Positions 1 to 64,000 of a DNA stretch of 64,000 bases are shown in pieces. Each line of letters starts with the position of its first letter. The first letter of the stretch is position 1. The translations under genes and the position numbers were made by a program. The notes beneath the pieces were generated by a model. That model was given only the letters and a program-made list of their open reading frames with translations. It ran no database searches and was not told where the DNA came from. The stretch is taken from positions 248,001-312,000 of the forward strand of contig NZ_CP023429.1 of the NCBI RefSeq assembly GCF_002327085.1, read 5' to 3'. This stretch comes from Neisseria weixii (GTDB lineage: Bacteria > Pseudomonadota > Gammaproteobacteria > Burkholderiales > Neisseriaceae).

Positions 1-7
1 GTATTTT

Positions 8-19
8 TTCAGACGGCAT
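8..19 (-). other. DNA uptake sequence, ATGCCGTCTGAA form
   Basis: A 12-base DUS read on the minus strand. It is the AT- variant, whereas most copies in this window carry the AG- prefix (AGGCCGTCTGAA). It promotes uptake of conspecific DNA during transformation and is reported once here as an example of the minority dialect. Confidence 0.8.
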
Positions 20-123
20 GAAACCTTGCGGAAATTCAACTCAAAAACTGATTACATCAGGACCACCAGCCTGCTTGCCTAATGTTCAAGTAAGCAGCGT
101 GTCCCGCCTCGTGAGTGCCAGCC

Positions 124-158
124 GGCTGCGTGAGGCCGTCTGAAAAGACGGTGCAGCC
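124..158 (+). promoter_or_regulatory. Stem-loop in the rne 5' UTR
   Basis: Two stacked helices are visible. The outer one pairs GGCTGC (124-129) with GCAGCC (153-158). The inner one pairs CCGTCT (136-141) with AGACGG (146-151) around a GAAA tetraloop. The 5' inner strand is part of a DUS (133-144). In E. coli, RNase E autoregulates its mRNA through 5' UTR hairpins, so a similar role here is plausible but inferred. The ribosome binding site GAGG (163-166) lies just downstream. Confidence 0.55.
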
Positions 159-174
159 AAACGAGGTTACTATC

Positions 175-3117
175 ATGAAACGTATGTTATTTAATGCAAC
201 GCAAGCCGAAGAGCTGCGCGTTGCGATTGTCGATGGCCAAAATTTATTGGATTTGGACATCGAAACGCTGGGCAAAGAACAGCGCAAGGGCAACATCTAC
301 AAAGGTGTGATTACCCGCATCGAGCCGTCGTTGGAAGCGTGTTTCGTCGATTACGGAACCGACCGACACGGCTTTTTGCCGTTTAAAGAAGTGTCGCGTT
401 CGTATTTCCAAGATTACGAAGGCGGCCGCGCCCGCATTCAAGACGTGCTCAAAGAGGGCATGGAAGTCATTGTGCAGGTGGAAAAAGACGAGCGCGGCAA
501 CAAAGGCGCAGCCCTGACCACGTTCATCAGCCTGGCCGGACGCTATTTGGTGTTGATGCCGAATAATCCGCGCGGCGGCGGCGTATCGCGCCGTATCGAA
601 GGCGAAGAGCGCGCCGAACTGAAAGCCGCGATGGCCGAATTGGACGTGCCGCGCGGCATGAGCCTGATCGCGCGCACCGCCGGTATCGGCCGCAGCGTGG
701 AAGAACTGCAGTGGGATTTCGATTATCTGCTGAAACTGTGGCGCGCCATCGAAGAAGCGGGCGAAGCGCATAAAGATCCGTATTTGCTGTTTATGGAAAG
801 CTCGCTGCTGATCCGCGCCATCCGCGATTACTATCGTCCGGATATCGGCGAGATTTTGGTCGACAATCAAGAAGTGCACGACCAAGTGTCTGAATTCATG
901 AGCTATGTGATGCCGAACAACATAGGCCGCCTGAAGCTTTACGAAGACCATACGCCTCTGTTCTCACGCTTCCAAATCGAACATCAAATCGAAAGCGCGT
1001 TCTCACGCAGCGTCAGCCTGCCCAGCGGCGGTGCGATTGTGATCGACCACACCGAAGCGCTGGTATCGATTGACGTCAACTCCGCCCGTGCCACACGCGG
1101 CGCCGACATCGAAGACACGGCGTTCAAAACCAATATGGAAGCGGCCGAAGAAGTGGCACGCCAAATGCGTTTGCGCGACTTGGGCGGCTTGGTGGTCATC
1201 GACTTCATCGACATGGAAAACCCGAAACACCAACGCGATGTCGAAAACGTGTTGCGTGACGCGCTGAAGAAAGACCGCGCGCGCGTGCAAATGGGCAAGC
1301 TCTCCCGCTTCGGCCTGCTTGAGTTGAGCCGGCAGCGTTTGAAACCGGCCTTGGGTGAAAGCAGCCATGTGGCCTGCCCGCGTTGTGCCGGGACCGGTGT
1401 GATCCGCGGCATCGAATCGACCGCGCTGCACGTGTTGCGCATCATTCAAGAAGAAGCCATGAAAGACAACACCGGCGAAGTGCATGCGCAAGTGCCGGTG
1501 GATGTGGCGACCTTCCTGCTGAACGAAAAACGCGCCGAACTGTTTGGTATGGAGGAGCGTTTGGACGTATCCGTATTGCTGATTCCGAACATTCACCTGG
1601 AAAATCCGCATTACGAAATCAGCCGCATCCGCACCGATGATGTGGAAGAAGACGGCGAGCCGAGCTACAAACGCGTGGCCGAGCCTGCTGAAGACGAAAA
1701 CGCCAAACCGTTCGGCAGCGAGCGCGCCAAAGCCGCCCGCCCTGAACCTGCGGTAAAAGGCGTGCAGCACACCCAACCGGCGCCGACCGTGGCCGAGCAA
1801 AAACCGGCCACTTGGTGGGACAACTTCAAGGCCTGGCTGGGCAAAATCTTCGGTGGCGCGACGGCCTCTGCCGAGCCTGAAAAACCGGTGGAAGAGAAAG
1901 CCGAAAAACGCCAAGCCAACGGCAACCGTAACGGCAACAACAACCGCCGCCAGCAAAACCGCCGCCAAAACCCGCGCCGCAACAAACGCGACGGCAGCAA
2001 GGTAGAAGTGCACGAAGTCAGCGCCGAAGCCAAAGAAACGAAAGCCGTTGACAGCAAAGCCGACAACAAGACCGAAGCCAAAGCGGAAGGCAAGGAAAAC
2101 AACCGCAACCGCTGCGAGCGCAACCGTTCAAATAAAGAAGAACGCAACCAAGCCGCCGCCTCGGTTGCTGCTCTGACCGATATGCCGTCTGAAACCGGCG
2201 GGCAAGCCGCACCTGCTGCCAACAAGCGCAGCCGCAACAACCGCAATGCCAACAAAAACGTTGCCGTTGAAACTGCTGAAGAAAATGTAGTGGTCGAAAA
2301 TGTTGCCGCGGAAACCGTGGCAGAGGTGGCTGTTGAAAGCGCACCGGCGGCTGAAAAGCAGCCGCGCGAGCGCAACAGCCGCAACCAACGCGACCGCAAC
2401 AACAACCGTAATCAGCGTGACCGCCGCAGCAGCAACAAAAAACGCAATATTCCGTCTGCCGAGAAAATCGAGCATTATCTGAATATCGCCGATGCAGCGG
2501 ATAAAGTACGCTTTGCCGTGGCGCATGTGTTTGGCGAAACCGTGGAGCAAACGCCGGTGGCGGTTGCCGTACCGGGCGAGCCGGTGGCCGAAGTGGAGGA
2601 GAACGCACCATTGGTGGTTGTGATTCCGGAGCCGGTTGAAGCCGAAACCGTAACTTTCGCCATTGAAACCGAAGCGCATGAAGCGGAAGCCATCCGTGTG
2701 GAAGAAAGCACCGATGACGAACGTGTCATCATTGATAACGCTGTCGGCAACGTAGCCGCTGCTGTGACTTCCGTATTTGCCATTGAGGCGGCGGATGAAT
2801 TTTTGCCGATGACCGCCGTGCCGGCCGATCAAGAAGCCCAAGCCGTAGCGGTCATGGAAGACGAGCTGATTGCGGCCAGAGCCTCTAAAGAAGTTGAAGC
2901 AGCGGTGCAAGAAGTGGTGGAGAAAGAGCAGGCCGTTGCCGATGCGATGCCGTCATTGGGCGAATTGGTGTTTGTCGAAACCAACCCTGAGGCCGTTGCC
3001 GCTTTGGCTCAAGCGCAACCGGAAAAGGTATACGGTTTACGCCGTGCCGATGTGCCGAAAGTGGAAGCTGAAAACGTTGAAGTTGAGATGATTTTGGTGG
3101 AAACCCGCAAAGATTGA
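175..3117 (+). CDS. rne: Ribonuclease E
   Basis: An endoribonuclease of about 980 residues that starts mRNA decay and processes rRNA and tRNA precursors, acting as a tetramer near the inner membrane. The start at 175 ([10 protein letters not shown]) follows GAGG by eight bases; an earlier in-frame ATG at 115 has no such support. An N-terminal S1 RNA-binding domain covers roughly residues 38-120. The catalytic DNase I-like region includes the metal-binding aspartates in [11 protein letters not shown] and VVIDFIDM (about residues 300-350). The Zn-link CPRCAGTG lies near residue 400. The C-terminal half is low-complexity, first rich in Arg/Asn/Lys, then acidic (Glu/Val/Ala), as expected for a disordered degradosome scaffold. 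The frame is intact. The coding sequence itself contains a DUS-derived PSET stretch. Confidence 0.97.
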
Positions 3118-3140
3118 GCATGAAGCAATTAGTCTTGGCA

Positions 3141-3171
3141 AAAGCCCGATGGTTAACATCGGGCTTTTTTG
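3141..3171 (+). terminator. Rho-independent terminator of rne
   Basis: AGCCCGATG (3143-3151) pairs with CATCGGGCT (3157-3165) and is followed by a run of T. This is a classical terminator that contains no DUS, 25 bases after the rne stop. Confidence 0.85.
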
Positions 3172-3189
3172 TTTTTCATTATGAATAGC

Positions 3190-3216
3190 AGGCCGTCTGA
3201 AGTTTTCAGACGGCCT
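3190..3216. terminator. DUS inverted pair
   Basis: AGGCCGTCTGAA and its reverse complement are separated by three bases. It lies between the convergent rne and aldA genes and probably acts as a bidirectional terminator. Confidence 0.7.
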
Positions 3217-3359
3217 GATGCCTTTGCAAAATCGTCATCTTTGGCACATTTCTTCATTATGTGCTGCTCGAAAACTTGCCTATCTTGATGGTCTGTCTTC
3301 GCTTTTTGCGCTGCTGTAACGTCAAACTGTACTCCAGTCTGAAGTTTTGCACAGGTCTC
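3217..3359. repeat. 143-bp MITE-like element, type 2, copy 1
   Basis: The ends resemble GAGACCTTTGCAAAA in inverted orientation (GATGCCTTTGCAAAA at 3217-3231, TTTTGCACAGGTCTC at 3345-3359), the same ends as the IS5-family element at 10246-11452. The interior matches the reverse complement of the 143-bp element at 25967-26109 along most of its length (shared words include ATCTTTGGC, CATTTCT, GTGCTGC and CTTGCCT). It has no coding capacity. I infer a non-autonomous element mobilised by the IS5-type transposase. Confidence 0.7.
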
Positions 3360-3406
3360 GGCCTTTTGATTGAATTACTTTCTTCAATGAGATGAATTCA
3401 ATCTGC

Positions 3407-4605
3407 TTAAATATCGGTTTCCAGATAAACCACTTGGGTTTGCAAATATTCTTCCAAACCGTGTTTGCCGTCGGCGCCTCCGATACCTGATTTTTTCCAA
3501 CCGGCGTGGAAGCCTTGCATGGCTTCGAAGTTTTCGCGGTTGATGTAGGTTTCACCGAATTGAAGGCGGCGGGTGACGTAGAAGGCTTCGTTCAGGTTGG
3601 TGGCGTATACCGAGCTGGTAAGGCCGAATTCGCAATCATTAGCCAAGCCGATGACTTCGTTCAGCGTTTCGAAGCTTGCAATCGGCAATACCGGGCCGAA
3701 GGTTTCTTCTTTCATGATGTCCATGCTGTTGTCGACATTGGTCAACACCGTAGGCTCGAAGAAGAAGCCTTTGCCTTCGGCGCGTTTGCCGCAAGCCAAA
3801 GTTGCGCCTTGCTGCACCGCGCGCTCGACTTTTTCGGCCACCGGTTTCACTGCGCGCTCTTCAATCAGCGGGCCCATTTCCAGTGTGCCGTTTTCTGCTT
3901 CGGCCGGATTGCCGAAACGCACGCCCTGCATGGCGGCAATCATTTTTTCGGTGAACGCGTCTTTCACGCCGTTGTGCACATACACGCGCTCGGCGCAGTT
4001 ACAGATTTGGCCGGTTGCCCACGCGTGATGCCAAAATCGATTTTACCGCCAAGTCCAAATCCGCGTCTTTCAACACGATGGCAGGGGCTTTGCCGCCCAA
4101 TTCCAGTGAGACTTTGGTGATGTTTTGCGATGCGGCTTCCATCACTTGGCGGCCGGCATCAACCGAACCGGTCAGGCTCACCATGTCGGCTTGCGGATGC
4201 GCCGGCAAGGCATTGCCGATTTCCGCACCTGCGCCGTTGATCACGTTGGAGACACCGGCAGGCAGACCGACTGAATCGGCGATTTCGGCGAAGATGTGGC
4301 AGTTAATCGGGTAATGCTGCCCGGTTTTACCACGATGGTGTTGCCGAGGCATCGGTCAGTTCATCAGCACGCGCACGAATACCGCCGGCAATTTTTCGCA
4401 AATACGTGCCACGCTCGACCGCCGGTGTGCGTTCCCATCCGGTTTGCGCCAAACGTGCCGCCGCAACCGCACGGTCAACATCGGCCGCACTGCCTTTCGG
4501 CTCTTTGGCGATCACTTCTTCGGCCGAGGGGTTCAATACATCGCGCCATTGGCCTTGGAAATCGTTTTCAAAGCGGCCGTTGATGTACATCGCTAATTGT
4601 TTCAT
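3407..4605 (-). pseudogene. aldA: Lactaldehyde/glycolaldehyde dehydrogenase (AldA-like), decayed
   Basis: Aligning the fragments by eye with E. coli AldA gives a clear match. The N-terminus is MKQLAMYINGRF; the middle carries SLTGSVDAG and LELGGKAPAIV; the C-terminus carries EETFGPVLP, the NRENFEAMQGFHAGW motif and KHGLEEYLQTQVVYL. The catalytic Cys lies in an NCAERV motif. About 75-80 residues are missing between ELTDA (near 4350) and the NTIVVKP region. At least two further frame changes occur, near 4320 and near 4010 (net -2, between SRV and the expected WATGQIC). The region is 1199 bp against about 1440 bp for the family. The internal deletion makes this a real pseudogene, unlike the single-base breaks elsewhere. 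It is divergent from trpB. Confidence 0.85.
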
Positions 4606-4840
4606 GCGTTCCTCCTGGTTTGTAGTCGGATGTAGTTTAGTGTGGGAAATAACGCCGCCTGAAACAAGCAGAAAATGACAAAGGCTTGTATATAAATGAT
4701 AATATTTTTATTTTAAACAAATAATTTGACAAATTAGTCTAAAACAAATCACAGGTAAATCGTTTATAATAGAAACAGATTCGCCGTCGCCACACTTTTC
4801 ACACGGCCTCAATGAAACCGATAATAGAGGATAGTCAAAC

Positions 4841-6046
4841 ATGGCAAAAGAGCAGTTAAACCCCATGATTCTGCCGGATTCAGACGGCAATTTCGGCAAA
4901 CACGGCGGCAAAATCGGCCATCCCGAATTGGCCAAGGCTTTAGAAGAATTAAACACCGCGTTTCACAACATCATCGGCGATGAAGATTTCATCAATGAAA
5001 TGAAACGCCTGCAGGCGGCTTATGTCGGCCGTCCGAGTCCGATTTATCATGCCCAAAGCCTGTCGCAACGCGGCGCACAGATTTTTCTGAAACGTGAAGA
5101 CTTAAACCATACCGGCGCACACAAAATCAACCACTGCATCGGTGAAGCGCTACTGGCGAAAAAAATGGGCAAAACCAAAGTCATTGCCGAAACCGGCGCC
5201 GGTCAGCACGGCGTGGCGCTGGCCACCGCTTCGGCCTTGGTCGGATTGGAATGTGAAATCCACATGGGCGTGGTCGACATTGCCAAAGAGCATCCCAATG
5301 TGTCGCGCATGAAAATTTTGGGCGCGAAAATCGTGCCGGTGTCTGCCGGTGCGGGTACGCTGAAAGAGGCGGTGGATTCGGCGTTTGAATCGTATTTGTC
5401 GCAATTGGGTACCGCCATGTTCGCCATCGGTTCGGTGGTAGGCCCGGCGCCTTATCCGGAAATGGTGGCATATTTCCAATCGATTGTCGGCCATGAAGCG
5501 CGCGAGCAGTTTGCCCAACAATATGGCGGTTTGCCTGATGAGGTGGTGGCCTGCGTGGGCGGCGGTTCGAATGCCATCGGCTTGTTCAATGCCTTTATTG
5601 ATGATGAATCGGTCAATTTGGTCGGTGTCGAACCGGCCGGCGAAGGTTTGGATAAACCCGGCCGCCACGCCGCGACCATGGCCAAAGGCAGGTTTGGCAA
5701 CATTCAAGGCTTTAACTGCTACTATCTGCAAGAAGAAGACGGCACACCTGCCGCCGTGCATTCTATCGCCTCCGGTTTGGATTATCCCGGCGTAGGCCCG
5801 CAACACTGCCTGTTGAAAGACAACGGCCGCGGCCGCTACGAATGCGCCACCGACCAAGAATGTTTGGATGCGTTTTTGACCCTGTCGCGCGAAGAGGGCA
5901 TTATTCCGGCGCTGGAATCGTCCCACGCCATCGCCTACGCCTTGCGCCGCGCTGCCGAACTCGACAGCAGCAAGCGCCTACTGGTGAATTTGTCCGGCCG
6001 TGGCGACAAAGACATTGATTATGTGTTGAGTAAAATCAAGGTTTAA
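4841..6046 (+). CDS. trpB: Tryptophan synthase beta chain, stand-alone
   Basis: A PLP enzyme of 401 residues that condenses indole with L-serine to give tryptophan. The PLP lysine is in HTGAHKIN (about residue 92), followed by ETGAGQHG, and the phosphate-binding loop is GGGSNAIG (about residue 240). SHAIAYA and [10 protein letters not shown] close the protein. The N-terminus ([19 protein letters not shown]) and many core positions differ from the TrpB I know from N. meningitidis, so this looks like a divergent or second TrpB lineage. No trpA follows: a DUS terminator and an unrelated hydrolase come next. A good -10 (TATAAT, 4765-4770) lies upstream without an obvious -35. The role could be indole salvage, which is an inference. 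Confidence 0.9.
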
Positions 6047-6056
6047 TGATACTAAT

Positions 6057-6089
6057 AGGCCGTCTGAAATTATTTTTTTCAGACGGCCT
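6057..6089. terminator. DUS inverted-repeat terminator after trpB
   Basis: AGGCCGTCTGAAA and TTTCAGACGGCCT form a 13-bp stem with an eight-base loop, 11 bases after the trpB stop. Confidence 0.75.
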
Positions 6090-6139
6090 AATCCAACCCA
6101 AATCCCACCCGAGTCTAACCATTAGAGAAAGGAAATCCC

Positions 6140-6868
6140 ATGAGCATTCTCACGCGCACCGTCAGCTATACCGACAGCAGCGGTACCACCCTGCAAAGCC
6201 ATTTCGCCTATCCGGCACAAGGTGGAAAAGCCGCCGCCGTGTTGGTTGCACCCGAATGGTGGGGCTTGAGCAAACACGCCAAAAGCAGCGCCGAACGTTT
6301 GGCTGAACAAGGTTATGCTGCGTTGGCCGCTGATTTATACGGCAACGCCATGCTCACCGAAGATGCTACGGTGGCCGGTGAAAACATGATGAAGCTGGTG
6401 AATAATCCGGAATTGCTGGCCGAACGCACACAGCTGGCTTTAGACGCGCTGGCGGCACAAGCTGAAAGCGACGGCGGGCGCTTGGCCGCCATCGGTTTCT
6501 GTTTCGGCGGCCGTGTGGTGCTGGAAGCCGCCCGCCGCGGTACGCCGTTGAAAGCGGTGGCCACTTTCCACGGCAACCTGACCCCTTCCAAACCGGCCGA
6601 AAAAGGCACCATCAAAGGCGAATTGCTGATTGAGCACGGTGAGTCGGATACCTTGGTGACCATGGAAGACGTCGAAGCTTTCCGGGCCGAAATGCAAGCC
6701 GCCGAAGCCCGTTTCCATATTGACGTGTTCCCCAATGCCAAACACGGCTTCACCAATCCGAAAGCCACTCACAACGGTGAGCGCAACGGTGTGGATTTAG
6801 GCTACCAGCAAGAAGCGGCCGAGCAATCATGGCAAAATATGCTGGATTTGTTCAAACGCGTTTTGTGA
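6140..6868 (+). CDS. Dienelactone hydrolase family protein
   Basis: An alpha/beta hydrolase of 242 residues. The Cys nucleophile sits in the elbow GFCFGGRV (about residue 115). The catalytic Asp is likely in HGESDTLV (about residue 165) and the His in NAKHGFTNP (about residue 200), giving the Cys-Asp-His triad of the family. A good ribosome binding site (GAGAAAGGAAA) precedes the start. The family hydrolyses dienelactones in chloroaromatic degradation, but most bacterial members have no known substrate, and no aromatic pathway genes lie alongside. The frame is intact. A MITE follows. Confidence 0.9.
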   Translation: MSILTRTVSYTDSSGTTLQSHFAYPAQGGKAAAVLVAPEWWGLSKHAKSSAERLAEQGYAALAADLYGNAMLTEDATVAGENMMKLVNNPELLAERTQLALDALAAQAESDGGRLAAIGFCFGGRVVLEAARRGTPLKAVATFHGNLTPSKPAEKGTIKGELLIEHGESDTLVTMEDVEAFRAEMQAAEARFHIDVFPNAKHGFTNPKATHNGERNGVDLGYQQEAAEQSWQNMLDLFKRVL

Positions 6869-6889
6869 TGGTGTTTTAAAATATAGGCC

Positions 6890-8421
<1,532 letters not shown>

Positions 8422-8450
8422 GGCGTTGAACAAACACCGTTCATAAAAAC

Positions 8451-8484
8451 AGGCCGTCTGAAAGCAATACTTTCAGACGGCCTT
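8451..8484. terminator. DUS inverted-repeat terminator
   Basis: AGGCCGTCTGAAAG and CTTTCAGACGGCCT with a short loop, followed by TTT. It is placed between the convergent metY-like and BASS transporter genes, so it likely serves both. Confidence 0.75.
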
Positions 8485-8498
8485 TTGATACCCCGACC

Positions 8499-9452
8499 TT
8501 ATTGCGCTTTGCGCTTATCCCACCAAGCAAACAAATTGCCCAACACGGTGCCGGATACCGAGTGCCATACACAGGCCACGGCGGTAGCGACGGCGGATTC
8601 GGCGTTGGTTGGGAAAAATTTCGCGCTCAAGCCCGTGGCCAAACCGGCGTTTTGCACGCCAACTTCAATGGCCAACGTCCGTTTTTTGGCTGTGTCCATG
8701 CCGAACAATGCGCCGGAATAGTAGCCCAAAATATAGCCGATGATGTTATGGGCCGCGATGGCAACCAACATTACCAGTGCCGATTCCATAAAGCGGTGGC
8801 CGTGTACCGCTGCCACACCGCCGACAATACAGGCAAAAGCCAGCACCGCCACGCCGGGCATCACCGCGCGGACATCGGCAAACCAAGGCTTATGTTTAAA
8901 GAACATATTGCACACCGAGCCGATGACCACCGGCAGCAGCGTCACCAGCAGCATAAATTTAAACATGCCCCAGCCGTCCATATCGACGGTTTCACCGATC
9001 AGATACATCATCCACAGCGGCGTCATCACCGGAGCGAGCAAGGTTGAAACCGTGGTCATTCCCACCGAAAACGCCACATCGCCTTTAGCCAAAAAAGACA
9101 TAATGTTGGAAGAAACCCCGCCCGGACACGTGCCGACCAATACCAAGCCCAACGTCAGGCCGGTGGACAAATCCAGCGCTTTGGCCACAGCAATCGCCAC
9201 CAACGGCATGATGGTATATTGCGCCGCCGCGCCCACCAAAATATCCAACGGCCGCTGCGCCAAAATGCGGTAGTCGGCTTTGCCCAAGGTCATGCCCATG
9301 CCGAGCATGATGATGCCCAATACCAAAATCTGCGTGTCGCCTTTCACCCAGGCAAAAGTAGCCGGTTCAATAAAGGCGGTGATGGAAGCCAAAATAATCA
9401 CCGGCGCAGTAAATCGCGTCAGTTGGTGGCTGATAACAGCAAAAATCGACAT
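8499..9452 (-). CDS. Bile acid:sodium symporter (BASS) family transporter
   Basis: An integral membrane protein of 317 residues with about nine to ten hydrophobic segments. Family motifs are GMGMTL (about residue 53), GTCPGGVSSN in the first crossing helix (about residues 110-120) and IEVGVQNAG (about residues 265-273), which in the structurally studied N. meningitidis homologue ASBT-NM supplies Na+-site residues. It would couple Na+ entry to uptake of an organic anion; the native substrate is unknown and pantoate or other small carboxylates are possible. The sequence is clearly divergent from the ASBT-NM sequence as I recall it. The frame is intact. Confidence 0.9.
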   Translation of the reverse strand: MSIFAVISHQLTRFTAPVIILASITAFIEPATFAWVKGDTQILVLGIIMLGMGMTLGKADYRILAQRPLDILVGAAAQYTIMPLVAIAVAKALDLSTGLTLGLVLVGTCPGGVSSNIMSFLAKGDVAFSVGMTTVSTLLAPVMTPLWMMYLIGETVDMDGWGMFKFMLLVTLLPVVIGSVCNMFFKHKPWFADVRAVMPGVAVLAFACIVGGVAAVHGHRFMESALVMLVAIAAHNIIGYILGYYSGALFGMDTAKKRTLAIEVGVQNAGLATGLSAKFFPTNAESAVATAVACVWHSVSGTVLGNLFAWWDKRKAQ

Positions 9453-9765
9453 CTTGTTATCCCTTATATAGAAAAATCGGTAAAGCGGTTTTTAACAGAT
9501 TTTTACTGCGTTTAGCAAATGCGTTGCCGCCAAAATATGCGGCAATTTCTTAGACGGTTGCGCGCAATATACTGTTTTTAGGAATAATATTTTATGAATA
9601 TACCAATAAAATGAGGCCGCCTGAAACATAATGGTTCAGACGGCCCTGCAATTGGCGTTTACAGGCTAATTTTTCAGACGGCCTGATAAGTTTTACAGAA
9701 AATTGTAGAGAATGTAATTGTTATCGGTAATGCATAAGCATACTGCAACTGAAAAGGAGTGTTTT
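9453..9765. other. Intergenic region with DUS copies
   Basis: A 313-bp divergent intergenic stretch between the BASS transporter and the His-rich lipoprotein. It holds an imperfect DUS inverted pair at 9614-9646 (one arm altered to GCCGCCTGAA) and a further minus-strand DUS near 9670-9682. Nothing else is recognisable. Confidence 0.6.
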
Positions 9766-10155
9766 ATGAAAACCATTACTGCCGCCACATTGGCCGCTTC
9801 GATTATCCTGCTGGCTGCCTGCGCCCAAAGCGGCAACAGCCACCACCATCACCATCATCACGGCGATGGCCACCATCATCACCATGCCGGCATGAGCAAA
9901 CCCATGACCTTCGAATGCAAAAACGGCATGAGCGTAAATGTCGAAAACATCGGCGAAGACAAGGTAAAACTCACCGTAGCAAACCGCAGCGCTCAGTTGA
10001 CCCGAACTTCAGCCGCTTCCGGCGAGCTTTACACCGGCAACACCGGCCTGTGGGGTACGGGTGCGGAATGGCACCAAAAAGGCAGCGAAGCCTACTTTGA
10101 ATATACCGGTTTGCACGGTGCCAAAGGCGCAACCGTCTGCTATCACGGCAAATAA
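9766..10155 (+). CDS. His-rich lipoprotein with MliC-type lysozyme-inhibitor domain
   Basis: 129 residues. The start at 9766 follows a strong AAGGAGTG site; an upstream in-frame ATG at 9718 would bury the signal peptide. The signal peptide ends in the lipobox LLAAC with Cys at residue 19. Directly after it comes a run of seven His, GDG, and five His (about residues 25-40), a likely Zn/Ni/Cu-binding tether. The rest, FECKNGMSVNVENIG to ATVCYHGK, has the pattern of the MliC/PliC fold: a Cys early and a Cys near the C-terminus, with a central Trp/Gly-rich GLWGTGAEW. MliC proteins inhibit C-type lysozyme, and neisserial ACP is a related protein. Location is the periplasm or outer membrane. The role of the His tract is inferred. 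Confidence 0.8.
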   Translation: MKTITAATLAASIILLAACAQSGNSHHHHHHHGDGHHHHHAGMSKPMTFECKNGMSVNVENIGEDKVKLTVANRSAQLTRTSAASGELYTGNTGLWGTGAEWHQKGSEAYFEYTGLHGAKGATVCYHGK

Positions 10156-10212
10156 TTTCGGTGTGTGAAATCGTGTCATCGCAATAAAAACACGTTTGCC
10201 TAAAAGCTAAAA

Positions 10213-10245
10213 AGGCCGTCTGAAACTTATGTTTTCAGACGGCCT
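10213..10245. terminator. DUS inverted-repeat terminator beside the IS element
   Basis: AGGCCGTCTGAAA and TTTCAGACGGCCT around a six-base loop. The IS5-family element starts at the very next base (10246), so the IS abuts a DUS hairpin. Confidence 0.75.
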
Positions 10246-10312
10246 GAGACCTTTGCAAAAAAAACCCAAAACTCCCCTAAATTCCCCCTAAAGAATTCAG
10301 AGGAGTTTTTTT

Positions 10313-11317
10313 ATGAGCAGCTTCTTCCACCAACAAGCCCGAATCATGACGGGCAAACATACCGGCAGCTGCCCGTTGCTCAAAATTAACCGGCTGCCCG
10401 ATTGGCAGCCCGCCGGACAACTGCCCAACCGGCAAAAGACCCGTTACATCCGCGGTCACCGCGGCCGCCCCGCCTATCCGCTGCCGCCCATGCTCAAAGC
10501 CGTATTGCCCGGCCAATGGCACAGCCTTTCCGATCCGGAATCGGAACGCTGTCTGGCTACCCGTCCGGATTTCTGCTTCTTCTGCGGCTTTGATAAACCC
10601 GCCTTACCCGGCCACAGCACCCCCTGCCGTTTCCGCAACCGGCCGTCACAGGATGACGCCTTAGCCCGGCTTCCCGAACCGGTTAACCGCCGGCTGACCG
10701 AAAAAGGCTTAAAAACAGAGAAAGCCCCGGCAGCAGTGATTGACGCCGCCATCATCCAAACTGCCGGCGGCAAACAGCGTCAGGCTGTCGAAACCGATGA
10801 AAACGGCATCACTGCCGAAACCCTGCCCGGCAAAGACAAGGATGCGCGCCGGGTGAAGAAAGAGGGCAGATTCACCTTGGGCTGCAAACAACACACCCGC
10901 ACCGGTTCGGAAGGCTGTATCGGGAAACTGCACACCACCCCGGCCGACGCCCGTGAGTGCAACCATTTCGGACCGCTGCCGGACGGCACCGCACCCGGAA
11001 CAACCGTCTATGCCGATAAGGGGTATGACAGTAAAGCCAACCGGGAGCATCTGCAAAGCAAACGGCTGTCCGGCGGCATGATGCGTAAGGCACAGCGGGG
11101 CAAACCTTTAACGGAGCAGGAGAAACAGCGCAATACGCAGCTGTCGGAAGTGCGCTGTGCGGCCGGGCAAACCTTCGGTACGCCGCACCGGAAATCCGGC
11201 TGTAAAAGAGCGCGTTATTTCGGTTTACGGAAAGTACCGGCGCAAAGCCATTTGAAAGCGGTGTGCCTGAACCTGCCAAAGGCAGCCGGCAGGCTTCGTG
11301 TGCCTGCTGCTGCCTGA
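10313..11317 (+). CDS. IS5-family transposase, probably inactive
   Basis: 334 residues, preceded by GAGGAG. Strong resemblance to neisserial IS1106/IS5 transposases: MSSFFHQQARIM, GRPAYPLPPMLKAVLPGQWHSLSDPE, VIDAAIIQTAGGKQRQ (first catalytic Asp) and TTVYADKGYDS (second Asp). The third acidic residue normally lies in VEQSFGTLHRK; here the sequence reads AAGQTFGTPHRK, so Gly replaces the catalytic Glu. Other conserved positions are also altered (CGFDK for the usual CRFDE). The frame is open, so the protein could be made, but catalysis is doubtful. Confidence 0.88.
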   Translation: MSSFFHQQARIMTGKHTGSCPLLKINRLPDWQPAGQLPNRQKTRYIRGHRGRPAYPLPPMLKAVLPGQWHSLSDPESERCLATRPDFCFFCGFDKPALPGHSTPCRFRNRPSQDDALARLPEPVNRRLTEKGLKTEKAPAAVIDAAIIQTAGGKQRQAVETDENGITAETLPGKDKDARRVKKEGRFTLGCKQHTRTGSEGCIGKLHTTPADARECNHFGPLPDGTAPGTTVYADKGYDSKANREHLQSKRLSGGMMRKAQRGKPLTEQEKQRNTQLSEVRCAAGQTFGTPHRKSGCKRARYFGLRKVPAQSHLKAVCLNLPKAAGRLRVPAAA

Positions 11318-11388
11318 AAAGGGCAATGGCACCCGATAAAGGGGCTGATTGGGGGAAATACGGACGGGAAACACGTCTGAAAATGAAA

Positions 11389-11420
11389 AAACGGTTACCT
11401 GATTGTTCAGGTAACCGTTT
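11389..11420. terminator. Hairpin inside the IS right end
   Basis: AAACGGTTACCTGA and TCAGGTAACCGTTT form a 14-bp perfect stem with a four-base loop (TTGT). It lies 70 bases after the transposase stop and ends in TTT; likely a terminator or a block to readthrough. Confidence 0.7.
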
Positions 11421-11474
11421 GGATGGGGTGGCCGGTATTTCGCAAAGGTCTCGGCCTTTGGTATGGTTTAACCA

Positions 11475-11711
11475 TCAATCTTTATCATTGCCGGCCACAT
11501 CGTTGACCACATCTTCCACAAACTGCTCCACCGGATTAATACCCGACTGCTCACGCACGATTTGACGCTGCTCATCTGTCAACGGCTCATATACTTCCGT
11601 CGCCGCACGCTCACGCGCTTCTTCACGCTTGCGGTCTTGCTCTTCAAAGCTCTCATAAGGCTGCGGCTTCACTTTACTCAAATCCACTTCATCGCCTTTA
11701 AAAATGCTCAT
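11475..11711 (-). CDS. Small acidic hypothetical protein
   Basis: 78 residues if translation begins at 11711 (MSIFKGDEVDLSK), which follows the site AAGGAGCGA; a longer upstream reading lacks support. It is very rich in Glu/Asp/Arg/Gln, with no signal peptide or membrane segment. Residues 20-60 (QDRKREEARERAATEVYEPL) look helical and the C-terminus is acidic. I do not recognise the family. It sits next to the right end of the IS5 element and is convergent with it. Confidence 0.6.
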   Translation of the reverse strand: MSIFKGDEVDLSKVKPQPYESFEEQDRKREEARERAATEVYEPLTDEQRQIVREQSGINPVEQFVEDVVNDVAGNDKD

Positions 11712-11835
11712 ATCTCGCTCCTTTGCGTTATTGCGGGGTATGGATTGAGTGTAAACAAATAGGGGTGGGGTGGCAAGTAAGGATGGGTAAAAGGGGCTAA
11801 CTGACAAAAGATGAGTATATTTCGTTATCAAAGAT

Positions 11836-11872
11836 AAAGCTGCTTGAAAAAAATATTTCAAGCAGCTTTTTT
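11836..11872. terminator. Bidirectional hairpin terminator
   Basis: AAAGCTGCTTGAAA and TTTCAAGCAGCTTT form a perfect 14-bp stem with T runs on both sides. It carries no DUS. It marks the end of the leftward STAS/GHKL pair. Confidence 0.8.
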
Positions 11873-11897
11873 ATATTTTTTATAAATGTATGAAGCT

Positions 11898-12227
11898 TTA
11901 AGCCATCGCTAAATCTAATTTTTGTACTTTAAAATTAGCTAACTCTTTTTTCCTGCCTAAAATAGCTTTTGCGATACTCTTATCCGCTTGACCATTGCCA
12001 TTGATTAAACGTATTTTTGATTTAACAGTATCCCAGCCATAAATTTTAACTAGAATACCTACGCATTCATCAGCAAATGAGCCAGAAATTATTTCCGTAT
12101 TTTTGAGATCAAGGATAATTTTCGTGCAATCTTTGTCTTCAATAAGACTGATAATTTGGTCTCGAAATGGAATAGCGGAGCGACGAGAAGCAAGGCTACC
12201 GCTAGGTAAGCGAATAGTTTGTTCCAT
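11898..12227 (-). CDS. STAS-like (DUF4325-type) protein
   Basis: 109 residues. The sequence MEQTIRLPSGSLASRRSAIPFRDQI, then KIILDLKNTEIISGSFADE and a short C-terminal stretch, has the form of STAS-like/DUF4325 proteins, which resemble anti-sigma-factor antagonists (SpoIIAA): a beta strand, LDLKNT, and a Ser-containing loop (GSFADE) followed by a helix. It lies 18 bp downstream of the GHKL ATPase gene and is preceded by AAGGAG. The pairing suggests an ATPase/antagonist partner-switch module. The composition is much more AT-rich than the flanking genes, which suggests horizontal acquisition. Function not established. Confidence 0.6.
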   Translation of the reverse strand: MEQTIRLPSGSLASRRSAIPFRDQIISLIEDKDCTKIILDLKNTEIISGSFADECVGILVKIYGWDTVKSKIRLINGNGQADKSIAKAILGRKKELANFKVQKLDLAMA

Positions 12228-12245
12228 GATGTGTACTCCTTAAGT

Positions 12246-13179
12246 TTAATCGGTTAGTGCTAATAAAATATCACTAAGTTCTGAATTGTCTACTGAGTCG
12301 ATACAAGGTTGTGTTAATGCTTCTACATTTAGTTGACATGTGATAATAACGCCATCCCAATTGTATTGTTCAGAAGTGGTGTAGACAATATTAGGCGAAT
12401 TCGGATTGATTGACAACATACAATTTCCAGAAACTATATTTAATTTTCCATTATATTGTTGAATTAATTCGATAAATTTTGCTAATCCCAGACCTGCATG
12501 ATTGTTGCTTTTCCTGTATTTAGCGGATTTCCCCATGGGGTTTCCAATTACATCGGAGGGAAGTTGTTGTGTCCAATCATCATAATTTTCGGCTTCAATC
12601 TTTTTGGAAGAGTGCCCTTTTTCGATACACCATTTATTGGTCATGTGTTGAAATTGGCAAATTTACACGATTGAGCTCTTTTAAAAAGCCACCGCCTAAA
12701 TCTGCTAGTGCAAATTCGATTTTTCCAGCTTTCTTGTAGAGTTGAGTCATGGAGAATCCGGTAGATTTTCCATGGGACCATACATTGTCATGAACTTCTC
12801 CAATTACTTCCTTTAATGAATTTAGTCCCTCACTTTGGTAATTAGTTGTGAAGTTGCTGATACAGCTAATAATTTGTGTATTGGCGCTATCTGTGGCTTC
12901 TTCATTATCGAGTAAGGTTAAAACGGAGTAAGTGCTACCTATGTTATGACGATAGTTAGTACAAGGTATGTTCCATAATGCTTCATTGAATCCAATAGTA
13001 GCTAAGTAGCTCTGAATAGACTCTGATTGGACCTGAAAACAATCTAATGTAATGGGGTTCTTTTTAAGATGGGCTGCAATTGTCACAATATATGATGGAG
13101 TCAGAAAGTCGTCATTTTTAATAAGAAAATTAGATCCTGAGCTACATTCTTGTAATGCTGAAAAAATATTTTTAGTCAT
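12246..13179 (-). CDS. GHKL-type ATPase, split by a frame change
   Basis: The two overlapping pieces together carry one Bergerat-fold ATP-binding domain. The N box is LKEVIGEVHDNVWSHG (Glu and Asn, about residues 123-138). The G1 box is ALADLGGGF (Asp, about residue 160). After the break come EKGHSSKK and the G2-like NHAGLGLAKFIEL. The first piece ends at 12634 and the second opens at 12644 (ATG), so they overlap by 11 bases; the shift is net +1 (or -2), unlike the -1 breaks elsewhere. The restored length is about 310 residues. Upstream of the ATPase is an alpha/beta domain without known motifs. It forms an AT-rich two-gene unit with the STAS-like gene. SpoIIAB-like kinase or anti-sigma activity is inferred only from the fold. 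Confidence 0.6.
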
Positions 13180-13250
13180 AATAAAGTTTTATAGAAGTAG
13201 AGGGTTTGTGAGTTAGTATATTAATGTATTATTATTTAGTTATCTATCAA

Positions 13251-16043
13251 TCAATGTGCTTCGTCCCAATTCTCCCCCACGCCCACTTCAGCCACCAGCG
13301 GCACGTTCAATTCACCTTTGGCGACATTGGCCATAATCTCGGGCAGTTTTCGCTTCACCAAATCCAATTCGGATTCCACCACTTCCAGCACCAATTCATC
13401 ATGCACCTGCATAATCAGTTTGCTTTGCAGGCCGTCTGAAACGAGCCATTGGCGCACATTTTTCATGGCGCGTTTGATGAGGTCGGACGCGGTGCCCTGC
13501 ATGGGGGCGTTGATGGCGGCGCGTTCGGCACCGGCGCGGGCGTTGCCGTTTTTGCTGTGGATGTCGGGCAGGTAGAGGCGGCGGCCGAACAAGGTTTCGA
13601 CATAGCCTTGCTGCGCGGCTTGTTCTTTGGTGCGCTGCATGTAATCGGCCACACCCGGATAGCGGGCGAAGTAGCGGTCGATAAAGTTTTTCGCCGACAC
13701 GGCATCGATGCCGAGTGATTTGGCCAAGCCGTATTGACCCATGCCGTAAATCAGGCCGAAGTTGATGGTTTTGGCGTAGCGGCGTTGGTCGGTGGTGACG
13801 TTTTCAGGGGTACGCCGAACACTTCGGCGGCGGTGCGGCGGTGTACGTCTTCGCCGTTTTGGAAGGCTTCAAGCAGGGTTTTGTCGCCGGAGAGGTGCGC
13901 CATAATCCGTAATTCGATTTGCGAGTAGTCGGCAGAGGCAATCACGCTGCCGGCCGGTGCGTTAAAGGCGCGGCGCACTTTGCGGCCTTCTTCGGTACGG
14001 ATGGGGATGTTTTGCAGGTTGGGGTTGTTGCTGGCCAAGCGGCCGGTGATGGCGACGGCTTGGGCGTAGGTGGTGTGCACGCGGCCGGTGCGCGGGTTGA
14101 CCATTTCCGGCAGCTTGTCGGTGTAGGTGGATTTGAGCTTGGCCAAGCCGCGGTTTTCCAAGATGATTTTCGGCAGCGGAAAATCGGCGGCCAGTTGTTC
14201 CAGCACGGCTTCGTTGGTCGACACGCCGCCGGATGCGGTTTTTTTCAGGCCTTTGGTCGGAATGCCCATTTTGCCGAACAGGATTTCTTGCAGCTGCTTC
14301 GGCGAATTGAGGTTAAACGGCTGACCGGCGGCTTTGTAGGCCTGCTGTTCCAATTCAAGCAGGCGGCGGCCGAGCTCGTGGCTTTGGGCGGCCAATTCGG
14401 CTTTGTCGATTTGCACGCCGGTGCGCTCCATCTCGAACAACACCTGCGCCACGGGCAATTCCATGTTTTGATAAATATCGCGCTGCTTGTCGTCCATTTG
14501 TTTGACCAAATGGTTTTCGATGCGCAGGGCGAAATCGGCATCTTGGCAGGCGTATTCGGTGGCTTGTTCCAAGGCGGCATCGGCAAACGAAATCGCTTTC
14601 GCACCTTTGCCGCACAAGGATTCGTAGGTGACGGTTTCCAAGCCGAGCCAGCGCGCGGCCAATTCGTCAAGGCTGTGCCCCAAATGGCTTTCGACAATGT
14701 AGGAAGCCAACATGGCATCGCCGCTGATGCCTTGGAGCGCGATGTCGTAATTGGCGAACACGTGTTGGTCGTATTTGAGGTTTTGGCCGATTTTATGCAG
14801 CGTTTCGCTTTCTAAAAAAGGTTTCAGACGGCCTAATACGTCTTCCAAAGCCAATTGGTCGGGCGCGGCGGCCGGGGTGTGGCCGACCGGAATATACACC
14901 GCTTCGCCGGCGGCAAAGGCCATGCTGATACCGACCAATTGCGCATTCATGGCATCGAGTGAAGTGGTTTCGGTGTCGAGGCCGATGGTTTTTGCGGTGG
15001 CGAGTTTGCTTAATAAGGCGGCCAACTGCGCTTCGGTGGTGATGGCTTGGTAATCCAGCTTGGCCGGTGCTTCGGCTTGGGTGATGATGTGTTCAGACGG
15101 CATTTGGGCAGCCAACGCGGCTTGTTCGCCGATGTCGGGGTTGCCGAACAAATCATCGCCTTGCGCTGTTTCGCGCATACGCTCTTCCGCTTCTTTCAGC
15201 CAGGTGCGGAAGTTAAGGCGTTTGAATTCGACTGCCAATTGCGACCATTTCGGGTTTGGCGGCGCAGACTGTCGAGACCCTCTGAGAGCTCGCCGTGCAA
15301 ATCCAAATCGGTTTTAATCGTGACCAATTCGTAAGACAAGGGCAGGTAGGGCAGGGCGGCTTGCAGGTTTTCGCCGACTTTGCCTTTGATGTCGGCCGCG
15401 TTGGCCATCACGCCTTCGAGCGAGCCGTATTGCGCCAGCCATTTGACGGCGGTTTTCGGGCCGCATTTTTCCACGCCCGGCACGTTATCGACTTTATCGC
15501 CCATCAGCGCCAGATAATCGCGGATTTGGTCGGGGCGTACGCCAAATTTGGCCATCACGCCTTTGCTGTCGAACGTTTCGCCGCTCATGGTGTTGACCAA
15601 GGTGACTTGCTCGTTGACCAACTGCGCCATGTCTTTGTCGCCGGTGGATACGATGACTTTCATGCCTGCGTCGCCGCCTTGTTGCGCCAATGTGCCAATC
15701 ACGTCATCCGCTTCTACACCCGGAATCACCAGCACCGGCCACCCCATCAGCCGCACCAGTTCCGGCAGCATTTCCGCTTGCGGCGCAAATCATCGGGCAT
15801 GGGCGGGCGGGCGGCTTTGTAGTCGGCAAACATGTCGTGGCGGAAGTTCTTGCCTTTGGCATCAAATACCACCGCGCAATAACCGTGGATATGGTCGGCG
15901 CGCAGGCGGCGCAGCATGTTCAACACGCCGTACACAGCGCCGGTGGGCGTGCCGTCAGGGGCGGTGAGCGGTGCCATCGCGTGGTAGGCGCGGTAGAGAT
16001 AAGATGAGCCGTCGACTAACAGCAGGGTTTGGTTTGGTGACAT
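13251..16043 (-). CDS. polA: DNA polymerase I, three single-base frame breaks
   Basis: Restored length 931 residues. The 5'-3' exonuclease domain starts [20 protein letters not shown] and includes [12 protein letters not shown] and [11 protein letters not shown]. The 3'-5' proofreading domain keeps [12 protein letters not shown]. The polymerase domain has [15 protein letters not shown] (motif A), the NFGLIYGMG context (motif B, reconstructed across a break) and [10 protein letters not shown] (motif C). Breaks occur near 15783, 15262 and 13806; each fits loss of one base from a short C or G run. The start at 16043 is chosen from the conserved N-terminus. It functions in Okazaki fragment maturation and repair. 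Confidence 0.95.
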
Positions 16044-16386
16044 GATAAAGCCTTTGCGAAGACAGCGCGTGATGACAGGCCGTCTGAAATCTAAGAAAAT
16101 AAAGTGCATTATAAAGGAAAAGGCGGCTTTCTCTATATATCGCGGCCGTGGACTTGCAAATCCATAAAATAGCCGCCATACCTGAATCAAATGTCTGAAC
16201 ATAGTTTCAGACGGCCTACTAATCAATGAGTTAGCGGTGATAGCGATTTAATTTCAAGTAAAATCATACATCTGCTGCCGATATGGCTTTTTGTTTCAGG
16301 TAAAAACTTAGTGAGTGCTTTTGTTATTTCGGCGAATCAGGCAGCATGGCTCGTTTACTTTCATTGGGTTGGAAAAGGAAATCATC
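16044..16386. other. Divergent intergenic region polA / AhpD-like
   Basis: 343 bp. It carries a plus-strand DUS at about 16078-16089 and a minus-strand DUS at about 16203-16216, about 110 bases apart. Most of the rest is AT-rich and may hold divergent promoters. No gene is recognisable. Confidence 0.5.
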
Positions 16387-16933
16387 ATGGCACGTTTGAC
16401 CGTACACAATTTGGATACTGTTCCTGAAGCTGCGAAACCGCGCATGGAAGTGGTTTTGAAAAACAATGGCTTTATCCCGAACTTAATCGGTTTTGTCGAA
16501 TGCCCCTGAGGCGTTGGCGTTTTATCAAGAAGCCGGCAAAATGAATGCCGCCAACAGCCTGACGGCAGGCGAAGTGGAAGTGGTGCAAATCATTGCCGCC
16601 AAAACCAACGAATGCGGCTTCTGCGCGGCGGGCCACACCAAATTGGCCACCCTGAAAAAACTGATGTCCGAGCAATCTATCCAAGCCGCACGTGCATTGG
16701 ATGCGGATGCATTTGACGATAAGAAACTGTCTGCTTTGGCGGCGTTTACCCAAGCGGTGATGGCGAAAAAAGGCGTGGTAGCCGATGCCGAACTGCAAGC
16801 CTTCTTCGATGCCGGTTACAACCAGCAGCAAGCCGTTGAAGTGGTGATGGGCGTAGCTTTGGCAACTTTGTGCAACTATGTCAACAACTTGGCGCAAACC
16901 GACATCAACCCTGAATTGCAAGAGTTTGCATAA
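16387..16933 (+). CDS. AhpD-like carboxymuconolactone decarboxylase family protein, one frame break
   Basis: About 182 residues when restored. The start MARLTVHNLD follows GGAAAT. The key motif ECGFCAAGHT (about residue 75-85) provides the CxxC-x3-H pattern of AhpD-type alkylhydroperoxidases, a thiol peroxidase family. The C-terminal helix ALATLCNYVNNLAQT is typical. The frame changes near 16491: PNLIG continues as LSNAPEALAFYQE in the next frame, a net -2 or +1. The family commonly starts GFIPNL..VL.NSP.AL, which supports one gene. No partner AhpC or electron donor lies nearby. Exact substrate unknown. Confidence 0.85.
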
Positions 16934-16947
16934 CAGATTGTTGGTTT

Positions 16948-17053
16948 TATAGCGGATTTCATTACTTCAATACCAGGCAGCAAGCCGCAGACAGTGCAAG
17001 TAGTACGGCAAGACGCAGTAACGCCGTAGCGAAAGTTAAGTTAATCCGCTACA
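16948..17053. repeat. Correia-type repeat element (CREE)
   Basis: 106 bp bounded by TATAGCGGATT and AATCCGCTACA, variants of the Correia terminal repeat TATAGTGGATT. The interior has AGCAAGCCGCAGACAGTGCA and AGTACGGCAAGACGCAG, matching the conserved interior of neisserial CREEs in inverted orientation. It sits between the convergent AhpD-like and pyrD genes. CREEs can carry promoter or RNase III processing signals. Confidence 0.8.
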
Positions 17054-17059
17054 GATAAA

Positions 17060-17093
17060 CAGAGGCCGTCTGAAATATTTCAGACGGCCTCTG
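17060..17093. terminator. DUS inverted-repeat terminator
   Basis: CAGAGGCCGTCTGAAA and TTTCAGACGGCCTCTG form a 16-bp perfect stem with two bases between. It lies just past the pyrD stop and likely terminates both convergent genes. Confidence 0.8.
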
Positions 17094-17111
17094 TTTTGCC
17101 GCATATTGCGT

Positions 17112-18114
<1,003 letters not shown>

Positions 18115-18319
18115 GGGACAGGCTTTCTCAATAGTGGAAACAATGGCGGTATTTTACCTGAAAATCATGTAAAGGCCGTCTGAAACCGTTTGTAAGCTGA
18201 CGACGGTCAAGCTTCAGACGGCCTGATGAACGCAACGTTTAAGCGAAAACGCACATCGGCTCAGACGAATCTGCTAAACTGTCGGCCAAATTGTCTTGAT
18301 GAAAAACAAAGGAGAAATT

Positions 18320-19024
18320 ATGTCATACGTTTTCGAGCCGGTTAAGACGGCTGCTTTGCCGGTAGCCGGCAGCAGCGACAAATATTCCGTGCGCCGCGTG
18401 TATTGCGTCGGCCGCAATTATGCCGAACATGCGCGTGAGATGGGTTCCGATCCTGACCGCGAACCGCCGTTTTTCTTTTGCAAACCAAACGACTGCCAAT
18501 CAATCGTGCCGGTAGCGGCTAATGAAATCGTCGATTTGCCGTATCCGGGCTTAACGTCAAACTATCATTATGAAGTGGAATTGGTGGCGGCCATCGGCAG
18601 GGGTGGCCGGAATATCCGTGTGGAAGATGCCCAAGCACATATTTTTGGTTACGCCGTCGGCCTGGACATGACCCGCCGCGATTTGCAGGCGCAAATGCGT
18701 GAAACCGGCCGCCCGTGGGAAATTGGTAAAGCATTTGATTTTTCAGCGCCCATCGGGGAATTGCACCGCATCAGCGAAACCGGTGTACTTTCCGACGCAG
18801 CGATTGAATTGAGTGTCAACGGTGAAATCAAGCAAAGCAGCAACATCAATCACTTGACATGGAGCGTGGCGGAAACGATTGCCAAATTATCCGAATTGTT
18901 TGCCTTACAGCCGGGCGATTTGATTTTCACCGGTACCCCCGAAGGTGTGGGCGCGGTCGTGAAAGGCGATACCATCCGGGCGAAAGTCGAAGGCTTAACC
19001 AGCATTACTGTGTGCATTAAGTAA
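18320..19024 (+). CDS. Fumarylacetoacetate hydrolase family protein (fumarylpyruvate hydrolase-like)
   Basis: 234 residues; the start at 18320 follows AAAGGAGAAATT. The fold is FAH-like: [18 protein letters not shown] (about residues 28-45), EPPFFFCKP, the metal-ligand glutamates in [11 protein letters not shown] (about residue 80), [14 protein letters not shown], and [13 protein letters not shown] near the C-terminus. The sequence is closest in pattern to fumarylpyruvate hydrolases of gentisate/maleylpyruvate pathways. No other pathway gene is adjacent, so the substrate is uncertain; oxaloacetate decarboxylase (FahD1-like) is an alternative. Confidence 0.85.
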
Positions 19025-19040
19025 ACATAGGGTTTCAATA

Positions 19041-19082
19041 AAACAGGCCGTCTGAAAGATAATTTTTTCAGACGGCCTGTTT
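19041..19082. terminator. DUS inverted-repeat terminator
   Basis: AAACAGGCCGTCTGAAA and TTTCAGACGGCCTGTTT form a 17-bp stem with a short T-rich loop. It lies between the convergent FAH-family and Sel1-repeat genes and touches the stop of the latter. Confidence 0.8.
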
Positions 19083-20496
19083 TATTTTGAAGATGTCAAA
19101 CCTGCTTCGCGCTGCCATTTGTCGAGCAAATACTGAAAGACCTGCGGGTTTTCATAGCCGTTCTCGATGGCGGCTTGCAGCCAAGTGCAGGCGATGGGCA
19201 GGTTGGCGACCACGCCTTGGCCGTAGTAATACAGGCGGGCAAGATGGTATTGCGCTTCGGCATGGCCTTGCTCGGCCGCTTGTTCAAACCAATAGGCGGC
19301 TTGGCGGTTGTCGGCTTTGACGCCTTGGCCGTGGTAATAAATAAGGCCTAGACCAAATGCAGCAGCGGCATGGCCTTGTGAGGCGGCTTGCACATACAGT
19401 TTGCGCGCTTCTACATAATTCACGGCCTGATTGCGGCGGCCTTGGTGGTGGGCGAGTGCGGTTTGATGAGCTTGCTCGGCTTCTTGGTGTTGCAAGGCGG
19501 CGGTTTTGATGCGGCCGTATTGCTCGGGTGGTGTAGTGCGGCATCGCTCAACAGCTTTTGATAGGCACTCAAGCTGCCGTGTTCAGCAGCTTCGCGGTAA
19601 TAATGCTCGGCGGTTCGTGCATCGGCTTTGATGCCCAAGCCGTAGCGGTAAATATCGCCCATCAATTGTAGCGCTTCGGGGTGATGCGCGGCTGCGATTT
19701 TGGCGTGTTTGGCCGCTTGCAAGGGGTCGCGCTCGGTCAGTTGGCCGGTCAGATAATGGCGTGCCAAGGCGGTGCGCGCTTGTTGGTCGCCGTTATCGGC
19801 GGCGGTTTGATACCATTTCAAGGCATCGGCATGGTTTTGTTCGGCTAGAACATCGGCCAACAGGGTTTGCGCGGCGATAAAGCCGTTGTCAGCAGCAAAG
19901 CGCAGATGGTGGGCGGCCAGGGCGTTGTCGATGTTTGTGCCGAGGCCGTAGCGGTAGATTTTACCCAGTTGCCAATGGGCAACGTGCAGGCCTTGTTCGG
20001 CTGCCTGATGGTACAGTTCGCGCGCTTGGGCCAAATCAGGTTCGGCAGAAAAATGATGGTGCAACGCTAAAAAATATTGGCCGAACGGGTGGCCTTGTTC
20101 CGCTACCTGCTGCGCCCAATACACGGCTTGTGTCTCATGGCGGTCGGCATAATATTCGAGCAGGCTCAGTTGTGCAGCAAGCAGGCCGCTTTCGGCCAAC
20201 CACGCATATTGCTGAATGTGGCGGTCAAACGAGGCGCCCATGCTTTCTCGGATGCGCAGCAGATTGTAGGTGGCGTAAGGATGTTTTTGTTCGGCAGCAA
20301 TGTCGAGCCATGAGAGAATCCCCGGATAATCCGGCTGGGGCGCTTCCATCATGATCAGACTGATTTCAAACGCCGCATCCGCATGCCCTTGTTCCGCCGC
20401 TTGGCGCAGCAATGTCAAACCTTGTATGCTGTCCGGGCTTTTGGCCAACAACGCACAGGCTTGCTGATAAAGGGTTTCTGGGGTGGCGGCGCTCAT
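19082..20496 (-). CDS. Sel1-like repeat (TPR-type) protein, one frame break
   Basis: About 471 residues when restored, made almost entirely of Sel1-like repeats of about 36 residues. The repeats have the form A-x2-G-x2-A-x2-LG-x-(I/L)Y-x-G-x-G (examples: HVAHWQLGKIYRYGLG, ALQLMGDIYRYGLG, AAAFGLGLIYYHGQG). No signal peptide is evident, suggesting a cytosolic solenoid scaffold. The frame changes near 19526 (HHP continues as EQYGRIKTAALQHQEAEQ), consistent with loss of one C. It is preceded by no operon partner. The function is unknown; such proteins mediate protein-protein contacts. Confidence 0.85.
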
Positions 20497-20590
20497 GATG
20501 GATGGAATTATGCGTTAAGAGTAGGACATTATACTGTTTTTGGTAAAGTTTTGTTCATCACCGTGGCATGAATGTCAGGATTTAAGGATA

Positions 20591-20630
20591 AAAGGCTGTC
20601 TGAAAATAAATTTATTTTCAGACAGCCTTT
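20591..20630. terminator. 40-bp perfect palindrome with drifted DUS
   Basis: AAAGGCTGTCTGAAAATAAA is followed directly by its reverse complement. The DUS core is altered to GCTGTCTGAA in both arms. It sits after lipB, on the boundary of the capsule locus, and likely terminates the leftward capsule operon. Confidence 0.75.
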
Positions 20631-20639
20631 GAGTAATCG

Positions 20640-21880
20640 TCAGCCTTCGGATTGAATGTCGGGAAAATTCACTTGGCTGTAAAAGCTGCCGTTGATTTGG
20701 GTAACGTTGATGTGGTACATGCGGTAGGCATGGAATAGCCGGCTATCCGGCGGCGTAGGATTGTTCCAAAAATCGGCCAGCTTGCCTTGACAGGTCATGC
20801 CGGGAATATCGTAATGCGCCCGCCCCAACACTTTGACAGGCATATTGTGAATCAAAGCCGATAAGCCGCTGGTACTGTTGATGGTCACCATGCCGATACC
20901 GTGGCGCAGGAAAACCGGTAAAGGAACATCATGCACATAGGTAATGCGGCCTTTGAGCTTGGGGTGTTTTTCACAAAGTGCTTGATGTCGAGGGCGTAGT
21001 CGATAAAACCGCGATCCATCGGGTGATGCTTGATGATGAGGTTTACATCATCAGGCGCATGGTTGGCAAATGAGGTTAATACATGCAATAAGAAGCTGCG
21101 TACTGTGGAGAAATCGCAGTGGATGCGCACTTGGCTGTCGTTGAATACTTGCAGTGGAACGACAAAAAACTTACCGAATTTCCCTGCTTCGATTTGTTTG
21201 GCAAAGTTGGCATCTTCAATCCAGTAATTCAGTCGTTTGAAAATGGAGATAGACCAAAGATTCAAATAGTGGCCGAGATTGGGGGCACGGTGATGGATAT
21301 AATTCGGGTATTTTTTGCGATTGAGATTGGCTCGAATGTAATAACGCGTGGCATTTTTCGCCATAGGCATGAAGCCGCCGGGCACAGGTTTCGGGTCGTG
21401 ATATTCCTGTTTCTCCAGCATAGGAAATCGGGCGTTAAAAAATTCCGCCGTGCGTGGAAGTGGGGAGTATGCATTGACCCCTGATTTTTCTAAGGTGATG
21501 AAAAAAGGGCGGAAATAGCCTTCTTCAAATACCCAAAATGTCACATTGTTTTGATTACAAATTTGACGCGCTAAAAAATGGTAAGGGCGCGTATCGCCAA
21601 AGCAGACCACAGCTTGAATGTCGTGTAGTGTAATGTAGTGTTGGAGGTGGGTTGGAAAGTCGTCGTAAGTGCCCAGATAGGGGGAAGTATGGGCGATGCT
21701 TTCAGGATAGAAATACTCATCGCCGGCATTAAAGTTGAATTTGTGAACGGTTTTTCCGTGGGTAGAGGTCAGCCATGAGGACAAGCGCTGAAAAAAAGCC
21801 CCGACAGGGCCTTGTAACAGCAAAATGCGATCGGCAGTCTCTACCAATTCATGAAGATGGCTTTTAAGAAAACAGTTCAT
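20640..21880 (-). CDS. lipB: Capsule polysaccharide Kdo-transferase LipB/KpsS, one frame break
   Basis: Restored length 413 residues. KpsS/LipB adds the first beta-Kdo to phosphatidylglycerol, beginning the poly-Kdo linker that anchors group 2 capsules. Visible family features: RILLLQGPVGAFF at the start, CFGDTRPYH, FWVFEEGYFRP (about residue 125), then HHPMDRG, ITYVHDVPLP and NSTSGLSAL in the C-terminal donor-binding half. The frame changes near 20976 between DIKHF and EKHPKLKG, consistent with loss of one T. It is paired with lipA, as in N. meningitidis region B. Confidence 0.93.
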
Positions 21881-22050
21881 TGTCGTAATGTATCAAATCG
21901 GTCGTAATATTATTATTGATTATGTAAGTAACTTGCCGTTTGACATCAAAGCAAGCCGTTTATCTAAGAATACGATGGTTTGAGTGTTAGGTAAAGTTTG
22001 AAGGCATTGAATATTATGACTAAAGAATAAAACAATGGGCGGTAAGTTAA
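21881..22050. other. lipA-lipB spacer
   Basis: 170 AT-rich bases between the lipA stop and the lipB start, with no DUS or hairpin that I can see. lipB may be read through from lipA or have its own promoter. Confidence 0.4.
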
Positions 22051-24098
22051 TTATCCCGATAGAGAACGGTATAATTGTTTGATTTTACCGATTTGCTTGC
22101 TTAACCAACTTTTATGTAGTCTGGTGTTGTTTTTTTGCAAAGATTTTTGTGTTTTCAGCACTTCGATGGCGGTGGCGGCATCAATCATGCGGCGTGTGTC
22201 CGGGTGGACATAGCCGGGATAGTAGATTAAGGTGCCGGCGATTAGCTCCCAGAGTTTCAGACAGCGTGTGCGGCGCGGGAGGGTTAAGCGGTCTTCGGTT
22301 AAGCCCCAGCCTGCGTAAAACGGCAGCCCGTAGCACACTACTTTTTTGCCGCGCAACAAAGCTTCAAATCCGGTCAGCGAGGTCATGGTGTGTACTTCAG
22401 CGGCGTATTGCAGGCAGGTGAGAATATCGGCTTCGGGTGCGGTTTGATCGGCATAGCGTGCCATATCTTCCGCACTGATGTGGCCTTTGCGGTTGCCACT
22501 GACTACGTCGGGATGCGGCTTGTAAATGATATAAGCGTCGGGATGGCGTTCGCGCACGGTACGGAGCAAATCCAGATTACGGTAAATTTCGGGCGAACCA
22601 TGCCGGACAGACGCATCATCTTCCACCTGCCCCGGTACGAGAATCACGGTTTGGCAGGTGTCCGGTGGGGTAAACACCTGATTGCCGACATTGTATTTGC
22701 TGATGTGGTGTTCAGTCAGGGTATGTTGCAGCATGGAGGCCGTCTGAAAATCCTGTTCGCTGAAAGCTTGGTTTTGCAAGATATATTCCAAGCGTGACGG
22801 TGTTTCGGCATTGAAATAAATCCCCATATCGTCGGTAACCAAAGACAATGCCGGCACCAAGTTCGATCCCAAACCTACCGAGCGGATAAAACCGTCTTCC
22901 ATCCGCAGCAAGGGCAAACCTCGACTTTGGGCAAAATCAATAATCGCCTGCCTGCCGTTGCCCCAAGCCAGCAGACGCGCATCGGCGGAAAAATCGATGT
23001 TTTCCAGTTTTTTGACCGATTTCACAAATTTCAGACGGCATGAAGGCACATTGAAAAAAGGCTTCATCACTGCCTGTTTCCATAACGACATTCCCACACA
23101 ATACAATTCGCCCCGCAGCTTTTCATTCAAGCGGCGGGCAGCGGCCAGATAATCAATCACATCAAACAGCGTACCGGCCTTGCCTGTATTCGGATTAAGG
23201 TAGCGGCTGTATTGCAGGTAAGCTGCGGCAAACAGCTGCAACAGCGAGCGTGGCGCACGGCGTTTTTGTTCCGCCAGTTTGGCAATATCGGGATGACGGT
23301 CGTCACTTACACCCCAGCCGGCATACCACGGCAAACCGAAGGTCACCAAAGGCTGGCCGCACAATAGGGCTTCAAAGCCCATTTGCGAGGTCACACAATA
23401 CACTTTGTCTACCTTTTGCAGCAGCGAAATCGGATTGATGTCTTCGGCCAACAGGCGCACACGCGGCTGCTGTGCCAAATCAGTAAGGTAACCCTGTTTC
23501 TTACCGGTCAATACATCGGGGTGGGTTTTGACCCAAATTTCCGCATCGGGATTTTCCACTAAGGCCGTCTGAAACATTTGATGGAACGTCGCTTTATCTG
23601 CCCCGCCATATCGAACCGCCATATCGCCGAAGGTTTGATCAATCACCAAAACAATATTTTTGTCCGCCTGCACAAGGCCGTCTGAAAAATCCGGTGCATG
23701 GTTGTATTTAGACAAACGGTGCGCCAAAATCAAATCGATAGCCTGCTGCGCTTGGGCAAGCATTTCAGACGGCGTATCTGCGGCCAAAATCAACTGTTCC
23801 AAACGTGAAGGGCTGGTTGTGTCGTAATAAATGCCGATATCGTCGTACACCAGAGAAAACGGCGGATAACCGGCCACGCCTAAGCCCAGTGAGCGCAAAA
23901 AGCCGTCTTCCAATGCCACAAACAGTAAGCCGTGTGATTGTGCAAAAGCACGTGTTTTATGGGTGGTCGGGCGTAGGCCCCAACCGATAACCGTTTCCGT
24001 ATGTTGGCTTCTTTTTGAATGGTGTACTCAGGCAGAAAATCCGTAAGATTGGGAATCTTACGGATGCCGCAGGATGGGATGTAAGCGTTTTTTGCCAT
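22051..24098 (-). CDS. lipA: Capsule polysaccharide Kdo-transferase LipA/KpsC, one frame break
   Basis: Restored length 682 residues. KpsC extends the poly-Kdo linker with alternating beta linkages using two glycosyltransferase modules. The duplication is visible: ALEDGFLRSLGLG in the first half and RMEDGFIRSVGLG in the second. VKTHPDVLTGKKQGYL likewise matches YKPHPDVVSGNRKGHI, and FEALLCGQPLVTFGLPWYAGWG matches FEALLRGKKVVCYGLPFYAGWG. The start at 24098 (MAKNAYIPSCGIRKIPNL) matches the family N-terminus. The frame changes near 23997 before VIGWGLRPTTHKTRAF, consistent with one missing base. It acts with LipB at the inner membrane. Confidence 0.94.
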
Positions 24099-24223
24099 AT
24101 GGATTTTTTCTTGGGGAGATGAAAAGGTTTCAGACGGCCTGATCAGCATAAAACCGTTGGAACACTATTCTACCGAAAAAACAAAGGCGGGTGCATCCCC
24201 GCCTTGATTCATGGTGTTATTGC

Positions 24224-24763
24224 TTAGAACGTTACCGCTTCGGCGAGTACCTTACCCGCCAAATCCTTGGCCGATAAACTTGGTGCACCCAATAAGGGCC
24301 AATCGATTCCGACAGTAGCATCATTCCAAATCAAAGAATGTTCTGCATTCGGGTTGTAATAATCGGTGCATTTATAGACAAATTCCGCCTCATCGCTCAA
24401 CACATAAAAGCCGTGGGCAAAACCTTCCGGCACCCATAATTGGCGTTTGTTGTCTGCCGATAAAATCTCGCCGGCCCAGTGGCCGAACGTAGGGCTGTTG
24501 CGGCGCATATCCACGGCGACATCAAAGACTTCACCCGATACCACACGCACCAGTTTGCCTTGGGTGTTTTCGGTTTGATAGTGTAAACCGCGTAACACGC
24601 CTTGGGTGGATTTACTGTGGTTTTCCTGCACAAAAGTGCGGTCGGCCACATTTTGGCGGAACCATTCATCGCGGAAGGTTTCCATAAAAAAACCGCGCTC
24701 GTCACCAAAAACTTTGGGTTCGAGCAGTTTGACATCGGGGATACGGGTGTCGATGATATTCAT
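24224..24763 (-). CDS. rfbC: dTDP-4-dehydrorhamnose 3,5-epimerase
   Basis: 179 residues, intact. Cupin-fold epimerase of the dTDP-rhamnose pathway. Family motifs: KVFGDERGFFMETF, QENHSKSTQGVLRGLHYQ (catalytic His region), KLVRVVSGEVFDVAVDMR, and WVPEGFAHGFYVLSD (about residues 110-125). Two adjacent ATGs are possible; 24763 gives MNIIDTRIPDV, as in neisserial homologues. It belongs to region D with rfbA and rfbB. No rfbD is present, as in meningococcal region D, so L-rhamnose may not be the final product. Confidence 0.95.
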   Translation of the reverse strand: MNIIDTRIPDVKLLEPKVFGDERGFFMETFRDEWFRQNVADRTFVQENHSKSTQGVLRGLHYQTENTQGKLVRVVSGEVFDVAVDMRRNSPTFGHWAGEILSADNKRQLWVPEGFAHGFYVLSDEAEFVYKCTDYYNPNAEHSLIWNDATVGIDWPLLGAPSLSAKDLAGKVLAEAVTF

Positions 24764-24823
24764 CATATTTTCCTAAAAACTAAAAAAGCGTTTCAGACGG
24801 CCTCAAAATTGGTAAAACAGCTT

Positions 24824-25017
24824 GAGACCTTTGAAAACTCCTTCAAAGCCAGCACATACAAAACCGACGTCATTCCCGCGCAGGCGGGAATCCATTTTTC
24901 AGCATAGCCAGCTGTTGAAAAAATAGGTTTCTTAGATGTCTCAATGGATTCCCGCCTGCGCGGGAATGACGGCCTTTAGGGTTTTTATTGGTTGTTCATG
25001 AGTTTTACAAAGGTCTC
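24824..25017. repeat. 194-bp MITE-like element, type 1, copy B (with paired dRS3)
   Basis: Ends GAGACCTTTGAAAAC and TTTTACAAAGGTCTC. dRS3 units at 24872-24891 and 24948-24967. It is inserted between rfbC and rfbA and ends six bases from the rfbA stop, splitting the rfbBAC cluster. Confidence 0.8.
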
Positions 25018-25023
25018 GGCTTG

Positions 25024-25898
25024 TTAATCTTTGCCAACCAAGCGCAATAAATATTGGCCATATTCGTTTTTACACATTGGCATCGCTAAGGTTCTGACTT
25101 CTTCACTGCTTAACCAGCCATTACGCCAAGCAATTTCTTCCAAACACGCTACTTGTAAGTTCTGAATGTTTTCAATGGTTTCTACAAATGCAGCCGCTTC
25201 CAGCAGACTGGCGTGTGTGCCGGTGTCAAGCCAAGCGAAACCGCGGCCGAGCAGTTGGACATTGAGAGAGCCGTCGTCCAAATACATTTGATTTAAGGTG
25301 GTGATTTCCAATTCGCCGCGTTCAGACGGCCTTACTTGCTTGGCAAACTCCACCACGCGGTTATCGTAGAAATAGAGGCCGGTGACCGCCCAATCAGATT
25401 TAGGTTGTTTGGGTTTTTCTTCAATTGACAGGGCTTTGAAATTATCGTCAAACTCAACCACACCGAAACGTTCAGGATCTTTTACTTGGTAGCCGAACAC
25501 GGCAGCGCCTTTGGTTTTGACAAATTCCGCAGCTTCCTTGAGCGATTGGCTGAAATGCTGGCCGTAGAAGATATTGTCGCCCAATACCAAGCATACCGAA
25601 TCACCGCCGATGAATTTTTCACCAATTAAAAATGCCTGTGCCAAACCGTCGGGGCTGGGTTGGATGGCGTAGGAAATTTGAATACCGAAATCGCTGCCGT
25701 CACCGAGCAGACGGCGGAAAGCATCGTTGTCTTCCGGTGTGGTAATGACCAACACATCACGGATTCCGGCCAACATCAACACCGACAAGGGTAATAAATC
25801 ATCGGTTTGTTATATACCGGCAGCAATTGCTTCGATACGCCGCGGGTAATCGGGTAAAGGCGGGTACCGCTGCCGCCTGCAAGAATAATGCCTTTCAT
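25024..25898 (-). CDS. rfbA: Glucose-1-phosphate thymidylyltransferase, one frame break
   Basis: Restored length 291 residues. It makes dTDP-glucose from dTTP and glucose-1-phosphate. The start [33 protein letters not shown] is split by my 20-residue limit but is fully readable from 25898: the nucleotide-binding loop GGSGTRLYP is present. Further motifs: [22 protein letters not shown] (metal-binding Asp), [10 protein letters not shown], and [13 protein letters not shown]. The frame changes near 25789 between MIYYP and [11 protein letters not shown], consistent with one missing C. RfbA/RmlA family, region D. Confidence 0.95.
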
Positions 25899-25966
25899 CA
25901 GCCTGCTTTCCTTATGTAGTTTGTGTTCAGACGGCCTTAATGCCGTCTGAACGTGTTTTTTTATTT

Positions 25967-26109
25967 AAGGCCTTTGCAAAGCCCCGGATTTGAGTACGGT
26001 TCGAAGTTAGAACAGCACAGAAAGCGCAGACCTATCATCAAGACAGGCAAGATTTCGGGCAGCACCTAACGGAGAAATGCGCCAAAGATGGAGGGTTTGC
26101 AAAGGTTTC
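25967..26109. repeat. 143-bp MITE-like element, type 2, copy 2
   Basis: Exactly the same length as the element at 3217-3359 and its reverse complement in sequence family. Ends AAGGCCTTTGCAAAG and TTTGCAAAGGTTTC. It lies between rfbA and rfbB, ending just before the rfbB stop. No ORF. Confidence 0.7.
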
Positions 26110-26112
26110 TAT

Positions 26113-27172
26113 TTAATTGCCTAAGCGTTCACGGTTGTAGCTGCCGTCTAACACGTGCGACCACCAAGTTTTATTGTTTAAATACCATTCCACTGTTTTG
26201 CGAATGCCGCTTTCAAAAGTTTCCTTCGGCTGCCAACCCAACTCACGGCCGATTTTGGCGGCATCAATCGCATAGCGCACATCATGGCCGGGGCGGTCTT
26301 TCACATAAGTAATCAAATCTTCATAACGCGCTACACCTTGCGGTTTGTTCGGCACCAATTCTTCCAACAGGGTGCAAATGGTGCGCACCACTTCGATATT
26401 GGCTTTTTCATTGTGCCCCCGATATTGTACGTTTCGCCGATTTCACCTTCTGTGACCACTTGATACAGCGCACGCGCATGATCTTCGACATAGAGCCAAT
26501 CGCGAATCTGCATACCGTCGCCATACACCGGCAGCGGTTTGCCATCAAGCGCATTCAGAATCATCAGCGGAATCAGTTTTTCAGGGAAATGATAAGGGCC
26601 GTAGTTGTTGGAACAATTGGTTACGATGGTTGGCAGACCGTAAGTGCGCAGCCATGCGCGCACCAAATGGTCGCTGGAGGCTTTTGAAGCCGAATAAGGG
26701 CTGGAAGGGCGTAGGGCGTGGTTTCGGTGAACAAATCATCCGTGCCGTGCAAATCGCCATACACTTCATCAGTCGAAATATGATGGAAACGGAAAGCCGC
26801 TTTTTTTTCAGACGGCATATTCTGCCAATACGCGCGCGCTGCTTCCAAAAGCGTATAAGTGCCCACAATATTGGTTTCGATAAATGCCGCAGGACCATCA
26901 ATGCTGCGGTCGACATGGCTTTCTGCCGCCAAGTGCATCACCGCATCAGGCTGATGTTCGGCAAATACACGGTTCAGCGCCGCGCGGTCGCAAATATCGA
27001 CTTGCTCAAACGCATAGCACGGATGATGGGACACAGGTTCCAGCGATTCCAGATTACCCGCATAAGTGAGTTTGTCCACATTCACCACTGCATCTTGCGT
27101 GTCGTTGATAATATGGCGCACAACCGCCGAACCGATAAAACCGGCGCCGCCGGTGACAAGGATTTTTTTCAT
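26113..27172 (-). CDS. rfbB: dTDP-glucose 4,6-dehydratase, two frame breaks
   Basis: Restored length 353 residues. Extended SDR enzyme converting dTDP-glucose to the 4-keto-6-deoxy sugar. Motifs: [18 protein letters not shown] (NAD-binding), [21 protein letters not shown] (catalytic Thr-Asp-Glu), the Tyr-x3-Lys region [12 protein letters not shown] reconstructed across the first break, [16 protein letters not shown], and [11 protein letters not shown] near the C-terminus. The frame changes near 26706 and 26417; both lie in C/G runs and fit single-base losses. It follows galE in the leftward operon. Confidence 0.95.
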
Positions 27173-27286
27173 GATCGAGACAATTAAAATATTGTGATAG
27201 ATAAGTAATAATATACTGATTATCTTATTTTATCAAAAATTAACAAAGGCCGTCTGAAACTTCAGACAGTCTCTCAATGGAATGGC

Positions 27287-28303
27287 TTAATCATCATAGC
27301 CATTCGGATTATTACTCACCCAGCGCCATGAATCTTCCATCATTTGGGTTAAACCAAATTGCGCTTTCCAGCCGATTTGCGATTCAGTAAACGCAGGATC
27401 GGCAAAGCAAACGGCAATATCACCATCGCGGCGCGGGTTGATTTGATAAGGAATATCCAAGCCGGAAGCTGCTTCAAAAGCCTTAACCATATCCAAAACA
27501 GAATAACCGTTGCCCGTGCCCAAATTATAAATATGTACGCCTGATTCTTTTGCTTTAGCTTGCATGGCCTTCAAATGACCACCGGCCAAATCAACCACAT
27601 GGATATAATCGCGTACGCCCGTGCCGTCGGGTGTAGGATAGTCATCGCCGAATACCGACAAATAAGGCAGCTTGCCTGAAGCCACTTGGCAGATATAAGG
27701 CAGCAGATTATTTGGAATACCATTAGGGTATTCACCAATCAAACCACTTTTGTGCGCACCAGCCGGATTAAAATAACGCAGTAAAATCACACTCCAGCGT
27801 GGATCCGATTTTTGAATGTCGGCCAAAATCCGCTCGACCATATATTTGGACGTGCCGTAAGGATTGGTGGTACCGCCGACGGACATATCTTCCGTAATCG
27901 GTGTACGTGCCGGGTCGCCGTAAACGGTAGCCGACGAGCTGAACACGATGCTGAACACGCCTGCCTTAGCCATTTCTTCGGCCAAAATCAGGCTGCCCGA
28001 TACGTTGTAATCGTAATATTTCATCGGCAGTACATTGCTTTCACCCACTGCTTTTAAGCCGGCAAAATGCATCACCGTTTCAATTTTGTGTTCGGCAAAA
28101 ATCTTTTGCAGCATGGCACGGTCGCGGATATCGCCTTGGTAAAAAGTGATATCTTTACCGGTAATTTCTTTTAAGCGCGGCAGAATCTTGGCACTGGAGT
28201 TGCACAGATTATCGAGAATCACGACATCGTAGTCTGCTTCAATTAGTGAAACGGCAGTGTGCGAGCCGATAAAGCCGGTGCCCCCTGTGATGAGAATGGT
28301 CAT
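27287..28303 (-). CDS. galE: UDP-glucose 4-epimerase
   Basis: 338 residues, intact. Interconverts UDP-glucose and UDP-galactose (or the GlcNAc/GalNAc forms in some homologues). Motifs: [46 protein letters not shown] (catalytic Tyr-x3-Lys, about residue 148), RYFNPAGAH and [13 protein letters not shown]. In the meningococcus galE lies in region D and serves lipooligosaccharide and capsule. Here it is between the region-A synthesis genes and rfbB. Confidence 0.96.
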
Positions 28304-28350
28304 TGTTTTTCCTTGTTACAATTTTAGGTTATGCCGTCTGAACTGCTTAA

Positions 28351-31196
28351 CTACATAAAATCTTGGTATTTATCAGTTAAATGTTGCAATATGGAGTTAT
28401 TTACTTTTTTACCTTGCTGATACAAATCGGTTTTTCTAAAAGTATTGTTCCAAACGTGCATGGCATACATATTATTGGATAAATTACGCTCATCGAAGTT
28501 TTGATCTAGAAGCATTCTTCTCGTCTGTATGGCGTTTAAGCCATAAAAGTAATAATAAGGTTTGGCAAACTTATCCAAGTTGAAATAAAGCAAGGCTTTC
28601 GTTAAACCTGTGGGGCCGCTTGATTCACCCCAAAGCGTATGTTCGCGGCCCAAACCTTTTTCAATGCGTTTCTGTTTTCGTTCAATATCCTGCACCGTAT
28701 CCCAAGGTAAAATCTGATTAGGGTTTTGGCTCATAAACTCCATCAACTCCACCAAATGATGATGGGCGGGAAATTTCAATACCGCATTGGCTACAGCATG
28801 GCCTTCATAGCCGAATACATAATCTTCTTTCGTAAAATCAAACGGTTTTAAGCAGATTTCATCCATATCCACCCAGTAGCCGCTCTTCATGGCAATCATT
28901 TTCCATCTGAACCAATCTGAGAAGTGGGCGGGTGAACCGTGTGAATAGAAAATATCTTTTTCGGGCAAGATCTCATTGCCGTCTTTAACAATCACGCCTT
29001 TGGGGATATTTTTCAAATCCTGGTAAGTATATAAATGCACTTCGTGGCCGTGATACAGGTAAGATGCCAAACACAGTTGCTGGACGATGCCCAAGTCCTT
29101 GCCAATCCATAAAGACTGGATAGTGTCTTTTACGATAGGTGAGCTATTTTCCGTATCAAATTGTTTTTTATCTAAATAATCAAACCAAGAAGAGAATCTG
29201 AGCGCATCAATCTCTGCCAGTTTTGAGCGGCCGGACACAAACAGATCTTTGGCTTCTTTGTTCAGATTTTGCGACAGTTTTTCATGAATTAAGATATTCA
29301 AAGGTTTATTGTCGGTTGTGCTATTTCTTAATGCTGCTGTTACGGTATTTTCGGATTTAATCCATTTTTCCCTATATAAATTCCAATACTTAATTGTTTC
29401 ATCATAGTTATTAAGGCATTGGCTGATTTTTGCCAATTGCGCCAATGAAGCATATGGTGAGTTGCTGCTTGGGTTGGGCAGGTTCTGTTTATGATAGGCC
29501 AAAACATCTTCGTATAAGCCCAAGCTTTGTTTTAAATAAATAACATGATGCTCATTGTTTTTATCCTTGCCAAATCTGTTGCAGTAGGTTTCGTAATAAG
29601 GATAAGCCGTATCAAAATCAAAATTTTGACACATCGTTACTGCCAAATATCTATGTGCCAGCTCAAGATCCGGGAATTTATCGGCAAATTCATGACCATA
29701 CTGAATAGCTTTATCTATCTGATTATCTCCCTTTAAACTGGTAATTTGTAAGGCATAAGATACCGGCAAATTTGGGAATGCCTGAAACAGTTTTTCTGCA
29801 AATATGGCTGCTGATTTCCAATCCTGCTCGTATTGATAGACATTAACCAATCCCTCCAATCCCCGATGGCTTTTTGGGGATAATTTTTGCAGCATTTTAA
29901 ATTCATTTCTTGCTTCTTCGTAGAGAGACAGGTTTTTATAAGCATGACCAGCCCACCAATAGCTGTGCCATAAATCTGGAAAACGCTCTCTGAATTTATA
30001 GGACCTTGAAATTACTTCTTCCCAACGGCCTTGTTGCTGGGCGACATTAACCATACCTTCCAAGCCGTGGTGCAGATGTGGCAGCTTTTCAGTCATTAAT
30101 TGAAATTGTGCTTCTGCTTTATCATATTGTTTTAGATTTTTATAAGCTTGTCCCGCCCACCAATATCCTTGCCACATATCGGGCTTCATTTTTTGCAATT
30201 GAATGGAATATGCAGCGGCCTTTTCCCAATTCTTTTGCTGGTTGGCAAGTTCTGCCAAACGTTGTATTTCTCTAGAGTCTTTCGAGAAATCTTCTGTCAT
30301 TGATTGAATTGGTTTCCCGGTATTTATCAGTATGCAAGCATTGCGGTTTTCTACCTTTAATTGTTTATCCAACTTTTCAGTAAAGATTTTGTTGCCGTAT
30401 GCCAGCGAGACATACAAGTCATAAATTCCTAGTTCGAACTGGTAGGTTTCAATGCCTTTTAGCCCAGTGTGGCAAAATAACTGGCATTATAATCACTTGT
30501 CGGGTTTCCGATTTTGAATCCGAGATTGTTTTTGCGCACTTGTCCCAGCTCAAACACATATTGGCGTTGGGTGATTAGTTTTTGGGCAATTAGATAATAC
30601 TTGCCTTGTGTAAAGTTGCTTAATGGTGCATCAGGAACGATAAACTCGCCTTCAACATGAAAAACCGTACCCTTGGTCCAAGAGTTTTCTATACTGATAT
30701 GGCTGTTTGCCGGCGCATTGCTGCCGAAAATGTCTTTTTTTGCAAGGTAAACTTTGCCGCTCTCTTCAAATAAGCGGCATTCGAAAAAATCATCCGCCGT
30801 ATGCTTGTCCAAATTCACGCTTGCCATTACCAAACCGGTGTAGTTGCGGACATTTTTATCGGGCGAAACGGAAATTTGGATTTCATAAATGCCGTCGTTT
30901 AAGAAACCGATATCGATGCCTTTAAAACCTATGGTTGCCGTACCGGCTGCCGTATAGTTGTAATTTTTGCCATTGTGAGGTTGGTTTGCCAATTCACGTT
31001 TGGGCACTGTTCCCAGTTCAAATTCTGCTTCACAGTCATTGAGTAAGTTTCTGAATTTGATATGTTTGTGCAAATAGCGATAGTCAGGAGCATCATAGCC
31101 TTGTAAATAGGCAAGTCCTTCGATAAAGAAAATAGTTTTAGCTATCCAGATTTTCTCAATTTTATTGATCGGAATGTGCTTGGTTGGGAAATTCAT
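28351..31196 (-). CDS. Large capsule glycosyltransferase: duplicated beta domain, TPRs, GT32-like domain; one frame break
   Basis: Restored length about 948 residues. N-terminal part: a repeated beta-rich module, with FELG at about residues 59-62 and again at 215-218, each followed after about 20-30 residues by AT(I/L)G(F/L)KGI and GIY. Middle (about 300-590): TPR-type helices, including the near-identical YWWAGQAYKNL and YWWAGHAYKNL. C-terminal part (about 690-800): SLWIGKDLG, HGHEVHLYTY, FSDWFRWKMIA and YWVDMDEICLKP, the DXD-containing core of GT32/Och1-like transferases. The frame changes near 30463 (TLG then LKGIETYQFELG), consistent with one missing C. Product probably adds a sugar to the capsule repeat; the specificity is not readable. 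Confidence 0.75.
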
Positions 31197-31273
31197 AGTA
31201 AAACCTCAGTTAAATATTTTTTAATGAGTAAAACGGTTGTGTCGGTTGGCAGGCCTTGTTTTTCAGACGGCCA

Positions 31274-32313
31274 TTAAATCCGTTGTTTAATTTTCAGTTC
31301 ATCTTGAAAGGTTTGTGACAAAATCTGTGCGGTATACATAAATTTTTCTTTGTTACCTGCGACTAATGCATCCAAACAAGCCCGGATCAGGCTGTTGGTT
31401 ACCAAACGTGTGTAAATATATTTTTTGTGCTTTTGAATAAAGTCTAAGGCCGTCTGAAAAATTTCTTCTTTTTCGTCTTCGTTATAAAACACAAATTCAC
31501 GCAGATAAATCAGTAAATCATGGTTCATATAAAATGCGATTTGATAGGCTTTGCGTAGTTCCGGAATATATTGCCACAAGCTATTGATGGCAGCCATGCG
31601 TCCTTGAAAATTACTCACGGATTTGGTTGTGGTGATGGTGGTTTGGCTGCCGTAAATCAGCCAGACATACACGCGGGTGTCAATCAGGCCGATACGGCCG
31701 AGTTTGGAATAAAGCTTGGCGGTGAAAAGTTTGTCTTCGTATAAGCCGGGCTCAAAATAGAGAACCAAGTCTTTAAGCATTTGCACTTTATAGAGCTTGT
31801 TGGTGGACAAGGTGTCATCAAACAGGGAAAGGCGGTTGGCGAATGTGCTGATTTTTGGGGCTTTATACAAACTGCGAAACCATTCGCTTTCCATACCGCT
31901 TTCAAAATCTTTGCGCACGGTTACGCCCGACACACAGTCGAGCTGGTGCTTTTCGGCATAGGCCAATAATTTTCCTAGTGCGTCGGGGCAGATCAGATCG
32001 TCTGAATCCAAAAAGAAAATATATTCGCCTTTGGCATGGCGGATGCCGAAATTGCGTGTCAGCCCAAGCCTTCGTTATCTTTATAAAAATAACGGAAGCG
32101 CGGGTCGTTGAATTCTTTTACGATGTCTTCCACCGTTACGGTGTGGCCGTCATCAACAATCATTACGTCGAGATTGGTGTATTGCGACGCTTGAATAGAC
32201 TTTAGTGTTGCCGGTAGGGTGGTACGCGAGTTGTAGCAAGGCACGAGTATGGAAATAGTGGGCGATTTGCCGGTTTTTTTGGTTTTTCTTAAGAATTTAT
32301 CAAGAAAGCTCAT
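31274..32313 (-). CDS. Glycosyltransferase family 2 protein, one frame break
   Basis: Restored length 346 residues. GT-A fold: ISILVPCYNSRTTLPATL (about residues 19-36), VMIVDDGH (nucleotide-binding Asp), DNEGLGLTRNFG across the break, and YIFFLDSDDL (DXD, about residues 95-104). The C-terminal half resembles capsule and teichoic acid GT2 enzymes. The frame changes near 32063, consistent with one missing C. It starts 11 bp after the polymerase gene, so it is probably co-transcribed. Donor and acceptor unknown. Confidence 0.85.
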
Positions 32314-32324
32314 GTTGTTTTCCC

Positions 32325-35301
32325 TTATGTGTTTGTTTCGGTATCAAGCTGGCTGATCAATTTGTCCCACTGGGTGAATACGCTGGCGTTAGAGAAAGAT
32401 TCAAACGTAGCTTGAATTGCGCTTGCTGATAAAGTATCGGTTTGGTTGAGTGCATCCACAACGGCGGGATAATCGCCATAAGCCGTAAGAAAACCTGTTT
32501 CGCCGTGTTTGATAATTTCTTTGGCGGCGGTAAACGAATCAAAGGCAATCACGGGGCGGCCGTGTGCATAGGCTTCCAATACCACAAGCGGAAAGCCTTC
32601 CGATTTGCTCATCAAGAGCAGGGAATCGTTATCGCTGAAGATTTTTCTTTGTTGCTTTCAAAACCGTGCAGTTTGAGCACATTTTGCAGGCCGTTATTTT
32701 TTAAGGCCGTCTGAAACTCATCTTTTAATGCGCCATCGCCATAAATATTGATAACGATACCGGCATTTTGTTTGATGATTTCTTTGCCCAAATCAATCAT
32801 GCTGAAAATATTTTTGTCTTCGTCGAGCCGGCTGATAACGGCGGTGTGCAAGGGATTTTGCGGAGCAAGCGCTCGGTATTGCGCATCGATGGAGTTGTGT
32901 ATGTAATCCAGTTTGTTTTGCACTTCTTTCTCTAAATGCGGGCGCAGCAAATCCACCGACGATTGGGTGAGCAACAGCAGACGGCGGTAGTTGTAAAGTT
33001 TGCCTTCATTGAGCCAGCCTAGGTGCGGACCGTACATTTCACGGGAGACAATGTCTTTAACGTCGCCGTGGAACATCAATACGGATTTTGCATTTTCCAG
33101 ATATTTTTGGAAATGCAGATGGGCGGAAAATTGCAAAGAGATCACAATGCCGTCTGTATTCTGCAAAATATTGGCGCACGCCCCGTTGAGATATTGTGCC
33201 GATAATTTGAAATCAATGTAGGGGCTTTGCAGTTGATGGAATTCGCTGTTGGTTTCGGCAAACTCGCGGATGGCGATAACAAAAATACGGGCGTTGTATT
33301 TTTGTTTGTAGTGTTTCGCCATGTTTTGCAAAAAGCTATGCACGCCGCCGATTTGGTTTAACTCGTTTACCAAGAAAATGATGTCTTTGCTGTGGCGGTG
33401 CGTCGGGTCAAATGCCAACGCTTCTACAATGCGTTGGGTGGATTGCCCGTCTTCCAAAGGATAGAACGTATCGGTAATTTTGTGGTTATCGCCGCTTAAA
33501 CCTTGCCAATCAAGCTGATACAGAGCCTCTTCGCTTTTGATGATTTGTTTGGCAGGCAAATAGTAACTAAAGTTAAAATACACGCCGCGCTGATTCATAT
33601 AATCTTCATAATCATATTGAAACAAAACAATCGGTTTATGAAGCAGGGCAAAGTCCAGCACCAATGATGAATAATCGCTGATCAGAATATCGGCAATTTT
33701 CATTAAGTCGGCAATATCGAATAGGCGGTGCAGTCGATTACATCATCGTATTTTTTGTTCAGATGATTCAGATAGTGCAGTTTTGTGATGATAACGTATT
33801 CATTATTCAGGCTTTCAAGCAGGGTTTGCGGGTTAAACGGCAACGCCATGACACCGGCCTTGCGGAAAGTCGGTGCATAGAAAATGATTTTTTTGTTGTG
33901 CGGAATGCCCAGCGATGTTTTTAAGAATGTTGAGCCGATGTTTTCGTGTAAGGCGAAATCCAGGCTGTATTGCTTGAGCTGTGCCCAATCCAACGCGCAC
34001 AAAGCATCTTCGTTATCAGCGGTAAACGGGCGGCGGTGCAGAATCTGCAATTCTTGATAACGTTGTGCGTGATCTTTTGCAAATATTTCATGATCGTAAT
34101 GGAACAAGGCCACCGGGCGGTTGTATTGGTCGAAAGTGTAAATCAACGGGTTGTAGTCGCTGATGAGAATATCGGCAAGCAACAAAGCGTCGCTGTTATT
34201 TAAATCGGCGGTGTAATACACGCCGGCCGGCGGATTGCCGGGGATGGTATTGGTTTGGGAAGCCAATAAAACCAGCAGGCAATAATAATAATCGCTGCCA
34301 AAGGTAGCCAACAGGCGCGCGGCGTCAAATGGCAATACCATTTCGCCAGCCTTACGGAATTCAGGCGCATAGAGAATGATTTTGGCGTGTTCGGGCAGGC
34401 TGATGCGTTCACGCAATCGTTTCAGGCGGTCTTGATTATCTTCTTGGCGGAACAGTTTGTCGGTTTTGGCACAACCCAATTGTAAGATTTTCCCGTCGTA
34501 ACGCATGGCGCCGCGCAAGAACACATCGGTATAAAAATCCGACATGGAAATCATGCAGTCATAGGCGAGGTTGTAGCGGATGGCTGTTGCCAGATGTTTG
34601 ATATCCAAATCGGCAAACATTTTCTTGTAGGGAATACCGTGCCACACCGAAATCCAAGTGTTGGTGTCGGTGATGCGGTAGCCGTAATTCATTGTGCCGG
34701 CATCAATCACATAATCAGCAGTAAATTTCAAAAACTCACCGAATGATGAGCCGTTTTTTACCAACGTGTGTGTGCTGCGGTAAACAATATCCTCGCTTAA
34801 ATGGCGGATGATAATGTAGATGTTGAAATCGTTTTTGTAGTATTCAATGAATGAGTCAATATCCGCCATAACACGGTAATTATAATCAGACGGAATAAGC
34901 AGTAGTTTTTTCTTCAGTGTAATACCTAACGAACGGGTTTCACCACTTTGGTTAATACGAGGTACGGTAATTGGTTGGGTAGTTGCCAAAACTGATGAAG
35001 CATGATGTGTTTTGCTATTAAGTTGACGATTACATTGCTGCAGTTGGATTTGCCATTGTTGGTTATAAGGCGCAAGAGTAATCGCTTTACTCAGGTAAAA
35101 TTGTGCTTCGTGGAGATTGCCAAGTTTTAAGTGGCATAAGCCTAGTTTGAAGGTATTTTGGGCGTGTTGAGGCTCAATATCGTAAACACTTTGAAAAATT
35201 TCCAAAGCTTGTTGCCATTTTTTTTTGCGGTAAAATATCAAGCCTTTGCGATAGCCGGCCGGTGCGGTAATGTGATAGTAGGAGTTTTTTAAAAATTTCA
35301 T
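32325..35301 (-). CDS. Multidomain capsule polymerase: TPR, TagF-like CDP-glycerol glycerophosphotransferase, GT4; two frame breaks
   Basis: Restored length about 992 residues. Residues about 25-90: TPR-like helices. About 130-300: TagF N-terminal half with the catalytic-type WHGIPYKKMF (His about 221). About 308-440: a TagF C-terminal half with YAPEFRKAG and a degenerate ISDYNPL. About 472-610: a second C-terminal half with FYAPTFRKAG and a canonical ISDYSSLVLDFALLHKP. About 640-990: GT4 domain with FLVNELNQIGGVHSFL, SRLDEDKN and the E-x7-E type SEGFPLVVLEAYAHG. Breaks near 33719 and 32643 fit single-base losses in G and A runs. TagF-like polymerases build teichoic-acid-like capsules in Gram-negatives (Litschko and colleagues). 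It acts on CDP-glycerol from the upstream gene at 36580. Confidence 0.8.
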
Positions 35302-35308
35302 AAGATAT

Positions 35309-36576
35309 TCAATCCAAATGTTCGCCGTATTCGCGCAACACGCTTAAATAGCGTTCAGGCGGCCTTTTACCTGTATGTAGGGAAAAGGTAATTTTTTTAT
35401 ACAAATAAATCAAAAATTCATCTTGTGAGATGATTTCCATGTTGGGTGTATCTAATGCACTATCAAATGATAATTGCGGTGTGCGCCAATCTCCATAATT
35501 TTCAGTAAGATATAGATCGTAATCAGCGGGAATTAGATAATGGCCATTTAAAAATGGCCGGCTAGTTAACTCAAAAGGCGAGTTATGCCATTTGCTTTTT
35601 CCGCCTGCGTGCCAATAATCATTTTCTTCACGGTAATGGATGAAAATATCGATCGTAATGCCGTTCACATGGCGAATAACTAAAATATCAGGGCTATAAA
35701 TAGGTAAAACATAAAAACAGCCACTGCTATAAATTTTATTAGCTAATCCGCTAACTGAATGGGTTTCCCAAATACCTATGTCAATGTCTTTATCATGTCC
35801 TAGTAATTTACCTTCACGGATGCAGCCGAGTAAAGTTCCGCTGATAAGAAAGAAATCAATCTGGTGAAGATCAAAAAAATTTTTCAAATCACTGAGCGCC
35901 TGTGCTGCTTTTTTATCACTATATTGGCGAGAAGTAGGAGGCTTTGCTGGTTGGGTAGGAGGATTTTGGCAAAGAAGACAATATTGTTTTCGCCAAAAAT
36001 TTAAAACAAAAGTTGTCTGTTGGGCACGTGTTGCAGCAGTAGATAAATGACAGGATAAATCATAAGAAAGGGGCTTTTTGCCGTAATGATTATGTGCATT
36101 CACAAATAATTCGTAAAAACGATCAAAATCAGCTTTTGTTTCTACTAGGTTAGACAAATATTGCCATGTTTTGCCACGTTGACTCTGTTGAAGAAATTTT
36201 TTTAATAAATCAAAAGCTTCCTCTTTTTGATTATTTCTATATTTAATTTCTGACAGCAGGTACAGGCCTTCTGCATGGCATGGATACGCTTGGCAAAACC
36301 GGAGTACATGATGTTCGGCTTTATCAAGCTTATTTTGTAAAAATAAGCTTTGGGCCAAATATAAATCACCAACATTTATTCCTTGAGCAATCAGTTTTGG
36401 GCATTTTTACGGATATTCCCATGTAAAGGTATGCTGAAATCTTTATGAATGAAATAAAGGTATAAATACCACTTACACGGTATGCGCATGCCTTTGGTGT
36501 GTCGGAAAATATTCAATATGATTTTTATTAATGCATATTGCCGGAGATAATTAGTTAAGGAGTAGAATAAAGACAT
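35309..36576 (-). CDS. TPR protein with LicD-like phosphotransferase domain, one frame break
   Basis: Restored length 422 residues. The N-terminal 130 residues or so are TPR-like helices (LAQSLFLQNKLDKAEHHVLRF and similar). The C-terminal half has the LicD/nucleotidyltransferase-fold signature: FFLISGTLLGCIREGKLLGHDKDIDIGIW (shown here in words: Gly-Thr-Leu-Leu-Gly-x5-Gly, then the Asp-x-Asp metal pair) and ITIDIFIHY (third Asp). LicD proteins transfer phosphocholine or other phosphosubstituents to surface glycans. The frame changes near 36396 (NAQ then LIAQGINVGDLYLAQS), consistent with one missing A. It begins 3 bp after the cytidylyltransferase gene. Confidence 0.75.
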
Positions 36577-36579
36577 ATT

Positions 36580-36987
36580 TCAAAAGCCGGAATCAGCTAT
36601 TTTGCCGGATAGAGCTTCTTTTGTTTGCGTGGTAGAAATACCTTCTGTACGAGGTAGGTATACTACTTCACAGTAATCTTTAAGAAAGTCAAATTTTCCA
36701 GCCCAGTCATCACCCATGACAAAAATATCAATATTGTTTTCCTGTACATCTTTGATTTTTTGTTCCCAAGATGTTTCAGGGATGACTTTATCGACATATT
36801 GAATAGCATTGACGATAAAGGCTCGCTCTGTATAAGGATAAGCGCACACCTTGCCTTTACCTAAATTGAACTCATCAGTAGAGATGGCGACAGTTAAGTG
36901 ATCGCCTAGAGCTTTTGCTCGCGCTAAAAGGCGAATATGACCATGATGGAGTAAATCGAATGTGCCGTAAGTTAATACTTTTTTCAT
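36580..36987 (-). CDS. Glycerol-3-phosphate cytidylyltransferase (TagD-like)
   Basis: 135 residues, intact. Makes CDP-glycerol from CTP and glycerol-3-phosphate, the donor for the TagF-like polymerase. Motifs: VLTYGTFDLLHHGHIRLL (HxGH, about residues 14-17), DHLTVAISTDEFN, YTERAFIVNAIQYVDKVIPE, GDDWAGKFDFL and RTEGISTTQTK (ISTT signature). Start taken at 36987 (MKKVLTYGTFD), which matches the family length; an in-frame extension to 37080 would add an unlikely hydrophobic leader. It is the promoter-proximal gene of the leftward capsule operon, as expected for a first committed step. Confidence 0.93.
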   Translation of the reverse strand: MKKVLTYGTFDLLHHGHIRLLARAKALGDHLTVAISTDEFNLGKGKVCAYPYTERAFIVNAIQYVDKVIPETSWEQKIKDVQENNIDIFVMGDDWAGKFDFLKDYCEVVYLPRTEGISTTQTKEALSGKIADSGF

Positions 36988-37040
36988 TTTTTTTGTTGTC
37001 CCGGTAATTAATAGTTTGTTGTTGTATCTATAATAATGGA

Positions 37041-37068
37041 TTACAAACCCAAGTAGATAACATATAAT
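37041..37068 (+). promoter_or_regulatory. Candidate ctrA promoter
   Basis: -35-like TTACAA (37041-37046), 16-bp spacing, -10 TATAAT (37063-37068), 36 bp before the ctrA ATG. The 117-bp region 36988-37104 separates the divergent synthesis and export operons. A second TATAAT occurs at 37029-37034. Confidence 0.4.
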
Positions 37069-37104
37069 TAGCCAAAACATAATTCTAGTTGATTAGGTTA
37101 TATT

Positions 37105-38276
37105 ATGGAAGTAAAACAAATATCTTCTTTCATCATTTGTGGTTTGTTGTTTGTTATGGTGACGGCATGCAGCAGTATTCCTTCATCAGGCCCAAGTGCA
37201 AAAAAAGTTATCTCGTTAGGCCAACAGTCTGAAACTCAAATTCCTGAAGTGGAGTTGATTGATGTCAATCATGAGGTGGCACAATCGTTGTATAAGGCTC
37301 AGGTGAGTCAGTCATTCACTCAGTTTGGTGACGGCTATGCTTCGGCCGGTACGCTGAACGTTGGTGATGTATTGGATATTATGATTTGGGAAGCACCGCC
37401 GGCTGTTTTGTTTGGCGGTGGTATTTCGTCGATGGGTTCGGGCAGTGCGCAGCAGACCAAACTGCCGGAGCAGTTGGTCACGGCGCGTGGTACGGTTTCT
37501 GTGCCGTTTGTTGGAGATATTTCGGTGGTCGGTAAAACACCGGGACAAGTTCAGGAAATCATCAAAGGCCGTCTGAAAAAAATGGCGAACCAGCCGCAAG
37601 TGATGGTGCGTTTGGTGCAGAACAATGCGGCGAATGTGTCGGTTATCCGTGCGGGGAATAGTGTGCGTATGCCGTTGACGGCAGCCGGTGAGCGTGTGTT
37701 GGATGCGGTGGCTGCTGTGGGCGGCTCGACGGCAAATGTGCAGGATACCAATGTACAGCTGACACGCGGCAATGTGGTGCGGACTGTTGCCTTGGAAGAT
37801 TTAGTTGCCAATCCGCGACAGAATATTTTGCTGCGCCGTGGTGATGTGGTGACGATGATTACGAATCCTAATAGCTTTACGTCTATGGGGGCGGTAGGTC
37901 GTACGCAGCAAATTAATTTCTCGGTTAAGGGTTTGTCTTTGGCTGAGGCGGTAGGCCGTATGGGTGGTTTGCAAGACCGGCGTTCTGATGCGCGTGGCGT
38001 GTTCGTGTTTCGTTATACGCCGTTGGTGGAGTTGCCGGCTGAGCGGCAGGATAAGTGGATTGCACAAGGCTATGGCAGTGAGGCGGAGATTCCGACGGTT
38101 TACCGGGTGAATATGGCTGATGCCAATTCTTTATTTTCTATGCAGCGTTTCCCGTGAAAAATAAAGATGTATTGTATGTATCGAATGCACCTTTGGCTGA
38201 AGTGCAGAAATTCTTGTCGTTTGTGTTCTCGCCGGTTATGAGTGGTGCGAACAGTATCAATAATTTAACTAATTAA
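37105..38276 (+). CDS. ctrA: Capsule polysaccharide export outer-membrane lipoprotein CtrA, one frame break
   Basis: Restored length 390 residues, as in meningococcal CtrA. A Wza-type outer-membrane lipoprotein that forms the exit channel for capsule. Signal peptide with lipobox VTAC (Cys about residue 22). Polysaccharide export motif VGDVLDIMIWEAPP (about 88-101), VSVPFVGDISVVGKTPGQ, and the SLBB-type repeats IRAGNSVRMPLTAAGERVLDAVAA and GLSLAEAVGRMGGLQDRRSDARGVFVFRY. The frame changes near 38150 (SMQRFP then VKNKDVLYVSNAPLAEVQ), consistent with one missing G. First gene of the ctrABCD operon. Confidence 0.95.
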
Positions 38277-38292
38277 TGTGGGAATAAGTAAG

Positions 38293-39456
38293 ATGTCTGA
38301 GCAGCTTCCTGTGGCGGTTGTCGCTGAAACTAAAACCGAGAATAAGAAGCCAAAGAAAAAGGGGTGGTTGAAAAAAGTAAGCCCTTTATTTTGGGTGACG
38401 GTGATTATTCCTACTGCGATTTCGTTGGTGTATTTTGGTTTCTTTTCTTCCGAACGCTTTACTTCGCAATCGAGCTTTGTAGTGCGTTCGCCGAAAAGCC
38501 AATCTTCGTTGAATGGTTTGGGTGCAATCTTGCAGGGCACAGGTTTTTCCCGTGCTCAGGATGATATTTATACGGTGCAAGAATATATGCGTTCCCGCTC
38601 GTCTTTGGACGAGCTGCGCAAAACTTTGCCGGTTCGTGAATTTTACGAAACCAAGGGAGATGTGTTCAGCCGATTCAATGGCTTTGGACTGCGTGGTGAG
38701 GAAGAGGCTTTTTATCAATATTATAAAAATAAGCTGAATATCAATTTTGATGCGGTTTCAGGTATTTCCACGTTAAATGTAACGTCATTTGATGCGCTTG
38801 AGTCTAAAAAAATCAATGAGGCTTTGTTGAAACAGGGTGAAGCCTTAATTAATCAGCTGAATGATCGGGCGCGCTCTGATACGGTACGCTATGCGGAAGA
38901 AGTGGTCAAAACGGCTGAGGAACGCGTGAAGGAGACTTCTCAGAATCTGACTGATTACCGTATTTCAAATGGTGTTTTTGATTTGAAAGCACAATCAGAA
39001 GTGCAGATGGGTTTGGTGTCTAAGTTGCAAGATGAGTTGATTGTGATCCAAACCCAGCTTGACCAGGTGAAAGCGGTTACACCGGAAAATCCGCAAATTC
39101 CAGGTTTGCAAGCCCGTGAAAAAAGTTTGCGTAAGGAAATTGCCCAGCAATTAAGGGCAATTTCGGGTGGTGGGCGGTCTTCATTGTCAAATCAAGCCGC
39201 AGATTATCAGCGTGTATATTTAGAAAATCAGTTGGCAGAGCAGCAATTGACCGCTGCTATGACCTCTTTGGAGAGTGCCAAGGCTGAGGCTGACCGACAG
39301 CAGCTTTATTTGGAAGTAATCTCGCAACCGAGTCTGCCGGATTTGGCGCATGAACCTAAACGTTTATACAACATTGTCGCCACTCTGATTATCGGTTTGA
39401 TGGCTTATGGTATTTTGAGCCTGTTGACTGCCAGCATTCGTGAGCATAAAAACTAA
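38293..39456 (+). CDS. ctrB: Capsule export inner-membrane protein CtrB (PCP type 3)
   Basis: 387 residues, intact. Periplasmic adaptor between the CtrCD transporter and CtrA. One membrane segment near the N-terminus (FWVTVIIPTAISLVYFGFF), a long periplasmic coiled-coil region (about residues 190-340, rich in Glu/Gln/Lys), and a C-terminal membrane segment (YNIVATLIIGLMAYGILSLL). The start at 38293 (MSEQLPVAVVAETK) is preferred over an upstream ATG at 38278. It overlaps ctrC by one base (TAATG). Confidence 0.95.
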   Translation: MSEQLPVAVVAETKTENKKPKKKGWLKKVSPLFWVTVIIPTAISLVYFGFFSSERFTSQSSFVVRSPKSQSSLNGLGAILQGTGFSRAQDDIYTVQEYMRSRSSLDELRKTLPVREFYETKGDVFSRFNGFGLRGEEEAFYQYYKNKLNINFDAVSGISTLNVTSFDALESKKINEALLKQGEALINQLNDRARSDTVRYAEEVVKTAEERVKETSQNLTDYRISNGVFDLKAQSEVQMGLVSKLQDELIVIQTQLDQVKAVTPENPQIPGLQAREKSLRKEIAQQLRAISGGGRSSLSNQAADYQRVYLENQLAEQQLTAAMTSLESAKAEADRQQLYLEVISQPSLPDLAHEPKRLYNIVATLIIGLMAYGILSLLTASIREHKN

Positions 39457-40253
39457 TGAAAGCGTTGCATAAAACATCATTTTTGGAATCTTTGGCGATT
39501 CAAAGGCGTGTGATTGGCGCACTTTTGATGCGGGAGATCATCACCCGCTACGGTCGCAACAATATCGGCTTTTTATGGTTGTTTGTCGAACCGTTGCTGA
39601 TGACATTGTTTATTGTCTTGATGTGGAAATTTTTAAGGGCAGAACAATATTCGACTTTAAATATTGTGGCATTTGCGATTACCGGCTATCCGATGATGAT
39701 GATGTGGCGTAATGCCTCTAATCGGGCAATAGGTGCTATTTCTTCAAATGCCAGCTTGCTTTATCACCGTAATGTCCGGGTGCTCGATACCATCTTGGCG
39801 CGCATGATTTTGGAAATTGCCGGTGCAACCATTGCGCAAATTGTGATTATGGCCGTATTGATTGCTATCCGTTGGATTGAAATGCCGGCTGATATTTTCT
39901 ATATGCTGGTGGCTTGGCTATTGATGGCGTTTTTTGCCATCGGCTTGGGTTTGGTGATTTGTTCGATTGCCTTCAATTTCGAGCCATTCGGTAAAATTTG
40001 GGGAACATTGAGCTTTGTTATGATGCCGTTATCGGGCGCATTCTTTTTTATCCATAATTTACCACAACAAGTGCAAGAATATGCATTAATGATACCGATG
40101 ATGCATGGTACAGAAATGTTTCGTGCGGGATACTTTGGCAGTGATGTGATTACCTATGAAAATTCCTGGTATATCGTTTTGTGCAATTTGGTCTTGTTGC
40201 TGCTTGGCTTGGCCATGGTCAGTAAATTCAGTAAAGGGGTCGAGCCACAATGA
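39456..40253 (+). CDS. ctrC: Capsule ABC transporter permease CtrC
   Basis: 265 residues, intact; KpsM/ABC-2 family with six hydrophobic segments. Typical N-terminus ([27 protein letters not shown]), [17 protein letters not shown] and [14 protein letters not shown]. It forms the membrane channel moving the lipid-linked capsule across the inner membrane. Overlaps ctrB by one base and ctrD by four (ATGA), so translation is coupled. Confidence 0.96.
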
Positions 40254-40900
40254 TTTCGGTTGAACATGTTTCCAAGCAGTATCAGATGCGTGGTGGTATG
40301 CGGACTGTATTGGACGATATTAACTTTTCACTGCAAAAAGGTGAGAAAATCGGTATTTTGGGCCGAAACGGTGCCGGCAAATCGACTCTGATCCGTTTGA
40401 TTAGCGGTGTCGAGCCGCCAACTTCGGGCGAAATCAAGCGAACCATGAGCATTTCTTGGCCGCTGGCGTTTTCCGGTGCCTTCCAAGGAAGCCTGACCGG
40501 GATGGATAATCTGCGTTTTATCTGCCGGATTTATAATGTCGATATCGATTATGTGAAAGTGTTTACGGAAGAATTTTCGGAGCTGGGGCAATATTTGTAT
40601 GAGCCGGTGAAACGCTATTCTTCAGGTATGAAAGCGCGTTTGGCTTTTGCGCTGTCGTTGGCGGTGGAGTTTGACTGTTACCTGATTGACGAAGTGATTG
40701 CGGTGGGCGACTCACGTTTTGCAGCTAAATGTAAATATGAGCTGTTTGAAAAACGCCAAGACCGTTCGATTATTTTGGTGTCGCACAGTCACAGCGCGAT
40801 GAAACAGTATTGTGATAATGCCATGGTATTGGAAGCGGGGAAGTTGTACCAATTTGATAATATGGATGAAGCTTATCAATATTATAATGCTTCGGTATGA
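40250..40900 (+). CDS. ctrD: Capsule ABC transporter ATPase CtrD
   Basis: 216 residues, intact; KpsT-type ATPase. Walker [10 protein letters not shown] (about residues 38-46), ABC signature [10 protein letters not shown] (about residues 122-131), Walker [13 protein letters not shown], switch His in [11 protein letters not shown]. Energises export through CtrC. Last gene of the operon, followed by a strong DUS terminator. Confidence 0.97.
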
Positions 40901-40910
40901 TGTTATTTGA

Positions 40911-40947
40911 ATTGAAGGCCGTCTGAATATTTCAGACGGCCTTCAAT
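40911..40947. terminator. DUS inverted-repeat terminator after ctrD
   Basis: ATTGAAGGCCGTCTGAA and TTCAGACGGCCTTCAAT form a 17-bp perfect stem around three bases, followed by TTT. Ends the capsule export operon and, in the other direction, the LprI-type lipoprotein gene. Confidence 0.85.
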
Positions 40948-41008
40948 TTTGTTGAGTAAATTAAAAACAGGCTTCTCGAAAAAGTAACCCCTGTTTTGAT
41001 TTTAGAAT

Positions 41009-42042
41009 TTAGTGAATGGTAAAGCCACGCAGATATTGGGTCCGCTCACGGGTCATACGGGTGTCACATTGCAGTTGCAGATACTCGGCTTGAGCCGGAT
41101 TATCAGCAGGGGTAGCGGCTTGTAGGCAATTTTGTGATTTGCTTTGAATCCAGCTGCGTTGTTCATCCAAAATACCTTGCTGTACGCTGCGTTCCATATT
41201 GTTCCATACGCCGTTGATTTCGGCTTCTGCTTGACGGTTTTGCGCGCGTGCACTCTCTAAGTCACTCATCGAGAATGATGAATTTTGAGAAGATAAGTCT
41301 GAATTCGGACTGATGATCTCAGTATGTGAATCCAAACCGATTAAATCTTGCGGTATGCCGTCTGACTGGCTGGCGGCATTGTTTTCCAAAATATCTTCTG
41401 GATCGGCTTCTGGCGGTTCATTGAAGGCTTGGGTCGTACTCAGGCGAATGGCTTCTTCTTTAGTCACTGCTTGACCGTCAATCATGACAATGCTTTTTAC
41501 GCCGTATGGCAATAGGGCGGCGGATAAGGTTTGCGCAGTTGAGGTCACGACATTGTCTTCCAAGCTCACCCGTCGGTTTTGCTCGGTGTGTAGCGGATGG
41601 TGGTGGTGAAGCTGTTGCCTGAATAGCTCAGATTACTGCCCATGATTTTTTGCTTGATGATTTCGCCTACGCTGCTGCTGCCGTAAATCAACGGGCTGTT
41701 GGTGGCGGCGCTGTTGGCAATATCGGTTGGGATGATGATACGCAAACCGGCGCTACAGAGGGTTTTATTGCCTTCACGCACGGTTTGGGCATCTTCTAAG
41801 GTGATATCGAGTAGGGAGCCTGCGGCAATGATTTTATCGGCATCAACAAATTGCCGGCTGTCATTGCGGGCAAACGCACGCGCTTCTTGTTTGATGATGT
41901 CTTGGATATTGTTACGGATGTTTTGCACCACGGTAGGGTCGCTACAGGCTAATTCGGTGGTGGTATTCTGCTTGTTTGACTCATCGCCGCAAGCAGCTAA
42001 CAAACCGGTGGCGAGCGTTAAAGCCAGCAGTCTTCGATACAT
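41009..42042 (-). CDS. Lipoprotein with C-terminal LprI-type domain, one frame break
   Basis: Restored length 344 residues. Start at 42042 (MYRRLLALTLATGLLAAC; Cys about residue 18), preceded by AAGGAGAA. The N-terminal domain (about 30-200) contains IRNNIQDIIKQEARAFAR, LLDITLEDAQTV and IRYTPSKTDG, and is unfamiliar. The C-terminal part (about 280-344) has the LprI/DUF1311 pattern: QQGILDEQRSWIQSKSQNC, then CDTRMTRERTQYL. LprI-type domains are linked with lysozyme inhibition. The frame changes near 41569: TDG continues as VSLEDNV, consistent with one G missing from a run. The downstream piece alone could only start at a GTG, which supports one gene. Confidence 0.75.
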
Positions 42043-42175
42043 AATGTTCTCCTTAACGGTGTTGCCGTATTGAAGTAAAGACGGCAATACGCATTTTTGA
42101 TGTTTCAGACGGCATCATAACAAAAGCACTTGTAACAAGTAAGATGTTGCAAGTGCTTTTTCGTTCATTAACTGA

Positions 42176-43395
42176 TTATTTGAGGAAGTTTAAGAAGCCC
42201 GACAAAATAATCACATTGATGATATCGACAAAAAATGCGCCGACCATCGGTACAATCAAGAATGCTTTGTGTGACGAACCAAAGGTTTGGGTAATCGATT
42301 GCATATTGGCAACCGCAGTCGGCGTTGCCCCCAAGCCGAAACCGCAGTGGCCGGCAGACAATACGGCCGCATCGTAGTCGCGACCCATTACCATGTAGGT
42401 TACGAAGGTTGCATACAGAATCATCACCACCACTTGAACGGCCAAAATAATCGCCACCGGGCCGGCCATACCGGTCAATTCCCACAGTTTCAAGTTCAAC
42501 AACGCCATGGCCAAGAATAACGACAGCGAGGCATTACCGAATACGTCAATCGCACGGTCAAACATGTTGATTTTGAATGCACTGGTCAAGACATTACGCA
42601 GAATCACGCCGAAGAACAAACACCATACAAATTTCGGCAAATCAATCAAATATTGTTTGTCGTAGCTGTCCATGATTTCAGCGAAAGCCAGGCACGCGGC
42701 AAACATTGCCAGTGTTTCCACAGCATTGTCTGCGGTAATCAGACGTTGGCGGTGCGCTTTTTCAAAGATGTCATCGTTGTTGTCGTTGGTGTTTTCGTTT
42801 GAGATTTCTTCAGGGGAAATCGGTTTGCGGCCTTGGCGGTTAATCAGGCGGCGGGCTACCGGGCCACCAATCAAACCACCGAATACCAAGCCAAATGTAG
42901 CGGCAGCCATACCCAAAGTGGTTGCGCCCATTACACCATATTCTTTCTCAAAAGTCGGTCCCCAAGCACCTGCGGTACCGTGACCACCGGTCAAGGTTAC
43001 CGAGCCGGTCATCAGGCCGATCAGCGGATCCAAGCCTAATATGGTGGCCAAACCGACACCCACAGCGTTTTGTACCACAATAAAAAGCCTACGACCAAAG
43101 TAAAAATCACCAATAGCAAACCACCGGCTTTCAAACGTGAGAAATCTGCACTCAGGCCGATAGAGGCAAAGAAAATCAGCATGAAGGCATCTTGCAAAGG
43201 TTTTTCAAATTTGAAGCTGACGCCGTACATTTGGTGCAAAATAAATAATACCAAAGCGGCAATCAAGCCACCGGCAACCGGCTCAGGGATGTTGAAATCG
43301 CGCAGAATGCGGATTTTTTTCACTAAAAGTTTACCCAAAAGCAGCACCAAGGTTGCCGCAATCAGCGTGTAATAGCTGTTAAATGCCCATTCCAT
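42176..43395 (-). CDS. gltS: Sodium/glutamate symporter, one frame break
   Basis: Restored length 406 residues; GltS (ESS) family Na+-coupled glutamate uptake in the inner membrane. Two inverted halves with about five hydrophobic segments each. Family motifs: LLGKLLVKKIRILRDFNIPEPVAGG near the N-terminus, ADFSRLKAGG, the re-entrant loop SVTLTGGHGTAGAWGPTF (about residues 130-148) and its counterpart HCGFGLGATPTAVANMQSI (about residues 345-363). The frame changes near 43083, consistent with one missing T. It stands alone between the LprI-type lipoprotein and cstA. Confidence 0.94.
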
Positions 43396-43798
43396 AATAG
43401 TTTCTCGCTATAAAAAAAGGGGTTATGAAAGATGATTGACGATATTATGGGATTCGTTAAAGTTTGTCAAAGAGCAAAGCCTATTTTAATCGTATATTTA
43501 CATTTTGAGTGTTAATGAATATTGATAAGGCCGTCTGAAAAAAATATTAAAACGACATGGCTTAGAAATGAAGAGTCAGGGGGTTTGGATGATTCATCAA
43601 TCAACTTGGTTGCTGTGCCGGAATGGGAGGTATACGATGAACCGCTATGACAATTTAAGTGAATGAAAAAAGTGTTTCACATGTTCTAAAAACGTTCCAA
43701 ACCACTGCCGTTAGGTAAGTTTATGTATGCAGGCTATTAAGGTTTGTGATATATAGTCTATGGGTTACATGCAATTACAAATCAATAAGGAGCAACGC
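43396..43798. other. Intergenic region gltS / cstA
   Basis: 403 bp divergent region. It contains one DUS near 43529-43540 and is otherwise AT-rich. I see no gene: the longest reading with a plausible ribosome binding site codes for nine residues near 43637. Promoters for gltS and cstA are presumably here. Confidence 0.5.
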
Positions 43799-45469
43799 AT
43801 GAGTGCATCTTTACTCTTGATCATAGGCTTGGCTTTAATGGCCTGCGGTTATTTTTTCTATTCGAAATTCATTTCACAAAAGATCTTCAAGCTGGATGAC
43901 AACTTCGTTACTCCGGCGCATGAAATTAACGACGGTGTAGACTATGTGCCGACCAACAAATATGTTTTATGGGGTCACCATTTTACGTCGGTAGCAGGGG
44001 CGGCACCGATTGTAGGCCCTGCGATTGCCGTGTTTTGGGGATGGCTGCCGGCATTTGTGTGGGTGGTGTTGGGCACCATCTTTATGGCCGGTGTGCACGA
44101 TATGGCGGCGGTGTGGGCGAGTGTACGCAATAAAGGCCAGTCAATCGGCACCATTGCCGGCTCGGCGGTGAACGCGCGTACCCGCAGCCTGTTTATGATT
44201 GTGATTTTCCTGCTGTTGCTGATGGTGAATGCCGTGTTTGCCGTGGTGATCGCGGGCATGATGATTAAAACACCGTCTTCTGTGTTGCCGGTATGGGGTG
44301 CACTGGTGGTGGCTTTTGTTATCGGACAATGTATCTACCGCTTTAAAATGAACCTGTTGTGGGTATCAGTTATCGGGGTAGTGGCCTTGTACGCCTTGAT
44401 TTACTTAGGCCCAATATTCCCGATTGTGTTGCCGGAAACCATGTTCGGCTTGCCGGCCAATGCGGTATGGATTATTTTGCTGTTTGTTTACGCAGCGATT
44501 GCGTCGTTGCTGCCGGTATGGATGCTGTTGCAACCGCGTGACTACATCAACGGCCTGCAATTGTTTGTCGGTTTGTTTGTGATGTATGCCGCCATTTTCT
44601 TAGTGAGCCCGGATGTGGTCGCACCTGCTTTGAATGAAAACGTACCGGCCGGCACTCCGCCGATTATGCCGCTTTTGTTTGTGACCATTGCATGTGGCGC
44701 GATTTCAGGCTTTCATGGTTTGGTATCGAGTGGTACGACCTCTAAACAAATCAATCGCGAACCGGATGTGCGCTTTGTCGGCTACTTCGGTGCGATGGGC
44801 GAAGGTATGTTGGCCTTAGCCGCAATTTTGGCCGCTACCGCCGGTTTTGCCACTTTGGGTGACTGGGAAGCGGTGTATACCAAATTCGGTGCGGGCGGTA
44901 TTGGCGCGTTTATCGACGGTGGCGCAGCGATTATGCACGAAGGCGTTGGTTTATCGCCTGAGTTGTCTGCCACCATGTTGACCGTAATGGCGGCTCTGTT
45001 TGCCGGCACCACCATGGATACAGGCGTTCGCTTGCAGCGCTATATTTTCCAAGAGTGGGGCGACATTTACCAAATCCAATCCTTCCGCAAAGGCTGGGTG
45101 GCAACATTATTGGCTGTCGGTACTTGTGCGCTGTTGTCATTTGGTGCGGGTGGTTTGAAAGGCGACGGCGGTATGCTGATTTGGCCTTTGTTCGGTACCA
45201 CCAACCAATTGATGGCCGGTTTGACCTTGCTGGTGGTGACTGTGGTGTTGATGAAAGCCGGCCGCAAAGTGTGGTTTACACTGATTCCGATGGTCTTCTT
45301 GCTGATTATGAGTATTTTGGCCTTGGTGTTGCAGCTGAAAACCTTCTACGATCAATCCAACTGGCTGCTGGTCGTATTGGATGTGGTGATTCTGATTTGC
45401 TCGATTTTGGTGTCGCTGGAGTGCGTTTCCGTGCTCAAACGCGAATGGCCTAAGCGCAAAGGTGCATAA
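43799..45469 (+). CDS. cstA: CstA-family carbon starvation / peptide or pyruvate transporter
   Basis: 556 residues, intact, with about 14-16 hydrophobic segments. Start at 43799 follows AAGGAGCA. CstA/YjiY motifs: GHHFTSVAGAAPIVGPAIA (about residues 58-76), GVHDMAAVWASVRNKGQS, ISGFHGLVSSGTTSKQI and GTTMDTGVRLQRYIFQEW. Shorter than E. coli CstA (about 700 residues), as is typical of the branch that co-occurs with cory-CC-star. Substrate class (peptides or pyruvate) is inferred from the family. Stop overlaps the next start (TAATG). Confidence 0.93.
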   Translation: MSASLLLIIGLALMACGYFFYSKFISQKIFKLDDNFVTPAHEINDGVDYVPTNKYVLWGHHFTSVAGAAPIVGPAIAVFWGWLPAFVWVVLGTIFMAGVHDMAAVWASVRNKGQSIGTIAGSAVNARTRSLFMIVIFLLLLMVNAVFAVVIAGMMIKTPSSVLPVWGALVVAFVIGQCIYRFKMNLLWVSVIGVVALYALIYLGPIFPIVLPETMFGLPANAVWIILLFVYAAIASLLPVWMLLQPRDYINGLQLFVGLFVMYAAIFLVSPDVVAPALNENVPAGTPPIMPLLFVTIACGAISGFHGLVSSGTTSKQINREPDVRFVGYFGAMGEGMLALAAILAATAGFATLGDWEAVYTKFGAGGIGAFIDGGAAIMHEGVGLSPELSATMLTVMAALFAGTTMDTGVRLQRYIFQEWGDIYQIQSFRKGWVATLLAVGTCALLSFGAGGLKGDGGMLIWPLFGTTNQLMAGLTLLVVTVVLMKAGRKVWFTLIPMVFLLIMSILALVLQLKTFYDQSNWLLVVLDVVILICSILVSLECVSVLKREWPKRKGA

Positions 45470-45732
45470 TGAACTGGCATGAAAAATGGCAGGCGTTTGC
45501 CGAGGGGTTGCAGGAGTTTTACCATGCGCCTTACCGGCAAACGCTCACTCGGGCGTATCGTGACGAACAGGATTTGTTTATGCTGATGATTTTTGCAGAA
45601 AGCCTGGGCATACCCAATCCGATGACGTTTTACACGCTCGAGCTGCAGCCCCTGCTGTTGGAAGAATTCCACGATTGGCACTTGCGCATGGGCATGCCGC
45701 ATTCACCTTTAGATCGATTCGGATGCTGTTAA
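45469..45732 (+). CDS. cory-CC-star protein
   Basis: 87 residues, starting at the TAATG overlap with cstA. N-terminal WHEKWQAFAEGLQEFYHAPYR, then LMIFAESLGIPNPMTFYTLEL, and a C-terminus RFGCC immediately before the stop: the pair of cysteines at the stop codon gives the family its name. The family co-occurs with CstA and an ArsA-like ATPase. No catalytic motif is visible; the terminal Cys pair suggests metal binding or lipidation-like anchoring, but that is speculation. Confidence 0.85.
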   Translation: MNWHEKWQAFAEGLQEFYHAPYRQTLTRAYRDEQDLFMLMIFAESLGIPNPMTFYTLELQPLLLEEFHDWHLRMGMPHSPLDRFGCC

Positions 45733-46721
45733 TGGATACATTATTGCAACAAGCGGCGGCAACGCCGCTTTTATTTGTCGGCGGTAAAGGCGGGGTTGGT
45801 AAAACCACCCATGCCGCCGCCTTGGCCACACGCTTGGCGAAAATCGGCAAAAAAGTGCTGCTGGTTTCCACCGATCCGGCGCATAGTTTGGGCGATGTGC
45901 TGCAATACACACTCTCGGGCACCATCCGCCCATTGACGGACAACTTGGCCGCGTTGGAATTCAATCCGCACCAAATCGCCGACAAACATTACGCCCAAGT
46001 CAGCGAATTGTTGGCGGGCTACACCAAGCCCGAGCTGGTCGAGAAAATGCGCCAGCATATCGAAGCGGCCAAAAGTTCGCCCGGCGCGGAAGAAGCCGCG
46101 ATACTCGAAGCCTTGTGCAAATACATCACCCATCACAAAATCATGGGCTATGAACACGTCGTGTTCGACACTGCCCCCACCGGCCACACCCTGCGTTTGC
46201 TCGAATTGCCGCAAATGATGGCCGCATGGACGGATGCTTTGCTGTCACAACAAGGGCGGCAGCAGAAACTGCGCGATGCCGCTTTACCGTTTTGGCAGAA
46301 AACCCGGCGGGAAAATACCCTGCTGAGTGAATCGCGCAACCAACGCTGGGACAAAGCCCTAGAAACCTTGGAAAAGCGCCGCCAATTGTTTGCCGATGCC
46401 GGGCAATTGCTCGCCGATCCTGCTTATACGTCCATCATTTTGGTGATGATCCCTGAAATGCTGCCACTGGCCGAAACCCGCCGCGCATTGGCGCAACTGC
46501 ATCATTTCAAACTGCCGTGCAGCCACATCATCGTCAACCAAATCATGCCGCAATCTCAAGCCGACAATGATTTTTGGCAGCAGCGCTATCAGCGGCAGCA
46601 AGACATCTTGCAGCAAATCCGCCGCGATTTCAGTCAAGTCAACCTGCATCATTATGCTTTGCAATCCAATGACGTTCGCGGGCTGGATGCCTTATCCGAA
46701 TTCGGCAGTAAGGGCGCATGA
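45732..46721 (+). CDS. ArsA-like P-loop ATPase, partner of CstA / cory-CC-star
   Basis: 329 residues, intact. Deviant Walker A of the SIMIBI/ArsA class GGKGGVGKTTHA (about residues 18-29), switch I STDPAHSLGDVL, switch II VFDTAPTGHTLRLLELP, and a later PEMLPLAETRRAL. Unlike arsenic-resistance operons there is no arsB, arsC or arsR. It starts at a one-base overlap with the cory gene; ATG at 45723 (MLLMDTLLQ) is an alternative start. Related Get3/ArsA ATPases insert or remodel membrane proteins, so a role in CstA activity or biogenesis is a reasonable inference. Confidence 0.88.
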   Translation: MDTLLQQAAATPLLFVGGKGGVGKTTHAAALATRLAKIGKKVLLVSTDPAHSLGDVLQYTLSGTIRPLTDNLAALEFNPHQIADKHYAQVSELLAGYTKPELVEKMRQHIEAAKSSPGAEEAAILEALCKYITHHKIMGYEHVVFDTAPTGHTLRLLELPQMMAAWTDALLSQQGRQQKLRDAALPFWQKTRRENTLLSESRNQRWDKALETLEKRRQLFADAGQLLADPAYTSIILVMIPEMLPLAETRRALAQLHHFKLPCSHIIVNQIMPQSQADNDFWQQRYQRQQDILQQIRRDFSQVNLHHYALQSNDVRGLDALSEFGSKGA

Positions 46722-46752
46722 ATGAAGAGTGTTTATAAAACCGATTAAAATC

Positions 46753-46792
46753 AAAAGGCCGTCTGAAACAATATTGTTTCAGACGGCCTTTT
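46753..46792. terminator. 40-bp perfect DUS palindrome
   Basis: AAAAGGCCGTCTGAAACAAT is followed directly by its reverse complement. It lies between the convergent ArsA-like and UDG-like genes and serves as a bidirectional terminator. Confidence 0.85.
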
Positions 46793-46814
46793 CTTGCCAC
46801 AACATGATTGCTGT

Positions 46815-47410
46815 TCAATCCGACAGCAAACCCAGCTCCATAAAAAACGCCCGATAAGCCGCCGCTTTCTTTTCCAGCGCCAACGGATAAGCCCGCGAAG
46901 ACGAAGGCAGACGATACAACCGCAGCGCGCGTTTTGCAAAACACGTTTCCACACACGCCCCGATTTTCGGCTTTGGCGTTTCAGACGGCATCAAAGACAA
47001 CAAAGTATCCGTCGCCAATTCGCCCGTGGTCATGATGGTATCGCACAGAGGCATGCGTTCAAGCAAAGCCGCCAAATCCACCGGCTCAACGACCTGCAAA
47101 AACTTATCCGACGCATTCTCCTGCAAACGCCGCACCCGATACGCCGTATCGTAAACCGCAATTCCCTTGTTTTCCAAAAACGAACGAATCAATGTTTCTT
47201 TAAACCGCTTCCCATCTGCGCCTGCATCGATGAAGTAATCCGCATCATCAAAAAACACCAGCCCGAAAATCCGCCACATATCATTTTGAAAATTCGGATA
47301 ATAAAAATCCATTTTCCAACGCGTACGCGGCGGTGGGAAAGAGCCGAGCATCACCAGCTTGGCATGGGGCGGGGTAAACGGGGCAAGGGGTGGGTTTCGG
47401 TAGCTTTCAT
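46815..47410 (-). CDS. Uracil-DNA glycosylase family protein, probable N-terminal frame break
   Basis: About 198 residues. Core motif LVMLGSFPPPRTRWKMDFYYPNFQNDMWRIFG is cut by my residue limit; the GSFPP loop and the Phe/Trp-rich stretch NDMWRIFGLVFF identify the UDG superfamily. TTGELATDTL and LPSSSRAYPLALEKKAAAYR lie toward the C-terminus. The uninterrupted reading begins at 47450, but the family start is better matched by MKATETHP from 47410 joined to LAPFTPPHAKL after one missing C near 47388. It would remove uracil or mismatched bases from DNA. It is adjacent to, but probably not part of, the restriction locus. Confidence 0.75.
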
Positions 47411-47425
47411 ATCTGGCAGAAATGA

Positions 47426-47972
47426 TTATTCGTGTGGCAATCCCAACCATTTTAAGGGTATTTCATTAAATAAGTAATGGCAGTTCATAGAGTGAATATA
47501 GTCCAGTGTATCCTTATAAGAAGGTGACTTAAACCAATCGTTCAATACATAAACATATTCAACTTTCCAACCTAATTGATGAACTAGTTTTGTATATTGC
47601 TTGCGTTTAAAATCACAGGTTTGCAATTTTTCATCATCAGAACCGGGAACATGTTGAAACTTAACCTCAATGATAAATAAAGTATCTCGAATAATGATAA
47701 ATAATGCGTTATCAGGTTCTAGTTGTTTGGAAAGATGATTTCTCCAGTCAATGTTATATGGCTCCTTAGACAGAAACCTATATAGCTCTCTCTTCTTAAA
47801 ACAATATGCTAACAATTCACCATTGAATAAAATCTGATAGCCGTAACGCTCTATTCCTGTATCTCTTAATTCATAGCCTTCTATTGCTTCAAAAAGTTTG
47901 CCTCAAATCGGTTCGAGTTTCAAAATGTAATCCTGTAATAGTATTTCCACCACCGATGCCGCCTTTAATCAT
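47426..47972 (-). CDS. Type II restriction endonuclease (PD-(D/E)XK), one frame change
   Basis: Restored length about 181 residues. Starts MIKGGIGGGNTITGLHFETR, an N-terminus seen in small type II endonucleases. After the break: LFEAIEGYELRDTG, NGELLAYCFKKREL, LFIIEVKFQHVPGSDDEKLQTC, where the Asp of PDN and Glu-x-Lys of IEVKF fit a PD-(D/E)XK site, and DFKRKQYTKLV. The frame changes near 47902 by net +1 (or -2), unlike the -1 breaks. Start overlaps the preceding methylase stop by four bases (ATGA), so translation is coupled. Specificity unknown; GATC is inferred from the methylases. Confidence 0.75.
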
Positions 47973-48783
47973 ATATTTTCCATCCTTTTTTGCGCCAATT
48001 CAAAAAACTCTTTTTCCATCTCGCAGCCGCAAAATTTCCGTTTGTTTTGCAAAGCAGCTACGCCTGTTGTGCCACTACCCATAAATGGGTCAAAAACCAA
48101 ATCGCCGATATTAGAGGCTGCCTGAATACACCTTTCCAATAAAGCCAGCAGTTTTTGCGTCGGGTGTTTGCCAAAGCGTTTTTCTTCTTTACTCGGTGGA
48201 GCAATCTGCCAAACGTTTTTCATCTGCTTGCCGCTATTTTGCGTTTTCATCGTTGCATAATTAAACGTATGCTTGGCTTCTTGTTTTTCTTTGCCCACAA
48301 CAGCGTTTCGGTGGAGTGAGTAAAAAAACGGCACGACAAATTGGGCGGCGGATTGGGCTTTTCCCATGTAATGTTATTCAAAATATGATAGCCGATTGTT
48401 TGCATTAAATAGCCGATCAAATAAATATTGTGATACGTGCCGCAAACCCAAATGGTGCCGTTTGGTTTCAGTAGTGCATAACACAACCGCAACCATTCTT
48501 CGTAAAACTCTAAATCGCCAGCCAATCCTTTCGATTTATCCCAACCACCTTTATTTACAGAAACCATTTTGCCGTTTTGACAAGTAAAGCCGTCATTAGA
48601 AAGAAAATATGGTGGATCGGCAAAAATCATATCAAAACAGCCATTAGGATGTTTATCCAAAATACGGCGCATCACAGTCAATGCGTTTTCATTGTAAATA
48701 ACCATGCCATCTGAAGCCTGTTTTTTCATAGAGACATGGTAAACCGCTGCTTCTTCTTTTAAGACATTAAAATCATTCACCAT
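47969..48783 (-). CDS. DNA methyltransferase, DpnA-like (beta class), one frame break
   Basis: Restored length 271 residues. Catalytic DPPYFLS (about residue 50), then VNKGGWDKS, NGTIWVCGTYHNIYLIG, HILNNITWEKPNPPPNLSCR, HSTETLLWAKK, the target region GKHPTQKLLALLERCI and SAM-binding DPFMGSGTTG (about residue 240). The order DPPY before FxGxG is the beta-class arrangement. It follows M.DpnA/M.MboC closely in pattern, which methylates GATC and can act on single-stranded DNA. Frame break near 48287, consistent with one missing A. Start at 48783 overlaps the Dam-like gene by 11 bases. Confidence 0.88.
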
Positions 48784-49586
48784 AGATTGCCAACAATTCG
48801 CCCACTTTTTGTCTACTGCTGCCTTTCGCTGCAATATTGCGCTGAACTTGAACAGTCTCTAAGCGTGCTTCTTTATACAATTTACGGGTAAAAACCGTGT
48901 CATGATTGGAAATCAACACACCTTTTGATTGTTCTGAAACCTGTTTGGCTCTTTCTGCCAAACGGTTTTGATTATCCAAACCAAAGCTACCTTTTGCGTA
49001 GGAAGTAAATGAAGCAGTTTCACTTAGCGGCACATAAGGCGGATCGCAATACACCACGTCATCATTACTTGCTAATGTTAAGGCCGTCTGAAAATCTCCA
49101 CATATCAATTCAATACGGTCGGATTTCGTAATAAAACCCTGCATTTCCGATTCAGGAAAGTACGGTACAGCATAGCGGCCAAATGGTACATTAAATGCCC
49201 CTTTGCTATTGTAACGACATAAGCCGTTGAATGCATGTCGGTTTAAATAGATAAATAAGGCAGCACGTTCAAACGTTTCCTGGCATTAAACCGTTCTCGC
49301 AATTCGTAAAAAAGGACTTCCTGATTATTTTCAGGAATAAAAAATGATTTGGCATAATCAATGAATCCTTGTTTTTCTTTTTTAGAGTTTGATAGAGACC
49401 GATTAAATCGGTATTGGTATCGTTGAGCAAATACGCGTCAAACTCCAAGGCCAATGACAGCGCAGCCGATCCCGCAAACGGTTCAATCAAACGTTTACGA
49501 GATTGGCTCGGTAAATTAGCTGCAATAAATGGGGCAAGTTTGAACTTACCACCTGCCCACTTGAGGAAAGGTTTGTTAGTGTCCAT
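48773..49586 (-). CDS. Dam-family adenine methyltransferase (M1 of the R-M system), two frame breaks
   Basis: Restored length 271 residues. FLKWAGGKFKLAPFI (SAM-binding, about residues 7-21), RLIEPFAGSAALSLAL, NDTNTDLIGLY, FNGLCRYNSKGAFNVPFGRY, VVYCDPPYVPLSETASFTSY (catalytic DPPY) and SNHDT. These match E. coli Dam and M.DpnM, so GATC is the likely target. Breaks near 49379 and 49269 fit losses of one A and one T. Start at 49586 lies within the small upstream gene. It protects against the endonuclease at 47426. Confidence 0.9.
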
Positions 49587-49842
49587 TTGAAAATTTCTGA
49601 TTTCCTTCTCTCCAGCCAAGATCGTATGCTGCTTGTGCAGATTTATGCCTTACTGTTCCTGCCTGACTATAAGGTAAATTTAACGACTCTAAAGAGCGCT
49701 TTTTATGATCCAATCCGTCAGAAAAACCTTCTTCATAAGCACAAGCTGCACAAAGATGTCTTCCTTGCTCAGGACTTTGGCTTTCTGGAAGATTCTTAAA
49801 AGATTAGGCATAGCGATGTTCTTTTTTACAAATTGATGACAT
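49576..49842 (-). CDS. Small Cys-rich protein upstream of the Dam-like gene, with an in-frame stop
   Basis: 88 codons. MSSICKKEHRYA is followed by TAA (49804-49806) and then, in the same frame, SFKNLPESQSPEQGRHLCAACAYEEGFSDGLDH to the stop at 49576 (given here in shortened form: QGRHLCAACAYEEGF and SQAGTVRHKSAQAAYDLGWREG). The C-x4-H and CxxC pairs suggest a zinc-binding fold. This small family recurs in bacteria, and the conserved part continues after the stop, so a sense codon has been lost. It overlaps the methylase start by 11 bases and may be part of the restriction operon. Function unknown. Confidence 0.6.
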
Positions 49843-49886
49843 TACAGATCTCCTTAATAAATAATTACTCTTACACGGGCTCTATT

Positions 49887-52174
49887 CTACCGTTTCAACC
49901 GCGCAAACGCATCCGCCATCGCGGTATTGCCCACAACTTTTTCACGCGGATTGCGTGGATTGCCGTTGGAACGCGCCTTACCGCTGCCCGATTGGTTTTC
50001 AGACGGCCTGTCGCTGTGTTTGGCCTGCGTGCCGGGTTCGTCATCCAAACGCATGGTCAGCGCGATGCGTTTTCTCGCGGCGTCCACTTCCAGCACTTTG
50101 ACTTTGACCACGTCGCCGGCTTTGACGACTTCGCGCGGATCTTGTACGAAACGATCGGCGAGCGCGGAGATGTGCACGAGTCCGTCCTGGTGGACGCCGA
50201 TGTCCACGAATGCGCCGAAGTTGGCGACGTTGGAGACGACGCCTTCCAGTATCATGCCTGTCTGTAAATCGCTGATTTCGTTGATGCCTTCGGCAAAGGA
50301 GGCCGTCTGAAATTCGCCGCGCGGGTCGCGGCCGGGTTTTTCCAGTTCGGCGAGGATGTCCATGATGGTGGGCAGGCCGAATTGGTCGGTGGTGTAGGCG
50401 GCGGGTTTGATTTGGCGGATTTTGTCGCGGTTGCCGATGAGGTCGACGGCGCTGATGTGCAGGTCGTCGAGCATTTTGGCGACGACGGGATAGGCTTCGG
50501 GGTGCACGGCACTGGCGTCCAGCGGTTCTTTGCCGCCGTTGATGCGCAAAAAGCCTGCGGCTTGCTCGAAGGTTTTTTCGCCCAAGCGTGGTACTTTTAA
50601 GAGTTTTTTGCGGCTGTCGAACGCGCCGTGTTCGTCGCGGTAGGCGACGATATTGTGCGCCAGCGTTTGGTTGAGGCCGGAAATTCGTGCCAACAGCGGC
50701 GCGGAGGCGGTATTCACATCCACCCCACGGCGTTGACGCAGTCTTCCACCACGGCATCGAGCGATTTGGCCAGTTGCGATTGGTTGACGTCGTGCTGGTA
50801 TTGGCCGACGCCGATGGATTTGGGGTCGATTTTCACCAACTCGGCCAGCGGGTCTTGCAGGCGGCGGGCGATGGATACGGCGCCGCGCAGGGAAACGTCG
50901 AGTTCGGGGAATTCTTTGGCGGCCAACTCGCTGGCGGAATAAATCGACGCGCCGGCTTCGGAGACGACGATTTTATGCAAACCCATTTCCGGCATGGCTT
51001 TCACCAAATCGCCCGCCAGCTTGTCGGTTTCGCGGCTGGCGGTGCCGTTGCCGATGGCAATCAGCTTCACGCCGTGTTTTTTAATCAAACCGGCAAGCGT
51101 GGCCAACATATTGTTTTCTTGGTGCAAATACACAATCACCGTGTCCAATAGTTTGCCCGTATCGCTCACCACCGCGCATTTCACACCGTTGCGGTAGCCG
51201 GGATCCAGCCCCAAGGTGGTCAGACGGCCGGCGGGGGCGGCCAGCAGCAGGTCTTTGAGGTTGCGGGCGAACACGGTGATGGCGTCGGTGTCGGCGTTTT
51301 CTTTCAGACGGCCTAAGGCTTCTAATTCGAGCGACAGGAAGATTTTGGCGCGCCAAGTCAGGCGCACGGTGTCGCGCAGCCATTTGTGGCCGTCTGAAAC
51401 GTGGAAATGTTGGGCGATTAATGTTTCGTATTCAGAGGCTTGGGTAATCGGCGTGTCATCGGGCTGGTATTTCAGCGCGATGGACAACACGCCTTCGTTG
51501 CGGCCGCGTAAAACGGCCAGCGCGCGGTGGCTCGGCATGGTGCGCACGGCTTCGCGGTGGTCGAAATAATCTTTGAATTTTTCGCCTTCGCTTTCTTTGC
51601 CGTCCATCACTTGGGCGTGGATTTCGGCTTCATTCCACAATTTTTCACGCAAACGGCCGATGAGTTCGGCATCTTCGGCGAATTGTTCCATCAAAATCGC
51701 GCGTGTGCCGTCGAGCGCGGCTTTGGTGTCGGCGATGTCGTCTTTGACAAATGGCGCGGCGGCGGCTTCCACGTCTTGCGGCTGTTCGTTCAACAATAAA
51801 TCGGCCAGCGGTTGCAAACCTTGCCCGCGGGCGGTTTGCGCTTTGGTGCGGCGTTTGGGTTTGTAGGGTAGGTATAAATCTTCCAGCGCGGTTTTGTTGT
51901 CGCAGGCCTCGATTTGCCCGCGCAGGCCGTCTGAAAGTTTGCCTTGTTCTTCAATACTTTTTAACACGGTTTCTTTACGCGCTTCGAGTTCGCGCAGGTA
52001 TTGCAGACGCTCGGCCAGCGTGCGCAATTGCGTGTCGTCCAAGCCGCCGGTCGCTTCTTTGCGGTAACGCGCGATAAACGGCACGGTGGCGCCTTCGTCG
52101 AGCATGGCGGCGGTGGCGGTGATTTGGGCGGCGGTGGCGGAGAGTTCTTGAGCGAGGATTTGGATGATGTTCAT
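49887..52174 (-). CDS. tex: Tex-family S1 RNA-binding protein, one frame break
   Basis: Restored length 762 residues. Transcription accessory protein, cytosolic, first described as a regulator of toxin expression in Bordetella. Order: N-terminal helical domain ([18 protein letters not shown]), central YqgF/RuvC-like domain with [17 protein letters not shown], HhH repeats ([35 protein letters not shown]), and C-terminal S1 domain ([34 protein letters not shown]), then a basic tail. The frame changes near 50724 (CVNAVG then [10 protein letters not shown]), consistent with one missing G. Confidence 0.96.
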
Positions 52175-52255
52175 GGTGGGTAGTTGGGGCAAAAGGCCGT
52201 CTGAAAAAAAAGATTGATTATAGCGGATATGAAGCGAAAAGGCCGTCTGAAACTA

Positions 52256-52693
52256 TGAACTGCACCCCAAAAGTCGGACACCCCGCCAACTTTAAAAGGT
52301 GCAGTTTTCTTATGTCCAAATATAATCCTACACTTCAAATACCGAGCCGTACTCCATTATCACCAAGTGCACAGCTGACAGCGCACCGCAGAGCATTTCA
52401 ACGTCCCGACCAAGGTGTGCTTTACCGCACCGAGGCTTATCGGGCGAAACCGGCTGAGAAAGGGATTGTGCAAAGTATGTCGCGCAAAGGCACGTTGGGA
52501 CAATGCGCCGATGGAGCGTTTCTTCGGTACATTAAAAGAAGAGAGCTTCTATCAGGAAGAGGCGTTATCGGTACTACAATCATGAACGGATTAGTTTAAA
52601 CTTAAAAAAGCTGAGTCCTGTGGCTTACAGAATCCAGCTTGAAAAGGCTGTTTGAGAAAGATTTTTAACTTGTCCAAGAATTGGGGCAGTTCA
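52256..52693 (+). mobile_element. Internally deleted IS3-family element
   Basis: 438 bp between TGAACTGCACCCCAA (52256) and the inverted end TTGGGGCAGTTCA (52681-52693). The left part keeps the start of orfA (MSKYNPTLQI). It then jumps to the C-terminal part of the orfB transposase: YRAKPAEKGIVQSMSRKG, and, in another frame, PMERFFGTLKEESFYQEEA and SPVAYRIQLEKAV. The DDE domain is mostly missing, so it is inactive. The outer flanks continue the inverted repeat into opposed DUS copies (GGCCGTCTGAAAC on the left, its complement on the right). Confidence 0.8.
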
Positions 52694-52722
52694 TAGTTTC
52701 AGACGGCCTTTGAAACCAACAC

Positions 52723-53184
52723 TTAAAACACAAATTTATTCAACACCGCCGCCAGGCAAAACAGTGCGGAAACCGCCATGCCGACTTTTAAAAACGACCA
52801 AGTACGTGATACGGCTTCATCGGTGATGGCTGCCTCGATGTCGTCTTCCACCGCAATTTCAGGGTAGCGCACATCGTTACTGCCGACATACCAGCCGCCG
52901 TCATCGCCGACTACTTTGGCCGATGGAAACGCTTGTGCGATTTCAATCATGCGTTCTAAAAAGGCATCGCTCGGATTTTTCACGCGTAATTCGCCACCAC
53001 CGTATTCCATAATGTTTTCTTTGAAATCGCAATGGTAGAAAAAATCGAAAATGCCGTGGCGGTCTTTGCGGATTTTGAAGCCGAATTGTTCGGTTAAGAT
53101 TTGGCTGACCTTGTCGAAATTCTGCAAATCTGAAAAAGCGGCAGCCACATCAGCCTTATCACTGATGAATACCAGTTGGTTCAT
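52723..53184 (-). CDS. Hypothetical protein with C-terminal membrane segment
   Basis: 153 residues, intact. Soluble N-terminal part (MNQLVFISDKADVAAAFSDL) with Trp/Tyr-rich GDDGGWYVGSNDVRYPEI, ending in one hydrophobic segment (FLKVGMAVSALFCLAAVLNKFVF), a tail-anchored topology. I do not recognise the family beyond a resemblance to conserved neisserial hypotheticals. It is preceded by GGGAAAGAAAA. Neighbours give no functional hint. Confidence 0.7.
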   Translation of the reverse strand: MNQLVFISDKADVAAAFSDLQNFDKVSQILTEQFGFKIRKDRHGIFDFFYHCDFKENIMEYGGGELRVKNPSDAFLERMIEIAQAFPSAKVVGDDGGWYVGSNDVRYPEIAVEDDIEAAITDEAVSRTWSFLKVGMAVSALFCLAAVLNKFVF

Positions 53185-53332
53185 GTTTTCTTTCCCGTAA
53201 TAATTTAAATTTTATGACGATATTAAATCACGGTTTATTGCGTCAGTAAACCGTATATCTGATATTTAATACCGTTTATCAAATTTTTAACACTGATATA
53301 ATGGCAGCAGTTGAATGAAAAGGCCGTCTGAA

Positions 53333-54148
53333 ATGACTTTAGAACAATGGTTGCGCCAATCTGCGCTGCCGAAAAACGAAGCGCGCATGTTGCTGCAATA
53401 CATCACGGGCTACTCGCGCGTGCAGTTGGTTACGCAGGGCGATGCCGAAATGCCGTCTGAAACCGCAGCAAAATTGGAGGCAGTGGCACAACGTCGTCTG
53501 GACGGCGAGCCGATGGCCTATATTTTGGGTGAACGCGAATTTTACGGGCGCATGTTTATGGTTAATCCGCATGTGTTGATTCCGCGCCACGAGACCGAAC
53601 ATTTGGTCGAAGCGGTAATGGCACATTTGCCGCAAGGCGGCAAGGTGTGGGACTTGGGCACCGGTAGCGGCGCGATTGCCGTCACCATCGCACTTGAGCG
53701 GCCGGATGCAGAGGTGCGCGCTTCCGACATCAGTAGCGGCGCATTGCAAACCGCACAAAGTAATGCACAGTATTTGGAGGCAGCGGTAGAGTTTTCGTTA
53801 GGCTCGTGGTTTGACGTGGACAGGCCGTCTGAACCGTATAGCTATGATGTGATTGTGTCGAACCCGCCTTACATCGAAGCAGAAGACGAACATTTGCAGC
53901 AAGGCGATTTGCGTTTCGAGCCGCCGGCAGCGCTGACCGATTTTTCAGACGGACTAAGCTGTATCCGCGAATTGGCGGCCGGTGCGCCGCAGTATTTGAA
54001 AAACGGCGGCTGGTTGCTGTTGGAACACGGCTATAATCAAGGCCGGGCGGCACGGGAAATTTTGAAGGCGAACGGATTTGTGAAAATAAATACTTTACAA
54101 GATTTGGCCGGACTTGACCGCATTACTTCAGGCCAATGGTCTGCCTGA
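53333..54148 (+). CDS. prmC: Release factor glutamine methyltransferase
   Basis: 271 residues, intact. Methylates the Gln of the GGQ motif in RF1 and RF2. N-terminal helical domain (MTLEQWLRQSALPKNEAR), then VWDLGTGSGAIAVTIAL (SAM-binding, about residues 105-121), VSNPPYIEAED (catalytic NPPY, about residues 180-190), DFSDGLSCIRELA, and LLLEHGYNQG. Start at 53333 is preferred: the upstream in-frame ATG at 53315 encodes only MKRPSE, which is DUS sequence. Confidence 0.95.
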   Translation: MTLEQWLRQSALPKNEARMLLQYITGYSRVQLVTQGDAEMPSETAAKLEAVAQRRLDGEPMAYILGEREFYGRMFMVNPHVLIPRHETEHLVEAVMAHLPQGGKVWDLGTGSGAIAVTIALERPDAEVRASDISSGALQTAQSNAQYLEAAVEFSLGSWFDVDRPSEPYSYDVIVSNPPYIEAEDEHLQQGDLRFEPPAALTDFSDGLSCIRELAAGAPQYLKNGGWLLLEHGYNQGRAAREILKANGFVKINTLQDLAGLDRITSGQWSA

Positions 54149-54149
54149 T

Positions 54150-54184
54150 TTCAGACGGCATGAAATCAAGACAGGCCGTCTGAA
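54150..54184. terminator. DUS inverted pair after prmC
   Basis: TTCAGACGGCAT and AGGCCGTCTGAA separated by a short loop, starting one base after the prmC stop. Unusual in mixing the AT- and AG- DUS dialects in one hairpin. Confidence 0.65.
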
Positions 54185-54341
54185 AGTCACATCAAGTAAA
54201 TATTTCCAGTTGGCACGGTTTACCGAGACTTACCTGCTTTTGCCCAATCTATAAGAACGAATCGGTCAAGAATGGGCATAATAGGCATACATTCACTGTA
54301 GTATGTGTGATGAAAAATGACCGAGCAGAAGGAGGCCTGAC

Positions 54342-54683
54342 ATGACTTCATACAAAAAATATTGTGCCGTAGCACTGATGTCGGCGGCATTGGTGTTGCC
54401 GAGTACCGCCGTACACGCGCGCGGTACGTCGAATCAAACCAAAGCCACTATTGTCGGTGCAGCGGCCGGTGCGGTGTTGACCGGAGCCTTGGGCGGCGAC
54501 GGCCAAAGTATGTTGCTCGGCGCAGCAGCAGGAGGCTTGGCCGGTAACGCTTATGCCTACCACAACAAAAAAATGGAACAGAAAGAAAGCCGCGGCTACC
54601 GCCATTACAAAGTGTCGGATAAGAAATACAAGAAACACAAAAAATATGCCAAATACCGCCGCCATCACCGCGATTGGGATTAA
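54342..54683 (+). CDS. Secreted glycine-zipper protein
   Basis: 113 residues, intact; the start follows AAGGAGG. Signal peptide (MTSYKKYCAVALMSAALVLPSTAVHA) with a typical AHA cleavage site. Then two Gly/Ala-rich segments (IVGAAAGAVLTGALGGDGQSMLLGAAAGGLAGNAYA in outline) with G-x3-G spacing, as in glycine-zipper 2TM domains. The C-terminus is very basic (KKYKKHKKYAKYRRHHRDWD). Probably an envelope protein; precise role unknown. Confidence 0.75.
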   Translation: MTSYKKYCAVALMSAALVLPSTAVHARGTSNQTKATIVGAAAGAVLTGALGGDGQSMLLGAAAGGLAGNAYAYHNKKMEQKESRGYRHYKVSDKKYKKHKKYAKYRRHHRDWD

Positions 54684-54730
54684 TGATCGGACAATTGATA
54701 CGGTGTTAATAAACCGAACATCAATTGCCA

Positions 54731-54766
54731 AACAAAGGCCGTCTGAAATTTCAGACGGCCTTTGTT
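54731..54766. terminator. 36-bp perfect DUS palindrome
   Basis: AACAAAGGCCGTCTGAAA is followed directly by its reverse complement. Terminates the glycine-zipper gene upstream of the antiporter-family gene. Confidence 0.8.
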
Positions 54767-54883
54767 ATCTTGGCATTTTATTGCCTTATCTGTTATGCCG
54801 ATGTAAATTTATGTTATGATAACATTTCCTTTTTGATGTTCCATCAAGAAGCTGTTTCTTTACGACAAAAACGGAGAAAAGGC

Positions 54884-56266
54884 ATGAATGCCGTTGTAAT
54901 TGCAGTAGTGGTGATGCTGGCCTTGTCGCTGGCCAGGGTGCACGTGGTACTGAGTTTGGTGATTGGCGCTTTTACCGGTGGTTTGCTTGCCGGTATGCCG
55001 TTGGCTGATTTGAAAGATGCCGCCGGTGCGGTGTCGCAAGAGGGTATTATTACCGTGTTCCAAAACGGTTTGGCCGGCGGTGCGAAAATTGCGCTGTCGT
55101 ATGCCATGCTGGGCGCTTTTGCGATGGCGATTACCCATTCGGGTCTGCCGCAGCAATTGGCCGGTGCCGTGGTGCGTAAGTTGAATAACGGCGGTGTGCC
55201 GGATCAGGTCAACCGCAGCGGCAACCCGGTTAAATGGGCATTGCTGCTAGTATTGCTGGTGATGGGGATTATGAGTCAGAACGTGGTGCCGATTCATATT
55301 GCGTTTATCCCGATGATTGTGCCGCCGCTGCTTTTGGTGTTCAACCGCCTGCAGCTTGACCGTCGTCTGCTGGCCTGCGTATTGACGTTCGGTTTGGTCA
55401 CGACGTATATGTTCCTGCCGTATGGTTTCGGCGCGATTTTCTTGAACGAAATTCTGCTGAGCAATATTAAATCTGCCGGCTTGAACACCGACGGTTTGAA
55501 CGTGATGCAGGCGATGGCGATTCCGGCATTGGGCATGGTCAGCGGCTTGGTATTGGCGTTTGTCCACTACCGCAAACCGCGCGTATATCAAAACAGCCAA
55601 ATCGACACCGATAACAACGATGCCAGCACCAAACAGCCTGAGCCGTCGTCTTACCGCAGCTTGGTAGCTGCCGTGGCGATTGCCGTGTGTTTCGCCATTC
55701 AGTTGATTTATGACGATGCCTTGCTGTTGGGCGCGATGCTGGGCTTTGCTGTATTCATGACCTTGGGCGTGGTAAAACGCAGCGATGCCAATGATGTGTT
55801 CGGCGCGGGTATTAAAATGATGGCGATGATCGGCTTTGTGATGATTGCCGCACAAGGATTTGCTGCCGTGATGAAAGCAACCGGCGACATTCAGCCGCTG
55901 GTCGACGGCAGCATGACCGCGTTCGGCGGCAGCAAAGGCATGGCCGCATTCACCATGCTCTTGGTCGGCTTGCTGGTCACAATGGGTATCGGTTCATCGT
56001 TTTCAACCCTGCCGATTATTACCGCGATTTATGTGCCCCTGTGCATGAGCTTGGGTTTTTCGCCGCTGGCTACCATTGCCTTGATTGGTACCGCCGGTGC
56101 GCTGGGCGATGCCGGTTCGCCTGCGTCGGATTCCACACTCGGCCCGACCATGGGCTTAAATGTAGACGGGCAACATGACCATATCCGTGATTCTGTGGTG
56201 CCAACCTTTATCCACTACAATATCCCGCTGATGATTGCCGGCTGGATTGCTGCCATGGTGTTGTGA
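54884..56266 (+). CDS. Na+/H+ antiporter family protein (YuiF/NhaC-like)
   Basis: 460 residues, intact, 11-12 hydrophobic segments. Start at 54884 (MNAVVIAVVVML) follows GGAGAAAAGG; a longer reading from 54725 runs through a DUS palindrome and is unlikely. Features: ISFLMF-free N-terminus, VITLGVHPVIALLIGA-type segments (VLSLVIGAFTGGLLAGMP), MSQNVVPIHIAFIPMIVPPLL, and GTAGALGDAGSPASDSTLGPTMGLNVDGQHDHIRDS in outline, with conserved Asp residues. Family members exchange Na+ for H+ or transport amino acids; the substrate cannot be read. Coupled to slyX by TGATG. Confidence 0.85.
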   Translation: MNAVVIAVVVMLALSLARVHVVLSLVIGAFTGGLLAGMPLADLKDAAGAVSQEGIITVFQNGLAGGAKIALSYAMLGAFAMAITHSGLPQQLAGAVVRKLNNGGVPDQVNRSGNPVKWALLLVLLVMGIMSQNVVPIHIAFIPMIVPPLLLVFNRLQLDRRLLACVLTFGLVTTYMFLPYGFGAIFLNEILLSNIKSAGLNTDGLNVMQAMAIPALGMVSGLVLAFVHYRKPRVYQNSQIDTDNNDASTKQPEPSSYRSLVAAVAIAVCFAIQLIYDDALLLGAMLGFAVFMTLGVVKRSDANDVFGAGIKMMAMIGFVMIAAQGFAAVMKATGDIQPLVDGSMTAFGGSKGMAAFTMLLVGLLVTMGIGSSFSTLPIITAIYVPLCMSLGFSPLATIALIGTAGALGDAGSPASDSTLGPTMGLNVDGQHDHIRDSVVPTFIHYNIPLMIAGWIAAMVL

Positions 56267-56484
56267 TGGAAGATTTGGAAAACCGTATCATCGAGCTGGA
56301 AATTCAGACTGCCTTGCAAGACGATCTGATGGCCAGCTTGAGCGATACCATCGCCAAAATGCAGCAAACGCTGGATTTGCAGCAGGCGCAAATGCGGGTG
56401 CTGTATCAGAAAATGCAGGATAAGGGGGCGAATGGCGAGCGCGAGGCATACAGTTTGCGCGATGAGATTCCGCCACATTATTAA
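56266..56484 (+). CDS. slyX: SlyX family protein
   Basis: 72 residues starting at the TGATG overlap with the antiporter-family gene. MEDLENRIIELEIQTALQDDL, then LQQAQMRVLYQKMQDK, a single short coiled coil, and the C-terminal SLRDEIPPHY (SlyX proteins typically end PPHY). Cytosolic, function poorly known. Confidence 0.9.
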   Translation: MEDLENRIIELEIQTALQDDLMASLSDTIAKMQQTLDLQQAQMRVLYQKMQDKGANGEREAYSLRDEIPPHY

Positions 56485-56504
56485 ATTGATGTTTTGAAAC
56501 TCAT

Positions 56505-56550
56505 GAAAAGGCCGTCTGAAAGTGGAATGCTACTTTCAGACGGCCTTTTC
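56505..56550. terminator. DUS inverted-repeat terminator
   Basis: GAAAAGGCCGTCTGAAAGT and ACTTTCAGACGGCCTTTTC form a 19-bp stem with an eight-base loop, between the convergent slyX and lysA genes. Confidence 0.8.
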
Positions 56551-56568
56551 GTTGTAAACATCAAACCC

Positions 56569-57789
56569 TTACAAACAAGCCAATTCGTTGGCCATTTGCT
56601 GTTCCGAGGTTTCGCGTTGGCGGATGAGTTTGGCTTCGCTGCCGTTGACCAGCACTTCCGCTGCGCGGTTGCGGGTGTTGTAGTTGCTGGCCATGCTGGC
56701 GCCGTATGCACCTGCGCTGCGTACAGCCAGTAAATCACCGGCTTCACAGGCGATTGGGCGGTTTTTGCCGAGGAAGTCGCCGGTTTCGCAAATCGGGCCG
56801 ACGATGTCGGCGGTAAACGGGGGAATGTCTTTTTGCTCGACGTTTTCAATGTGGTGGTAAGCGTCGTAAAGGGCAGGGCGCATGAGGTCGTTCATGGCGG
56901 CATCGACCATCACGAAGTTTTTCTCTTCGCCGGTTTTAACAAATTCCACGCGCGTGAGTAAGGTGCCGGCATTGCCGACCAAGCTGCGGCCGGGTTCGAG
57001 AATCAGCTTCAAGTTGCGGCCGGCCAAGCGTTGTTGGATTTCGGCGGCATAGGCAGCCAAATCCGGCACGTTTTCATCTTTATAAACAATGCCCACGCCG
57101 CCGCCTAAGTCTAAGTGTTCCAAGACAATACCGTGTTCGGCCAAGGTATCGGCCAGCAGCAAAATGCGCTCGCAGGCTTCGACCAACGGGCTTAAATCGG
57201 TGAGCTGTGAGCCGATGTGGCAGTCGATGCCGACGATTTTAAGATTCGGCTGTTTGGCGGCGTGTTGGTAGGCCGCCAAGGCATCGGCGTAGGCAATGCC
57301 GAATTTGTTGGCTTTCAGGCCGGTGGAGATATACGGGTGGGTTTTCGGATCGACATCGGGGTTAACGCGCAGGGAAACCGGCGCGGTGATGCCGAGTTTG
57401 GCGGCTACTTTTTGAATGCGGTCGATTTCGGGAATGCTTTCCATATTGAAGCATTTCACACCGGCATTGAGCGCAAATTCGATTTCGGCTTCGCTTTTGC
57501 CGACACCGGAAAAAATCACTTTCGCGGCATCGCCGCCGGCTGCCAACACGCGTGCCAGTTCGCCGCCGGATACGATGTCGAAGCCGCTGCCCAGAGCAGC
57601 AAAGTGTTTGATGATGCTTAAATTGCCGTTGGCTTTGACCGCATAGCAAATCAGCGGGTCGAGCGCGGAAAAGGCGCAAGTGTAGGCGGCAAATGCTTCA
57701 GTCAGCGCGGCTTGGCTGTAAACATACAGCGGTGTGCCGAATTCTTCGGCCAAATGAGTGTGGGGGACTTGTTCGCAGTAAAGTGTCAT
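56569..57789 (-). CDS. lysA: Diaminopimelate decarboxylase
   Basis: 406 residues, intact. PLP enzyme (fold type III) converting meso-diaminopimelate to lysine. CYAVKANGN (PLP Lys, about residues 49-57), SGGELARVL, GVGKSEAEIEFAL, HIGSQLTD, LDLGGGVGIVY, ILEPGRSLVGNAGTLL, and GPICETGDFLG (catalytic Cys region). Six bp downstream of lptM, an arrangement common in Proteobacteria. Confidence 0.97.
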   Translation of the reverse strand: MTLYCEQVPHTHLAEEFGTPLYVYSQAALTEAFAAYTCAFSALDPLICYAVKANGNLSIIKHFAALGSGFDIVSGGELARVLAAGGDAAKVIFSGVGKSEAEIEFALNAGVKCFNMESIPEIDRIQKVAAKLGITAPVSLRVNPDVDPKTHPYISTGLKANKFGIAYADALAAYQHAAKQPNLKIVGIDCHIGSQLTDLSPLVEACERILLLADTLAEHGIVLEHLDLGGGVGIVYKDENVPDLAAYAAEIQQRLAGRNLKLILEPGRSLVGNAGTLLTRVEFVKTGEEKNFVMVDAAMNDLMRPALYDAYHHIENVEQKDIPPFTADIVGPICETGDFLGKNRPIACEAGDLLAVRSAGAYGASMASNYNTRNRAAEVLVNGSEAKLIRQRETSEQQMANELACL

Positions 57790-57795
57790 AATCGT

Positions 57796-57969
57796 TTAAT
57801 CTGGTGATTGGGAGGTGGGTTCTTTGGCGTTGCGGTTAAATTCGAGGCCGGTCTGAATCACGCCGAAACGCGCTTTGTCGCCTTCTTTGGGCAGATACAA
57901 ATCGCCTTTGTAACCGCAGCCCGACAGTAAAACCGCCGCCGCAACCGATAAAAATACGCAGGATTTCAT
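57796..57969 (-). CDS. lptM: LptM-type small lipoprotein (LPS translocon maturation chaperone)
   Basis: 57 residues. Signal peptide MKSCVFLSVAAAVLLSGC with Cys at residue 18, then the family motif GCGYKGDLYLPKEG. LptM (formerly YifL) assists disulfide maturation of the LptD/LptE lipopolysaccharide translocon. Too short for many gene finders; the start at 57969 is fixed by the lipobox. Directly upstream of lysA and divergent from cyaY. Confidence 0.9.
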   Translation of the reverse strand: MKSCVFLSVAAAVLLSGCGYKGDLYLPKEGDKARFGVIQTGLEFNRNAKEPTSQSPD

Positions 57970-58039
57970 GGGAAAACTTTCGTGTTGAGCGTGAATGTGG
58001 CAAGATTGAGTATCTTAAACAAAAAACACACAAAAAGCC

Positions 58040-58363
58040 ATGATGACCGAGAGTGAATTTATCCGCCACACGGAAGAATTGTTCAGCCACATCGAAGACC
58101 AAATCGATGAAAACGGCTGGGATTTCGACTGCCAATTTGCCGGAAACGTATTGACCATCGAAGCCGGCGACGGTACGCAGATTATCGTCAACCGCCATAC
58201 GCCCAATCAGGAATTGTGGATTGCAGCCAAAAGCGGCGGTTATCACTTCACCGAAAAAAACGGCCAATGGTTGTCCACCCGCGACAACAGCGAATTTTTC
58301 ACCGTATTAAACGAGGCCTTGAGCGCGGCTTCGGGCGAAGACGTTGCCGTGGCGGCGTTATAA
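58040..58363 (+). CDS. cyaY: Iron-sulfur cluster assembly protein CyaY (frataxin)
   Basis: 107 residues, intact. [20 protein letters not shown] (acidic helix 1), [36 protein letters not shown] and [14 protein letters not shown], the frataxin fold with its acidic ridge for Fe2+. Modulates IscS activity. Either of two adjacent ATGs (58040, 58043) may start it. Confidence 0.95.
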
Positions 58364-58413
58364 ACCGAGTGCCCCAATCATTTCAAATACCGACATTTAA
58401 GTAAGGAAAAACC

Positions 58414-58919
58414 ATGCCTTTATTAGACAGCTTCAAAGTTGACCACACACGCATGCACGCCCCTGCCGTGCGCGTGGCCAAAACCATGACCACCCGAAAG
58501 GCGACACCATTACCGTGTTCGACCTGCGCTTCTGCATTCCGAACGAAGAAATTTTGCCGGAAAAAGGCATTCACACGCTGGAGCATTTGTTTGCCGGTTT
58601 CATGCGCGACCATTTGAACGGCGACGATGTGGAAATCATCGACATTTCGCCGATGGGCTGCCGCACCGGTTTTTACATGAGCCTCATCGGCGCGCCGTCT
58701 GAAAGCCAAGTGGCCGACGCATGGCTGGCTTCGATGAACGGTGTGTTGAACGTGCAAGACCAAAGCAAAATTCCCGAATTGAACGAATACCAATGCGGCA
58801 CTTATCAAATGCACTCGCTCACCGAAGCGCAAGACATTGCCCAAAACGTGTTGGTGCGCAAAGTGGCCGTGAATAAAAATGAAGATTTGACTTTGGACGA
58901 AAGCTTGCTGAATGCGTAA
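58414..58919 (+). CDS. luxS: S-ribosylhomocysteine lyase (LuxS), one frame break
   Basis: Restored length 168 residues. Makes homocysteine and the AI-2 precursor [26 protein letters not shown], then after the break [33 protein letters not shown] (HxxEH metal site, about residues 54-58), [12 protein letters not shown] (Cys84-type catalytic residue) and [11 protein letters not shown] (third metal ligand Cys). The frame changes near 58493 (MTT then PKGDTIT), consistent with one missing C. The ribosome binding site is AAGGAAAA. Confidence 0.96.
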
Positions 58920-58940
58920 GCGGGGTTGAAGGAAAGAGAG

Positions 58941-58973
58941 AGGCTGTCTGAAAAGGTATTTTTCAGACAGCCT
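58941..58973. terminator. Hairpin with drifted DUS after luxS
   Basis: AGGCTGTCTGAAAA and TTTTCAGACAGCCT form the stem; the DUS core is GCTGTCTGAA in both arms. It ends exactly where the -35 region of the next transcription unit begins. Confidence 0.75.
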
Positions 58974-59001
58974 TGTTCCGTTAAACAAATTCTTATATAA
59001 T
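58973..59001 (+). promoter_or_regulatory. Promoter of the Abi-associated RNA
   Basis: -35 TTGTTC (58973-58978), 17-bp spacer, perfect -10 TATAAT (58996-59001). A start near 59008 would place the structured element at the very 5' end of the transcript. Confidence 0.6.
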
Positions 59002-59007
59002 TCACAG

Positions 59008-59085
59008 CAATCGTGGGCTAGTCAATGGTCGGCGTTAAAGGAAACTTTATCGGCCGGCTACACTAGCCCCTTGTCTTATCTGAGT
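59008..59085 (+). ncRNA. Structured RNA upstream of the Abi gene (putative regulatory ncRNA)
   Basis: Three nested helices are visible by eye. Outer: GGGCTAGT (59015-59022) with ACTAGCCC (59062-59069), 8 bp. Middle: GTCGGC (59028-59033) with GCCGGC (59053-59058), 6 bp including one U-G pair. Inner: TAAAG (59036-59040) with CTTTA (59045-59049) capped by a GAAA tetraloop. It lies directly downstream of a strong promoter and 23 bp upstream of the Abi start. AbiF-type HEPN genes are known to be accompanied by a conserved upstream ncRNA that controls the toxin; I infer this is that RNA. The 3' end is not marked by a clear terminator, so it may be processed from the Abi mRNA. Confidence 0.6.
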
Positions 59086-59091
59086 TTACCC

Positions 59092-59986
59092 ATGACAACA
59101 AAACCCTTTAAAGAATATGATGAATTGATTTCATTGCTGCGACAGCGTGAAATGATGATTTCTGATGAGGGATATGCGAAAAAGAAATTGACACAGGTAG
59201 GCTATTACCGGTTGTCGGGATTCTGGCTATATTGCAAGAGAGCCATCAAAGGATAATCCGCAGCTTTCCGGGAAATTCCTGTCTGATTGTGATTTTATTC
59301 AAATTTATCGTCTGTATATTTTTGATAAAAAATTACGTTTGCTTTTGCTGGATATTATTGAAAGATTTGAAGTCCATTTCCGTACAGTTCTTGCTCATGA
59401 AATGAGTAGGACAAATCCTTTAGCATATCTGGATAAGCAGGTAATCAATCCTAAATTTGAAGACCGCTATGCCCAATGGCAGCAAAAGCTGAAAGAAAAA
59501 ATCAACAGCAGTCGGGATGATTTTGTGTTATGGCATAAGAAAGAGAACAAACCTTTACCATTTTGGGCAGTGGTGGAGACATGGGATTTCGGCATGCTTT
59601 CCAAGTATTTTTCTATGCTGAAAAGACGGCATCAGAATGAAACCGCTAAGCGGTTTAATGTGGATAATACAGCTGTATTGATTAACTGGTTAAATGAAAT
59701 CAACATTGTGCGGAATCAGTCTGCGCATCATTCCCGGGTATGGAACCGAAAAGGTAACCCGATTGAAATATTGGACAACGTATTTTTTAATCAATGGAAT
59801 TTATCGGAAGAAAGCAGAAAACGTTTATACCCGAGAATGTTGGTGTTGTGGTATTTAATCAGTCAGACCAGTGAAAATTATCAATGGTTAGATAAAGTTC
59901 ATAATCTGATTAAGGAAGAATTTCCTATGGTACCAAATGCTAAATTAAAGTCGATGGGTATCATTGAAAACCTTTTTCTAAGCTGA
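59092..59986 (+). CDS. Abi_2 / AbiF-like HEPN abortive-infection protein, one frame change
   Basis: Restored length about 297 residues. N-terminal motif of the Abi_2 family: LISLLRQREMMISDEGYAKK and LTQVGYYRLSGFWLYC. After the break: KDNPQLSGKFLSDCDFIQIY, RLLLLDIIERFEVHFRT, PLPFWAVVETWDFGMLSKYF, and the HEPN R-x4-H RNase motif in IVRNQSAHHSRVWNR (about residue 220). The frame changes near 59249 by net +1 (one extra A) or -2. Predicted RNase that halts growth on phage infection. It stands alone, downstream of a structured RNA, flanked by luxS and a MITE; AT-rich relative to neighbours. Confidence 0.82.
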
Positions 59987-59998
59987 ATGATGTAAGAA

Positions 59999-60028
59999 GG
60001 CCGCCTGAAAATAATTTTCCGGCGGCTT
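59999..60028. terminator. GC-rich hairpin after the Abi gene
   Basis: GCCGCC(T)GAAAA and TTTTCCGGCGGC pair around a short AT loop and are followed by TTTT. One arm is a degraded DUS (GCCGCCTGAA). Confidence 0.65.
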
Positions 60029-60039
60029 TTATTTAGGCT

Positions 60040-60237
60040 GAGACCTTTGCAAAACTCCCTGAAAAGCCACGGCACCAAGAATCGACGTCATTCCCGCGCA
60101 GGCGGGAATCCATTTTTGAGCCTGGCAAGCCATTGAATAAAATAAGTTTCTGAAATTTTAAAATGGATTCCCGCCTTTACGGAAATGACGGCTGTTTTGG
60201 TTTTTCTTGATGGTTCATGAGATTTTGCAAAGGTCTC
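60040..60237. repeat. 198-bp MITE-like element, type 1, copy C (with paired dRS3)
   Basis: Ends GAGACCTTTGCAAAA (60040-60054) and TTTTGCAAAGGTCTC (60223-60237), perfect inverted copies. dRS3 at 60090-60109; the second, at 60167-60186, is degraded (TTTACGGAAAT). The right end overlaps the glnE stop codon by two bases. Confidence 0.85.
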
Positions 60238-62931
60238 AGGCTGCGTAACACGTTTTCGCCTCTTCCCCAAACACCGCCAGCCACAGCTTCCGAACGCTGT
60301 CATAATGCCCCAGCAACACATCATTCACTTCCACTTTGCCGACATCGCGCAGCTTGGTGTTGTGCTGCTGTTGGCGGTAGAAGCGGTAGGCGGTGCGGCT
60401 TTGTCCGGCCAGTTGTTTGTTGATCAAACCGCAGTCGGCGGCGATGTTCAAAAGGGCGATGTTGCCGTAGTTGTCGAGCAATTCGGGGTGTTGGCGGGCG
60501 TGTGCCAAAATCAGGAATTGCACGATGAATTCGACATCGACCACGCCGCCGCGCGCGTATTTGACGTTGCTGTCGACGGGCGGATGGCTGGGGAACATTT
60601 TTTCGCGCATGCCGATGATTTCGCGTGCCAGTTTGGCAGTGTCGCGCTCGGTGGTGAGAATATCGGTGCGGATGCGGTCGAATGCCGTCTGAATTTCGGG
60701 CATGCCGCAGATAAAGCGGGCGCGGGTAAGGGCTTGGTGTTCCCATGTCCAAGCGTTTTCGCGTTGGTATTTTTCAAACGCGGCCACGCTTTGGGCGAGA
60801 AAACCGCTGTCGCCGTTGGAGCGCAGGCGCACATCGACATCGTAGAGCGTACCCGCACCAGTAGGGGTGGAAAGCCAGTTGGTCAGGCGGCGGGCAAAGC
60901 GGATATACACGTCTTGCGCCTCGGGATCGTTGTCGTCAAACAGGTAAACCAAGTCTAAATCCGAGGTATAGCCCAATTCTTTGCCGCCGAGTTTGCCGTA
61001 GCTGATGACGGCAAATTGCGGTGTGTCGCGGTGTTTTTTCGGCATATCTGCCCACACAAACGGCAGCGCGGCGGCAATCACGGTGTCGGCCAGTGCGGAG
61101 AGTTCGTCGGAGAGGGCTTCAATCGTCCGCAAGCCGGCCAAATCCTGCACCGCCAAACGGAACAGCTGGGCGTGTTGGAAATGGCGCAGGATGTCCATTT
61201 GCGCTTCGGTGTCGTGTTTGCAGTTGTTGAGGCCGTCTGAAAGCTCGGCGGCCAGCTTAGTCCAATCGAAATCGGTTTCGAGCAGTTGGGTGCTGATCAG
61301 CTCATCGAGCAGAATCGGGTATTGTGTGAGATAAGCGGCCACCCACGAGCTTTGGCTCATGATTTCGGCCAGTTGCTGCAGGATTTGCGGGTGTTCGTTG
61401 ATAAAGGCGAGATAAGCCGAACGGCGGCTGATGTTTTCCAGAAAATCCATCAGACGTATAAAGGTGTCGGTAGGATTGGGTTGCGCGGCGGCGGCCTGCA
61501 TAAAGGCGGGCACAATCGCATCAAAGCGCGGCTGGGCTTGCGCCGACAAATGGCGGTATTTGTGGCTGCCGCGCAATTGGTCGAGGCGTGCGGCTACACT
61601 GCCGGCATGGAAGCCGTGTTCGTTTAAGCGGTGGGCGCGTTCATCTTCATCGGGTGCTTCCTGCCAAGCCCACAGCCATTCGTGGTTGCTTTCGGTGACT
61701 TCACTTTCGGAATCGCTCAAAATTTCGTTGAACAAAGCATTCACGCGGCTGCGGTGGGCGTTTAGGCCGTCTGAAAAAGCGGCGTAATCGGCAAAGCCCA
61801 TGCTTTCGGCCAGCAATTGCTGCTGCTCGGGCGTGGTCGGCAGGGTTTGCGTTTGCTGGTCTTCCCAATATTGCAGGCGGTGTTCCACATCGCGCAAAAA
61901 GCGGTAGGCTTCCAGCAGCACGGCAACTTGTTCGCCCGGGATAATGTCCAATTCTTCCAGTTTCAGCAGTGTTTCCTGTGTGCCTTTTAATTGCAGCGCA
62001 CGCATTTGGCCGCCGCGTATCATTTGGAAAATCTGTGCGATAAACTCGACTTCGCGGATACCGCCGGCACCGAGTTTTATATTATCCGCCAAGCCTTTTT
62101 TGCTGACTTCGTTGCGGATTTGGCGGTGGAGGCTGCGCATGGCGCTGTAGGCGTTGTAGTCCAAATATTTGCGGAATACAAACGGACGGATTAATCCTTA
62201 ATATCATTGGGATACGGTGTCACCACGCGGCCTTTGCACCACGCATAGCGCTCCCATTCGCGCCCTTGCTGAATCAAATATTGTTCTAAGGCGGTTTCGC
62301 TCAATACCAATGCGCCCGAATCACCATCAGGCCGCAAGCGCATGTCGACGCGGAATACCCAGCCGTCGGCGGTGACGTCATTCAACAGCGCAATCAGCTT
62401 CTTGCCCACGCGTGTGAAAAATTCCTGATTGTCGCGGTCACGCTTGCCGTCGGTTGAGCCCGATTCGGGATACACAAAAATCAAATCAATGTCGGAAGAC
62501 ACGTTCAACTCGTAACCGCCGGCCTTACCCATCGCCACCACGCTCAAATGCTGCGGCCCGCCCGTGTAGCGGCCGATGGGCGTGCCGTACATGTCTTGGT
62601 AATAGGCATAGGAAAAATCCAGCGCCATATTGATGGCAAAATCGGCAAACAGCGTAATTGTGCGCGTGACTTCGTCCAAATCGCTCAAACGATTCACATC
62701 GCGCACGATGATTTGCGACACCACATAGCGGCGCAACTCGCGCAATTGCTTGGCCAACTCTTCTTCGTTTTCATCGGCGCGGATTTTGTCCCAATCGGCA
62801 AAGGCTTGGAAATCTTCCATGCTTAAAACTTTGTGCAGCATGGGCTGAAAAACGTCCGCGTTCAGACGGCCTGAATCCAAATTACGGGCGAGAAACGGAG
62901 AATAGCGGCGGGCGGTGTCAAGCAGGGTCAT
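60236..62931 (-). CDS. glnE: Glutamine synthetase adenylyltransferase / adenylyl-removing enzyme, one frame break
   Basis: Restored length about 898 residues. Adds and removes AMP on glutamine synthetase in response to nitrogen status. Two nucleotidyltransferase domains: N-terminal MGKAGGYELNVSSDIDLIFVY (about residues 150-170) and C-terminal SYGKLGGKELGYTSDLDLVYLF (about residues 640-660), each with G-G/K...D-x-D, plus LGAGGIREVEFIAQ and YARGGVVDVEFIVQFL in the regulatory helices. The frame changes near 62196, consistent with one missing G. The stop TGA is made with two bases of MITE copy C, so the native C-terminus may have been altered. Confidence 0.95.
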
Positions 62932-63461
62932 GATGGTGGGTAAGTGAGAAGGGAAAGGTTTATCATAGCAAAGAAAACAGGCCGTCTGAAAGGGTTTAAC
63001 AGGTTGAAATTTCTAGAATGCGGTTAGGGTTATTAATTCAGTATTTCAGATAATTAAATTTTGCCTGGCAGAAACTTTTAGAGCCTACAGTCAATCCGCT
63101 GGCGCAGCCGAATGGAGTAGGGTTTTGGCAGGATAAAAGCTCGGTGTTTGAGCTGCCCAAAGGCAGCGAGTTCGAGCCTGCTGCCAAAATCCTGCGTAGT
63201 GAGGGAAGTTCGCCCCAAAGGGCGAACCTGCAACTGCGGCCGCCTTTCTTTTGCCTACTTTTCTTTGGCGAAGCAAAGAAAAGTAGGTGGCAGCGCGGCC
63301 ATGAAGCGCAAACTTTAAAATAACATCAATCTTCAATCATAGCTCAATCAATCTTACTAAACCCTTGATACATTTCAAAATTCATTCAGACGGCCTTTAT
63401 CCGCATCACTAAATTATTTACAATGACATACAGTCATTTTTCGATCAAAAAAGAGCAAAAG
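62932..63461. other. Intergenic region glnE / thiO
   Basis: 530 bp divergent region. Plus-strand DUS at about 62979-62990 and minus-strand DUS near 63387-63398. The middle holds the repeat-like stretch described separately at 63091-63336. No other gene is evident. Confidence 0.5.
63091..63336. repeat. Repeat-like segment with strong hairpin
   Basis: An open reading of 81 codons on the minus strand contains YFSLLRQRKVGKRKA, a sequence seen in many spurious ORFs of Proteobacteria because it encodes an inverted repeat. Here CCTACTTTTCTTT (63254-63266) pairs with AAAGAAAAGTAGG (63275-63287). It lacks a convincing start. I regard it as an intergenic repeat, not a gene. Confidence 0.5.
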
Positions 63462-64000
63462 ATGAAACACATCGCAGTATTGGGCGGCGGCTTGTCGGGT
63501 CGTTTCACCGCATGGGGTTTGGCGCAGCAAGGCTTTGAAGTGTCGCTGTTTGATAAGGGTACGCGCACGGGCGAGCAGGCGGCGGCTTATGTGGCGGCGG
63601 CCATGCTCGCGCCTTTGGCCGAATCGGTGGAAGCCACACCGTTGGTGGTGGAGCTCGGGCGGCAAAGCATGGATTTGTGGCGCGATATCACAGGCCGTTT
63701 GAAAACGCCGGTGTTCCATCAGGAAAACGGCAGCCTGATTGTGTGGCATGGGCAGGATAAGCCTTTGTCGCGTGATTTTCAGCAGCGCTTAAGCCGCGCC
63801 AATCAAGGGCAAAACCCGACTGTACGCTGGTATGCCGCCGATATTGCCGCTCATGAGCCGCAACTGGCCGGCCGTTTTTCAGACGGCCTGTATTTGCCCG
63901 GAGAAGGCCAGTTGGACAACCGCCAAGTGCTGGTGTCGCTGGCCGATACGCTGGAAGGCATCGGTGTGCATTGCCATTAGCAAGAATCGCGTGAAGTGGC
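63462..64000 (+). CDS. thiO: FAD-dependent oxidoreductase ThiO-like (glycine oxidase), partial, with an in-frame TAG
   Basis: N-terminal 172 residues and beyond, cut by the window edge. FAD-binding dinucleotide fold KHIAVLGGGLSGRFTAWGLA (about residues 2-21), LFDKGTRTGEQAAAYVAAAM, then PVFHQENGSLIVWHG. The stretch FSDGLYLPGEGQLDNRQ includes a coding DUS. In thiamine biosynthesis ThiO oxidises glycine to iminoacetate. In-frame TAG at 63978-63980 follows GIGVHCH; the reading frame continues QESREV, and the codon is one base from TGG (Trp). Start at 63462 (MKHIAVLGGG) rather than 63423. Confidence 0.8.

Follow-up and report, generated by a model that had tools for sequence, protein, structure and literature searches.

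A fragmented polymerase gene in a group 2 capsule locus

The window, i.e., the whole 64,000-nucleotide stretch analyzed here (bases 248001-312000 of a single 2.51-Mb contig), carries a capsule locus (27287-40900) in which three minus-strand ORFs (33703-35301, 32612-33703 and 32325-32615) are pieces of one polymerase gene (Table 1). An unbroken homologue of 988 aa from a Neisseria sp. MAG (L020, 6004-8970) spans all three frames in tblastn with 85, 94 and 90% identity respectively, and the two frame breaks lie near 33.70-33.72 kb and 32.61-32.66 kb. The coordinates given for this gene in the original prediction thus hold. Over the locus as a whole there are five frame breaks in four genes: two in the polymerase gene and one each in the GT2, TPR/GT32-like and ctrA genes. 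The assembly is rated 85% complete, so sequence errors are a possible source of the breaks; rpoB and alaS, the housekeeping genes inspected in the same assembly, both have open frames.

Table 1. Polymerase domains and neighbouring genes in the window
Feature	Position	Strand	Basis or remark
Polymerase gene, three frames	32325..35301	(-)	ORFs, tblastn
N-terminal TPR module, short (about 80 aa)	35017..35259	(-)	Pfam; HMMER alignment to Cps3D 15-100
TagF acceptor (N-terminal) half, WHGIPY	34444..34914	(-)	PF04464; borders transferred from L020
U1, first TagF donor half, degenerate (YAPEFR, DYNP)	33955..34443	(-)	Pfam; borders transferred from L020
U2, second, canonical TagF donor half (YAPTFR, KLHY, DYSS, C-terminal FYPxExG stretch)	33416..33954	(-)	One frame break inside
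GT4-type (GT-B) glycosyltransferase domain (RLDxDK, EX7E)	32325..33403	(-)	Pfam, fold match; one frame break inside
GT2 glycosyltransferase gene	31274..32313	(-)	One frame break; homologous to C-terminal GT2 of Gram-positive/archaeal fusions
CpsC-like TPR and LicD-type transition transferase gene, 5' part unclear	35309..36358	(-)	tblastn to L020 and A. capsulatus homologues
Glycerol-3-phosphate cytidylyltransferase gene, TagD-like (CDP-glycerol supply)	36580..37080	(-)	Pfam, tblastn
TPR/GT32-like gene, possible capsule modification	28351..31196	(-)	One frame break; TPR by Pfam
Capsule export genes, presumably ctrA-D	37105..40900	(+)	One frame break in ctrA

The locus also holds galE, and the export genes are, by their position, presumably ctrA-D. 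The TagD-like homologue of L020 matches TIGR01518 above the cut-off. In the CpsC-like ORF of the window, LicD gave no Pfam match at 0.001; LicD was found in its homologues. No Pfam glycosyltransferase match was obtained for the TPR/GT32-like gene, whose GT32 label is our guess from the gene order in Table 1 of PMC6202450.

A second donor half in the TagF region

The polymerase consists of a TPR module, one TagF acceptor half, two TagF donor halves (U1 and U2) and a GT4 domain, which in the numbering of L020 occupy residues 15-95, 128-284, 285-445, 446-625 and 630-988 respectively. PF04464 was found twice, at profile positions 26-302 (acceptor plus first donor half) and, in the next ORF, at 266-365 (second donor half). 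The protein has a single WHGIP motif but two YAPxFRKAG/ISDY units, the first with DYNP and the second with DYSS. Pfam and these motifs confirm a TPR-TagF-GT4 polymerase with one acceptor half, as had been predicted. The duplication of the TagF C-terminal half, proposed at the same time with a degenerate first and a canonical second copy, is likewise confirmed: profiles of U1 and U2 aligned over 150 columns with an E-value of 5e-33. Moreover, the U1 profile on its own found TagF (residues 520-647, E 4e-14), TarL and Cps3D in the PDB, with E-values from 4e-14 to 1.4e-13. For the GT4 motifs RLDxDK and EX7E we follow the meaning given in PMC11666461, whose authors modelled residues 15-100 of Cps3D as an N-terminal helical bundle.

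The same layout is found in seven unbroken homologues of 984-995 aa. Four are from Neisseriaceae (G009, G012, G037 and G066) and three from Conservatibacter flavescens, Actinobacillus capsulatus and genome G142, which we take to be Pasteurellaceae. Since all seven are encoded in one frame, the duplication is not an assembly artefact. U1 was present in 5 of 83 genomes of the window's family (window counted) and in at least 3 of 140 genomes of the A. capsulatus family, where 99 of the 140 gave some match at 0.001; among the matches listed, most were to the GT4 or donor part alone. A search of 368 other genomes of the class (two candidates per genome scored) found no further case; plasmids yielded three weak records, none spanning 80% of the first ORF, and when the 3' part of the A. 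capsulatus gene was compared with E. coli genomes at the DNA level, nothing matched. A contig scan relied on two peptide patterns and yielded at least 11 loci. In Stenoxybacter acetivorans, a segment of similar length lies at the same position but has no detectable homology to U1, suggesting that the sequence there may be hardly constrained. Classical enzymes with a single WHG-YAP-DYSS set, encoded beside the same TagD and CpsC genes, occur in other members of both families, namely G018 (Neisseriaceae), G093, G096, G119 and G155, and the two scanned with Pfam have one full-length PF04464 stretch each. Judged from sequence, the duplication is thus real and conserved across several Neisseria- and Pasteurella-family bacteria. 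As for its age, a tree of 175 columns, from which the unalignable Stenoxybacter segment was left out, allows the long U1 branch to join U2 or a deeper position, and none of three alternative topologies for the origin of U1 was rejected (AU p 0.49, 0.36 and 0.60).

The N-terminal module is mosaic. Between the window and L020 it is 58% identical, the acceptor half being 96% identical (window 33706-35301). Between Conservatibacter (L018) and Neisseriaceae genome G009 (L065) it is 99% identical, with acceptor halves at 90%. The module may be exchanged as a cassette.

The two donor halves differ at the active site. H609, S647, S648 and D652 of Cps3D are among the key CgoT residues (PMC11666461). 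By alignment to the G093 homologue, which carries the Cps3D numbering, H/S/S/D stand at these positions in 8/8 U2 copies (Stenoxybacter included) and in 11/11 single-copy enzymes compared. None of the seven intact U1 copies has any of the expected residues, with A/S/P, N/H, P/T/E and T/Q/L found instead, and the FYPxExG stretch that ends U2 is absent from U1. U1 is probably not a second active donor site: the donor and catalytic residues on which such a role would depend are lost in 7/7 intact copies, and this part of the original prediction is not supported. Nevertheless U1 is maintained. Its dN/dS was 0.10-0.34 in six of seven pairs (dS was saturated in the seventh), whereas U2 gave 0.07-0.12 (four of five pairs) and the N-half 0.03-0.12 (six of seven); these values are rough because dS was near or above 1 in most pairs. 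By these ratios U1 is under purifying selection. A maintained dead donor half inside an apparently working GT-B enzyme is solid at the level of sequence.

The predicted structure fits this picture. An AlphaFold model of L020 (m79e2ec965b79; 10 alignment rows, pLDDT 79.7, pTM 0.65) was superposed on TagF (3l7j) over residues 127..633 with 339 residues aligned (rmsd 3.3 A, Z 26.6) and on TarL over residues 128..627 with 323 residues aligned (rmsd 3.4 A, Z 24.1). From these aligned lengths we infer that U1 was skipped, as only the first and last residues of each alignment were reported. The acceptor half and U2 fit one GT-B fold in the model, with U1 as an extra domain; a single continuous GT-B domain without duplication, the outcome that would have spoken against the predicted architecture, was not seen. 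Six of the 10 alignment rows had a single donor half and no U1, which biases the model toward pairing the N-half with U2. A second model, whose five alignment rows each contain the middle segment, was of too low quality for use (pLDDT 46.9), and the four other models of the first run ranged from 71 to 64. Four other TagF entries fitted worse (rmsd 5.3-7.4 A, over ranges starting at 64-94), whole Cps3D deviated by 16.5 A, and whole-chain Foldseek comparisons gave 10.6-15.6 A for TagF and 20.6 A for Cps3D. The GT4 part of L020 matched TarM (Z 28.6, rmsd 3.7, 338 residues) as well as other GT4 enzymes.

Proposed mechanism and the role of the extra donor half

We consider it likely, with a probability of roughly 0.7, that the protein is a TagF-like/GT4 polymerase of an ABC-exported group 2 capsule, in which the N-half and U2 would form the working donor site and U1 would be a dead domain with a structural or docking role. 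Glycerol-phosphate transfer would be carried out by the acceptor half together with U2, the GT4 domain would add a hexose with retention, and the two activities together would lengthen an oligo(glycerol-phosphate) linker made by the CpsC-like enzyme of the adjacent gene. U1, which duplicates the donor half and sits between the acceptor half and U2, would have lost donor binding and catalysis and have been retained for structure or docking. The neighbouring GT2 probably attaches one more sugar to the same polymer.

Alternation of glycerol-phosphate and hexose, as originally proposed, stands by homology: Cps3D and Cps7D, which are single-copy enzymes, alternate glycerol-phosphate (TagF domain) with galactose (GT4 domain) (PMC5974469, PMC11666461 and PMC8262930), and HS1.09 does so with glycerol-phosphate and galactose (PMC11924219). 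What does not stand is the 1.5-copy layout as its basis, because the argument comes from the TagF plus GT4 homology to Cps3D and HS1.09 and not from the duplication.

The linker step draws on CpsC, the enzyme responsible for the poly(Gro3P) linker of A. pleuropneumoniae (PMC11666461). A CpsC gene is present in 9/9 extra-segment loci and in 5/5 classical loci, and CpsC pairs at 80, 83 and 86% identity each join a U1-type with a classical locus. Such close pairs cross the polymerase types, which makes it probable that a common linker is extended by both. The 86% pair consists of L068 8485-9759 (classical, Neisseriaceae) and L018 4727-5992 (U1-type, Conservatibacter).

The priming enzyme CpsA was not found in the window's genome. 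In the stretches examined, full-length CpsA occurs in two of three Pasteurellaceae U1 loci and in 4/4 classical Pasteurellaceae loci, and is absent from 6/6 extra-segment Neisseriaceae loci and from the sole classical Neisseriaceae locus. Where CpsA was matched to the donor halves, it matched U2 and not U1. We rejected the idea that U1 substitutes for a missing CpsA primer, since CpsA presence follows the family and not U1. The Neisseriaceae loci with CpsC but without full-length CpsA number seven: the window, L020, L021, L065, L066, L067 and L068.

Could U1 itself be active, with the N-half working alternately with U1 and U2 to add two different phosphate units? U1 retains YAP and ISDY and is under purifying selection, and WHG and the first YAP are as far apart in the seven intact proteins (88-95 aa) as in single-copy enzymes (88-94 aa). 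However, the His, both Ser and the Asp are gone from every intact copy, with varied replacements; U1 has no counterpart of the C-terminal stretch of U2; and the mean pairwise identity of U1 (45%) is below that of U2 (64%). We regard an active U1 as highly improbable. Quite improbable as well, though somewhat less so, is that U1 is a functionless relic in decay. U1 is the fastest-evolving part of the TagF region and is unrecognisable in Stenoxybacter, as a relic would be, but it has stayed in frame with its length kept in 7/7 intact genes of two families, its dN/dS is well below 1, and it has conserved motifs of its own (R..EL and W).

A special form of the structural/docking reading has U1 take the place of the long TPR solenoid that classical enzymes carry (about 190-330 aa) and hold the chain or partner enzymes. 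The TagF part begins near residue 119-131 in U1 enzymes (112 in Stenoxybacter) and near 384 or later in classical ones; in the Gram-positive/archaeal proteins, which have neither TPR nor U1, it starts near 0. In a classical Neisseriaceae protein outside this comparison (L068), the PF04464 stretch begins at 487. In favour of the idea, the long TPR is required for linker extension in Cps3D and Cps7D, whose TPR truncations no longer elongate poly(Gro3P) (PMC11666461). The idea nonetheless rests on one evolutionary contrast, and the net charge of U1 (-7 to +1 in the seven intact copies) makes it neutral to acidic rather than a basic polyanion-binding surface, which speaks against plain polyanion binding. 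The N-terminal module kept by U1-type enzymes has a pI of 7.8-9.9 in eight proteins. We hold the replacement as a tentative and rather doubtful refinement of the structural/docking reading.

Lineage and comparison with known systems

In a core tree of 649 columns rooted on the classical type (five sequences), the U1 clade and Stenoxybacter group with a support of 99.5/96. The U1 clade joins TagF-GT4-GT2 proteins of Methanobrevibacter filiformis and a Bacilli MAG (87.6/82); fusions from three other Firmicutes-type MAGs join next, and U1 clade and fusions together are set apart from the Cps3D/7D type (100/100). The fusions (L022-L028), the closest relatives of the U1-type polymerases, come from M. 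filiformis, an archaeon with three such loci, and from Firmicutes MAGs. Six of them are 40-51% identical to the L020 polymerase in the alignment, and the three scanned with Pfam have no TPR, one PF04464 stretch, GT4 and a C-terminal GT2. L028 (4240-8007) encodes a protein of 1255 aa in which LITDYSSV occurs twice and WHG once, perhaps two TagF-type units in a single chain.

A separate GT2 gene adjoins the polymerase gene in 9/9 extra-segment loci and hints at a third polymer component. The matching GT2 is fused in 6/6 Gram-positive/archaeal homologues tested, the L020 copy being 34-41% identical to the fused ones, and was found in none of five classical loci. Two of six fusion loci have a TagD-like gene, one locus has two further PF04464 genes adjacent, and ORFs resembling ABC exporters could be read from the ORF lists. 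CpsC gave no match in six fusion loci tested; since several of the contigs are short, little can be read into absences there. M. filiformis was the sole match among 138 genomes of its family, with 0/137 others matching at E 1e-60.

One evolutionary scenario is that the U1 enzymes form a third TagF-like lineage derived from a Gram-positive/archaeal TagF-GT4-GT2 synthase of the teichoic-acid type that Neisseriaceae and Pasteurellaceae acquired, in which a TPR module was gained, GT2 was released as a separate gene and the dead donor copy took over chain-holding, the product having glycerol-phosphate plus two sugars per repeat. The direction of transfer would follow from the nesting in the tree. 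We think this scenario unlikely as a whole.

Genes of this kind have been catalogued before. A survey of non-pathogenic Neisseria from 2018 (PMC6202450) describes a CDP-glycerol glycerophosphotransferase with GT4 (NEIS2939) and a GT2 (NEIS2940) for N. animalis, N. bacilliformis and N. elongata subsp. nitroreducens. The pair follows TagD-like and phosphotransferase genes, and the four genes shared between these species show 78-83, 42-47, 56-58 and 61-64% identity. The first two genes in related loci are reported there to have identity to cshA/cszA and cshB/cszB. The polymerase/GT2 pair of the window is probably NEIS2939/NEIS2940, matched by annotation and gene order rather than by accession. 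The accessible portions of PMC6202450 and of the other papers cited contain no mention of a duplicated donor half. In the open-access literature we found no report of the 1.5-copy layout or of TagF-GT4-GT2 fusions, and no activity or polymer structure of a U1-type member, the N. animalis and A. capsulatus capsules included.

The enzyme thus appears to belong to a known polymerase class as a conserved variant that, within the reach of the literature searches, has gone unremarked. An enzyme class used for in vitro synthesis of vaccine antigens gains a conserved, putatively pseudo-catalytic domain, and Gram-negative capsule synthesis is linked to Gram-positive and archaeal TagF-GT4-GT2 proteins. 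According to Litschko et al. (2018), a possible role of TagF-like polymerase homologues in type II wall teichoic acid synthesis needs further study; the fusions, two of them beside a TagD-like gene, make that question testable.

Several features place the enzyme in the TagF-like capsule polymerase class of Litschko et al.: i) it has a PF04464 domain; ii) the class catalytic residues (the WHG His, the C-half His, DYSS and the Asp) are supplied by the N-half and U2 in 8/8 intact proteins including that of Stenoxybacter, U1 lacking them; and iii) a GT-B domain, here GT4, follows TagF in one chain, which in the window is split by the frame breaks. By homology it would polymerize from CDP-glycerol and a nucleotide sugar. 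Like Cps3D and Cps7D of A. pleuropneumoniae and HS1.09 of C. jejuni HS:1, it has an N-terminal helical module, TagF and a C-terminal GT4, encoded in a group 2 capsule locus with a CDP-glycerol synthase gene and, as in the A. pleuropneumoniae clusters, CpsC. It falls outside that subgroup, with two donor halves instead of one, a TPR module of about 80 aa instead of a long TPR domain, and a position in another clade. That the layout is unusual, as originally suggested, was borne out by HMMER, in which profile positions 288-455 have no counterpart in Cps3D, and by the description of HS1.09 in PMC11924219.

To S. epidermidis TagF and S. aureus TarL the likeness lies in the sequence and predicted fold of the N-half plus U2. 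Those two enzymes are not known to have a U1, GT4 or TPR. The M. filiformis/Firmicutes fusions share the GT2 but carry it fused, and have neither TPR nor U1.
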